Below, piece by piece: positions 1 through 41,542 of a stretch of 41,542 nt of DNA. Position 1 is the stretch's first letter; the number at the start of each line of letters is the position of its first letter. Source of the DNA: an uncultured Caryophanales bacterium (GTDB lineage: Bacteria; Bacillota_I; Bacilli_A; RF39; UBA660); the NCBI GenBank assembly GCA_948442255.1, contig CAOJRT010000012.1:1-41542 (forward strand), given 5' to 3'. Below the pieces are notes generated by a model. The model was not told the DNA's origin. It was given only the letters and a program-made list of their open reading frames with translations, and made no database searches. A program made the position numbers and the translations under genes.

Positions 1-11
1 TATTCATAAGA

Positions 12-37
12 AAACCTCTAGAAAAATCTAGGGGTTT
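12..37 (-). terminator. Probable terminator of a leftward or bordering unit
   Basis: A 10-bp stem (12-21 with 28-37, one G-T wobble) around a 6-nt loop. On the minus strand it is followed by a T-rich run (ttttctt), so it best fits termination of leftward transcription; there is no T-run on the plus side. No gene is visible to its left within the window. Confidence 0.4.
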
Positions 38-93
38 GTCTACACTCTGGAAAAGATATAGCAATATATCTTTTTTTATTCCTTAAAAAAGGG

Positions 94-116
94 TATAATA
101 AAGAATAGGAAGTGGT
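94..116 (+). promoter_or_regulatory. -10 box and Shine-Dalgarno of the first gene
   Basis: TATAAT at 94-99 is followed after 8 bases by AGGAAGTG (107-114), which pairs with the 16S tail except for one base. The -35 is poor (T-rich). The leader is very short, about 20 nt from -10 to the start codon. Confidence 0.5.
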
Positions 117-119
117 TTG

Positions 120-710
120 ATGAATGTCAAAGTAAAAAATATCTTAATTAAAGTCATATACGCTATTTTATTTTTAATTATGCTTGTTTGCTTTGTTTAT
201 CTAAGTGAAAAATATGCAGATAATAGTAAAGATGAAGTTTATACGATTCGTGATTATTATAGTACGATTACAAACGATTCCTTTGTCCCAGTTAATGGGA
301 CACGTTTTATACATCTTTTTAAGAATGGAAAACATTTAATATTTGTAGGTAGTAAAACATCTAAATGGTCTAGTAATTATATTACAGAATTGGATAAAAT
401 TGTGCAATCTTTAGGGGTAGATGAAGTTCTTTATTATGATGTTAATAATGATAAAGCTCAAAAGAATTCGAATTACTATAAGGTAAGAGATTTACTAAAA
501 AATGCCCTGATAACAACTGATGAGACAAACAATAATTTACTCGCTCCCAGTTTTTATATTATTGATAATGGGGTAGTGAAATATTATAATATTGATACAG
601 TTGCTATGAAAAATACGATTGAACCAGAAACTTATTGGACAAGCGAAAAGGAAAGTGAATTCGCTTTAGAGATTACGGAAGCTATTTATCAATATTATTT
701 GAATAAATAA
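120..710 (+). CDS. Membrane-anchored thioredoxin-like protein lacking the active cysteines
   Basis: Protein of 196 residues with one N-terminal membrane helix (about 8-30) and an extracytoplasmic domain. The stretch from residue 65 (HLFKNGKHLIFVGS...), the later YYDVN strand and the APSFYIIDNGVVKYY segment read like a thioredoxin fold. The place where CxxC would sit holds Ser81-Lys-Trp-Ser84; the gene just beyond frr (1350-2234) has CRWC in the equivalent place. I infer a non-redox or binding role. ATG at 120 is preferred over the TTG at 117 because of the spacing to AGGAAGTG. It stands alone before frr, which has its own promoter inside the 3' end of this gene. The fold call is by eye. Confidence 0.6.
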   Translation: MNVKVKNILIKVIYAILFLIMLVCFVYLSEKYADNSKDEVYTIRDYYSTITNDSFVPVNGTRFIHLFKNGKHLIFVGSKTSKWSSNYITELDKIVQSLGVDEVLYYDVNNDKAQKNSNYYKVRDLLKNALITTDETNNNLLAPSFYIIDNGVVKYYNIDTVAMKNTIEPETYWTSEKESEFALEITEAIYQYYLNK

Positions 711-727
711 GGAATATAGATTATAAT
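699..727 (+). promoter_or_regulatory. SigmaA-type promoter of frr
   Basis: TTGAAT (699-704), 17-nt spacer, TATAAT (722-727). It overlaps the last codons of the preceding gene and lies 25 bases before the frr start codon. Confidence 0.7.
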
Positions 728-752
728 AATTATATTGAGGAGAGAATAAAAA

Positions 753-1292
753 ATGATAAATAAAGAGATTGAATTTAGCATGATGCATGCTTTAGAGACC
801 ATGGAAAGTCGTTTAACAAGTATTCGAGCAGGAAGAGCGAATGCCGCTATGCTAAATGGAATAATGGTGGAATATTATGGGAATCTGACGCCCATTCAAA
901 GTTTAGCTAATATTACGGTACCAGAAGCAAAAACTTTAATGATTAAGCCTTTTGATAAGAGTTGTGTAAAAGACATTGTTAAAGCGATTCAAGAAGCTAA
1001 TTTGGGCATTAATCCGACCGATAATGGAGAAGCGGTTATTCTTACTATTCCAGCTTTAACAGAGGAGAGAAGAAAAGAATATGTAAAACAAGCAAAACAA
1101 ATAGCTGAGGAGACAAAAGTAGCTTTAAGAAAAGTACGTCAAGATGCTAATGATACAATAAAAAAGGATGAAAGTATTCCAGAAGATATGGAAAAGGTAA
1201 TGCTTGATGAAGTACAAGATTTGATAAACGAATACAATAAAAAAGTCGATGAAAAGCTAAAAGAAAAAGAACAAGAATTAATGGCAATCTAA
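753..1292 (+). CDS. frr: Ribosome recycling factor
   Basis: Protein of 179 residues (family usually about 185). It splits the post-termination 70S ribosome together with EF-G in the cytoplasm. The diagnostic segment IRAGRANAAMLNGIMVEYYG starts at residue 24; TEERRKEYVKQAK and the RKVRQDAND helix follow, and the C-terminal half is the expected long charged helix bundle. A strong SD (GAGGAGAG) lies 8-9 bases before the ATG. In most Firmicutes frr follows pyrH, tsf and rpsB; here it is detached, has its own promoter and its own terminator overlapping the stop codon, so it is monocistronic. Confidence 0.97.
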   Translation: MINKEIEFSMMHALETMESRLTSIRAGRANAAMLNGIMVEYYGNLTPIQSLANITVPEAKTLMIKPFDKSCVKDIVKAIQEANLGINPTDNGEAVILTIPALTEERRKEYVKQAKQIAEETKVALRKVRQDANDTIKKDESIPEDMEKVMLDEVQDLINEYNKKVDEKLKEKEQELMAI

Positions 1293-1313
1293 TCTAGATT
1301 GTCTTTTTCTTTT
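1285..1313 (+). terminator. Terminator of frr
   Basis: CAATCTA (1285-1291) pairs with TAGATTG (1295-1301), loop of 3, followed by TCTTTTTCTTTT. The left arm includes part of the frr stop codon. Confidence 0.8.
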
Positions 1314-1314
1314 A

Positions 1315-1323
1315 TGTTATACT
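1315..1323 (+). promoter_or_regulatory. Extended -10 promoter
   Basis: TGt then TATACT (1318-1323), immediately after the frr terminator. The -35 region is poor (TAGATT inside the terminator stem), as is common with extended -10 promoters. Confidence 0.45.
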
Positions 1324-1349
1324 GAGAAAGAAAAGGAAAGAGGGATATA

Positions 1350-2234
1350 ATGGAAAAAAAGCGCGTTTCAGGTTCTTTTGTAGTTGCTATTATAGAAGGA
1401 GTTTTTCTGCTTTTACTTATTGGTCTTATTTTATTAGGGATTTTATATTATACTTTTAAGCAAAATAAATATGTTGGTGTTTATGAATATACTTATAAAG
1501 AGAGTGACAGTTCTTCTAAAACTAAGATTCAACTGAAAATAGAAAAAAATAATAAAATAACAGTTTATATGGCAAATTATGCGAATAACGCTTGGATATC
1601 AGAGGAAGAAAAAGAGGGGACTTATTTTATTTCTAATGGATGGATGTCTATAGAAGTTCATGATGAAGAAGAAGATTTTGATTATATTTGGGTTAATTTC
1701 CCTTTGCAAGAAGAAATTATTTGTTATAGTTATAATTGTAAAAATGTATTTGAAAAAACAGATTTAAAAGATATAGAAAAAGAAACGATAGTGGAAACAA
1801 ATAGAGATGACTCGACAACTACGTCCGAATTGACGCAGTTTCAAGAAATAACAGGTTCATCTATCGCATCGCTTAGTAAAAATAAAACAATCGTGGTCTT
1901 AATAGGAAGAGAAAATTGCAGGTGGTGTTTACGTTTTGCTCCTATATTTGCAGATGTTACAAAGGAATATGGTGTTGAACCTTATTATATAGATTTGACT
2001 AAAATATTAGATTTTTCATCAGAAAGTTTTCAAGTTTTAGATGAAAAATCTTATCAAGCTGTTGTTTCTTTAAAAGGCGAGGGGGAATGGAGTACGTTTG
2101 CTAGTGAGCATTTTGGAGCAACTCCTCAAGTTTTAATTATAAAGGATAACCAAGTTATTGGGGGACAGAGTGGATACTCTGAAGCTAATCAATTTTCGAA
2201 TACTTTAGAAAATGCAGGGTTTAAAAAACGTTAG
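1350..2234 (+). CDS. Membrane-anchored thioredoxin-domain protein (CRWC)
   Basis: Protein of 294 residues: N-terminal membrane helix (about 10-35), a beta-rich middle domain of unknown kind (about 40-135), an acidic/Thr-rich linker, then a thioredoxin domain from about 158. The active-site motif is Cys190-Arg-Trp-Cys193 after VVLIGRE, and a cis-proline-type motif follows (ATPQVLIIKDNQ). I infer an extracytoplasmic thiol-disulfide role. The SD GAAAGAGGG precedes the ATG. The middle domain looks like a lipocalin- or beta-sandwich-like sensor seen in other surface proteins, but I cannot name it. Ends in its own terminator; monocistronic. Confidence 0.75.
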   Translation: MEKKRVSGSFVVAIIEGVFLLLLIGLILLGILYYTFKQNKYVGVYEYTYKESDSSSKTKIQLKIEKNNKITVYMANYANNAWISEEEKEGTYFISNGWMSIEVHDEEEDFDYIWVNFPLQEEIICYSYNCKNVFEKTDLKDIEKETIVETNRDDSTTTSELTQFQEITGSSIASLSKNKTIVVLIGRENCRWCLRFAPIFADVTKEYGVEPYYIDLTKILDFSSESFQVLDEKSYQAVVSLKGEGEWSTFASEHFGATPQVLIIKDNQVIGGQSGYSEANQFSNTLENAGFKKR

Positions 2235-2242
2235 TTTTAACT

Positions 2243-2274
2243 CGTAAAAAAGAACGTTTTGGTTCTTTTTTACG
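2243..2274. terminator. Strong bidirectional terminator
   Basis: CGTAAAAAAGAAC (2243-2255) pairs perfectly with 2262-2274 around a 6-nt loop. The T6 lies inside the right arm, and A6 inside the left arm gives the same on the other strand. Confidence 0.8.
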
Positions 2275-2574
2275 TGACAACATTTAGTCAATTTTTTTTT
2301 GCCTTATATAAATTTATTCTTTATAATTTTATAGGGAATATCAATTGCTGAGTGTCTACAAAATCCTACAAAATCCTACAAAAAGAGAGGAACTAATTTA
2401 ATACATTTGAGACTGAAGATATAAGAAATTATAACCATTTATGTGTATATTTTATCGTAAATACATATAAATAAAGATTATAAAGATATTTAAGAACTTA
2501 TGAAGAGATACCCACAAAAACTGAATGTTCCTTTTTTTGTATATGCAAGTTTCCTTGACATCTTCATAACAACA
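2275..2574. other. Gene-less spacer with a 10-bp tandem repeat
   Basis: I see no convincing coding region. The only structure is a short direct repeat, unit CTACAAAATC, at 2356-2384 (two full copies and most of a third) next to a purine-rich stretch. TTGACA at 2555-2560 has no matching -10. The stretch borders the 3' end of tRNA-Arg, a frequent integration target, so it may be what is left of an integrated element; that is inference only. Confidence 0.4.
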
Positions 2575-2601
2575 TAAAAATGACTCTTTTACAAGCCATT
2601 T
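2575..2601 (-). terminator. Probable terminator of tRNA-Arg
   Basis: Read on the minus strand, AAATGGCT pairs with AGTCATTT (2594-2601 with 2578-2585, one G-T wobble), loop of 8, followed by a short T-run. It lies 38 bases beyond the tRNA 3' end. Confidence 0.5.
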
Positions 2602-2639
2602 CACTATTTCAACTCAAAGTTCGAGTTATCCTAACAATC

Positions 2640-2716
2640 TGGTGTCCCCGAGGTGATTCGAACACCTGACCGATCGCTTAGAAGGCGATTGCTCTATCCA
2701 GCTGAGCTACGAGGAC
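2640..2716 (-). tRNA. tRNA-Arg (anticodon TCT)
   Basis: The reverse complement folds into a complete cloverleaf: acceptor GTCCTCG/CGGGGAC, D arm with AGCTGGATA loop, anticodon stem ATCGC/GCGAT with loop CTTCTAA (anticodon TCT, reads AGA/AGG), T arm AGGTG-TTCGAAT-CACCT, discriminator A and an encoded CCA (2640-2642). AGA is the dominant arginine codon of this AT-rich window. It has its own promoter inside the end of gerM. Confidence 0.96.
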
Positions 2717-2737
2717 ATTTGCTCATGGAACATATAA

Positions 2738-2766
2738 ATTATATAATAAAGATTATGATTTTGCAA
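2738..2766 (-). promoter_or_regulatory. Promoter of tRNA-Arg
   Basis: On the minus strand TTGCAA (2766-2761), 17-nt spacer, TATAAT (2743-2738). It overlaps the last codons of gerM. Confidence 0.7.
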
Positions 2767-3670
2767 GCCCAAATTGGTCAATTAAAACATCTTCGGCATA
2801 AAAGGAAACATCTTTTATTCCTAAAGTGTCATGTAGAGAGTAAAATATAGCATATTTCACTTCTTCTTTTAAAACGCCATCATATACACTATCTAATAAA
2901 ACATCATTAAAAGAAAGCGTAATATCATTTTCATTTATTGAATAGTTTGTCAGTTCGAGTTGGTAGTTTAATTGTGTACTTAAGTTACTATAGTTTAGAG
3001 AATTTCCTTTTAGACGATTGATAATAATATTAACTTTGTCATTTTCATCATTAACAAGAAGGGAAACAGGTACATAGTAATTCTTCTTCTGATAATACAG
3101 AGTGACTCTTTTAGTGTCATAGAATGTCGTAATGTCATCAATTTTATTAATACCATAAGAACGGTCTAGATATAAATCTAGTTTTTTATGAGAATGGGGT
3201 AGTTCCTCTAAATGATTACCTTCGACAAAAATCATTACTTTTTCTACTTCTTCGATGGAAGTTAGCGAAAAAATAAGACTTTCTAACATCTTTTCTTCTA
3301 ATTCTTTTGAAATCGTTAAGAGTGTTTTGTTGAAATTTACTTTTAATAAGCCCTCTTGTAAAGAAGCATCTAATAACTTAGTATCTTTTGGGAGAATAGG
3401 TTGTAAATCTCCATTAATTGTAGCACCACTACCTATTGTTAGTGTTGTAATAATTTCTTTTACACGATCTAGAGAAGTATTTACTTTCGAACTATATTCG
3501 CTCATCGCAATAAAATCATCTGCATCTATTAAATAAATTGTTCTTTTTACGACTATTTGCTCTTCACTAATGTGTTTCGTTAGTTCTTCTGGATAATTAT
3601 AAATAATGACAGAAACTAAGAGAAGTAAAGTTGTAATACATAATCTTTTAAATGTTATATTTTTTATCAT
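2753..3670 (-). CDS. gerM: GerM-like sporulation/germination protein with two GerMN domains
   Basis: Protein of 305 residues: one N-terminal membrane helix (about 11-24) and two GerMN domains (about 48-165 and 190-297). The second half of each has the expected pattern of a short strand followed by a helix carrying repeated hydrophobic residues (TIGSGATING... LLKVNFNKTL in domain 1; NIIINRLKG... ITLSFNDVLL in domain 2). In Bacillus GerM is a spore-envelope protein needed for normal sporulation and germination and is linked to the engulfment complex. SD AGGTGG lies close to the ATG. It follows gerE in the same direction, as these two genes lie near each other in B. subtilis, but a terminator separates them here. 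Confidence 0.88.
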   Translation of the reverse strand: MIKNITFKRLCITTLLLLVSVIIYNYPEELTKHISEEQIVVKRTIYLIDADDFIAMSEYSSKVNTSLDRVKEIITTLTIGSGATINGDLQPILPKDTKLLDASLQEGLLKVNFNKTLLTISKELEEKMLESLIFSLTSIEEVEKVMIFVEGNHLEELPHSHKKLDLYLDRSYGINKIDDITTFYDTKRVTLYYQKKNYYVPVSLLVNDENDKVNIIINRLKGNSLNYSNLSTQLNYQLELTNYSINENDITLSFNDVLLDSVYDGVLKEEVKYAIFYSLHDTLGIKDVSFYAEDVLIDQFGLAKS

Positions 3671-3703
3671 GAAACCACCTTACTAAAGTATATTTTAAAA
3701 AAT

Positions 3704-3726
3704 ATAAAAAAGTCCATTTCGGACTT
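3704..3726 (-). terminator. Terminator of gerE
   Basis: On the minus strand AAGTCC (3726-3721) pairs with GGACTT (3715-3710), loop of 5, followed by a T-rich run. The left arm begins in the gerE stop codon. Confidence 0.7.
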
Positions 3727-3928
3727 ATAAATCTATCTCATTTAATCTAAGTAATTCAACTATTGCTTGACTGCGACCATTTACCCCAAGTTTTTGGATA
3801 ACATTTGATATATGATTTCTTACTGTTTTCTCACTTATTAAAAGTTTTCTAGCTATTTCTTTAGTAGAATTATTTAGTACTAAAAGATCAAATACTTGTT
3901 TTTCTCTATTCGTTAAAATATTCTTCAT
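3725..3928 (-). CDS. gerE: Spore transcription regulator GerE
   Basis: Protein of 67 residues made of a single LuxR-type helix-turn-helix (B. subtilis GerE has 74). The core TKEIARKLLISEKTVRNHIS followed by QKLGVNGRSQAIVELLR is nearly the Bacillus sequence. GerE is the last mother-cell regulator, tuning SigmaK-dependent coat genes as a dimer on DNA. The shorter N-terminus lacks only the few residues before the LTxRE helix. A SigmaK-type promoter lies just upstream and sigK itself is present at 17269-17955, matching the known order sigK then gerE. Confidence 0.95.
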   Translation of the reverse strand: MKNILTNREKQVFDLLVLNNSTKEIARKLLISEKTVRNHISNVIQKLGVNGRSQAIVELLRLNEIDL

Positions 3929-3955
3929 ACAATTTCTCTCTTTCTACTATCACTA

Positions 3956-3984
3956 TATTGTATGAAAAATAGCTTGTTTTGGTT
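3956..3984 (-). promoter_or_regulatory. SigmaK-type promoter of gerE
   Basis: On the minus strand AACC (3984-3981), 16-nt spacer, CATACAATA (3964-3956). This fits the SigmaK consensus (mACm, 16-17 nt, CATAnnnTA) at every conserved base. The -10 alone would also suit SigmaE, but no SigmaE-type -35 lies at the shorter spacing. Confidence 0.7.
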
Positions 3985-4471
3985 AATTAAATTTAACAGT
4001 TATATATTTGTATTCTTTGAATTTGGCCTGTGTAGCACGAATAAGATTGTTTGCAAGTGCAAAGTCATGTTCTTTTGAAATGATAACAATAGTTATATTA
4101 TTCCCATTTATTTTAACAAAAGATTCTAAAGAGAAATCATCTTTAATCATTTTTTCTAACTCTTGTTCCATTCCTTTGTTTGAAGATAATTCTAGTAAAC
4201 TGTTAAAAGCATCATTTTTTTCTATAGAAGATGCTGTTTCACTCAAAAGTATATTTTGTAATTCGTTCATTGTTTCTAAATCCTCTTCGTCACTTTGAAC
4301 ACGCAAAGCGACTAATTCTGTACTTTCATTTACGACCAATGTTGTATCGTCAGTTTGGGGCATTTTTGTTAAACTGGTGATGTCACTTTCATTCATACTA
4401 ATATAAAAGATACTTAAAACTAAAATAATGCTAAATAATAAAACGAACCAAAGATTTTGTTTATTAATCAT
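3983..4471 (-). CDS. spoIIIAH: Stage III sporulation protein AH
   Basis: Protein of 162 residues with an N-terminal membrane helix (about 7-25, KQNLWFVLLFSIILVLSIFYI) typical of SpoIIIAH, a variable linker, and a C-terminal ring-forming domain (about 65-162) ending in a strand-helix-strand motif (NNITIVIISKEHDFALANNLIRATQ). SpoIIIAH sits in the mother-cell membrane and binds forespore SpoIIQ across the gap to form the feeding channel. SD GGAGGA precedes the ATG. It ends two bases into the gerE promoter region. The other spoIIIA genes are not in the window. Confidence 0.85.
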   Translation of the reverse strand: MINKQNLWFVLLFSIILVLSIFYISMNESDITSLTKMPQTDDTTLVVNESTELVALRVQSDEEDLETMNELQNILLSETASSIEKNDAFNSLLELSSNKGMEQELEKMIKDDFSLESFVKINGNNITIVIISKEHDFALANNLIRATQAKFKEYKYITVKFN

Positions 4472-4576
4472 TTTTATTCCTCCATACTACTAAATCATAT
4501 TAATTTACATTGAAAATTATACTTTTTATTTTACTAATCTTGAAATTTATATTATTATAGTAATAGGTGAGGCAAA

Positions 4577-5065
4577 GTGACAAAGAAACAAAAACAGAAA
4601 ATGTTAAGAAATAGTTTGTTTTTTCTATTTTTAGCTTTATTCTCTATTTTATCTATTGTTTATGCAGAAGAAGTATATGTGACTTCAGCTAAAATTAATT
4701 TTTGTGATTATCCTAGTACAAGAAGAACTCTACGTACTATTGGTTATGTTGTATATGGAATTAAACTAGCGGTTCCTATCATTCTTATTGGGGCTGCTAT
4801 GCTTGATTTATTTAAAATTGTTATTTCTGGAAAAGATGATGAAATGAAAAAAGCTATATCTACTATCGTTAAAAGAGGAACAGCAGGATTAATTGTTTTT
4901 CTTATCCCTACATTAGCACAGTTCTTATTTGAAACGTTAATTCCGAATGACCAAACTAATTTTACGGTCTGTACAGGCTGTATTACAGAACCACAAGAGT
5001 GTGATGTTAATATTGAAGAACCATGTACTCTGGTTGATAGTAATGGAAATTGTAAAAAAGATTAA
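4577..5065 (+). CDS. Small multi-spanning membrane protein, VirB2/TrbC-like, cysteine-rich tail
   Basis: Protein of 162 residues starting at GTG with SD AGGTGAGG. An N-terminal hydrophobic segment ends in VYA-EE, like a signal peptide (about 12-31). Two further membrane helices lie at about 58-78 and 99-120, separated by a short charged loop (SGKDDEMKKA), the usual plan of VirB2/TrbC pilin-like or conjugation-associated proteins. The tail (from about 128) holds six cysteines in a short acidic stretch. No other secretion genes are nearby. Next to the bacteriocin operon, so a role there (for example immunity) cannot be excluded. Family call is tentative. Confidence 0.45.
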   Translation: MTKKQKQKMLRNSLFFLFLALFSILSIVYAEEVYVTSAKINFCDYPSTRRTLRTIGYVVYGIKLAVPIILIGAAMLDLFKIVISGKDDEMKKAISTIVKRGTAGLIVFLIPTLAQFLFETLIPNDQTNFTVCTGCITEPQECDVNIEEPCTLVDSNGNCKKD

Positions 5066-5142
5066 TTTTTCTTTTTTTTTTGCAAAAATAAAAAGGAAAT
5101 CTTTCTTTCACGGCTAATAAGTATAGTGAAGGGAGGAAAAAT

Positions 5143-7185
5143 ATGCAAAAAAGTTTTATTGTTAAACAGCAAGACTTAAGAGATTGTGGCGTTTGTTGCT
5201 TAGCATCTATTATAAAATATTATAATGGAAATATCCCTCTTGAACGTTTAAAATTAGATACGAAAACGGGAAAAAATGGGACGTCAGCCTTAAATCTTAT
5301 TAAGACTGCTAGAAAATATGGTTTTGATGCAACAGGAAAGAAATTAAAACAAATATCGTGTGAAGAAATAACACTGCCAGCTATAGCCCATGTAGTACTC
5401 AAAAACGGATTAAATCATTTCGTAGTGATTTATAAATTCACCAAACAGACTGTTATCTTAATGGATCCTGCTAAAGGATATGTCAAAATGAAAAAAGAAC
5501 AATTTTTGGAAATATGGACGCAAGTCATTATTATTTTAAAACCCATTACTAAAATACCAGTAATGAATTCATCCAATACCCTCAAAAAACTTTTTATCAA
5601 TGTTATCAAAAATGAGAAAAACACATTCTTTAAACTTATTGGCATTAGCCTTTTTATTACATTGCTTTCTATTTCAACAAGTTACTTTTTACAATTTATG
5701 ATGCATTCTTTAGAAAATAGTTCTATTATGATTACATTTGTTATTATTGTTGTTTTTTTCTTTTTAACTATAGTTAAGTTGTATACAAACTATATTAAGA
5801 ATGAATATATTATTTATTTAAATAAAAATATTGATATACAAATTTCTTTAGATTTTTTGCATCATCTTTTTTATCTCCCTTTATATGTCGTCAAAAATAA
5901 AAGTAGTGGAGAAATTATGAAAAGAGTACAGGAATTAACTAGTATAAAGGAGCTATTTACTGAAGTCATTATTTGTCTTATTTTAAACCTTGTCTTACTA
6001 TTGTCTTCAGCTTTTTTCCTTTATCATATACATGCGCAATTATTTTTTATTCTTTGTATAATTGTTATTGTATACTTTATAGTTGGTTTCTTTTGTACCC
6101 CTGTTATTCATAAAAAATTAGACGACATAGTGGATTCTGAGACGGAATATAACTCTATTATGATGGAAAATATAGAGAACATGGAATCTTTGAAGCATTT
6201 GAATTTGACAAAGAAAGCAGAAGAAGTGGTCGAAAAATCATTCGTTTCCTATATCAAAGAAAATTTGTCTTATATGCGTTTTTTCAATCAATATAATTCG
6301 GCTAAATCTTGTATATATGAAATAGGTTTGTTTTTTATTACTGCTTTTGGAATTCTTTTGATAGAGAAAAATCTACTTAGTTTTGTGTCTCTAATGACGT
6401 TTAACACGTTATTAACTTATTTTATAACACCTGTAGAAGAGATATTATCTCTCTTACCTAAATATGAATTAATAAAAGTCTCTTTTTATAAGATAAATGA
6501 ATTTTTGAATATTGAACCAGAACATCTTGGAAAACAAGAAAAATTTTTCCCAGGGACAATTAAATTTCAAAATATTACTTATTCCTATGACAATTATAAG
6601 GATATACTTCTTAATACTAATTTAGAGATAAAGGAAAAAGAGCATGTTATTCTTTCAGGGGATAGCGGTTGTGGAAAAAGTACCATGTGTAAAATGTTGT
6701 GTAGAAATATTGATGATTATTTAGGAAATATAACTATTAACGATATAAATATAAAAGAATATTCGCTTTATACTATAAGAAAAAATATATTATATGTTTC
6801 ACAAAGAGAAAGATTATTTACCGATACAATAAGGAATAATATTACTCTCCATAAAAAAGTTTCTGTAGAGGAGTTAAACCAAATTATTAAAATTACGGAG
6901 GTTGATAAAATTCTTGATAAAAAAACGCTTCGTTTGGAATCGCTTTTGCTTGATAGCGGATATAATCTAAGTGGAGGAGAAAGACAACGAATTGTACTAG
7001 CACGCTCCTTATTAAAAAAACCTAAAATTCTTATTTTAGATGAATCTCTAAGTGAACTTGATGCAGGTAGTGAAAAACATATACTGACTAATATTAAACG
7101 TTATTTAAAGGATACAACGTTAATTTATGTGACACATAATGAAACAAATTATTTGGAAAGAAGAATAGAAATACCTTCTCTATGA
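5143..7185 (+). CDS. Bacteriocin ABC exporter with N-terminal C39 peptidase
   Basis: Protein of 680 residues. Residues 1-130 form a C39 cysteine peptidase that cuts leaders after Gly-Gly: Cys15 in QQDLRDCGVCC, His92 in NHFVV and Asp108 in MDPAKG complete the triad. Residues about 160-440 hold the membrane domain. The ATPase domain has Walker A GDSGCGKST (from 506), signature LSGGERQR (from 609), Walker B ILILDES and the switch THN. It processes and exports double-glycine peptides across the membrane. SD GGGAGG precedes the ATG. It overlaps the next gene by ATGA, and the two substrate peptides lie just downstream at 7598-7907. Confidence 0.95.
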   Translation: MQKSFIVKQQDLRDCGVCCLASIIKYYNGNIPLERLKLDTKTGKNGTSALNLIKTARKYGFDATGKKLKQISCEEITLPAIAHVVLKNGLNHFVVIYKFTKQTVILMDPAKGYVKMKKEQFLEIWTQVIIILKPITKIPVMNSSNTLKKLFINVIKNEKNTFFKLIGISLFITLLSISTSYFLQFMMHSLENSSIMITFVIIVVFFFLTIVKLYTNYIKNEYIIYLNKNIDIQISLDFLHHLFYLPLYVVKNKSSGEIMKRVQELTSIKELFTEVIICLILNLVLLLSSAFFLYHIHAQLFFILCIIVIVYFIVGFFCTPVIHKKLDDIVDSETEYNSIMMENIENMESLKHLNLTKKAEEVVEKSFVSYIKENLSYMRFFNQYNSAKSCIYEIGLFFITAFGILLIEKNLLSFVSLMTFNTLLTYFITPVEEILSLLPKYELIKVSFYKINEFLNIEPEHLGKQEKFFPGTIKFQNITYSYDNYKDILLNTNLEIKEKEHVILSGDSGCGKSTMCKMLCRNIDDYLGNITINDINIKEYSLYTIRKNILYVSQRERLFTDTIRNNITLHKKVSVEELNQIIKITEVDKILDKKTLRLESLLLDSGYNLSGGERQRIVLARSLLKKPKILILDESLSELDAGSEKHILTNIKRYLKDTTLIYVTHNETNYLERRIEIPSL

Positions 7186-7598
7186 TAGAAACATATTTAC
7201 TTATAAATGAAAGAGCAAAAAAACACCCTTTCTTACTTATCATAAGCAGTCTTATTATTTTACTTATTGTTCTTTTCTATCGTTTGGAAGTTTATAGTTC
7301 TATTCCTGTAACAGGAATAATGGAATGTGAAGACAATACAAATATTTCTTTCACCCTTCCTTATAACCAAGTAGATAAACTAACAAGTCAAGCTAAACTT
7401 TATTATAAAAGTAAAGAATATGCAATAGAATCCATTTCTTTTGAGGAGCCTTATTTAGATCATAATGTTCCTTATCAGGATATTCTTATACAAACCAATA
7501 TGGTTTGTGAAGAAAAAATAATTTATTTTAAAATTATGTATAATAAACAAAGAATACTGACCAAAATAAAACAAATCATCGTAGAAGGAGAATCATAA
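7182..7598 (+). CDS. Short HlyD-like bacteriocin secretion accessory protein
   Basis: Protein of 138 residues: a short cytoplasmic start, one membrane helix (about 17-36), then a small beta-rich domain. The segment SSIPVTGIMECEDNTNISFT followed by LPYNQVDKL resembles the barrel part of membrane-fusion proteins that partner C39 exporters, but the long coiled coil of full HlyD proteins (300-400 residues) is missing. Start ATG overlaps the exporter stop (ATGA), and its stop overlaps the first peptide start (TAATG), so translation is coupled on both sides. Alternative: an immunity protein, since no other candidate lies in the operon. Confidence 0.6.
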   Translation: MIETYLLINERAKKHPFLLIISSLIILLIVLFYRLEVYSSIPVTGIMECEDNTNISFTLPYNQVDKLTSQAKLYYKSKEYAIESISFEEPYLDHNVPYQDILIQTNMVCEEKIIYFKIMYNKQRILTKIKQIIVEGES

Positions 7599-7750
7599 TG
7601 CAATTAAAAGAAAACGAGTTAAATCAAATTGAAGGAGGAGCTTTTAAAATCAACAAACCAACACTCGCACTTATTGGAGGAGGAGTTGCCTTTGTTATTG
7701 GGTTTGTAAGTGGATTTTTACGTCCTTCCTCATGTAGTAGTGGAAAGTAG
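7598..7750 (+). CDS. Double-glycine bacteriocin peptide A (putative)
   Basis: Fifty codons, too short for usual gene calling. Leader MQLKENELNQIEGG ends in Gly-Gly and has the L-x(3)-EL-x(2)-I-x-GG pattern cut by C39 peptidases. The core has 36 residues: a cationic start (AFKINKP), a hydrophobic helix rich in glycine (LALIGGGVAFVIGFVSG) with a GxxxG motif, and the tail RPSSCSSGK with one cysteine. The start overlaps the stop of the preceding gene, and AGAAGGAG serves as SD. With peptide B it looks like a class IIb two-peptide bacteriocin. Recognised by pattern only, not by similarity to a known bacteriocin. Confidence 0.8.
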   Translation: MQLKENELNQIEGGAFKINKPTLALIGGGVAFVIGFVSGFLRPSSCSSGK

Positions 7751-7757
7751 GTAGAGT

Positions 7758-7907
7758 ATGAGAGAAGAAGAATTAAATCAAATATATGGTGGAGCCTTTA
7801 GTGCTGCATTAATTAATGCTATTTCTAGAGGATTTAATACGATATATGAATTAGGTCGTTCTTTAGGAACTAGCTTAAAAATGATTATCTCAAAGAAAAA
7901 ATGCTAA
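7758..7907 (+). CDS. Double-glycine bacteriocin peptide B (putative)
   Basis: Forty-nine codons plus stop. Leader MREEELNQIYGG shares ELNQIxGG with peptide A. The core has 37 residues, starts with AF as in peptide A, is mildly cationic and could form an amphipathic helix (FSAALINAISRGFNTIYELG); a GxxxG motif (GRSLG) follows, and the chain ends KKKC. GxxxG in both partners is the hallmark of two-peptide bacteriocins, whose helices pack together in the target membrane; the single cysteine in each could link them by a disulfide. Seven bases separate it from peptide A, and a strong terminator follows at once. Confidence 0.8.
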   Translation: MREEELNQIYGGAFSAALINAISRGFNTIYELGRSLGTSLKMIISKKKC

Positions 7908-7911
7908 TGAT

Positions 7912-7947
7912 AGAGAAGAAAGGGGAACTCTTTCTTCTCTTTTTTTC
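7912..7947 (+). terminator. Terminator of the bacteriocin operon
   Basis: AGAGAAGAAAG (7912-7922) pairs perfectly with 7930-7940, loop of 7, followed by T7. Confidence 0.9.
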
Positions 7948-7969
7948 TTCCATTTTCCCTTGTTTTCCC

Positions 7970-7998
7970 TTGTCAAAAAAACATGCAAGTGATATAAT
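7970..7998 (+). promoter_or_regulatory. SigmaA promoter of rpsU-yqeY
   Basis: TTGTCA (7970-7975), 17-nt spacer ending TGA, TATAAT (7993-7998). Strong consensus with an extended -10, as expected for a ribosomal-protein gene. Confidence 0.85.
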
Positions 7999-8029
7999 CA
8001 TTAGTAGCTAATGAAGGGAGGGAAATTTA

Positions 8030-8218
8030 ATGACAAAAGTAGTAGTACAAAATGGTAACATTGACAGCGCTTTAAAGAAATTTAAAATCAAAGTAGCTAA
8101 AAGCGGAGTCCCTTCTGAAATAAAAAAAAGAAAATGCTATGATAAACCAGGCGTAAGAAAACGTGAGGCCAAAAAAGAAATGATTCGAAATTCTAGAAAA
8201 CGTAAAAGAAACGACTAA
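8030..8218 (+). CDS. rpsU: Ribosomal protein bS21
   Basis: Protein of 62 residues, small-subunit protein of the 30S platform near the mRNA exit. The start (MTKVVVQNGNIDSALKKFK) and the basic tail (KREAKKEMIRNSRKRKRND) are typical, as is the length. SD GGGAGGG lies 7 bases before the ATG. Followed after 14 bases by yqeY, a pairing conserved in Bacillus. Confidence 0.96.
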   Translation: MTKVVVQNGNIDSALKKFKIKVAKSGVPSEIKKRKCYDKPGVRKREAKKEMIRNSRKRKRND

Positions 8219-8232
8219 TAGGAAGTGAAGAA

Positions 8233-8676
8233 ATGACTTTATTAGAGACAATCGTACAAGATATGACAACAGCTATGAAAGAACAAGATAAATTTAACTT
8301 ATCTGTATTAAGAATGTTAAAAAGTTCTTTACAACTGGAAAAAATTAATAAAAAACGTGATTTAACAGATGAAGAAGTTATCGCTGTTATTAAAAAACAA
8401 GTAAAAATGCGTAAAGATAGTATAGAAGAATTTACGAAATATGGAAAAACTGAAGAAATAGAGAAACTACAACAAGAAATGGCTACTTTATCTAAGTATC
8501 TGCCTCTTGAAATGACTGAAGAAGAAGTCAATCAAGTAATAGAATCTATTTTTGAAGAAATGAAGCCATCTAGTATCAAAGAGATGGGAGCCATTATGAA
8601 AGAAGCCACTCTTCGTTTTGCTGGTAGAGCGGACATGAATTTAGTAAGCAAGAAAGTAAAAGAAAAATTAAATTAG
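8233..8676 (+). CDS. yqeY: YqeY/GatB-tail-like protein
   Basis: Protein of 147 residues, full family length. The YqeY domain resembles the tRNA-binding tail of the GatB amidotransferase subunit: LRMLKSSLQ near the start, the helical KKQVKMRKDSIEEFTKYG, LPLEMTEEEV and the closing GAIMKEATLRFAGRADMN. Function is thought to be tRNA- or amidation-related but is not settled. SD AGGAAGTGA lies 5 bases before the ATG. Second gene of the rpsU operon; a terminator begins in its stop codon. Confidence 0.93.
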   Translation: MTLLETIVQDMTTAMKEQDKFNLSVLRMLKSSLQLEKINKKRDLTDEEVIAVIKKQVKMRKDSIEEFTKYGKTEEIEKLQQEMATLSKYLPLEMTEEEVNQVIESIFEEMKPSSIKEMGAIMKEATLRFAGRADMNLVSKKVKEKLN

Positions 8677-8699
8677 GAGACTATTTGGTCTTCTTTTTT
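8675..8699 (+). terminator. Terminator of rpsU-yqeY
   Basis: AGGAGAC (8675-8681) pairs with GTCTTCT (8688-8694, one wobble), loop of 6, followed by a T-run. Confidence 0.75.
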
Positions 8700-8707
8700 C
8701 ATATCTT
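8681..8707 (+). promoter_or_regulatory. Possible SigmaE-type promoter of yqfC-yqfD
   Basis: CTATTT (8681-8686), 13-nt spacer, CATATCTT (8700-8707), near the SigmaE pattern (ATATT-like -35, CATAnnnT). In B. subtilis yqfCD is a SigmaE target. It overlaps the preceding terminator, and the match is moderate. Confidence 0.4.
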
Positions 8708-8724
8708 TAATTAGGTGAGATGGT

Positions 8725-8967
8725 ATGTTTTTAAAAAATGTAAAGAACTATCTTCAAGAGAAGGACTATAATATTAATTTTTATAAAAATGCATTATATA
8801 TTAATAATTATCAAAAAATCGAACAGATTGCTGATACAAATGTTGTTATATTGTTTGATTCTTTTTTACTAAATATTAAAGGAAGTCATATAACAGTTGA
8901 TAAAATGTTAGATAAAGAAATATTATTTAATGGCTTTTTTGAAAGTGTAACTTTTCATTATAAATAG
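8725..8967 (+). CDS. yqfC: Sporulation protein YqfC
   Basis: Protein of 80 residues, YabP/YqfC family (about 90 in Bacillus). The signature is the end, where short strands alternate (HITVDKMLDKEILFNGFFES then VTFHY), matching the family's L-x-I-x-G...I-x-I-x-F plan. It is made in the mother cell during engulfment; its biochemical role is unknown. SD AGGTGAGATGG precedes the ATG. Its 3' end overlaps the start of yqfD, the conserved partner. Confidence 0.85.
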   Translation: MFLKNVKNYLQEKDYNINFYKNALYINNYQKIEQIADTNVVILFDSFLLNIKGSHITVDKMLDKEILFNGFFESVTFHYK

Positions 8968-10102
8968 ACTTATAGAAGTAACTATTGTCACTTTTTCACC
9001 TAATAAAGCCATTAAATTAATCAAAGCAAGACAAGTTAATATTTATAAAATAAAATATGAAGACAAACAGATTATTCTTCGCATAGAAGAAGAAGATTTA
9101 AAAAAAATTAATAAGATTTTTACAATCAAACATGTAAAATATTTAAATTTTAAACGTTTTTTTAAATTGCCAAAAGCAAATTATTTTCATTTGCTAATTT
9201 TAGGATGTGTTTTATTATCTATTTATCTTTTTACTCGTTTTATTGTTCAAGTGGATATTACTACTGAGAACAAAGAATTAAGGGAAATTATAGAAATGCA
9301 TTTAGAAGAAGAAGGTATTAAAAAATATTTTTTTGCTAAAGATAATATGGATTTAACAAAAATTAAAGAAACTATTTTAAACCGCGATAAAGAACTATTA
9401 GAGTGGATTAATATAGAACGAAAAGGAATGCATTACATCGTTCGATTAGAGCCAAAAGTAACAAAAAATGCAATTGAAGAAAAACCTTATTGCCATGTAA
9501 CGTCGACAAAAGAAGGAACTATTTCTAGAATTATTACCAGTAAAGGAGTAGAATTAGTAGAAATTAATGATTATGTAAGAACGGGTGATATCTTAATATC
9601 AGGCGATATTATTTATAATGAAGAGTCAAAAAAACAAGTATGTGCTTCAGGAAGAGTATTTCTTAAGACTTGGTATACTATAGATATTGAAACAACTAAG
9701 ACCTACGAAGAACAGACACCTTTAGATAAATTTCGTTATAATTTGAAATTAAAATATCATAATAAAACAAAAAAAATTTTTAATGAAAGAGTGGAGAATC
9801 CTTATGAGAAAGATAAAAAAGTACTTAGTTTATTTGGCTATGAACTTTATCTTACAAAAGAGTATGCTTCTTCTTATGAAGTAAAAGAATATGATGAAGA
9901 AAGTTTATCCTTACGAGTAAATCAGAGCATCGATGAGAAAATGTCTAGTATTTTAAAAGGAGAATATCAAATTTTGGAACGAAAAGTTTTGAAAAAAGAA
10001 GAGAATGATAGTACAATTAATATGGTAGTGTTTATTGTAGCAGAAGAAGAAGCAACAGAAGAATACATTCCACCCGCTATAGAAGAAGTACCTACAGAAT
10101 AG
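8957..10102 (+). CDS. yqfD: Sporulation protein YqfD, with a non-standard start codon
   Basis: About 381 residues if read from 8957 (Bacillus YqfD 398). The first canonical codon in frame is TTG at 9167, which would remove about 70 residues. Yet the frame is open from 8951 and its start (INRLIEVTIVTFSPNKAIKL... LRIEEEDLKKINKI) looks like the family's N-terminal domain, before the membrane helix (about 76-96) and the extracytoplasmic part with GTISRIITSKG and VRTGDILISGDI. The start must be ATT (8957) or ATA (8960), overlapping the yqfC stop by several bases. Either a rare start or a point change from ATG. Protein is mother-cell membrane-bound; needed for efficient sporulation in Bacillus. Confidence 0.8.
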   Translation: MINRLIEVTIVTFSPNKAIKLIKARQVNIYKIKYEDKQIILRIEEEDLKKINKIFTIKHVKYLNFKRFFKLPKANYFHLLILGCVLLSIYLFTRFIVQVDITTENKELREIIEMHLEEEGIKKYFFAKDNMDLTKIKETILNRDKELLEWINIERKGMHYIVRLEPKVTKNAIEEKPYCHVTSTKEGTISRIITSKGVELVEINDYVRTGDILISGDIIYNEESKKQVCASGRVFLKTWYTIDIETTKTYEEQTPLDKFRYNLKLKYHNKTKKIFNERVENPYEKDKKVLSLFGYELYLTKEYASSYEVKEYDEESLSLRVNQSIDEKMSSILKGEYQILERKVLKKEENDSTINMVVFIVAEEEATEEYIPPAIEEVPTE

Positions 10103-10112
10103 GAAGTGCAAA

Positions 10113-10742
10113 ATGGAAAATCTTTCTCCTTTTTATGAGACATTTTATTACACCGTTCATAATACTTGGCCGATGCTTACTTTGTTTGTCGTTATCTTAA
10201 CTGTTTTACGAGTTACTCATATGCTTATTCATCGTGAACGATTTATATTTTATAAAGAGTTTTATTCTTTGCTATCTATTTTATATTTTTTGCTTCTTTA
10301 TTATTTGTTACTGAGTACTGAGAAAGCAGCGAGTGGGATAAACTTAATTCCTTTTAAAGAAATAACTAGGTATCCTCTAGGTTCTAAATTGTTTTTTTAT
10401 AATGTAGTAGGAAATATTATGTTATTTATTCCTTTTGGCTATATTGTTTCTGATTATTTGCGCGCAAAAAAAATAACACCTATTTTATGTATTACTATCT
10501 TAATTAGTTTGACAGCAGAACTTATTCAGTATAGAATAGGGCGTGCATTTGATATAGATGACATTTTTTTGAATGTTGTTGGAGGCCTTATTGGATTTAT
10601 GATTTATATTAGTATACAGGCTATTAAAAATCATTTGCCACGTTTTTTAAGAAATAATTTGTTTTACAATATAGTTGCCATCTTGTTTTTTGTTATCTTA
10701 GTTATATTATTTGGAAGTATATGGGGTGTAAAATTATGGTAG
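10113..10742 (+). CDS. VanZ-like membrane protein
   Basis: Protein of 209 residues with about five membrane helices. The VanZ-like domain is clear: INLIPFKEI near residue 76, then NVVGNIMLFIPFGYI, and the ELIQY...RAFDIDDIFLNVVGG segment that holds the conserved acidic residues. VanZ proteins give low-level teicoplanin resistance in some hosts; most have no known role. SD GGAAGTG lies 6 bases before the ATG. It sits between yqfD and ybeY where phoH lies in Bacillus, and overlaps the ybeY start by 7 bases, so it belongs to this operon. Confidence 0.85.
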   Translation: MENLSPFYETFYYTVHNTWPMLTLFVVILTVLRVTHMLIHRERFIFYKEFYSLLSILYFLLLYYLLLSTEKAASGINLIPFKEITRYPLGSKLFFYNVVGNIMLFIPFGYIVSDYLRAKKITPILCITILISLTAELIQYRIGRAFDIDDIFLNVVGGLIGFMIYISIQAIKNHLPRFLRNNLFYNIVAILFFVILVILFGSIWGVKLW

Positions 10743-11182
10743 AAAATCAGTTTGTTATTACAGATAACCACTTGTATAAAGATTATGATTATTTATATCG
10801 AGTAATTGAGCGAACATTAACGCATGAATCAGTAGAAAAAGCCATTTTCTCCATCATTTTTGTTGGAGAAGAGGAAATTCATCGCATCAATAAAGAATAT
10901 CGTGGAGTAGACCGTGTGACAGATGTTATTTCATTTGCATTTGAAGATAATGAAGATATACGATATAATGATATACGAATGCTTGGTGATATATATATAT
11001 GTATACCACAAATGAAAAAACAAGCACTATTATATGGGCATAGCGAAAAAAGAGAATTATCTTTTTTGACAGTACACGGCCTATTGCATTTACTTGGTTA
11101 TGACCATATGGAAAAAGAAATGGAAAAAGAAATGTTTGAATTACAGGAGTTGATATTAGATGAAGAAAACATCCCAAGATAA
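10736..11182 (+). CDS. ybeY: Endoribonuclease YbeY (16S rRNA maturation)
   Basis: Protein of 148 residues, zinc-dependent RNase that helps finish the 16S 3' end and rRNA quality control. The metal site HGLLHLLGYDH is intact, and YRGVDRVTDVISFAFE and MLGDIYIC are typical. An ATG at 10721 in frame would add five residues; I prefer 10736 because GGGGTG lies 7 bases before it. It overlaps VanZ at the front and dgkA by 23 bases at the end, so expression is tightly coupled. Confidence 0.95.
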   Translation: MVENQFVITDNHLYKDYDYLYRVIERTLTHESVEKAIFSIIFVGEEEIHRINKEYRGVDRVTDVISFAFEDNEDIRYNDIRMLGDIYICIPQMKKQALLYGHSEKRELSFLTVHGLLHLLGYDHMEKEMEKEMFELQELILDEENIPR

Positions 11183-11615
11183 TATTATCCCTACAAAGGT
11201 TGGAGAAAAGTTAGATAGAAACACACTAAAACAAAGGGGATTTTTTCGCTTTTTAAAAAGTTTTGGTTATTCTATAGATGGATTAAAGTATGCATATAAA
11301 AATGAACAAAGTATGTTAATACATATCCTTGTAACCATTTTTGTTATTGTTTTGAATATTGTATTAACTATTATGGATAAAATAGGTAAAGAAGTTTGGT
11401 GGATTAGTTTAATTGTTATTGGTATGGTTTTAGCGGCGGAACTTATTAATACAGCGATTGAAGCCGTTGTAGATATGGTTACAACAGATTATCATCCTTT
11501 AGCTAAAATAGCTAAGGATTGTGGTAGTGCAGCTACATTCATTTTGGCTATGATGGCTCTTGCTATTGGAATTGTTGTGTATGGTCCTATTTTCTTAGAA
11601 TTTTTGGGAGTTTAA
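11160..11615 (+). CDS. dgkA: Undecaprenol/diacylglycerol kinase, DgkA family
   Basis: Protein of 151 residues with three membrane helices (about 53-70, 80-99, 124-146). The kinase signature is present: Glu94 in AAELINTAIEAVVD and the following HPLAKIAKDCGSAA. In Gram-positives this enzyme phosphorylates undecaprenol, recycling the wall lipid carrier. An N-terminal cytoplasmic extension of about 25 polar residues precedes the usual GFxRxLKSFGYSIDGLKYA start. SD AGGAG lies 10 bases before the ATG inside ybeY. The stop is followed at once by the era ATG. The cdd gene often found between dgkA and era is absent. Confidence 0.93.
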   Translation: MKKTSQDNIIPTKVGEKLDRNTLKQRGFFRFLKSFGYSIDGLKYAYKNEQSMLIHILVTIFVIVLNIVLTIMDKIGKEVWWISLIVIGMVLAAELINTAIEAVVDMVTTDYHPLAKIAKDCGSAATFILAMMALAIGIVVYGPIFLEFLGV

Positions 11616-12509
11616 ATGAAAAGTGGATTTGTTAGCTTAATCGGACGTCCTAATGTTGGGAAGTCTACACTTTTAAATACCATCATTAACCAAAAAATAG
11701 CCATTACTTCTAATAAACCACAAACAACTCGTAATATTATTCAAGGAATCTATAATGATCCAGGATACCAAATTGTTTTTGTAGATACTCCAGGAATACA
11801 TAAACCATTCAATAAATTAGGAAAAGTTTTAAACAAAGAAGCACAAAGTTTAACGAAAGATGTCGATTTGATATTATTTGTTGTGGATGCTAAAGATGGT
11901 TTGGGGGGAGGAGACAAAAAAATCATGGAGTCTTTAAAAAGTACAGACTCCCCTGTGATACTTGTTCTTAATAAAATTGATAAAATGCAAGATGAAGAAA
12001 TATTGGCAGCCATTAATGCTTATAAGGATTTATTTCCTTTTCAAGAGATTGTCCCTATATCTGCCATTACAAAGAATAACGTAGAAGAACTAATTCAGTG
12101 TATAAAAAAATATCTTACCGATGATATTCGTTATTTTGATGAAGATGAGATTACAACAAGTACCCTCCATTTTTTAGTAAGCGAATTTGTTAGAGAGAAA
12201 ATATTTCGAATGACAGAGGAAGAAATTCCCCATAGTATTACTTGTATTACTTCTAAGTTTGAAGAAAAAGCAAATATAGTGAATATTACAATTGATATTA
12301 TTGTAGATCGTGATTCTATTAAAAAAATTGTAATTGGAAAACAAGGATCTTTACTAAAAGCGGTTGGAATTGAGGCCAGAAAAGATATTGAACAATTAAT
12401 TGGAAAAAAAGTTTATTTGGAACTATATGTCAAAACCATAAAAAATTGGCGTGATAAAGAAAAGTATTTAAATGAACTAGGCTTTAATGAAAAAGATTAT
12501 ATTAGTTAG
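11616..12509 (+). CDS. era: GTPase Era
   Basis: Protein of 297 residues, a ribosome-assembly GTPase binding the 16S 3' end. G motifs: GRPNVGKST (10-18), DTPG (57-60), NKID (119-122). The C-terminal KH domain has the GKQG loop at about 241 within VIGKQGSLLKAVGIEARKDI. Length is standard. The ATG follows the dgkA stop without a gap; the SD (GGGAG) lies within the end of dgkA. Part of the conserved block ybeY-dgkA-era-yqzL-recO. Confidence 0.98.
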   Translation: MKSGFVSLIGRPNVGKSTLLNTIINQKIAITSNKPQTTRNIIQGIYNDPGYQIVFVDTPGIHKPFNKLGKVLNKEAQSLTKDVDLILFVVDAKDGLGGGDKKIMESLKSTDSPVILVLNKIDKMQDEEILAAINAYKDLFPFQEIVPISAITKNNVEELIQCIKKYLTDDIRYFDEDEITTSTLHFLVSEFVREKIFRMTEEEIPHSITCITSKFEEKANIVNITIDIIVDRDSIKKIVIGKQGSLLKAVGIEARKDIEQLIGKKVYLELYVKTIKNWRDKEKYLNELGFNEKDYIS

Positions 12510-12566
12510 TGAATAAATATTTAAAAAAGACCCCATCATAAAAATAGAGAAAGGTTGGGTTCTTTT

Positions 12567-12647
12567 ATGAAAAAACAAGAAGCTTGGGAGTTATTTAAAA
12601 AAACAGGGAAGATAGAATATTATTTAGAATATAAAAAAAATAAGTAG
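12567..12647 (+). CDS. yqzL: YqzL-like mini-protein
   Basis: Twenty-six codons and a stop, MKKQEAWELFKKTGKIEYYL and a short lysine-rich end. The W-x(2)-F-x(2)-TG-x(2)-x-YL pattern is that of YqzL, which occupies this very place between era and recO in Bacillus (about 47 residues there). No function is known. The SD is weak (AGGTTGGG). It is much shorter than the Bacillus form, having lost the acidic tail. Confidence 0.75.
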   Translation: MKKQEAWELFKKTGKIEYYLEYKKNK

Positions 12648-12658
12648 AAGTGGTATAT

Positions 12659-13393
12659 ATGATAAGTAAATTAGAAGGGATTATTATAAGTGAAACTCCT
12701 TATGGAGAAAGCTCTAAAATCATTAATGTCTTTACAAAAGACAAAGGAATTATAGGAGTCATGTGTAAAGGAGCTAAATCAATTAAAAATCCCTTGCGTG
12801 CGAAGACGCAAAAATTTACTTATGCCTATTTTCATATAAAATATAAAGAAGACCATTTGTCCATCCTTATTGATGTAGAGATTATTGATAGTTTATTTTC
12901 GATACGTAACGATATTGAAAAAATTAGTTATATGACCTATATAACAGAATTAACTTCACAAGTAGTAAAACAAAATAACGAGGAAGCTCTTTATGGCCTA
13001 TATAAAAGCGTTGTATTAAAATTGAATGAAGGACATGACCCATTAATACTTACGAATATTTTAGAACTTAAATATTTGGCTTATTTGGGTGTTGGATTAA
13101 ATTTGGATTGTTGTATTCAGTGTGGAAATCAAACAGATATTGTTACAATCGATCCTGATGCAGGAGGATTTATTTGTAGACATTGTTATAGAGGAGAGAA
13201 AATATTATCTCCTAAAACAATTAAACTCATTCGCATGTACTATCTAATTGCTATTTCTTCTATAAAAGATATAAAAATATCCCCCGATACAGCAAATGAA
13301 ATCAATTATTTTTTAGACAAATACTATGAAAGATATACAGGTCTTTATTTAAAAAGTAAAGACTTCTTGGTGAATATAAGGAAGATTGCTTAA
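12659..13393 (+). CDS. recO: DNA repair protein RecO
   Basis: Protein of 244 residues that loads RecA with RecR and anneals single strands in recombinational repair. N-terminal OB fold: KLEGIIISETPYGESSKIIN and VFTKDKGIIGVMCKGAKS. The C-terminal half holds a four-cysteine zinc site (CIQCGN ... CRHC). The ATG at 12659 is chosen over an upstream GTG at 12650 because AGAAGTGG lies 5 bases ahead and homologues start at MI(S)K-LEGI. Last gene before the glyS leader. Confidence 0.96.
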   Translation: MISKLEGIIISETPYGESSKIINVFTKDKGIIGVMCKGAKSIKNPLRAKTQKFTYAYFHIKYKEDHLSILIDVEIIDSLFSIRNDIEKISYMTYITELTSQVVKQNNEEALYGLYKSVVLKLNEGHDPLILTNILELKYLAYLGVGLNLDCCIQCGNQTDIVTIDPDAGGFICRHCYRGEKILSPKTIKLIRMYYLIAISSIKDIKISPDTANEINYFLDKYYERYTGLYLKSKDFLVNIRKIA

Positions 13394-13413
13394 AATTTCT
13401 TCGCTTATTTTTA

Positions 13414-13441
13414 TTGACTCCTAAAGATTATTTGCTATAAT
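13414..13441 (+). promoter_or_regulatory. Promoter of the glyS leader
   Basis: TTGACT (13414-13419), 16-nt spacer ending TGC, TATAAT (13436-13441), an extended -10 form. Transcription would begin at about 13448, just before the T-box stem I. Confidence 0.8.
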
Positions 13442-13447
13442 GGATAT

Positions 13448-13558
13448 AGAGAAGCGATGATGGGCTTGGCAACCTGGAGCTATATGTTTTGAAAGGGATT
13501 TCTTCTAGAAATAAGTAGGATGGAACCGCGGGATATTCTCGTTCCTACATATTTTTAG
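13448..13558 (+). promoter_or_regulatory. T-box leader (glycine) with terminator
   Basis: T-box sequence AGGATGGAACCGCGG at 13517-13531 in front of glycyl-tRNA synthetase. Stem I can close with AGAAG (13450-13454) and CTTCT (13502-13506); ATGA (13457-13460) and GAAA (13491-13494) look like the S-turn, and GGG/GGA at 13495-13498 could be a glycine specifier. GTAGGA (13515-13520) pairs with TCCTAC (13543-13548), then a T5 run, as the terminator. Stem I is only about 57 nt and stems II/III are missing, so this is a compact T-box. Uncharged tRNA-Gly would favour read-through. Confidence 0.88.
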
Positions 13559-13619
13559 AAGTTTTTTTGTTAAAAAATATAGTTTTTGGGTAAGCTTACT
13601 TTGCTTAAGGAAAGAGGAA

Positions 13620-14996
13620 ATGAAAATGAAGATGGAAGATATTGTAAATTATTGTAAGCAATATGGTTTTATATTTCAAGGAAGTGAAATCTATGGAGGA
13701 CTATCTAACACTTGGGATTATGGTCCTTTGGGAAAAGAATTAAAAGAAAATGTACGACGCGCTTGGTGGAAGAAGTTTATTCAAGAGAACCCATATAACT
13801 ATGGATTAGATGCTGCTATTTTGATGAATCCTGAGGTGTGGATTGCCTCAGGACATGTTACTAACTTTAACGATCCTTTAATTGATTGTAAGAAATGTAA
13901 ATCTCGTCATAGAGCAGACAAACTAATTGAAGACTTTACTCATGGGACAGAAACAGGAGACGGATGGGCGAATGAAAAACTTGAAGAGTATATTAAAGAA
14001 AATAATATAGTATGTCCTAAATGTGGAGCCCTTGATTATACGCCTATTCGTAAGTTTAACCTTTTATTTGAAACGCACTTGGGGGTTACTGAAGATACGA
14101 AATCAACGGTTTATTTACGTGGAGAAACAGCGCAAGGTATTTTTGTTAACTTTTTAAATGTGCAAAGAAGTATGCGTGCTAAAGTTCCTTTTGGTATAGG
14201 GCAAACTGGAAAAGCTTTCCGTAATGAAATTACACCTGGTAATTTTACTTTTAGAACACGTGAATTTGAACAAATGGAACTCGAATTCTTTTGTAAACCG
14301 AATACAGACCTAGAATGGTTTGGTTATTGGAAAAACTATTGTATCGATTTTTTAAAGTCATTAGGAATTAAAAATGAAAAATTACGTTATCGTGATCACG
14401 CCAAAGAAGAATTAAGCTTTTATAGTAAAGCTACAACAGATATTGAATTCTTGTATCCTATGGGGTGGGGAGAATTGTGGGGGATAGCGGATCGAACTGA
14501 CTATGATTTATCTGTCCATATGGAACACGCTAAACAAGATTTGCGTTATTTAGATCCTGAAACAAATGAAAAATACATTCCTTATGTTATTGAGCCATCA
14601 TTAGGACTTGATCGTGTAGTGCTAGCTTTTTTATGTAACGCATATGAAAAAGAAACCTTAGCGAATGGAGAAGAAAGAGAAGTTTTGAAGATTCACCCTG
14701 CTTTAGCTCCTATAAAGGCTACTATATTACCTCTCATAAAAAAGGTACATGGAGAGAAAGCCATGGAAGTATATGCTAAGTTATGTGGAGAATTTATGGT
14801 TTCTTATGATGAGTCTGGTTCTATTGGAAAACGTTATAGAAGAAATGATGCAGTAGGAACCCCTTTTAGTATTACTATTGATGATGAGACTCTAGAACAT
14901 AATACAGTTACCATAAGAGATCGTGATACAATGGAACAAAACACTATTACTTTAGACGAATTATCTTCTTATATTAAAGAGAAAATTATTTTTTAA
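13620..14996 (+). CDS. glyS: Glycyl-tRNA synthetase (single-chain dimer type)
   Basis: Protein of 458 residues that charges tRNA-Gly; class II enzyme of the alpha-2 type, not the two-gene glyQ/glyS type. Start: [20 protein letters not shown] then WDYGPLG. Motif 2 lies in [20 protein letters not shown] and motif 3 in [10 protein letters not shown]. Two CxxC pairs (CKKCKSRH and CPKCGAL) may bind zinc. In-frame ATGs at 13620, 13626 and 13632 are all possible; AAGG and GAGG upstream suit the first two. Controlled by the T-box leader. Confidence 0.96.
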
Positions 14997-15003
14997 GGAA
15001 TAG

Positions 15004-15032
15004 TTGCTAATTTCTAAATTTTGTATTACAAT
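15004..15032 (+). promoter_or_regulatory. Promoter of the 408-residue unknown gene
   Basis: TTGCTA (15004-15009), 17-nt spacer, TACAAT (15027-15032), 24 bases before the start codon. Confidence 0.6.
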
Positions 15033-15055
15033 AACTTCTCTAGAGGAGATTTTTT

Positions 15056-16282
15056 ATGATAAAAGATATTTTTAAAAAAATTAATACCTTTATTGATGGA
15101 TTTTTATTAAAGTTTCAAGAGCAGTCAGCGGATACTATAAGACTTTTAGAAACTATTTCGAAATCAGAAGCCGTCTGTTTGACAGATAAAAATGGTAAAA
15201 AGTATCCAGTTTTTGGGAATCTAGAATTTGCTGGATTGCAAAATAAGTCTTTTTTAGATTATTTAAAAAATACAAGGGCTAGAAAAAAAGGACAAAAAAT
15301 TATGGATTCTATATTAAAAGAGTTAGATAGAGAAATGCATAAAATTGATAACCTTTCTAAAACATTAAGAGAGATAAAAGAATATATGACTCTTTCTGGT
15401 TTTTGCAAACCACCTTTAAGTCTATTTCCTTTCTTCGGGTATATTTCAATTATGGCAGAAAAGATTCCTTTAACGCTCGAGGAAATGGCGCAATTATTTG
15501 GTTATTCTATCTATTTTAAGGGGAATTATTACCAAAGAAATCCAAAATCTTTAAAGAAAATGTTAGAAAAAGATATGTGTAAAGAAGAAGAAATTTCTTT
15601 TTGTATTAAGCTAGCTTCTTATTTCGATAAAGAAGGGCATGTATTGCCATTAGACGATGCGACACAATTGAAAGAAACATTAAATTCTTTTTATACTTAT
15701 AGTCTCCCTAATATTGAGACGGATGAAACTATAGTAACAATTAAATCTTATATGGAAAAAATTAAAGAACTTATTTTAAAAAATGTAGAAATGTGTTATC
15801 ATAATAGCAAAGTAAATACGGGTGAGAATCCTAGTAGAATTATAGAAAAGTCGACTAAAAATAGAGGACAAAATATATTGTATAGAGAACTGGCTACTTA
15901 TTATCAAGACGGAGAAATTGTTGCTTCTTGTGACTTAAATCATTTCCGAGATTTATTGCTTGCATTAGAAATTCCTACTGCTGGGGCGGAGCTAATCTAC
16001 CACAAGATGGAAAAATTCTTAGAGCAAAAAAATGAAGAGCAGATAGAAAAGTACCCGTTTAGCGAGGAAGAAAAAGCCTTGCTTAGAAAAGCTAGAGCTA
16101 ATAGCCATAAAGATAATATTAGACATATATTAGAGGACATCGATGAGGCTTTAGCCTTATTTAATGAAAATCCTTCTTGTTTAGAAGACATTAGCACGAT
16201 AATCGCTGGCGATTTAGAAATATTAGGTTGGGCATTACCAGAGAATTATGGAGAAACAATAAAGAAGAACTTTGTTCAATAG
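15056..16282 (+). CDS. Unknown cytoplasmic protein, 408 residues
   Basis: I do not recognise this protein. It is mostly helical and charged, with no signal peptide and no membrane helix. Residues 1-110 contain several amphipathic helices (KKINTFIDGFLLKFQEQ, DSILKELDREMHKIDNLSKT), and the middle has the one proline/phenylalanine-rich stretch (CKPPLSLFPFFGYI). The C-terminal third is again charged helices ending in a DLEILGWALPENYG segment. SD AGAGGAG precedes the ATG. It has its own promoter and terminator. Base composition matches the neighbours, so no sign of recent transfer. Confidence 0.75.
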   Translation: MIKDIFKKINTFIDGFLLKFQEQSADTIRLLETISKSEAVCLTDKNGKKYPVFGNLEFAGLQNKSFLDYLKNTRARKKGQKIMDSILKELDREMHKIDNLSKTLREIKEYMTLSGFCKPPLSLFPFFGYISIMAEKIPLTLEEMAQLFGYSIYFKGNYYQRNPKSLKKMLEKDMCKEEEISFCIKLASYFDKEGHVLPLDDATQLKETLNSFYTYSLPNIETDETIVTIKSYMEKIKELILKNVEMCYHNSKVNTGENPSRIIEKSTKNRGQNILYRELATYYQDGEIVASCDLNHFRDLLLALEIPTAGAELIYHKMEKFLEQKNEEQIEKYPFSEEEKALLRKARANSHKDNIRHILEDIDEALALFNENPSCLEDISTIIAGDLEILGWALPENYGETIKKNFVQ

Positions 16283-16297
16283 AATGAAGTTCTTTTT
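16265..16297 (+). terminator. Terminator of the 408-residue gene
   Basis: AAGAACTT (16265-16272) pairs with AAGTTCTT (16287-16294), loop of 14, T5 at the end. The left arm lies within the last codons. Confidence 0.75.
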
Positions 16298-16322
16298 ATC
16301 TAGCTAAAATCAAATAATCTCC

Positions 16323-16351
16323 TTGAAAAATGAAACAAATCAAGATATAAT
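16323..16351 (+). promoter_or_regulatory. Promoter of sepF-divIVA
   Basis: TTGAAA (16323-16328), 17-nt spacer ending in AGA, TATAAT (16346-16351), 31 bases before the sepF start codon. Confidence 0.8.
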
Positions 16352-16381
16352 ATAATAGAAACTAGTATAGGAGGCTTTTAC

Positions 16382-16783
16382 ATGGCATTTGATAAATTAA
16401 AAAAGATATTCGACTCAGAAGATGAAATTGATGGAGTAGAAGGCGTAGAAGATACATTTTATAATGATTCGGCTAAAACAGGAGACGATAGTGGTAGCAA
16501 AATGATTCTATTAGAACCAAGAGCTTATTCAGAAAGTCAACAAATAGCTGATCATTTAAAAAATAGAAATAGTGTAGTTGTTAATTTGAAACGTGTTACT
16601 TCTGATCAAGCGAAAAGAATTATTGATTTTTTAAGTGGCTGTATTTACGCGATTGGGGGAACAATGCAAAAAGTGGGTGTTGGTATTTACTTATGTACAC
16701 CTAAAAACGTAAATGTACAAGGAAAAATCACCGAAGATAACGCAAAAGATAAAGATAATGTGGAAGAAGAAATAGAATGGTAA
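16382..16783 (+). CDS. sepF: Cell division protein SepF
   Basis: Protein of 133 residues that bundles FtsZ filaments and ties them to the membrane. The N-terminus ([12 protein letters not shown]) is the membrane-binding amphipathic helix; an acidic linker follows. The SepF core (about 40-115) has [40 protein letters not shown] and [20 protein letters not shown]. The tail is acidic. SD GGAGG lies 8 bases before the ATG. It is directly followed by divIVA; ylmG and ylmH, which lie between them in Bacillus, are absent. Confidence 0.96.
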
Positions 16784-16791
16784 TATAGTTT

Positions 16792-16807
16792 CTCTTTTTA
16801 TAAAGAG
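16792..16807 (+). other. Small hairpin overlapping the divIVA ribosome binding site
   Basis: CTCTTT (16792-16797) pairs with AAAGAG (16802-16807), loop TTAT. The right arm includes the first bases of the SD GAGGTGAGG (16805-16813). It might lower divIVA translation or just be a weak processing hairpin. Confidence 0.3.
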
Positions 16808-16814
16808 GTGAGGC

Positions 16815-17261
16815 ATGAAAAAATTTAATACAGTTCTAAATGGTTACGATAAAGAAGAAGTTAATGGCTTTGTTAATGAAGTAACGAAAGAATATGAAAG
16901 TATGCTTTCGAAGCTAAAAAGCAGAGACCAAGAAATTCTTCTTTTAAAAGAGCAAATAAACCATTATAAAAACTTAGAAACAACAATCAATCGAGCTGTG
17001 TTAGTAGCAGAAGACTCCTCTAATCAAATAAAAAGAGTAGCACGAGATGAAGCTAAATCTATTGTTGAAGATGCCAAAAGAAATGCTTCTTTCATTGTAA
17101 ATGATGCTTTAATTAAAGCAGAAAAGATAGAACAAGATACAGATCGCTTGCGAAGAAGTTTAAAAATTTATAAAGCCAGAATTAAGCAAGCAATTGAAGA
17201 ACAACTTATTATCATTGATGATGTAGATAAAATTGAATACAAAAAAAACGAGTATGAATAA
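16815..17261 (+). CDS. divIVA: DivIVA-domain protein
   Basis: Protein of 148 residues. The N-terminus MKKFNTVLNGYDKEEVNGFV is the DivIVA membrane-curvature domain, although the usual FxRxxxGYD is reduced to F-x(4)-LNGYD. The rest is coiled coil (about 30-135) with an alanine/charged heptad pattern typical of DivIVA/GpsB proteins. It gathers at poles and septa and recruits partners. Slightly shorter than Bacillus DivIVA (164). SD GAGGTGAGG is very strong but partly in a hairpin. Convergent with sigK, sharing a terminator. Confidence 0.92.
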   Translation: MKKFNTVLNGYDKEEVNGFVNEVTKEYESMLSKLKSRDQEILLLKEQINHYKNLETTINRAVLVAEDSSNQIKRVARDEAKSIVEDAKRNASFIVNDALIKAEKIEQDTDRLRRSLKIYKARIKQAIEEQLIIIDDVDKIEYKKNEYE

Positions 17262-17266
17262 TACTC
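17241..17266. terminator. Shared terminator between divIVA and sigK
   Basis: GAGTAT (17250-17255) pairs with ATACTC (17261-17266), loop of 5. On the minus strand it is followed by T8 (17248-17241), ideal for sigK; on the plus strand by a weaker T-rich stretch for divIVA. Confidence 0.75.
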
Positions 17267-17268
17267 CT

Positions 17269-17955
17269 TTATTTTGTTTTATAAAACTCTCGTAAAAGTT
17301 TTGTAAGAGCTCTTTTTTCTATTCTTGAAACATAACTTCTTGAAATGTGCATCATTTTAGCAATATCTTTTTGCGTATATTCTTCGCTATTATATAAACC
17401 ATATCTTTTAATAATAATATCTTTTTCTCTTTTACTTAGAACATTCATATATTGTAGTAATTTTTCAATATCTATGTTTTTATCTATAAGTGTAAGTAAA
17501 TCTTCACTTTCATCTGGTAATACATCTAAAAGAGAGACTTCATTCCCATCTTTATCTAAACCAATAGAGTCATTTAAACTAATATCATTTCCATATTTTT
17601 TATTACTTCTAAAATGCATTAGAATTTCATTTTCAATACAGCGAGCTGCATAGGTAGTAATACGAATATTTTTACTTTTATTAAAACTGTCAATACCTTT
17701 AATTAGGCCAATTGTTCCAATACTAATTAAGTCATCGGTATCTTTTTCTTTTCCTTCAAATTTTTTTACAATATGAGCAACTAATCGTAGATTATGTTCA
17801 ATTAGTTTATTACGAGCTTCTTGATTTCCTTTTTCCATTAAATCTATATATTTATTTTCTTCTTCTAAGGAAAGAGGGGGAGGAAATACATTGTTTGAAT
17901 AACTACCTGTAAAGAAAAAAATACCTTTTAGTAATTGGATTAACTTCCAAAACAT
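17269..17955 (-). CDS. sigK: Sporulation sigma factor SigmaK (pro-form)
   Basis: Protein of 228 residues, late mother-cell sigma factor. The first 18 residues are hydrophobic (MFWKLIQLLKGIFFFTGS) and precede YSNNVFPPPLS, matching the Bacillus pro-sequence and cleavage site (S/Y-x-NN-x-FPxPLS) cut by SpoIVFB. Region 2: EHNLRLVAHIVKKFEGK and DDLISIGTIGLIKGID; ARCIENEILMHFRSNKK; region 4: YTQKDIAKMMHISRSYVSRI. The gene is whole and not split by a skin-like element. SD AGGTGAT precedes the ATG. It probably acts on the gerE promoter at about 3.97 kb. Confidence 0.95.
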   Translation of the reverse strand: MFWKLIQLLKGIFFFTGSYSNNVFPPPLSLEEENKYIDLMEKGNQEARNKLIEHNLRLVAHIVKKFEGKEKDTDDLISIGTIGLIKGIDSFNKSKNIRITTYAARCIENEILMHFRSNKKYGNDISLNDSIGLDKDGNEVSLLDVLPDESEDLLTLIDKNIDIEKLLQYMNVLSKREKDIIIKRYGLYNSEEYTQKDIAKMMHISRSYVSRIEKRALTKLLREFYKTK

Positions 17956-17996
17956 AACATCACCTACTAAAATATATTTCTTAATGAAAGGAAAAA

Positions 17997-18020
17997 TGCT
18001 ATAATAAAATAGGAAGTGGT
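17997..18020 (+). promoter_or_regulatory. Extended -10 promoter and SD of the lipoprotein pair
   Basis: TGc followed by TATAAT (18000-18005), then AGGAAGTGG (18011-18019) right before the start. The module resembles those at 94-116 and 19559-19580. The -35 is poor. Confidence 0.55.
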
Positions 18021-18023
18021 TAT

Positions 18024-18893
18024 ATGAAAAAGGGAAGATTTCTTTTTTTGTTATTTTTCTTTATTTTTCTTTTTATAGGCTGTGATAAAAAAGAATATGG
18101 CCTAATTGAAATAACAGCTGATCAATTAACTACTTGTTTAGTTGATTCTTCTTGTAGTATTACTTTTGCTTTTTATAATGAAGAATTAGGAAACGCAGAA
18201 AGTTTTATAAATGACTTAGAACGAGTAGCAAAAGAAACAAAAGAAAACATTTATTATGTGGATAGTAATCATATTAATTTGACATCTTCTTTAATTCTTT
18301 ATGACGGATTAAATATAGATTATACTTTATCTAACTATGTTGTGTACCAAAATGGAAAAGAAGTTATTTATGGTACATATGAAAATTATAATGATTTGAA
18401 GAAAGACTTAAATGGGAAAAAGTATGATACAGAAATTAAAGAAATTTCTAAAGAGGAAATAGAATATAATCTTCAAAAAGCAAGAGAAGAATACGAGAAA
18501 GGCTTTATTTCTAAAGCTATTTCTTATTTGAATAATGTATGGGCTTGTGAGGAAGCAAAAGAAGAATATAAAAATAATTCTTATTACTCTTTAATAAACG
18601 AATGGGAAGTTTATACAATGGTAAATGAGAAAGACGTTCTTTATACAGCTCTACTTTTTAGCACAATGGATAATACTATATATATCGGAACTAAAAAGGG
18701 AGAGTTTAAGGGCTTTGAAAGACCAGGATATGAAACTTATGAAAAGTTTTATTATTATATAAAAGATGATATAATATATACAGCAACTAGTGAAAGTGGT
18801 TCTTATAAAAAAGCTTATACGATTCTTAAAATACAAAAAGATCAAATGCTTTTGACGGATGCAGATTATAACTATAATTTTTATATTATGTAA
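18024..18893 (+). CDS. Lipoprotein with a thioredoxin-like domain
   Basis: Protein of 289 residues. A hydrophobic signal (about 5-20) ends in the lipobox FIGC, so it is anchored outside the membrane. The next domain (SSCSITFAFYNEELGNAESF ... ENIYYVDS ... VVYQNGKEV) follows the strand-helix-strand order of a thioredoxin fold but has no CxxC. Around residues 150-185 lies a helical repeat-like stretch (ALKAREEYEKG-type, ISYLNNVWACEEAKEE), and the C-terminus is beta-rich. Function unknown. Fifteen bases separate it from the next lipoprotein gene, so the two are likely co-transcribed. Confidence 0.65.
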   Translation: MKKGRFLFLLFFFIFLFIGCDKKEYGLIEITADQLTTCLVDSSCSITFAFYNEELGNAESFINDLERVAKETKENIYYVDSNHINLTSSLILYDGLNIDYTLSNYVVYQNGKEVIYGTYENYNDLKKDLNGKKYDTEIKEISKEEIEYNLQKAREEYEKGFISKAISYLNNVWACEEAKEEYKNNSYYSLINEWEVYTMVNEKDVLYTALLFSTMDNTIYIGTKKGEFKGFERPGYETYEKFYYYIKDDIIYTATSESGSYKKAYTILKIQKDQMLLTDADYNYNFYIM

Positions 18894-18907
18894 AAAGGGG
18901 ATAAAAC

Positions 18908-19522
18908 ATGAAAAAGAAAGTTTTAATTTTAATCTTCATATTATTATTTACGATTTCTTTTACAGGATGTAGTAATAAATATGAGGGGTATTGGTGTCGT
19001 TATGAAGAAACAGCTACTATTGTTGTTTTAATGGAACGTAATAATACAGAAAGTATGCGCTCAAGTGTCGAAGAATTAATTACTACATTTGAACATATAG
19101 AAAGTAATCATTATTATACAAGACAAGATTATGCCGAAGAATTAGGTGGGAATGTCGATGATTTAGATATCTATGATACCTATGTTCTTACTTTTGATTC
19201 CGTTGATTCTATCTCCTCTTATATTGAAGAATTGTCTAAAAAAGAAGGGGTTAAAGAAGCTAAACAAAGTAACGTAAAAACTAATATGGAACTTTATCAT
19301 ATAGAAAAAAATAGTAAATATACATTTACTAATTCAGATGTCGCAACAGAAGAAAGTTTAGTTAAAGGTAAATACAAAATAAAAAATGGCGTTATTACAT
19401 TTACACCAGAGGATAAAAATGAGAAGACCACTATGCTTTATATAAAAGATGGGTATTTGTGCAATGACGCCGATTGTAAAGAGATTTTTGCTGAAAGCAA
19501 TGGAAGTTGTAACGCGAATTAA
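18908..19522 (+). CDS. Lipoprotein with an FtsX-extracellular-domain-like region
   Basis: Protein of 204 residues with lipobox FTGC (Cys about 21). Residues about 32-120 look like the FtsX outer domain: a strand VVLMERNNTE, a helix (SSVEELITTFEHI), a strand SNHYYTRQDYAEELGG, and a second half VLTFDSVDSISSYIEELSKK plus EGVKEA. In FtsX this domain activates wall hydrolases. Here there is no permease part. The end (about 130-200) is a small beta domain with paired cysteines (CNDADC). SD AAAAGGGG precedes the ATG. Call is from pattern only. Confidence 0.6.
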   Translation: MKKKVLILIFILLFTISFTGCSNKYEGYWCRYEETATIVVLMERNNTESMRSSVEELITTFEHIESNHYYTRQDYAEELGGNVDDLDIYDTYVLTFDSVDSISSYIEELSKKEGVKEAKQSNVKTNMELYHIEKNSKYTFTNSDVATEESLVKGKYKIKNGVITFTPEDKNEKTTMLYIKDGYLCNDADCKEIFAESNGSCNAN

Positions 19523-19543
19523 ACTACATTAGTAGTTTTTTTT
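19521..19543 (+). terminator. Terminator of the lipoprotein pair
   Basis: AAACTAC (19521-19527) pairs with GTAGTTT (19532-19538), loop of 4, T-run to 19543. It starts at the stop codon. Confidence 0.8.
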
Positions 19544-19558
19544 GATTGGCAAATAAGG

Positions 19559-19580
19559 TATAATAGATAAGGAAGTGGTT
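19559..19580 (+). promoter_or_regulatory. -10 box and SD of yqeG
   Basis: TATAAT (19559-19564), then AGGAAGTGG (19570-19578). Same compact module as before the genes at 120 and 18024. No good -35 at the right distance. Confidence 0.45.
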
Positions 19581-19582
19581 CT

Positions 19583-20101
19583 ATGAAACAAGTACTTATT
19601 CCTAAGATATATGTTCAAGATGTTTTTTCTATTCCATATAAATCTTTAAAGAAAAAAGGCATATCTTATTTGTTATTTGATGTTGATAATACTATTTTAG
19701 AAATAGATAAAGAGAAGGTAACAGCAGAAATGGAGAAATTATTTATTAAATTGCAAAAAATGGGATTTTCTCTCCTTCTATTTTCTAATGCTGCTTCTTG
19801 GCGTTTAAAAAAAGTAAAAAAACAATTGCAAATTCCTGTCTTTTCTTTTTCTTGTAAACCACTTAAAAGAAGTTATAAAAAAGTTTTGCAACTTTATACC
19901 ATAGAACCAAGTTCTTGTGCGGCGATAGGGGACCAACTCTATACAGATGTGAAGGGAGCAAATCAAATGGGCTTTTTTAGTATTTTGGTAGACCCATTAA
20001 GTACAAAAGATTCATTTTTTTCATTTTACAATCGAATGAAAGAAAAAAGCCTATTTAAAAAAGAAACTATTTTATTTAGAAGAGGAGCTTATTATGAGTA
20101 G
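19583..20101 (+). CDS. yqeG: YqeG-family HAD phosphatase
   Basis: Protein of 172 residues. HAD motif I is DVDNT (from about 34), motif II lies in LLLFSNAAS, and motif III/IV in AAIGDQLYTDVKGANQMGFF. The family acts on phosphatidylglycerophosphate or related substrates in some bacteria (inferred from relatives). The start (LIPKIYVQDVFSIPYKSLKK then GISYLLFDVDNT) is typical of YqeG. The stop overlaps the yqeH start by 8 bases, the order known from Bacillus. Confidence 0.93.
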   Translation: MKQVLIPKIYVQDVFSIPYKSLKKKGISYLLFDVDNTILEIDKEKVTAEMEKLFIKLQKMGFSLLLFSNAASWRLKKVKKQLQIPVFSFSCKPLKRSYKKVLQLYTIEPSSCAAIGDQLYTDVKGANQMGFFSILVDPLSTKDSFFSFYNRMKEKSLFKKETILFRRGAYYE

Positions 20102-21089
20102 AAATTGTATTGGCTGTGGAGCTTATTTACAAAGTGAAGATAAAAAGAAGATAGGGTATGTACCTCTAAGTAAAAATAGTGATGCCAAGTATTGTGAAAG
20201 ATGTTTTAAGATTATGCATTATAACGAGAAATTAATAATGCCTTTAAAAAATATTAATACTTATATTTTAAAAGAAATACAAAAAAAGAAATATCCCGTT
20301 TTTTTTCTGGTAGACTTTTTAACAATTAATGCAGAAACGATAAGGACTTTTCAATCCATACAAAATGAGAAAATCTTGATTATCAGTAAGCTTGATATCA
20401 TTCCTAAGAGTATAAAAAAAGAGCGTATTGGTTCTTGGTTAGCAAGAGTTTATGGAATAAACGAAGATATTCAATTTATTAGTACTAAGAAAAAAATTCA
20501 TACTAAGTTAGTTACAAATAGGATGATTGAAAAACAAATAAAGCAGGCTTATATTTTGGGATATACCAATAGCGGGAAATCTACATTTATTAATCAAATG
20601 TGTTTAGATTCGCATCTTGCTAATACTAAAATAACAACATCTTTGCTACCTAATACAACGGTTGATTTTATTCATATCCAATTAGGAAATTCTATTACTA
20701 TTATAGATTCGCCTGGATTTACCTATGAGAAAACTATATACCAGGAAAAAGAATTTAATTTGATTGAGAAGATAAATCCTAAACATTTTTTAAAACCAAT
20801 TACTTATCAGGTCAAACCGATTACAAGTATTTTAATTGAAAATAAAATTCGATTAAATTCAGATGTAGTAAATAGTTTTACATTTTATATGAGTAATGCT
20901 TTATCCATTAGAAGAGTTTTTGAAGAGAATAAAGAGATGCGTACTTTAACTAAGTCCATTTATAAATTGACTGAAAATCAAGATGTTGTTATAAAAGGAA
21001 TAGGTTTTGTTCATATAAAAAAGGCTTGTCACCTGTCTATTTATATTGAAGATAATGACTTTATAGAAATTAGAGATTCCATGTTTTAA
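20094..21089 (+). CDS. yqeH: Circularly permuted GTPase YqeH
   Basis: Protein of 331 residues for 30S ribosome assembly. The N-terminal zinc finger has CIGCG and YCERCF. G4-type motif (SKLD) comes before the P-loop GYTNSGKST, and the G3 motif IIDSPGF follows, the permuted order (G4-G1-G3). The C-terminal part is the RNA-binding domain. Shorter than Bacillus YqeH (366). SD AGAGGAG lies in the end of yqeG. Confidence 0.95.
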   Translation: MSRNCIGCGAYLQSEDKKKIGYVPLSKNSDAKYCERCFKIMHYNEKLIMPLKNINTYILKEIQKKKYPVFFLVDFLTINAETIRTFQSIQNEKILIISKLDIIPKSIKKERIGSWLARVYGINEDIQFISTKKKIHTKLVTNRMIEKQIKQAYILGYTNSGKSTFINQMCLDSHLANTKITTSLLPNTTVDFIHIQLGNSITIIDSPGFTYEKTIYQEKEFNLIEKINPKHFLKPITYQVKPITSILIENKIRLNSDVVNSFTFYMSNALSIRRVFEENKEMRTLTKSIYKLTENQDVVIKGIGFVHIKKACHLSIYIEDNDFIEIRDSMF

Positions 21090-21100
21090 GGAGGATTTTA

Positions 21101-22903
21101 ATGGGGAATATTAAAATAATGAATGAAAACTTGGCTAATAAGATTGCTGCAGGAGAAGTTGTAGAAAAATGTGCTTCTGTTGTGAAAGAATTAGTTGAAA
21201 ATAGTATTGATGCTTTAGCTAGTCAAATTAGAATTGACTTAGTTAATGGAGGATTAAAAGAAATTAAAATTACAGATAATGGACAAGGTATGGAACATGA
21301 AGATGCTTTGCTTTCTTTTCAAAGACACGCTACTAGTAAATTAGTACGAGAAGATGACTTGTTTTTTATTCAAACTCTAGGTTTTCGAGGTGAAGCTTTA
21401 CCTTCTATTGCTTCTGTTTCTGAAGTGGATTTAGTTACTTGTCATAATAATATTGGTACGCATATCCATATCAAGGGTGGTAAACTGGAAATTGAGGAAC
21501 CCTCCAATGCGAGAAAAGGGACTATAATGACTGTCAGTAATTTATTTTATAATACACCCGCTCGTTTGAAATATTTGAAAAGTGAACAATATGAATTATC
21601 AAATACTATTTCTTTTATTGAAAAACTAGCATTATCTTATCCTGCCATACGTTTTGAATTAACGAATAATCAAAAACTCTTAGTTAAGACGACTGGTTCT
21701 AATGATCTTTTAAAAACGATACATGAAATTTATGGATTGAATGTTTCTAGTCATATGTTGGAGGTGCATGGAGCAAATGATGATTATGAAATGAATGGAT
21801 ATATTTGTAAACCAGAAGTTTTAAAATCAAATCGCAATCATATGATTACCATTGTAAATGGAAGAGTTGTTCGTAATAATGATTTGAATCGAGCTATTAA
21901 TGATGCCTATTTCCGTTATAAACCAGATGTTAAATATCCTCTGGTTGTCTTAAATTTTGAAACCGACCCAACATTGATTGACGTAAATATTCATCCAACT
22001 AAACAAGATATAAAACTTTCTAAAACTGATGAATTATACCAGCTAATTTATGAAACGATAGAGACAAAATTAAATGCAGAACTTTTGGTTCCTAACGCTT
22101 TAAAAGAGGAAGCTGTTGTGGTAGAGCTTCCAAAAGCGATGATAGAAGATAAAAAAATACAAGAGGAAGTACATGATAAAGTGGTTGAAGAAAAAATAAC
22201 AGAAGAATTGGAATGGAATCTCTTTTCACAGGAATCAACAGAAGAGAAATTAGAAATAAAAGAAGAAAAAGTGGAATATAAAAGTGTAAAAGATCGGTTG
22301 TTAAACCCTGATTTTAAAGGATTACAATTATATGTAGTAGGACAAATCCTTGGGACCTATATCGTTTGTCAAAATGAGCAAGGCCTTTACCTAATTGATC
22401 AACATGCAGCAAAGGAAAGAGTCAATTATGAATTAGTTGAGAATAAATTTAAAAATAAAGAGGTTCTCTCTGTGGGTACGTTAATACCTATTACTATAGA
22501 ATTAAATGCAAGTGATTATTTAAAGATTAAGGAACAATTGTTGTTATTAGAAGAACTTGGTTTTATTATAGAAGAATTTGGTATTAATACGTATACAATA
22601 AAAGCACATCCTTCCTGGATAAAAGAAGGATATGAAGAAGAAATTGTACGTGCTATATTTGATGAAATTATTTTGCTAGGGGACCATTTTGATCGCATAC
22701 GTTTTAATAATAAAATGATTGCTACTATTGCTTGCAAAATGAGTGTACGAGCTAATACAAGATTAAGTCGAGAAGCGATGGAAGAGATTATAAGAGAATT
22801 AAAGGAATGCAAAAATCCTTATAATTGTGCTCATGGAAGACCTACGATTGTAAAGTTTAGTACCTATGATTTAGAGAGAATGTTTAAACGCGTAATGAAT
22901 TAA
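21101..22903 (+). CDS. mutL: DNA mismatch repair protein MutL (endonuclease type)
   Basis: Protein of 600 residues. GHKL ATPase half: ANKIAAGEVVEKCASVVKEL then VENSIDA, DNGQGM, and FRGEALPSIASV. C-terminal half carries the nuclease motif DQHAAKERVNYE (from about 433), DQHA(x)2E(x)4E, plus ACKMSVRAN and CAHGRPT. It nicks the new strand after MutS binds a mismatch. SD AGGAGG precedes the ATG. No mutS is seen in the window. In many Firmicutes mutL is followed directly by miaA; here the surface pair at 23145-27509 lies between them. Confidence 0.97.
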   Translation: MGNIKIMNENLANKIAAGEVVEKCASVVKELVENSIDALASQIRIDLVNGGLKEIKITDNGQGMEHEDALLSFQRHATSKLVREDDLFFIQTLGFRGEALPSIASVSEVDLVTCHNNIGTHIHIKGGKLEIEEPSNARKGTIMTVSNLFYNTPARLKYLKSEQYELSNTISFIEKLALSYPAIRFELTNNQKLLVKTTGSNDLLKTIHEIYGLNVSSHMLEVHGANDDYEMNGYICKPEVLKSNRNHMITIVNGRVVRNNDLNRAINDAYFRYKPDVKYPLVVLNFETDPTLIDVNIHPTKQDIKLSKTDELYQLIYETIETKLNAELLVPNALKEEAVVVELPKAMIEDKKIQEEVHDKVVEEKITEELEWNLFSQESTEEKLEIKEEKVEYKSVKDRLLNPDFKGLQLYVVGQILGTYIVCQNEQGLYLIDQHAAKERVNYELVENKFKNKEVLSVGTLIPITIELNASDYLKIKEQLLLLEELGFIIEEFGINTYTIKAHPSWIKEGYEEEIVRAIFDEIILLGDHFDRIRFNNKMIATIACKMSVRANTRLSREAMEEIIRELKECKNPYNCAHGRPTIVKFSTYDLERMFKRVMN

Positions 22904-22914
22904 ATTTATTAATT

Positions 22915-22944
22915 AAGAATTTGAAAGTTTCAAATTCTTTTTTT
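22915..22944 (+). terminator. Terminator of yqeG-yqeH-mutL
   Basis: AAGAATTTG (22915-22923) pairs with CAAATTCTT (22931-22939), loop of 7, T-run to 22944. Confidence 0.85.
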
Positions 22945-23059
22945 GCGTCTGGTTCCATGATTTTATCAAAACTGAATTGCTTTAGAAGATCAAATATTTT
23001 TTAGATTTTACTTCCTTAATTTTGCTTTTTTGAGGGGTTAACATATATTGTACATTATC

Positions 23060-23109
23060 AAAAAAATAGTTTTTTTTATTGACTTTTTGCTACAGGGGGG
23101 GGGTATAAT
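23060..23109 (+). promoter_or_regulatory. Promoter with a poly-G spacer (putative phase switch)
   Basis: TTGACT (23079-23084) and TATAAT (23104-23109) are separated by 19 nt that include nine consecutive G (23095-23103). A-rich and T-rich runs (23060-23077) just upstream could act as UP elements. In DNA of about 30% GC a G9 run is highly unusual. Loss or gain of one or two G would bring the spacer to 18-17 or move it away, changing expression of the two surface genes downstream. Confidence 0.75.
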
Positions 23110-23144
23110 AAAAATAGAATAAAAATAATATAGGAGTGTAGTAT

Positions 23145-24617
23145 ATGAGAAGTATAAAGAAATCCTCTTCTAAAAAGAGAATCCTTATCTTAAGTCTCCT
23201 AATACTTTTGTCGTGCATAAGTATTGGGTATGCTTATTTAAATCAAAAAGTAAACATTTCTTCTGTAGCTAAAATAGAAAAAAACACATGGGATATTCAT
23301 TTTGAGAATATAGTTGTCGGAGATAATAATGCTGATAATACAGTTCCTTTTATTTCAAACAACAATACAAAAATTAATATTACACTCAATTTAAAAAAAC
23401 CAGGAGATTCTTATGAATTTCTTGTTGATGTCGTAAATAATGGAACTATTGATGCAAAAATAGAAAGTGTGTTTAAAACAACCTTATCAGAGGAACAACT
23501 AAAATATTTAGATTATTCTTTGACCTATATGGATGGAGTCGCTATAAATAAAAATGATTTGTTAAAAGTAGGTGAAAAAGATCAAATTAGATTAAAAATT
23601 AATTTTAAAAACATGACAGACCCTTCTTATATTCCTACAACTGATCAAATCGTAAATATAGAAGGGGAAATATTGTTTGTACAAGATTTAGGAGATGGAG
23701 TACCAAGAAAAAGAAAACTTTATTATGTTATGGAAAGTACTGCTAGAGGGGATGAAACACTTAATTTTTTACGTACTGCTAGTGATACAAATGGAAAAGG
23801 TGTATACCGATTAACGAAGATTGCGACTAGTAGTCCTATCTATTATTATCGTGGAGAAGTTTATGACAATAACGTTCTATTTGGAAACTTCTGTTGGAAG
23901 ATTATTAGAACTACAAATACAGGTGGAATTAAACTGATTTATAATGGAAAACCAAACGATGGCATTTGTAATAATACACATAGTTCCACCGAAATTGCTA
24001 AATCTGCTTTTAATGTAGATGGTGTTAATGATCCAAAGTATGCAGGGTATATGTATGATGATAATACAGTAGATTCGACAATAAAGGGAGTCATTGATAC
24101 ATGGTTTTCTAATAACTTAGTAGATTATCTAAGCTACTTAGAAGACACGCCATTTTATAATGAAAGAGATTATGTTATGCTTTCTTCTACTTATATGCAA
24201 TTTGCTAGCGCAGTTCGTTATTATGAAGGAGCTGCAATAATAAGACTAGGAGCAGCTGAGAAAAGCGACATTTTTACGATAAGTAGTAGTATTGGAAATG
24301 GTGCCTTAACGTATCCCGTAGGTTTAATTACTTCTGATGAAGCTATGATGGCTGGAGCAGAAGGTTGGAACTCTGAGAATAATGAACACGAAAATTTAAA
24401 AGTCTATTTAAATACATATGAATGGTTTTGGACGATGACTCCTTGGATCTGCGAAAACACTTTAGTTATGGATTCTTTTTTAGGAGCAGGAAATCATGGT
24501 GGATCTGCAGCAACTAGTGAATTTGGTGTACGTCCTGTTGTAAGCCTTCGACCTGGTATTTTATATAGTAGCGGAAATGGAACAAATAATTCTCCTTATA
24601 TTATAACAAGTAATTAG
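23145..24617 (+). CDS. Secreted/surface protein with TasA-like N-terminus
   Basis: Protein of 490 residues. The signal (about 11-32) and IGYAYLNQKVNISSVAKIEK resemble SipW-type exported proteins (TasA/camelysin-like). Residues about 40-190 form a beta-sandwich of this kind (LNLKKPGDSYEFLVDVVNNG). The C-terminal part (about 200-490) has FCWKIIRTTNTGGIKLIYNG, a WF-rich helix, and near the end FGVRPVVSLRPG, seen in large exported protein families of gut Firmicutes. No LPxTG or other anchor. SD AGGAGTG. First gene after the poly-G promoter; no terminator before the next gene 42 bases on. Confidence 0.7.
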   Translation: MRSIKKSSSKKRILILSLLILLSCISIGYAYLNQKVNISSVAKIEKNTWDIHFENIVVGDNNADNTVPFISNNNTKINITLNLKKPGDSYEFLVDVVNNGTIDAKIESVFKTTLSEEQLKYLDYSLTYMDGVAINKNDLLKVGEKDQIRLKINFKNMTDPSYIPTTDQIVNIEGEILFVQDLGDGVPRKRKLYYVMESTARGDETLNFLRTASDTNGKGVYRLTKIATSSPIYYYRGEVYDNNVLFGNFCWKIIRTTNTGGIKLIYNGKPNDGICNNTHSSTEIAKSAFNVDGVNDPKYAGYMYDDNTVDSTIKGVIDTWFSNNLVDYLSYLEDTPFYNERDYVMLSSTYMQFASAVRYYEGAAIIRLGAAEKSDIFTISSSIGNGALTYPVGLITSDEAMMAGAEGWNSENNEHENLKVYLNTYEWFWTMTPWICENTLVMDSFLGAGNHGGSAATSEFGVRPVVSLRPGILYSSGNGTNNSPYIITSN

Positions 24618-24659
24618 ATTTTAAATTTATAACAAACAATTTTAGTGAAGCGGTGAAGT

Positions 24660-27509
24660 ATGAAAAACATGAAAAAAAGACATTTATTGATTCTCTGTAT
24701 TTTACTCTTACTTTTTCTTTCGGTAGGGTATAGTTTTTTAAGTGCTTCTTTACAAGTTTCAGGAGGTTTAACTTTATCTAGTGCAAAATGGGAAGTCACA
24801 TTTGATCCAAGTGGTGGAGTAGTAAATCCTACTAGTAAAGAAGTTTGGATGGGAAAACCTTATGGTGATTTACCTAGTGCTAGTTTGTCAGGTTATTATT
24901 TTGAAGGATGGTATACTGATATTGTTGGAGGAGACAAAATAGAAAAAGATACAACCTATAAAACGGCTGATAATCAAACTCTTTTTGCACATTGGTCTAT
25001 AAAGAAGATGATGCTTGATTTTGATGCGAATGGAGGAGAAATAGATGCTTCTCCTTTAGAAGTCACTTATGGACTTGTATATCCTGTTTTACCAGTACCT
25101 ACAAGATATGGTTATGAATTTAATGGGTGGTTTACAACTCCTGAAGGTGGAAGTCCTATTAGTCATTCTGTTTTAGTTTCTAAGATAACAAATCATACAG
25201 CATATGCCCATTGGACAGGAAAACGATATAAGATTACTTTTGATGCAAATGGTGGAAGTGTTGGAACGACTTCCAAAGATGTATATTATGGTTCTCCTTA
25301 TGGAGATTTACCTACTCCAGAGAGAGAAGGTTATGATTTCGCAGGATGGTATACTTCCGTATCAGGAGGAGTCAATAAGACAGCGAATACAACAGTTTCT
25401 ATAACAGACAATGAAACGTTATATGCAAAATGGGTTGCAAAGAATTATCCAATTGTGTATAAACAAGGGATTGCAACAGGAGGAACTTTACCAAATAATC
25501 AAAATGTACCTTATAATACAGTAGTTACAATAGGAACGAATAACATGAGTAAAGCGAATACAAACTTAGGAACAGTTACATTTAACTATAATGGAAATGG
25601 TCAAGGGAATACAACAAGTACAGCATATATTTCTTATGCTCCTGATGGATGGTCTTATTCTTCTGAAGGAGGAAGAGATTATCCAAATAATGCAACATTT
25701 ACGTATTCGATAACAGAAGGAATCGAGTTATACCCTTACTTTTTTGCAACACAACATAGTGCTAGTTTTCCATCTCCAACTAGAACTGGTTATAGCTTTG
25801 TAGGGTGGTTTACAGAAGCAAGTGGTGGAACACAAGTGACAGAATATATGGGGAATGCAAATATAACTTTATATGCGCATTGGAGTCCGAATCAATATAC
25901 CCTTCGCTATAATCGAGGAGCAGCGACAGGCGGAACCCTACCAGGGGAACAAAGAGTCACATTTGATACAAACGTTACAATAGGAACGAATAATATGAGT
26001 AAGGCGAATACCAATTTAGGAACGGTTACATTTAACTATAATGGAAATGGCCAAGGGAATACAACAAGTACAGCATATACAACATATGTACCAAATGGAT
26101 GGACAGCTGGAACAATCCATTATAGTAATGGACAAAATATTCCTTATACCACAGCATCTGATTTTGTACTAACAGCTGATTTTACAGCAACGAATCATAG
26201 TGCAGTATTTCCAAATTCAACAAGGACTGGATATACTTTTATGGGATGGTACACTGCCGCAAATGGAGGAAGTCAAATTGATAGTTATACAGGAAATGCA
26301 GACATTACTGTATATGCGCATTGGATGCCAAATCGATATACACTTTACTATAAAAAAGGAACATCAACTGGATTTAATATTCCAGGAAACCGAAGAGTTG
26401 ACTATGATTCTACTATTACGTTAGCAACGAATAATATGAGTAAAGAAGCTTCTTCGTTGAGTCAAATTACCTTTAACTATAACGGAAATGGGCAGACAGA
26501 TTCAATAATCTATAATTATACTTTTTATAAGCCGAATGGTTGGTCGAATACTAACGACGGAGCTAAAACATATACGGACGGACAAACGATTACTTATACA
26601 TGGCCTAATGATATAAGTTTGTATCCTCATTTTGATACGCAGATAGGCTGTCCACCTTTTCCAACACCAACAAGAGAAAGATATGAATTTGTAGGATGGT
26701 ATACCGAAGCAAGCGGAGGAACTAAAATAACTAGCTATACAGGGAATTCAGATATAACTTTATATGCACATTGGCAAGAAGTTACTGCGCCTGCCCTTAC
26801 TGGAGGAACTGCGATGTGGATACGTGAGGCAAGAACAGTAAGTATCGCTGCGGCAGGATCTGCTTATACAGGAGTTTCCCGCTATGAGTACTATTTTTAT
26901 GATCGTATGAAAGCAGGGCAAAGTGCACCGAACTATGATTCTATCGCTACTGGTACTGGAACAGCTGTTACTTTAGGTGGTACAGGATGGTATGAAGTTT
27001 ATTTTAGAACTGTATCTAAAGGAGGAGTTAAAAGTGCATGGAGTTTTCCACAAACAGTTTTGATAGATACATCTTGGACAATTGATATCAATCATGAGAC
27101 AACTGGAGGAGGAACTTGTTGGAACGGAATGTATGATGGAAATTATACTTCGTTAAAAATACATTGTTCAAGGACTACAACCTTTAATATACATACTGCA
27201 TCTATTACTGGGATTAAAGCTATGCGCTGGCAAATTTGTGTGATTGATGAGGGTTATTCAAATAGTTCGGCAGGGAATCCTACTGGCATTCCATGTCTTG
27301 CTCCGGTTTATGCAGGAGATATTAAATGGGGAGGAGAAGGAATAAGAGAGTTATATTCGGGACCTATTTCTATAGGAGATTGCTCTCATGTTCGCCTTTT
27401 CTTTGCTATACATTCTAATGCAGGTGCTTATTTACAGGGAGATATTGAACAGGATGGTCTTTCATGGCAATTTCTAGATATATTTACTGGAGGAAGTTGT
27501 TCTACTTAA
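24660..27509 (+). CDS. Repeat-rich surface protein (InlB B-type repeats)
   Basis: Protein of 949 residues. Signal or anchor (about 7-27) again followed by a TasA-like LSVGYSFLSASLQVSGG. Then three short InlB B-/Flg_new-type repeats (about 44-258; each FDxxGG ... LPxPxRxGYxFxGWYT ... TLYAHW), three longer modules of 150 residues (262-411, 412-561, 562-705) each ending with the same motif, an Ig-like part (about 706-805), and a cysteine-containing unique end. Such repeats are found in adhesins and internalins. No LPxTG. Likely co-transcribed with the preceding gene. Confidence 0.8.
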   Translation: MKNMKKRHLLILCILLLLFLSVGYSFLSASLQVSGGLTLSSAKWEVTFDPSGGVVNPTSKEVWMGKPYGDLPSASLSGYYFEGWYTDIVGGDKIEKDTTYKTADNQTLFAHWSIKKMMLDFDANGGEIDASPLEVTYGLVYPVLPVPTRYGYEFNGWFTTPEGGSPISHSVLVSKITNHTAYAHWTGKRYKITFDANGGSVGTTSKDVYYGSPYGDLPTPEREGYDFAGWYTSVSGGVNKTANTTVSITDNETLYAKWVAKNYPIVYKQGIATGGTLPNNQNVPYNTVVTIGTNNMSKANTNLGTVTFNYNGNGQGNTTSTAYISYAPDGWSYSSEGGRDYPNNATFTYSITEGIELYPYFFATQHSASFPSPTRTGYSFVGWFTEASGGTQVTEYMGNANITLYAHWSPNQYTLRYNRGAATGGTLPGEQRVTFDTNVTIGTNNMSKANTNLGTVTFNYNGNGQGNTTSTAYTTYVPNGWTAGTIHYSNGQNIPYTTASDFVLTADFTATNHSAVFPNSTRTGYTFMGWYTAANGGSQIDSYTGNADITVYAHWMPNRYTLYYKKGTSTGFNIPGNRRVDYDSTITLATNNMSKEASSLSQITFNYNGNGQTDSIIYNYTFYKPNGWSNTNDGAKTYTDGQTITYTWPNDISLYPHFDTQIGCPPFPTPTRERYEFVGWYTEASGGTKITSYTGNSDITLYAHWQEVTAPALTGGTAMWIREARTVSIAAAGSAYTGVSRYEYYFYDRMKAGQSAPNYDSIATGTGTAVTLGGTGWYEVYFRTVSKGGVKSAWSFPQTVLIDTSWTIDINHETTGGGTCWNGMYDGNYTSLKIHCSRTTTFNIHTASITGIKAMRWQICVIDEGYSNSSAGNPTGIPCLAPVYAGDIKWGGEGIRELYSGPISIGDCSHVRLFFAIHSNAGAYLQGDIEQDGLSWQFLDIFTGGSCST
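25443..26774 (+). repeat. Three in-frame repeats of about 450 bp
   Basis: Units at 25443-25892, 25893-26342 and 26343-26774. The first two keep an exact offset of 450 bases, and 25524-25629 matches 25974-26079 with only a few, mostly silent, changes. The third is more diverged. Loss or gain of one unit would keep the frame. Confidence 0.85.
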
Positions 27510-27520
27510 GTTATTATGTC

Positions 27521-27548
27521 TTTAAAATAAGCAGGTATGTGTTATAAT
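27521..27548 (+). promoter_or_regulatory. Promoter of miaA
   Basis: TTTAAA (27521-27526), 16-nt spacer, TATAAT (27543-27548). SD GGTGG follows closely. Confidence 0.55.
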
Positions 27549-27564
27549 AAATGTGGTGGTAAAT

Positions 27565-28440
27565 ATGATTCTTGTTATTGGGGGACCTACAGGAGTAGGT
27601 AAAACAAAATTAAGTGTAGAGTTAGCAAAAATATATAATGGAGAAATAATTAATGGTGATTCTACACAAGTATATAAGGGGATGGATATAGGAACAGCTA
27701 AAGTAACAAAAGAAGAAAAACAAGGAATTCCCCATCATTTATTTGACATAAGAGAGCCATCAGAGGAATATAATCTATACGCTTACCAACAAGATTGTCG
27801 GAACAAAATAGATGAAATAAAGAAAAAAAGAAAAATTCCTATTTTGGTAGGAGGAACAGGATTATATCTCAAAGCGGCTTTATATGATTATCACTTGTCT
27901 TTTGAAGAAGAAAAGGACGAAGATTTTTTAAACTTATCTAACGAGGAAATTTATAAGGAGATTTTAAAAAGTGAACCAGATATAGAGATTGACTCTCATA
28001 ACCGCCGAAGACTTGTTCGTACTTTAAACAAGATAAGAAAAGAAACATTGCTTGAAGAACAAACACCCACTTTGCTATATGATGATGTTCTATTTATAGG
28101 CCTTACAACAGATATAGAGACCTTATATATAAAAACAGATGCTCGTTTTGATCAAATGCTGTATACTCTAGTTGATGAAGTAAAATCTCTATATAAAAAG
28201 TATCCAAATTCTAGAGCGTTACAAACCGCTATAGGGTATAAAGAGTTGATTGATTTTTTTCAAGATAAAAAGACATTTAAAGAGAGTGTGGATTTAATAA
28301 AAAAGAAGACACGTAATTATGCCAAAAGACAACATACATTTTTTAGAAACCAAATGGATATTGCTTGGTTTTCTGTTAACTATACTGATTTTGGTAAAAC
28401 AATTCAAGAAGTTGTTTCTTATATAGAAGGGAAGAGGTAA
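27565..28440 (+). CDS. miaA: tRNA dimethylallyltransferase
   Basis: Protein of 291 residues adding the dimethylallyl group to A37 of tRNAs reading UNN codons. P-loop GGPTGVGKT (6-14), then NGDSTQVYKGMDIGTAK, HHLFDI and LVGGTGLYLKA. The C-terminal GYKEL and RNYAKRQHTFFRNQ are typical. The ATG at 27565 is used; GTG codons at 27553 and 27556 in frame fall in the SD. One base separates it from the ABC pair, suggesting co-transcription. Confidence 0.97.
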   Translation: MILVIGGPTGVGKTKLSVELAKIYNGEIINGDSTQVYKGMDIGTAKVTKEEKQGIPHHLFDIREPSEEYNLYAYQQDCRNKIDEIKKKRKIPILVGGTGLYLKAALYDYHLSFEEEKDEDFLNLSNEEIYKEILKSEPDIEIDSHNRRRLVRTLNKIRKETLLEEQTPTLLYDDVLFIGLTTDIETLYIKTDARFDQMLYTLVDEVKSLYKKYPNSRALQTAIGYKELIDFFQDKKTFKESVDLIKKKTRNYAKRQHTFFRNQMDIAWFSVNYTDFGKTIQEVVSYIEGKR

Positions 28441-28441
28441 T

Positions 28442-29197
28442 ATGATTCAAGTAGAGAATGTCAGTAAAGAATTTGAAAAGAAAATTAATAGAAGAGAAAA
28501 AACTACATTTAAAGCGAATAATTCTATATCTTTTGAAGCGAATAAAGGAGAAATTGTGGGTATCCTAGGGCCTAATGGAGCTGGAAAAACAACCTTACTT
28601 CGTATGATTGTTGGAATTATGACACCAACAAGTGGTACAATTACGATTGAAGGCTTATCTTATAAAAACAATATGGAAGAAATAAAGAAGAAAACTGCTT
28701 TTTTATCAGGCAATACGAAATTATATAAAGATTTATCAGGATATGAGCTTTTAAAAATGTGTGCTTCCTATTATGGAGTTTCCAAGGAAGAAACAGAAAG
28801 TCGTATTGAATCTATTGCAACAGAGTTTGACTTATTATCTTTTTTGCATCAAAAGATTGGCGATTTGTCTACTGGGCAGATGCAAAGAATTAATATTGCG
28901 CGTTGTTTAATACATAACCCAGAGTATTATATTTTTGATGAAGCGACTAGTGGACTTGACATTATTTCGAGTAAAGTTATTTTGGACTTTATTAAAGAAG
29001 AAAAAAAGAAGAAAAAATGCATTCTTTATTCGACCCATTATATGGAGGAAGCAGAAAATATTTGTGATAAAGTCGTTTTAGTCCATAAGGGAAAAATTAT
29101 AAAAACAGGAACGCCTTCTTCTATTATGAAAGATACAAAGACAAATAATCTTAGAGATGCCTTTTTTGCATTAATAGGAGGTGAAGTTGATGCATAA
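28442..29197 (+). CDS. ABC transporter ATPase (NatA-like)
   Basis: Protein of 251 residues. Walker A GPNGAGKTT (about 41-49), signature LSTGQMQR, Walker B YIFDEATSG, switch His in YSTHYM. The Q-loop region (FLSGNTKLYKDLSGYE) and the overall form fit the NatA-type Na+ exporter or drug/peptide export ATPases, which pair with a NatB-like permease. SD AGAGG overlaps the end of miaA. It overlaps the permease start by 8 bases. Confidence 0.9.
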   Translation: MIQVENVSKEFEKKINRREKTTFKANNSISFEANKGEIVGILGPNGAGKTTLLRMIVGIMTPTSGTITIEGLSYKNNMEEIKKKTAFLSGNTKLYKDLSGYELLKMCASYYGVSKEETESRIESIATEFDLLSFLHQKIGDLSTGQMQRINIARCLIHNPEYYIFDEATSGLDIISSKVILDFIKEEKKKKKCILYSTHYMEEAENICDKVVLVHKGKIIKTGTPSSIMKDTKTNNLRDAFFALIGGEVDA

Positions 29198-30326
29198 TAT
29201 ATGGATAACAATAAAAAAGGAGTTACGTACAATATTTCGTGATAAAAAGACTTTTATTATGCTTTTTGTCACTCCATTTATCATTCCAGCTATGGTTTCG
29301 TTGTATGGTGTTATTTTTGAAAAGACAGATGAGACAGAAACCTATTCTGTTGGTATTAATTTTGAAGTGAATGAAATAGAAGAAAACATCTTAAACGAGC
29401 TGCATATAGAAACAAAAAAGTATGATACACTTTCTACCCTAGAAGAAGAGTATCAGGATAAAAATATAGCGGCTTATGTGACGAAAGAGAATGATAAATA
29501 TATTATTTATGTTGATGATAGTACAACGAGTGGAATGGTTATAAGTGAATATTTACAATCTTATTTGGAGCAATATAGTACATATTTGACAAATCAATAT
29601 TTACTGGAACAAGAGGTTGATTTAGAAGAAGCTTACCATCATTTTGATGTAGAAAAAGTTGCATTAAACCAAAATGATTATGCACTAGTGATTATATTAA
29701 ACGTTATTATAATGTACGTTATTATGTCTATATGTATCGCTGCAAATAATATGTCTATGCAAACCTCAGCAACAGAAAAAGAAAACGGAACTTTAGAAAC
29801 TATTTTAACATTTCCAATTAAGAAAAGGGAATTGATTGTAGGAAAATATTTGGCTACTGTTATTGTTTCTTTTCTTGCTGCCTTGGTTAGTATTTTCTTA
29901 CTCGTTTCTTCGTTATATTATGCTAGTAGTCATATAGAAATATTTAAAATGATGTCTATATCTTTTGGATTAAAAGCCATCATTTCTTCTGTACTTGTTG
30001 CTTTTTGTGCGTCTCTTTTTATTGCGGGAGCAGCTTTGGCCCTTACAGCAACAGCGAAGACTTATAAAGAAGCACAAAGCCAGGTTAGTTTACTAAATAT
30101 GGTCACTTTAGTCCCTATGTTTGTTACAATGACTGGTGTTTCAATTACGCATTTATTCTATGCGATTCCTATTTGCAACTTTGTACAACTCCTAATGGAT
30201 ATTTTTACAAACAATGTAGAAATTCTTCATTTACTTATTGTCCTTGGAACTACTTTCATATACTGCATTGTAGTTATAACGTATGTATTAAAGGCTTATA
30301 ACTCAGAAAAAATATTATTCAAATAA
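29190..30326 (+). CDS. ABC-2 type permease (NatB-like)
   Basis: Protein of 378 residues: one N-terminal membrane helix after the cytoplasmic KKELRTIFRDKKTFIML, a large outside domain (about 45-160), and a C-terminal block of about five helices, with the typical ABC-2 stretch NMSMQTSATEKENGTLETIL then FPIKKRELIVGKY. I choose ATG at 29190 over GTG at 29181: AGGAGGTG (29176-29183) is correctly spaced only for the former. With the preceding ATPase it would form a Na+ or small-molecule exporter. Confidence 0.9.
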   Translation: MHNIWITIKKELRTIFRDKKTFIMLFVTPFIIPAMVSLYGVIFEKTDETETYSVGINFEVNEIEENILNELHIETKKYDTLSTLEEEYQDKNIAAYVTKENDKYIIYVDDSTTSGMVISEYLQSYLEQYSTYLTNQYLLEQEVDLEEAYHHFDVEKVALNQNDYALVIILNVIIMYVIMSICIAANNMSMQTSATEKENGTLETILTFPIKKRELIVGKYLATVIVSFLAALVSIFLLVSSLYYASSHIEIFKMMSISFGLKAIISSVLVAFCASLFIAGAALALTATAKTYKEAQSQVSLLNMVTLVPMFVTMTGVSITHLFYAIPICNFVQLLMDIFTNNVEILHLLIVLGTTFIYCIVVITYVLKAYNSEKILFK

Positions 30327-30332
30327 AAAAAA

Positions 30333-30358
30333 ACTCTTATATAAAAAGAGTCTTTTTT
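30333..30358. terminator. Bidirectional terminator between convergent genes
   Basis: ACTCTT (30333-30338) pairs with AAGAGT (30346-30351), loop of 7, T-run on the right; A-run on the left gives the same on the minus strand. Confidence 0.8.
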
Positions 30359-31277
30359 ATTTGAATTCTAAATAAATATTGTAATCAAATTGGTGGTCTT
30401 TTGATGATTCATGCTTTAAAAGTAATTCGTTATCTGTTATTAAAAAGTATTCATGGGATAGTATATCTTTTCCTGATGTTGTTACAGGATCATCCCAAGT
30501 AAGATCTAAATGAAGCCAACTTCCATTTAAATAGACTGCATTCCATACATGGGTTTCACTCGAAATCTTGTAATTAGGAATATTTAGTTTGTCTAAGAAA
30601 ACAGCCATTGTATCACTATACCCACTACATATAGCATAATGATCATATAAAACGCCTTGGATACGAGAAGAATCGTATATTGATGTTTTATTCTCTATTT
30701 TTTCTGTATCGTATCTTGTATTATCAATAATATAATCATGAATTTTTTGAATTTTTTCTTCTTCAGAAAGAGAATCTAGCTCTAAAGAAGTGATTATTTT
30801 ATCAATATCCTTTTCTAACCTTTTTGTTTCTTCCTTTGTATATTGTGTTGTTACAACAAGAGTAACAACCCCTGTGTCATCATAAAGTGTTTTGATTGTA
30901 GAAAAGCTATTAAATGGACTGACATAGTTATTTATATTAGATAGAAGTATTTCATTATCACTAATTTCTTCAACATCTGCAATACAAGTTTTATAAGTAG
31001 AAGGGCAGTAGAATGTGAATTTTTCCCATCCTTGGTTTAATACACTATAAAATATATTAATCAAGTCTTTTTTGTTTCGAGGTGTATAAGATTTCATTTG
31101 TTTTACATATAAAAAGTCGTAATCTTTTTTATAGGCATTGCCTTCTTTTATAACTACTTCCTTTTTTGCATTCGATATACTTTTTATTTCTGTATATATA
31201 TTGTCTTTATTTAGATATATGCAAAAAACAACAACTAGGAGGACTAGTATTGAAATGCAATTTTTAATCTTTATCAT
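30357..31277 (-). CDS. Membrane-anchored transglutaminase-like protein
   Basis: Protein of 306 residues with an N-terminal membrane helix (about 8-22). The C-terminal transglutaminase-like domain has the full triad: Cys217 in YAICSGYSDTMAVFLDKL, His243 in ETHVWNAVYL and Asp258 in WLHLDLTWDD. Such secreted proteins act as cysteine proteases or cross-linkers on the cell surface. A helical stretch (SEEEKIQKIHDYIIDNTRYD) leads into the domain, as usual for this group. A TATAAT box lies at 31295-31300 on the minus strand. Converges with the ABC pair. Confidence 0.87.
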   Translation of the reverse strand: MIKIKNCISILVLLVVVFCIYLNKDNIYTEIKSISNAKKEVVIKEGNAYKKDYDFLYVKQMKSYTPRNKKDLINIFYSVLNQGWEKFTFYCPSTYKTCIADVEEISDNEILLSNINNYVSPFNSFSTIKTLYDDTGVVTLVVTTQYTKEETKRLEKDIDKIITSLELDSLSEEEKIQKIHDYIIDNTRYDTEKIENKTSIYDSSRIQGVLYDHYAICSGYSDTMAVFLDKLNIPNYKISSETHVWNAVYLNGSWLHLDLTWDDPVTTSGKDILSHEYFLITDNELLLKHESSKDHQFDYNIYLEFK

Positions 31278-31294
31278 AGTATCACCATACTCTT

Positions 31295-31300
31295 ATTATA
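31295..31300 (-). promoter_or_regulatory. -10 box of the transglutaminase-like gene
   Basis: TATAAT on the minus strand, 17 bases before the start codon; the -35 falls in the rpsT terminator and is poor, so expression may partly be read-through from rpsT. Confidence 0.4.
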
Positions 31301-31313
31301 CCATGTAAGACAT

Positions 31314-31341
31314 AAAAAAAAGAAGTGATTTAGTTCATTTC
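31314..31341 (-). terminator. Terminator of rpsT
   Basis: On the minus strand GAAATGA (31341-31335) pairs with TCACTTC (31328-31322) with one A-C mismatch, loop of 6, followed by T8. Confidence 0.65.
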
Positions 31342-31593
31342 TTTTACTTTTTTATTTAATCTTGATTTTTCTCTGTCAGCTGTATTCTTTTTCATAACAC
31401 CTTTACTAACAGCTTTATCAATGTTCTTTTGTACTTTTTTTACAGCGTCAGTAGCAGCGGCTGCATCTTTAGCTATTATAGCTTTTTCACATTCTTTTAT
31501 AGAATTTTTCACTCTTACTTTATAATCGTGATTTGCTTCTGTTTTTTTAGCTATTACTTTAATTGCTTTTTTAGAACTTTTAATATTTGCCAT
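31330..31593 (-). CDS. rpsT: Ribosomal protein bS20
   Basis: Protein of 87 residues, a primary 16S-binding protein. MANIKSSKKAIKVIAKK is the standard start, and the chain is basic and helical (KVQKNIDKAVSKGVMKKNTA). An upstream in-frame ATG at 31620 is rejected since GGAAGGAG lies 8 bases before 31593 and family members start with MANI. Divergent from spoIIP; in Bacillus rpsT also neighbours gpr-spoIIP. Confidence 0.96.
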   Translation of the reverse strand: MANIKSSKKAIKVIAKKTEANHDYKVRVKNSIKECEKAIIAKDAAAATDAVKKVQKNIDKAVSKGVMKKNTADREKSRLNKKVKEMN

Positions 31594-31625
31594 CTTTGTC
31601 GCTCCTTCCCTTAAATACATTTAGA

Positions 31626-31654
31626 ATTATACTAAAATTTACTTTAAATTGCAA
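31626..31654 (-). promoter_or_regulatory. Promoter of rpsT
   Basis: On the minus strand TTGCAA (31654-31649), 17-nt spacer, TATAAT (31631-31626). Confidence 0.8.
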
Positions 31655-31719
31655 GTAAAAGTAATAAATTCGACATTTTATCCGTCTACCTTGATTTATA
31701 GTTTATTTGAGGTGATTTT

Positions 31720-32634
31720 ATGCGAAGAAAGTTTAAGTTTAAAAAATCCAAAACATTTATTTTTAAAGTTTTATTCTTTTTTCTACTTTCTTATATTGTT
31801 TTTTCTTTTATGTATCGTCTTTTATATAAGAATTATTTTACGAAATTAAATAATAAAGAACTAGTCGATTATATTATAAAAGAGAATATTCGTGAAGAAA
31901 ACACATCTTTTTTTCAAACTTATTTTCAACCTAATTATATATTGAAACATACTATTGCTTTTGAGACGAAAGAATTAGAATTACCTGTCATTAAAGAAAA
32001 TGAAGTACCTATAGCTCCTATTATACCATCTGTTTATATTTATTCTACTCATGAAAAGGAAGAATATAGTAATAAGTATTTTGAAAATTATAATATCTCT
32101 CCTACAGTCATCACAGCTTCCTATATTTTGAAAGATTATTTGGAAGATTATAATATTGCTTCTGTTATTGAAGAGGGAAGTGTAACAGACATTTTAAAAC
32201 AAAATAATTGGTCCTATGCTCGGAGTTATGATGCATCTAAAATTTTGATTGAAAACAAAATTAAAGAACAAGATTATAAATTGATTATTGATTTGCATCG
32301 AGATGCCATCCCTTTAAATTATACATTATTAGAATACAACGAAAAGAAATATGCTAAAATTCTTTTTGTAGTTGGTGCTGAACATGAAGGATATGAACAA
32401 AATTTAGCTTTAGCTAACACACTAAATGATTTATTAAATAAAGAAGTTCCTAATATAACAAGGGGGATTAGTAAAAAAAGTGGAACAGGTGTCAATGGGA
32501 TTTATAACCAAAACTTAAGCCCTAAATCCGTTCTAATTGAACTTGGAGGACAATATAATGAGATAGAAGAATTAAATAATACGATTGAAGTATTAGCTAA
32601 AGTTATATTAACTTATTTAGAAGGTGACATATGA
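31720..32634 (+). CDS. spoIIP: Stage II sporulation protein P
   Basis: Protein of 304 residues with an N-terminal membrane helix (about 16-36). SpoIIP is an amidase/endopeptidase that thins septal peptidoglycan during engulfment with SpoIID and SpoIIM. The catalytic domain (about 105-300) has YIYSTHEKEEY, LIIDLHRDAIP and VLIELGGQYNEIEELNNTIE, holding the zinc His and Glu residues. SD GAGGTGAT precedes the ATG. It overlaps the next gene by ATGA. In Bacillus gpr lies between rpsT and spoIIP; no gpr is here. Confidence 0.94.
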   Translation: MRRKFKFKKSKTFIFKVLFFFLLSYIVFSFMYRLLYKNYFTKLNNKELVDYIIKENIREENTSFFQTYFQPNYILKHTIAFETKELELPVIKENEVPIAPIIPSVYIYSTHEKEEYSNKYFENYNISPTVITASYILKDYLEDYNIASVIEEGSVTDILKQNNWSYARSYDASKILIENKIKEQDYKLIIDLHRDAIPLNYTLLEYNEKKYAKILFVVGAEHEGYEQNLALANTLNDLLNKEVPNITRGISKKSGTGVNGIYNQNLSPKSVLIELGGQYNEIEELNNTIEVLAKVILTYLEGDI

Positions 32635-32963
32635 AGAAAAACATTTCTTCTTGGACAATATTTAGTCGAGGGCTGTTTATTTTATTTATTGTATTTTTAA
32701 TTAATTATTTTTCTGTTAGTTCAGGTTACTATGAAAATGAGATAAAAAAGAAAACGGCTTTTACTCAAGAACAAATTAAACAATTTGAAGAAGATGTTCA
32801 AAATAAAGAGTATATTGATACAAAGGACTATAATAAAGAAGAGGTCGTTGATAATTCTTCTTTTATAGGCGATATTGGGTATAAGGTCAGTGAAGGAATT
32901 AATGATTTTGTGACTGATAAAGCGATTAATGTATTTAAATTTTTAGGGCGCTTATTTACTTAG
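32631..32963 (+). CDS. Small membrane protein, positional YqxA counterpart
   Basis: Protein of 110 residues with one membrane helix (about 11-29), a charged helical middle (KKKTAFTQEQIKQFEEDVQN) and an amphipathic end (DFVTDKAINVFKFLGRLF). It overlaps spoIIP, as yqxA follows spoIIP in Bacillus and is about as long, but I see no clear sequence match. The unit ends in a strong terminator, so its expression follows spoIIP; a sporulation role is inferred from context alone. Confidence 0.65.
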   Translation: MKKNISSWTIFSRGLFILFIVFLINYFSVSSGYYENEIKKKTAFTQEQIKQFEEDVQNKEYIDTKDYNKEEVVDNSSFIGDIGYKVSEGINDFVTDKAINVFKFLGRLFT

Positions 32964-32985
32964 TTTTAGGTAAATAAGTTTTTTT
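32951..32985 (+). terminator. Terminator of spoIIP operon
   Basis: CTTATTTAC (32951-32959) pairs with GTAAATAAG (32970-32978), loop of 10, T7. The left arm lies in the last codons of the preceding gene. Confidence 0.85.
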
Positions 32986-33046
32986 CATCTTGCATCCTTT
33001 TTTGATTTATATTATATTGGATATAGAAGATAGTGGGTGGTATGAT

Positions 33047-33724
33047 ATGCCGTATGAACAAATTAATATGATTGCTTTTTTGGAGAGATGGACTACTTAT
33101 TCCCATCCTTATTTATCTAATTTGCCTCCTCATAAACTATATGTTATTTATCATAAAATAAAGAGGGAAAGATTTCAATTAATAGAGGATATCATTACTT
33201 TACAGAATGGCTTGCTCGAGAAAGAATATTCCTATACTAAGCAACAGTTGAATACAATGAAAAATCAAGAACTACAAACTCTTAAAAAACGTTTATATAA
33301 TCCGCCAAAGAAAGAGTATTCTTTTAATGAAAAGGATGTTTTATTTCTAGATCCGCAAGATGGAGAAAGTAAGCAAGTAAATGATTGTGAGTTTTTAACT
33401 GCTTCTGAACTTAGAGAAATGTATGGAGATTTGGCGATGGAATATTCTTTAGCAGAACTCCAAAAAAGAGGAATTTATTCCACAGATTTTTCGAATAAAA
33501 CAATGGAGATGAAAGATGACTTGATGGAGGAATTGATTACTTTTTTAATGGAAGCACATAAAAGAGGGATTATCTATTTTCCTTTTTCTAGAAAAGAAAC
33601 AAAAAAACGTTATACATTGGACTCATTAAAACTTATGTATTCTACGAGAGTATTAAATAACCAAGTGGAAGGATTTCCTTCCTTAGAGGAAATTTCTGCC
33701 CGTTTATCTTTATCTCCTTTTTAA
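33047..33724 (+). CDS. Unknown cytoplasmic protein, 225 residues
   Basis: Not recognised. Starts at ATG 33047 with GGGTGG 6 bases ahead; the frame is open to about 32990 but without a good start. No signal peptide or membrane helix. The first part is aromatic and basic (FLERWTTYSHPYLSNLPPHK), followed by a coiled-coil-like helix (ERFQLIEDIITLQNGLLEKE), an acidic middle and a basic end (PFSRKETKKRYTLDSLKLMY). It lies 17 bases before xerD and may share its transcript. Confidence 0.7.
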   Translation: MPYEQINMIAFLERWTTYSHPYLSNLPPHKLYVIYHKIKRERFQLIEDIITLQNGLLEKEYSYTKQQLNTMKNQELQTLKKRLYNPPKKEYSFNEKDVLFLDPQDGESKQVNDCEFLTASELREMYGDLAMEYSLAELQKRGIYSTDFSNKTMEMKDDLMEELITFLMEAHKRGIIYFPFSRKETKKRYTLDSLKLMYSTRVLNNQVEGFPSLEEISARLSLSPF

Positions 33725-33741
33725 TAGAAAGAAATTTATAT

Positions 33742-34638
33742 ATGTTGGAAAATGAAATTATTTGTTATTTAAATTTTTTGCGAGAAGAAAAACGAAGTCC
33801 TGAAACGACTTTGAATAGTTATAGTAAAGATTTAGAATTTTTTGCACAATATACGGAAGAACATAATGTTGCTTATTTGAAAATTACGAAAGAAGAAATT
33901 CGTGCTTATTTAAAATATTTAGATAATCTAAAATATTCTAAGAATAGTGTTTCTCGTTATTTGAGTACTTTAAGAGGATTTTATTCTTTTTTGATTAGAG
34001 AGGGGAAAGTACAGAGCAATCCTTTTAAAATTATTAAAAATCCAAAGAAAGAGAAGAAGCTTCCTAATTTTTTACAGCCAGATGAACTGAATCAGATTTT
34101 TGATACAATTGATATTTCTACTGATTTAGGACTAAGGAATCGTTTGATAGTAGAACTTCTTTATGCGACAGGAGTTCGTCTCTCTGAGCTTACCTCTATT
34201 TCTTTACAAAATATTGATACTTCAGCAAATGTAATACGTATTTTGGGAAAAGGAAACAAGGAAAGAATTGTTTATTTTGGCGATTATGCAGAAAAATATC
34301 TTATCCAATATCTAGAAGATGTAAGACCAAGACTTTTACAGGACAAAAGTAATCAATTCCTTCTTTTAAACAAGAATGGAAATCCTTTAACAAATAGAGG
34401 TGTACAACAGATTGTAGATAAGATTGTACAAACAGCAGCTTTGAAACATCATATTTCTCCGCATGTTTTGCGTCATACCTTTGCGACTGATTTGTTAAAC
34501 AATGGAGCAGATTTAAAAAGTGTACAAGAATTACTTGGACATGCCTCTTTATCTACGACACAAATCTATACACATATTACGAATGAACGTTTAAGAAGTG
34601 TTTATTTAAACGCTTTTCCTAGACAAGATGAAAAATAA
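33742..34638 (+). CDS. xerD: Tyrosine recombinase XerD/XerC
   Basis: Protein of 298 residues, usual length. It resolves chromosome dimers at dif. The N-terminal SAM-like domain (LNFLREEKRSPETTLNSYSK) and the catalytic residues are complete: Arg146 (ATGVRLSEL), Lys170, His241 and Arg244 (HVLRHTFATDLL), His267 (LLGHASLSTTQIYTH) and Tyr276. The lack of linked att sites or excisionase and the housekeeping context favour Xer over a phage integrase. The SD is weak (AGAAAG). Confidence 0.93.
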   Translation: MLENEIICYLNFLREEKRSPETTLNSYSKDLEFFAQYTEEHNVAYLKITKEEIRAYLKYLDNLKYSKNSVSRYLSTLRGFYSFLIREGKVQSNPFKIIKNPKKEKKLPNFLQPDELNQIFDTIDISTDLGLRNRLIVELLYATGVRLSELTSISLQNIDTSANVIRILGKGNKERIVYFGDYAEKYLIQYLEDVRPRLLQDKSNQFLLLNKNGNPLTNRGVQQIVDKIVQTAALKHHISPHVLRHTFATDLLNNGADLKSVQELLGHASLSTTQIYTHITNERLRSVYLNAFPRQDEK

Positions 34639-34664
34639 AGAGTAAAATTTGCTCTTTTTTTTTT
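34637..34664 (+). terminator. Terminator of xerD
   Basis: AAAGAG (34637-34642) pairs with CTCTTT (34652-34657), loop of 9, T-run to 34664. Overlaps the stop codon. Confidence 0.75.
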
Positions 34665-34705
34665 AGAATGATAAAATAACCCTGAAAAAAAGGGGGATAA
34701 TGTTT

Positions 34706-35473
34706 ATGAAAAAAATTATGTATCCAATTACAGCTTTACTTGTTGCTACTTCTTTGCTTACGACTGGATGTGATAATCATGTGCAAATGGAAGCCTTAGC
34801 TAAACAAAAAGGAGCAGTTGAGGAAGTTGTTGCCTTGCAAATAGATAGAGAAACAAAGACGGAAGAATCAATACAAAAAGAAGAGGGTCTTTCTGAGGAT
34901 TCACTTTCAAATTACGAATATAAAGCAAGAGATCTTTGGGTTGTCAAAATATACAATCCTCTTACAAAGAAGGAAGAATACTATATTATGACGCACGCAG
35001 GATATTCTTATGAATTGGATGATGAGAAGGCTAAAGAAGAAAAAACAAATATATCTAAGCTAATAAACATTGAAGATAATGAATTACAAATTGACAAAGG
35101 AAGTTATTTTTCTGCCGACTTTTATACTTCTATTTTTAACGAGAATATAAAAGTTCGAGAATGTACAACTGTGATTTGTTGCTGGAACGAGATTGCTTTA
35201 TGTGATATTTCAAAAAATTTGTTCACAGGAGAAGAATTGTCAGGACATTATGGAAATGTTTTTGCTGTTGGGATTGAACCAACCAAAAATTTTAAAAACA
35301 ATTATTATAAAGATGCAGAAGGGGTTCATACTATGGAGTCGGATTATGTCCTTGAGCAAAGCTTATTATATGATTATTATGGTTGTAAACCACATCAAAT
35401 ATTTTTTATAGATGAATTAGAAGCTATGGAAAGGGAGTTAAATGAAAGTAATACATTTACTTATTCAAGATAA
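34706..35473 (+). CDS. Lipoprotein of unknown function
   Basis: Protein of 255 residues with signal peptide and lipobox LTTGC (Cys about 22), so anchored on the outer face of the membrane. A charged linker (about 25-70) precedes a globular part with several cysteines (ECTTVICCWNEIALC). I do not recognise it. ATG at 34706 is preferred to 34700 since the GGGGG SD is then 9 bases away. Single gene between two terminators. Confidence 0.7.
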   Translation: MKKIMYPITALLVATSLLTTGCDNHVQMEALAKQKGAVEEVVALQIDRETKTEESIQKEEGLSEDSLSNYEYKARDLWVVKIYNPLTKKEEYYIMTHAGYSYELDDEKAKEEKTNISKLINIEDNELQIDKGSYFSADFYTSIFNENIKVRECTTVICCWNEIALCDISKNLFTGEELSGHYGNVFAVGIEPTKNFKNNYYKDAEGVHTMESDYVLEQSLLYDYYGCKPHQIFFIDELEAMERELNESNTFTYSR

Positions 35474-35584
35474 GAGTCTCTTTTAGCGCTTTGTTCCTTG
35501 TTTTTCTAGAGTTTAACTAGATAAAAAGTCTATAAAGTGTAAAGTGAAAAACTAAAAATTAAAAATATACGTAAAAGATACGTC

Positions 35585-35613
35585 AAAACAAGAGTTTCCT
35601 ACCCTTGTTTTTT
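35585..35613 (+). terminator. Terminator of the lipoprotein gene
   Basis: AAAACAAG (35585-35592) pairs with CTTGTTTT (35604-35611), loop of 11, T6. It is about 110 bases after the stop; in between I see only a short ACGT-AAAAGAT-ACGT inverted repeat. Confidence 0.7.
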
Positions 35614-35624
35614 AATACTCTTGA

Positions 35625-35630
35625 TATAAT
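35625..35630 (+). promoter_or_regulatory. -10 box of ppdK
   Basis: TATAAT, 35 bases before the start codon. TTGTTT at 35605-35610 lies too near (14 nt) for a standard -35. Confidence 0.4.
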
Positions 35631-35665
35631 AAACTTAGGCACAATATGCGAAGGAGGAATCACAA

Positions 35666-38302
35666 GTGCACAAATATGTTTATTTATTCAGTGAAGGAAA
35701 TGCTGATATGAGAAATCTTTTAGGAGGAAAGGGAGCTAATTTAGCCGAAATGACTAACATTGGATTACCAGTTCCTCAAGGATTTACGATTACAACAGAA
35801 GCATGTACACAATATTACGAAGATGGGAAAGAAATTAACAAAGAAATTCAATCACAAATTAATGAATATGTTACTAAAATGGAAGAAATAACAGGTAAGA
35901 AATTTGGAGATAAAGAAAATCCTTTACTAGTTTCTGTAAGATCTGGGGCCAGAGCTTCGATGCCAGGAATGATGGATACAATTCTTAATTTAGGTTTAAA
36001 TGAAGAAGTTGTTCTTTCCTTAGCAGAAAAGTCAGGTAATCCTAGATGGGCTTGGGACTGCTATAGGAGATTTATTCAAATGTATTCTGATGTTGTTATG
36101 GAAGTAGGAAAAAAATACTTTGAAGAGTTAATTGATGAGATGAAAGACCGCAAAGGAGTCAAACAAGATGTTGAACTTACTGCAGAAGATTTGAAAGAGT
36201 TAGCAGTCGCATTTAAAAAAGAATACAAAGATAAGATTGGCGAAGATTTCCCCGACAACCCAAAAGAACAATTAATGGGAGCTATTAAAGCCGTTTTCCG
36301 TTCATGGGACAATCCTCGTGCAAATGTTTATCGTAGAGATAATGACATTCCTTATTCTTGGGGAACTGCCGTTAATGTTCAATCTATGGCGTTTGGAAAT
36401 ATGGGAGACGATTGCGGAACTGGTGTAGCGTTTACTCGTGATCCAGCTACTGGTGCAAAAGGCTTATTTGGGGAATTCCTAACAAATGCGCAAGGCGAAG
36501 ATGTAGTAGCGGGAGTTCGTACACCAATGCATATCTCTGAAATGGAATCTAAATTTCCAGAGGCATTTCAAGAATTTAATCAAGTTTGCAAAACTTTAGA
36601 AGAACATTATAAAGATATGCAAGATATGGAATTTACTGTAGAACATGGTAAATTGTATATGTTACAAACAAGAAATGGAAAGCGAACAGCACAAGCTGCT
36701 TTAAAAATAGCATGTGACTTAGTAGAGGAAGGAATGCGTACAGAAGAAGAGGCTGTACTAATGATTGATCCAAGAAATTTAGATACTTTGTTACATCCTC
36801 AATTTGATACTAAAGCTTTAAAAGAAGCAACCCCTATTGGCAAAGGATTAGGAGCATCTCCTGGTGCTGCTTGCGGAAAAATAGTATTTACTGCTGAAGA
36901 AGCTGCAAAAGAAGGTATTGGAGGAAAAGGAGAAAAAGTTATTTTAGTAAGATTGGAAACCTCCCCAGAAGATATAAGTGGTATGAAAGCTGCACAAGGA
37001 ATTTTGACCGTTCGTGGAGGAATGACTTCCCATGCTGCTGTTGTTGCCCGTGGTATGGGTTCTTGCTGTGTATCAGGCTGTGGAGACATCGCGATGAATG
37101 AAGCTAAAAAAGAATTTACTTTGGCGGGAAAAATTTATCACGAAGGGGATATCCTTTCCATTGATGGAACAACTGGAAATATTTATGATGGTGTCATTCC
37201 TACCGTTGATGCTACTATTGCTGGAGAATTTGGTCGTGTTATGGCATGGGCAGATAAATATAGAAAACTAGGGGTTAGAACGAATGCCGATAATCCAACA
37301 GACACTAAGAAAGCTATAGAATTAGGAGCAGAAGGAATTGGACTTTGTAGAACAGAGCATATGTTCTTCGATGAGGAGCGTATTCCTGCTATTCGTAAAA
37401 TGATTCTTTCTGAAACAGTAGAAGAAAGAGAAAAGGCTTTAGAGGCTTTAATTCCTTTTCAAAAAGGAGACTTTAAGGCTATGTATAAAGAATTAAAGGG
37501 ACTACCTATGACCGTTCGTTATTTAGATCCTCCTCTACACGAGTTTCTACCTAAAGAAGAAAAAGATATAGAATCATTAGCTAACGAAATGGGAGTAACA
37601 GTTGAACATTTGAAGCAAAAATGTGATGAATTACACGAATTTAATCCAATGATGGGACATAGAGGATGCCGTCTTGCAGTTACTTATCCAGAGATTGCAA
37701 AGATGCAAACAAAAGCATTAATGGAAGCTGCTATAGAAGTTTCAGAAGAAGAAGGCTTCGCTATTGTCCCTGAGATAATGATCCCACTAGTTGGAGAAGT
37801 AAAAGAATTAAAATTTGTTAAAGACGTTGTTATTGCTACTGCAGAAGATGTAAAAAAAGAAAAAAATTCTACAATGGAATATCATATTGGTACGATGATT
37901 GAAATACCAAGAGCAGCTATTACAGCTGATGAAATTGCTAAAGAAGCCGAATTTTTCTCATTTGGAACTAACGATTTAACGCAGATGACATTTGGCTTCT
38001 CTAGAGATGATGCTGGTAAATTCTTAAAATCTTATTATGAAACTAAAATTTATGAGCAAGATCCATTTGCTAGAATTGACCAAGCTGGTGTTGGTGCGCT
38101 AGTCAAGTTAGCTGTAGAAAAAGGACAAGCTACGAGACCGAATATTAAACTTGGTATTTGTGGGGAACATGGTGGAGATCCTTCCAGTGTAGAATTCTGT
38201 CATAATGTGGGTTTAACTTATGTTTCTTGTTCTCCATTTAGAGTTCCAATTGCACGTTTAGCAGCAGCACAAGCCGCTATCAAAGAAGGGATGAATAAGT
38301 AA
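35666..38302 (+). CDS. ppdK: Pyruvate, phosphate dikinase
   Basis: Protein of 878 residues interconverting pyruvate + ATP + Pi and PEP + AMP + PPi. N-terminal ATP-grasp part (GGKGANLAEMTNIGLPVPQG; SVRSGARASMPGMMDTILNL); central swivelling domain with the phospho-histidine in GGMTSHAAVVARG (His about 455); C-terminal PEP/pyruvate barrel with GLCRTEHMFF, the PEP-domain FSFGTNDLTQMT and the catalytic Cys832 in GICGEHGGDPSS. Starts at GTG with AAGGAGG 8 bases ahead. Many anaerobes use it in glycolysis to save PPi energy. Nothing is truncated. Confidence 0.98.
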   Translation: MHKYVYLFSEGNADMRNLLGGKGANLAEMTNIGLPVPQGFTITTEACTQYYEDGKEINKEIQSQINEYVTKMEEITGKKFGDKENPLLVSVRSGARASMPGMMDTILNLGLNEEVVLSLAEKSGNPRWAWDCYRRFIQMYSDVVMEVGKKYFEELIDEMKDRKGVKQDVELTAEDLKELAVAFKKEYKDKIGEDFPDNPKEQLMGAIKAVFRSWDNPRANVYRRDNDIPYSWGTAVNVQSMAFGNMGDDCGTGVAFTRDPATGAKGLFGEFLTNAQGEDVVAGVRTPMHISEMESKFPEAFQEFNQVCKTLEEHYKDMQDMEFTVEHGKLYMLQTRNGKRTAQAALKIACDLVEEGMRTEEEAVLMIDPRNLDTLLHPQFDTKALKEATPIGKGLGASPGAACGKIVFTAEEAAKEGIGGKGEKVILVRLETSPEDISGMKAAQGILTVRGGMTSHAAVVARGMGSCCVSGCGDIAMNEAKKEFTLAGKIYHEGDILSIDGTTGNIYDGVIPTVDATIAGEFGRVMAWADKYRKLGVRTNADNPTDTKKAIELGAEGIGLCRTEHMFFDEERIPAIRKMILSETVEEREKALEALIPFQKGDFKAMYKELKGLPMTVRYLDPPLHEFLPKEEKDIESLANEMGVTVEHLKQKCDELHEFNPMMGHRGCRLAVTYPEIAKMQTKALMEAAIEVSEEEGFAIVPEIMIPLVGEVKELKFVKDVVIATAEDVKKEKNSTMEYHIGTMIEIPRAAITADEIAKEAEFFSFGTNDLTQMTFGFSRDDAGKFLKSYYETKIYEQDPFARIDQAGVGALVKLAVEKGQATRPNIKLGICGEHGGDPSSVEFCHNVGLTYVSCSPFRVPIARLAAAQAAIKEGMNK

Positions 38303-38424
38303 TTTAGAACAATAATCGCTTTAATCCCAATAAATAAAAGGAATAAATGATTATTTAAGATTATAATCTAAGTAATGAAATAGTTCACAAAGAACGAAAA
38401 AAGTGAAATATATATAAAATATTA

Positions 38425-38465
38425 AAGACTAAGATGACTTATAGTTGCAAATCTTAGTCTTTTTT
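38425..38465 (+). terminator. Strong terminator before the accessory region
   Basis: AAGACTAAGAT (38425-38435) pairs perfectly with 38451-38461, loop of 15, T-run to 38465. It lies about 120 bases after ppdK and marks the boundary of the accessory stretch. Confidence 0.8.
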
Positions 38466-38486
38466 CGTGCTTAGTGCGATAGAAAT

Positions 38487-38939
38487 TTGGAGGTATTAAA
38501 AAAGCGATTATTATACACTAAACCAGAATTAGAGGATTTATCACAAGGATCAAGAATAGCTTTTGCTAGACAATTTAGATTTATGACTCAAGATGAAGTA
38601 TCTGATAAACTTGGACTTACTGGAGAATGTAAAAGAAAAACTATGACTAGATATGAAAAAGGAGATAGGAATCCTAAAGAAGATAGAACATTAGAATTGT
38701 CTAAAATTTTAAATATTAGTTACAATGCTATCAAGAAATATGATTTTAAAAATACGATAGATATATTTTATACATTAATGTGGTTAGAAGAATTAATTCC
38801 GAGATACCAGATAGATATATCAAATGTTCTCAATATCAATGAAGATAATATTAATCAAGTAAAAAAATTTATAAATGAATGGGAGATAATGAGAAATAAG
38901 AGGTCAAAAAGAGAAACTTCTTATGAAGAATATATCTAA
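38487..38939 (+). CDS. Xre-type transcription regulator, probably truncated
   Basis: Protein of up to 150 residues. Helix-turn-helix of the Xre class: FARQFRFMTQDEVSDKLGLT followed by KRKTMTRYEKGDRNPKEDR. The rest is helical with a conserved-looking WLEELIPRYQIDISNVL. The only start is TTG at 38487, before the GGAGG that would serve as SD; a true start after it would have to be non-canonical. After the TAA at 38937 the frame continues for eight sensible codons (WKLTYEVK) to a second stop at 38966, two bases before the next ATG. I infer a late nonsense change. Typical of plasmid or ICE regulators. Confidence 0.65.
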   Translation: MEVLKKRLLYTKPELEDLSQGSRIAFARQFRFMTQDEVSDKLGLTGECKRKTMTRYEKGDRNPKEDRTLELSKILNISYNAIKKYDFKNTIDIFYTLMWLEELIPRYQIDISNVLNINEDNINQVKKFINEWEIMRNKRSKRETSYEEYI

Positions 38940-38968
38940 TGGAAATTAACTTATGAGGTGAAGTAACC

Positions 38969-39169
38969 ATGAATAAATTAGAGATAATTGAACTATCAAA
39001 AATAGATACATTTACAAATCATCCATTTCTTGTAAATAATGATGATTCATTAAATGAATTGGCTCAGAGCATAAAAGAAAATGGTTTGTTAAATCCTTTA
39101 ATAGTAAGAAAAAAAGATAATGATAGATATGCGATGGTTTCAGGGAATAGAAGAAAGTTTAATTGTTAA
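38969..39169 (+). pseudogene. Truncated ParB/Spo0J-type protein
   Basis: Sixty-six codons encode the front of a ParB-like nuclease domain: IIELSKIDTFTNHPF, LNELAQSIKENGLLNPLIVR, and YAMVSGNRRK, where the GHRR motif is GNRR. The frame ends right after it; the helix-turn-helix and dimer domains (usually another 150-200 residues) are missing. Immediately beyond is a terminator of the opposite gene, so the 3' end was probably deleted. SD GAGGTGAAGT precedes the ATG. A remnant of a plasmid or integrative element. Confidence 0.75.
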
Positions 39170-39191
39170 AAAAAGACCTAGCAACAGGTCT
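39167..39191 (-). terminator. Terminator of the TetR gene
   Basis: On the minus strand AGACCT (39191-39186) pairs with AGGTCT (39179-39174), loop of 6, then T7. It lies about 85 bases past the TetR stop, at the broken end of parB. Confidence 0.7.
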
Positions 39192-39275
39192 GCGTTAGCG
39201 TGTTTAAATTTATGAATTGAAAAAAGTTATAATAATTTATAAAAAGTACTTGATTTATATTAGCAAGTTTGTAGA

Positions 39276-39764
39276 TTAGTTTTCTTTTTGATTATTATTT
39301 AATAGTGCAGAAATATCTTTAGGACTTTCTGGCATACCTCTCAAATACCATTCATTGCAAAAACCAAACAATCCATAAACAAACATTGATTTTGAATATG
39401 CAATAACATTATTTTCTTCTTTACTTGGATTGCAAATTTTTACAAGATAATCAATTATAAAAAATTGTAAATTCGATTTATATAATATTTTTATAAATTT
39501 TTTATTATCAGAAAAGTATTTAAAAAGTCGATAGGCAATATTTTGATCACCACTTTCTTCCCATTCATGGCCCCACTTATCAAAAGACTTTTCTAAATAT
39601 TTATTGATTATTTCATCTTTAGAATCAAAATTACGATAAAAAGTTATTCTATTCACTCCTGCTTTGTTTGTAATATCTGTAATCGTTATATCCTTATAGT
39701 CTTTCTTTTCCATAAGTATAAATAAACCTTCAGTAATATAATCTTTCGCTAATTTTTTTTCCAT
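39276..39764 (-). CDS. TetR/AcrR-family repressor
   Basis: Protein of 162 residues. N-terminal helix-turn-helix (about 24-47, DITITDITNKAGVNRITFYR) followed by NFDSKDEIINKYLEK as in TetR proteins; the ligand domain is rather short. SD AAGGAGG lies 11 bases before the ATG. Divergent from the hydrolase gene; the space between holds a perfect 11-bp inverted repeat that overlaps the promoters of both, so it likely represses itself and the hydrolase until a ligand, perhaps the hydrolase substrate, is present. Confidence 0.88.
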   Translation of the reverse strand: MEKKLAKDYITEGLFILMEKKDYKDITITDITNKAGVNRITFYRNFDSKDEIINKYLEKSFDKWGHEWEESGDQNIAYRLFKYFSDNKKFIKILYKSNLQFFIIDYLVKICNPSKEENNVIAYSKSMFVYGLFGFCNEWYLRGMPESPKDISALLNNNQKEN

Positions 39765-39789
39765 GCTACACTTTACCTCCTTATGTTAC

Positions 39790-39820
39790 ATTTGGTAGTT
39801 TAAATATTGAACTACCAAAT
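39790..39820. promoter_or_regulatory. TetR operator palindrome
   Basis: ATTTGGTAGTT (39790-39800) and AACTACCAAAT (39810-39820) are perfect inverted copies around 9 bases. The right arm overlaps the -35 of the hydrolase promoter. Confidence 0.85.
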
Positions 39821-39835
39821 AATTTATGCTACACT
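39807..39835 (+). promoter_or_regulatory. Promoter of the hydrolase gene
   Basis: TTGAAC (39807-39812), 17-nt spacer, TACACT (39830-39835). The -35 overlaps the operator. A weaker set for the TetR gene (TTCAAT, TAACAT) lies on the other strand. Confidence 0.65.
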
Positions 39836-39889
39836 TGTTGCATAAAACGAATATATCAAAAAAAGAGATGTATTTCAAGAGGAGGAGTT

Positions 39890-40846
39890 ATGAAAAAAAT
39901 GTTAAAAATTATTGGGATTGCTTTATTAGTTATTATTGGAGGATTTATAATTATAACTACGATAAAAAATATAATTGTAAATAATTCTTCATGGTTTAGG
40001 GATAATTACTATGAAGATTTTAAAAGTGATGCTGAATTAGAAAAAAAGTATGCAGGTCTAGGAAGTTATGAAGTACAAGAAATAAAATACAAGTCAGAAA
40101 ATAAAAAAATCAAGAATATTAGAGTTTGGTATCCAAAAGAATTAGAAAATAGTAATAAAAAATATCCTGTAATATTTGTAGTAAATGCTAGTAATGTTGC
40201 TTCATTTAATTTAGGAGCAGCATATAAAAGATTGGCTTCTTGGGGATTTATTGTTGTTGGTAATGATGATAAACAAACTGGTACAGGTGAAAGTGCATCT
40301 GAAACATTAGATTTTATCTTAAATATAGATAAATATAATGTGTTATATAATAAAGTTGATAAAGATAATATTGGAATCGTAGGTTATTCTCAAGGTGGAG
40401 CTGGAGCAATACGTGCAGTTACAGAATTTGAAAATAGTAAGTATTATAAAACCATATTTACGGGAAGTGCTTCTTATTCTATATTATCTAAAAATATGGG
40501 GTGGGGTTATGATATGAAAAAGGTCAACATTCCTTATTTTATGTCCTCAGGAACTGGGGAATCAGATGATCGTGGATTAGAAGATATAACAAATGAATTT
40601 GGTGGAGTTGCACCTTTATCATCATTGATTGAGAATTATAGTAATATGACAAATGATGTATTCAAAATTAGAGCAAGAGTAACTGGTGCAGAACACCAAG
40701 ATATGTTAAATAGAACAGATGGATATATGACAGCATGGATGTTATATCATTTACGAAATGATGAAGAAGCAAGTACAGTATTTATAGGAGATAATTCAGA
40801 GATTCTAACAAATGCTAATTGGCAAGATATAGAAAAGAATAATTAA
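39890..40846 (+). CDS. Membrane-anchored alpha/beta hydrolase
   Basis: Protein of 318 residues with an N-terminal membrane helix (about 5-25). The hydrolase fold has the nucleophile elbow GYSQGG (Ser167) after NIGIVG, an oxyanion-type strand YPVIFVVNAS and the likely catalytic His269 in GAEHQDM; the acid may be in FMSSGTGESDD. Resembles chlorophyllase/dienelactone- or PET-hydrolase-like esterases. SD AGGAGGAG precedes the ATG. The divergent TetR regulator suggests a substrate-induced, perhaps detoxifying, function. Confidence 0.85.
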   Translation: MKKMLKIIGIALLVIIGGFIIITTIKNIIVNNSSWFRDNYYEDFKSDAELEKKYAGLGSYEVQEIKYKSENKKIKNIRVWYPKELENSNKKYPVIFVVNASNVASFNLGAAYKRLASWGFIVVGNDDKQTGTGESASETLDFILNIDKYNVLYNKVDKDNIGIVGYSQGGAGAIRAVTEFENSKYYKTIFTGSASYSILSKNMGWGYDMKKVNIPYFMSSGTGESDDRGLEDITNEFGGVAPLSSLIENYSNMTNDVFKIRARVTGAEHQDMLNRTDGYMTAWMLYHLRNDEEASTVFIGDNSEILTNANWQDIEKNN

Positions 40847-40935
40847 AAAATATAATTAAAATTACAATTTAACGAGCAGATCATATTTATAATTTGTTCT
40901 TTTTAGCATAATATATATGTAATGTGGTGATAAGC

Positions 40936-41542
40936 TTGAAAAAAATTTTAATTATTGAAGATGATGAGAGTATTCATAATGTTATAGAAGAGTTGTTAAA
41001 AAAAGAACATTACGATACTTATAATGCTTATTCTGGTACAGAAGCATTATTGTTACTTGAAAAAGAAAAATATGATTTAATATTACTAGATTTAATGTTA
41101 CCAGAGGTTAGAGGAGAGGAGAGGAGATTATAGAAAAAGTAAAGATACACCTATAATTGTTCTTTCAGCAAAATTTCTAGCGATGACAAAGTAAATTGTT
41201 TACTATCGGGGGCTAGTGCTTATATAACAAAGCCATTTGATAGTAAGGAATTACTAGCAAGAATAGAAGCTCAGTTAAGAAGTAATAATAAAAATAATGT
41301 GTTAGATAATTTAAAGTATAAGGATTTGGAATTATTAAGTGATAAATATACATTACTTGTGTGTAATATTAAAGTGAGTTTAACAAAGACAGAGTATGCA
41401 ATATTAAAGCAATTATTATTAAATAAGCCACAAGTTATATCTAAAAATAAGTTGTTAGATTTAATAAGTATAGATACAGAAGACTGTGATGAAAATTCTT
41501 TAAGAGTTCATATAAGTAATTTGCGAAAAAAGCTTAGAGATT
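40936..41542 (+). pseudogene. OmpR-family response regulator, frameshifted, cut by window end
   Basis: Receiver start KKILIIEDDESIHNVIEELL and phospho-Asp in LILLDLMLP are intact from the TTG at 40936 (GGTGAT 6 bases before). Near 41111 a 5-bp unit (GGAGA) is present three times; one copy fewer restores E-I-I-E-K-V. Then single A losses at about 41141 and about 41176 must be mended to read DTPIIVLSAK and ISSDDKVN, after which ASAYITKPFD and a winged-helix domain (LTKTEYAILKQLL ... NSLRVHISNLRKKLRD) follow to the edge. Three breaks in under 80 bases: a pseudogene, or local read errors. Confidence 0.8.

Follow-up and report, generated by a model that had tools for sequence, protein, structure and literature searches.

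A two-peptide, class IIb-like operon conserved across the UBA660 lineage of Bacilli, with a possible link to competence

The window, a stretch of 41,542 nucleotides of contig CAOJRT010000012.1 from an uncultured Caryophanales bacterium (order RF39, family UBA660), contains genes for a peptidase-containing exporter, an accessory protein, and two double-glycine peptide precursors, pepA and pepB. The two-peptide system is inherited vertically and is nearly a core component of its family, unlike a patchy strain-level bacteriocin. Bacteriocins are typically mobile, evolve fast, and have a patchy distribution. Over the 144 genera sampled, by contrast, this pair is retained like any core gene, and genomes that have lost it tend to have lost the DNA-uptake channel too. 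We consider the chances about even that the genes constitute a class IIb-like two-peptide bacteriocin operon belonging to the competence programme of the family. The link to competence is drawn from a motif common to the upstream regions of exporter and comEA genes, and from co-loss with ComEC. Among the best matches in the open-licence PMC literature, no title or abstract opening describes the locus.

The exporter, accessory, pepA, and pepB genes form a single co-directional operon with the following features and neighbors in the window:

5092..5118, + strand: promoter-like element, a position-restricted motif 5' of exporters with sigma-H-type geometry
5143..7185, + strand: C39 peptidase-containing ABC exporter of the PCAT/ComA type, 680 aa (Pfam, NCBIfam, solved chains)
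7182..7598, + strand: accessory protein, 138 aa, in a kept position and overlapping the exporter stop
7598..7750, + strand: pepA, double-glycine precursor, 50 aa (TIGR03949, family profile, conserved columns)
7758..7907, + strand: pepB, double-glycine precursor, 49 aa (family profile, conserved columns)
7912..7950, + strand: Rho-independent terminator-like hairpin with T-run at the operon end
8030..8676, + strand: rpsU (8030-8218, Ribosomal_S21) and yqeY (8233-8676), conserved 3' neighbors outside the system

This layout bears out the earlier note, which had described an exporter with a C39 peptidase, a coupled accessory gene, and two short ORFs (50 and 49 codons) with leaders ending in ELNQI-x-GG, cores starting with AF, and GxxxG in both. 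The terminator that it placed at the end of the operon is present as a 13-pair stem (7912-7940) followed by a T-run; the score of the hairpin scan is weak on its own, with a chance expectation of 0.9 for the region. On the upstream side, the operon is adjoined by GerE-like, GerM-like, and SpoIIIAH-like genes identified by Pfam.

The exporter is composed, in order over its 680 residues, of Peptidase_C39 (PF03412, E 6.7e-38), ABC_membrane (PF00664), and ABC_tran (PF00005) domains. C39 exporters are defined by a C39 peptidase at the N-terminus, joined to ABC transmembrane and ATPase domains, and the protein is one of them. Against NCBIfam TIGR01193 it scores 382 bits, under the cut-off of 523.85, and the nearest solved chains in a sequence comparison with the PDB are 4ry2 and ComA 8hf7/8hf4. 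In the plasmid search, 226 records have exporters below 60% identity (the best rows at about 31%), and none is a close relative; a search of genome contigs with the exporter yielded distant ABC transporters alone. C39 exporters (PCATs) cleave precursors after Gly-Gly. Because the exporter has a C39 domain and the peptides have double-glycine leaders, pepA and pepB are probably cleaved at this site and exported.

The pepA precursor consists of the leader MQLKENELNQIEGG, ending in ELNQI-E-GG, and a core of 36 residues that starts with AF and contains the GxxxG motif GFVSG. The leader of pepB, MREEELNQIYGG, ends in ELNQI-Y-GG and is followed by a 37-residue core with the same AF start and the GxxxG motif GRSLG. 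Each core has one cysteine close to its C-terminus. The conserved pattern of the pepA core is hydrophobic (...IGGGxxFxIGxxxGxxRPxxC), and that of pepB is amphipathic and cationic (...SAxxLNAxxRG...LGRxxGxxIRR...C). NCBIfam TIGR03949, which covers class IIb bacteriocins of the lactobin A/cerein 7B type, matches the window pepA with 23.0 bits at a cut-off of 21.5; the window pepB exceeds no curated cut-off in Pfam or NCBIfam. Among the aligned relatives, TIGR03949 is matched at E<=0.1 by 25 of 28 pepA and 9 of 29 pepB sequences, some of them below the cut-off. Weak ComC leader matches were also present in the Pfam scan of the window. The class IIb pattern suggests a helix pair acting on membranes.

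Two ORFs of 50 codons could by themselves be due to chance; their conservation across the family establishes pepA and pepB as real genes. Adjacent precursors with double-glycine leaders, and GxxxG, AxxxA, or SxxxS in each core, are hallmarks of class IIb bacteriocins. Over all loci, the Gly-Gly is found in the expected stretch of 138/140 pepA and 134/138 pepB sequences, and GxxxG in the core of 136/140 and 135/138, respectively. The cysteine is present in 139/140 pepA loci, at most nine residues from the end in 138, and in 137/138 pepB loci, at most five residues from the end in 136. The Cys-less copies are truncated, by an insertion in G029 and by the contig end in G032. Prophages are integrated inside pepA in two genomes. 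The near-invariance of the C-terminal cysteine in both families strengthens the earlier idea that the two cysteines pair, although it is no proof of pairing.

Profiles built from 28 pepA and 29 pepB rows, with an exporter threshold of E<=1e-50, detected pepB in 135 of the 145 family genomes (144 genera), and pepA and the exporter in 134 each. All three are absent from eight of the genomes. Genomes G083 and G160 retain an exporter fragment and no peptides; G064, G072, and G074 have peptides and no exporter at this threshold. In the first set of 59 relatives, the exporter was found at E<=1e-60 in 32 (13/15 genomes of the same genus, 18/21 others of the family, 1/23 others of the class), with pepA and pepB behind it nearly everywhere. 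Outside the family, weak pepB matches, mainly to the leader and core start, occur in 4/258 genomes of the class. Elsewhere in the class is a group for whose loci genetic code 4 was used; the family itself has reduced genomes. Profile searches of 146 oriented loci found pepA in 140, pepB in 138, ORF3, a further small ORF, in 55, an rpsU homologue in 84, and a yqeY homologue in 70. The gene order exporter-(accessory)-pepA-pepB-(ORF3) is kept across loci, often beside rpsU-yqeY. The locus statistics omit the outgroup G058 and, where an exporter match was required, G064, G072, and G074, which were located by pepB; the exporter fragments of G079, G083, and G160 were not counted as exporter loci, and sequence stretches of split or broken loci were kept out of the counts.

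In seven within-genus pairs, pN is lower than pS for both peptides, and dN/dS is about 0.06-0.30 where dS is finite. Protein distances in 69 genomes are correlated between the exporter and YqeY (r 0.68) and between pepA and pepB (r 0.61), each with a Mantel p of 0.001; the latter correlation exceeds that of either peptide with the exporter (0.39 and 0.47). The distance correlations and the rpsU-yqeY neighborhood fit vertical inheritance. The earlier note had named missing conservation beside the exporter, or missing purifying selection, as outcomes that would speak against its reading of the genes as a new two-peptide bacteriocin operon. Both ORFs accompany the exporter in fixed order nearly throughout the family and are under purifying selection. 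Of that reading, the paired double-glycine operon, the dedicated exporter, and the class IIb-like anatomy are supported, and an antibacterial role is a prediction; the notion of a new local operon gives way to that of a near-core locus of the whole family, an uncommon status for a bacteriocin.

In 94/137 loci, the exporter and pepA are separated by an accessory-like ORF of 85 aa or more. The accessory protein is formed by an N-terminal transmembrane helix and a β-rich domain. It has no sequence relative in Pfam or the PDB, and its single-sequence AF2 model (pLDDT 66.8) has no Foldseek match at E<=0.001, so that none of the three supports a membrane-fusion protein. The accessory protein may be an export adaptor or an immunity protein. 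ORF3, which is absent from the earlier description of the locus, is a small membrane-protein ORF behind pepB in many relatives, has no GG leader, and was found in 55/130 loci with enough downstream sequence to judge. Its conserved residues are a Pro and GxxxGxxxR (98%, 100%, and 93%), with the spacing of the GxxxGxxxRR that pepB has in its C-terminal half. This resemblance is consistent with a decoy-type immunity protein, a role that ORF3 may have where it is present. Neither the accessory gene nor ORF3 is found in 30/130 judgeable loci, the operons of which thus contain no immunity candidate. The window operon has no ORF3 and no evident immunity gene, with the accessory gene as the candidate at most.

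The motif common to the exporter and comEA-comEC was not part of the earlier description. In 139 exporter upstream regions, AAAGGAAAT occurs preferentially around -50 to -45 relative to the start codon. When the regions are anchored on it (102/139, with the anchor bases fixed by construction), a GAAT/AAT element appears 21-22 nt further on, the -10 part being weak. In the window, AAAGGAAAT (5092-5100) is followed after 11 nt by GGCTAAT (5112-5118), a -10 element with one mismatch. The spacing in sigma-H promoters is 11-12 nt. Their consensus is given as RNAGGAWWW ... RNNGAATWW in passages of PMC8510167. The exporter upstream element has this geometry and is promoter-like.

The pattern A[AG]GGA[AT] occurs at -60 to -38 in 74/139 exporter upstreams, the set that defined it. 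In the independent test, the same interval contains it in 7/17 comEA upstreams versus 11/547 (2%) of other genes (p 1.5e-7). The controls gave 3/84 for rpsU, 3/70 for yqeY, and 0/20 for spo0A; the motif is missing from about half of the exporters and 10/17 comEA upstreams. The comEA test used 17 of 20 comEC loci, leaving aside L285 (contig start), L290 (comEA unclear), and L293 (near edge), and six comEA ORFs that were checked have SLBB and HHH_3 domains. In the 15 genomes with both regions, the exporter and comEA upstreams are closer to each other within a genome than between genomes (permutation p 0.0002), and this likeness exceeds that to genes of the same locus (Wilcoxon p 0.003); in a nine-genome subset, the rpsU control also gave a permutation p of 0.015. 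comEA tops all same-locus controls in 6/15 genomes, and the remaining nine show no such likeness. The resemblance is striking in G088, G097, G108, G115, and G159. Start codons were chosen by script; the exporter starts of at least G146 and G170 appear misplaced in the paired test and were kept unchanged. In G097, TACGAATA is found upstream of both exporter and comEA; the same sequence is described as the SigX box of streptococci in passages of PMC6224593. The strict motif has 17 matches in the genome of the window versus 6 control matches, 15 of the 17 lying inside ORFs of more than 100 aa, and no ORF of at least 60 aa starts within 150 nt downstream of any strict match in this genome, so that no wider regulon came to light there. 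The site of the window itself departs from the strict pattern, with TAAT in place of GAAT. The genome also encodes a SigH-like protein with a score of 116 bits, well short of the equivalog cut-off of 294.8.

ComEC is present in 129/145 family genomes, 125/135 with pepB and 4/10 without (Fisher p 1.1e-4, uncorrected for phylogeny and genome decay). Among genomes with completeness of 90% or more and contamination of 5% or less, the counts are 101/107 with pepB versus 1/5 without (p 1.6e-4). G136, G164, and G175 are clearly peptide-less yet keep ComEC. Spo0A is present in 134/145 family genomes and in 9/10 of those without pepB (Fisher p 0.56); because it shows no association, the co-loss with ComEC does not reflect gene loss in general. 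Order RF39 is predicted to be spore-forming (passages of PMC10868615). Sporulation was rejected as the main link, given the Spo0A result and a motif in place at none of the 20 spo0A upstreams; sporulation timing may still apply.

We hypothesize that a factor of the sigma-H/ComX family transcribes the operon together with comEA-comEC. The C39 exporter would cut both precursors after Gly-Gly and export the cores, of which pepA, predicted to be a hydrophobic helix, and pepB, an amphipathic cationic one, would pair through their GxxxG faces, and a disulfide between the single C-terminal cysteines possibly locks the pair. By analogy to CibAB, the pair might permeabilize the membranes of neighboring non-competent relatives and release DNA for uptake. 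ORF3, which carries the GxxxGxxxR motif of pepB and no leader, could serve as decoy-type immunity where present. The fuller proposal of a core predatory DNA-uptake module throughout the family, in which competent cells alone make a disulfide-locked pore that kills kin and ORF3 is the decoy immunity of many lineages, seems rather doubtful to us. If it held, two-peptide killing would be an inherited part of competence in more than 130 genera, and the prophages inside pepA would switch killing off. Kin predation for DNA would then have been passed down since ancient times in a large uncultured lineage and would not be peculiar to streptococci. We know of no cultured member of the family, and the peptides, being defined and synthesizable, would offer a way of reaching bacteria that have seemingly never been cultured. 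Since each core has one cysteine, a covalent heterodimer can be tested for directly.

The loci without an immunity candidate and the near-universal presence, unlike that of most bacteriocins, count against a bacteriocin of the competence programme. A role directed at the producer itself, or one in signalling, would fit the near-universality almost equally well, and we weighed such roles too. Sigma-H controls many stationary-phase genes, and a conserved bacteriocin for competition and niche defence could share the motif through a common stationary-phase sigma factor and have no tie to competence. The class IIb anatomy of both peptides and the TIGR03949 matches of 25/28 pepA fit such a role; the co-loss with ComEC and the lineage-specific likeness of exporter and comEA upstream regions do not, and we regard it as unlikely.

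It is improbable that one or both peptides are exported pheromones that induce competence or sporulation in the manner of ComC/CSP and ComAB. The similarity of the exporter to ComA (8hf7), the weak ComC matches of the leaders, and the co-occurrence of the locus with ComEC speak for such a signal, but no kinase/regulator pair adjoins the operon among the ORFs at 2000-11000, and two peptides with invariant GxxxG and Cys have the pattern of helix pairing rather than of a receptor ligand. Moreover, pneumococcal comAB is an early, ComE-driven gene according to passages of PMC5295010, whereas the motif here is like that of late genes. Near-core conservation, the 30 loci devoid of an immunity candidate, and the Spo0A carried by most of the family would suit a part of the producer's own cell envelope, such as a secreted helix pair aiding DNA entry or sporulation; we hold this quite improbable, as the peptides show no co-loss with Spo0A, and a double-glycine leader and paired peptides are typical of bacteriocins.

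The proposed competence-linked bacteriocin operon has parts in common with several known systems. PCAT1 and ComA have the same domain architecture as the window exporter and match it over nearly the full length; in contrast to them, the operon adds an accessory gene that lacks sequence relatives in the PDB or Pfam. Bacteriocins of the lactobin A/cerein 7B (TIGR03949) and lactococcin G types share the GG leader, short hydrophobic or amphipathic cores, GxxxG, paired genes, and a C39 exporter. The system described here differs from these class IIb families in a window pepB above no curated cut-off, a single C-terminal Cys per core, vertical inheritance, and the frequent lack of an immunity gene in the operon. 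In Listeria, a sigma-H promoter drives comEABC (PMC4754846), as proposed here for comEA-comEC, and a sigma-H-type competence regulon is therefore plausible in this class; passages on that regulon mention no bacteriocin, and the sigma factor acting here is a predicted one.

The pneumococcal CibAB peptides are exported by a ComA-type transporter. They form a two-peptide bacteriocin that ComX induces along with the late competence genes and that CibC neutralises (passages of PMC5295010). The proposed likeness to CibAB would be one of regulation and function: there, a competence sigma factor drives both the bacteriocin and the DNA-uptake genes, and here a motif is common to the operon and comEA-comEC. 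We do not class the operon as a homologue of CibAB on this basis. In contrast to CibAB, the exporter is encoded inside the operon, a single C-terminal Cys is almost invariant in either core, no relative of CibC was recognized, and the pair is kept across more than 130 sampled genera.

Prophage-like elements appear to use the pepA gene for integration. The gene is split at an identical codon in two genera, represented by genomes G029 (loci L075 and L282) and G162 (loci L160 and L275). The break point is positioned after ..IDG-Y/L, inside the conserved G-x-x-x-G stretch, and the junction is adjoined by a gene (526/552 aa) that resembles large serine recombinases on inspection of its sequence. 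The two pepA halves of G162 are located approximately 35 kb apart on a single contig, and the element in the pepA of G029 contains phage lysis-like ORFs.

The clearest duplication among the loci is formed by one exporter followed by two pepA-pepB pairs in tandem (L121 of genome G081). In L076 (G030; 8868-9886), a 227-codon ORF, methyltransferase-like as judged by eye from its sequence, separates pepA from pepB. The pepA genes of L068 (G020) and L080 (G034) lack ATG, GTG, or TTG at the expected position after the Shine-Dalgarno sequence, and it is possible that they use an ATT/ATA start or contain a MAG error.

A second family of the class, whose ORFs were read with genetic code 4, encodes proteins that have a double-glycine leader and whose start, SGALLNGIG or similar, resembles that of pepB:
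L270, 7039-7431
L271, 1470-1862
L272, 7107-7601: two proteins in tandem
L273, 6841-7173
These proteins are adjoined by rplU in three of the four loci.

Two features precede the exporter in the window:
2753-4471, minus strand: consecutive sporulation genes next to the peptide operon (GerM-like, LuxR/GerE-type of the stand-alone kind, and SpoIIIAH-like)
4577-5065: small membrane protein that immediately precedes the exporter and matches T4SS_pilin below threshold (24.9 bits, cut-off 26.6)
ORFs similar to the one at 4577-5065 are located upstream of the exporter in genome G026 and in several genomes of the own genus. Upstream of spo0A, TTCGACA/TCGACAAA boxes recur in 20 genomes (L250-L269), and resemble the consensus of 0A boxes.
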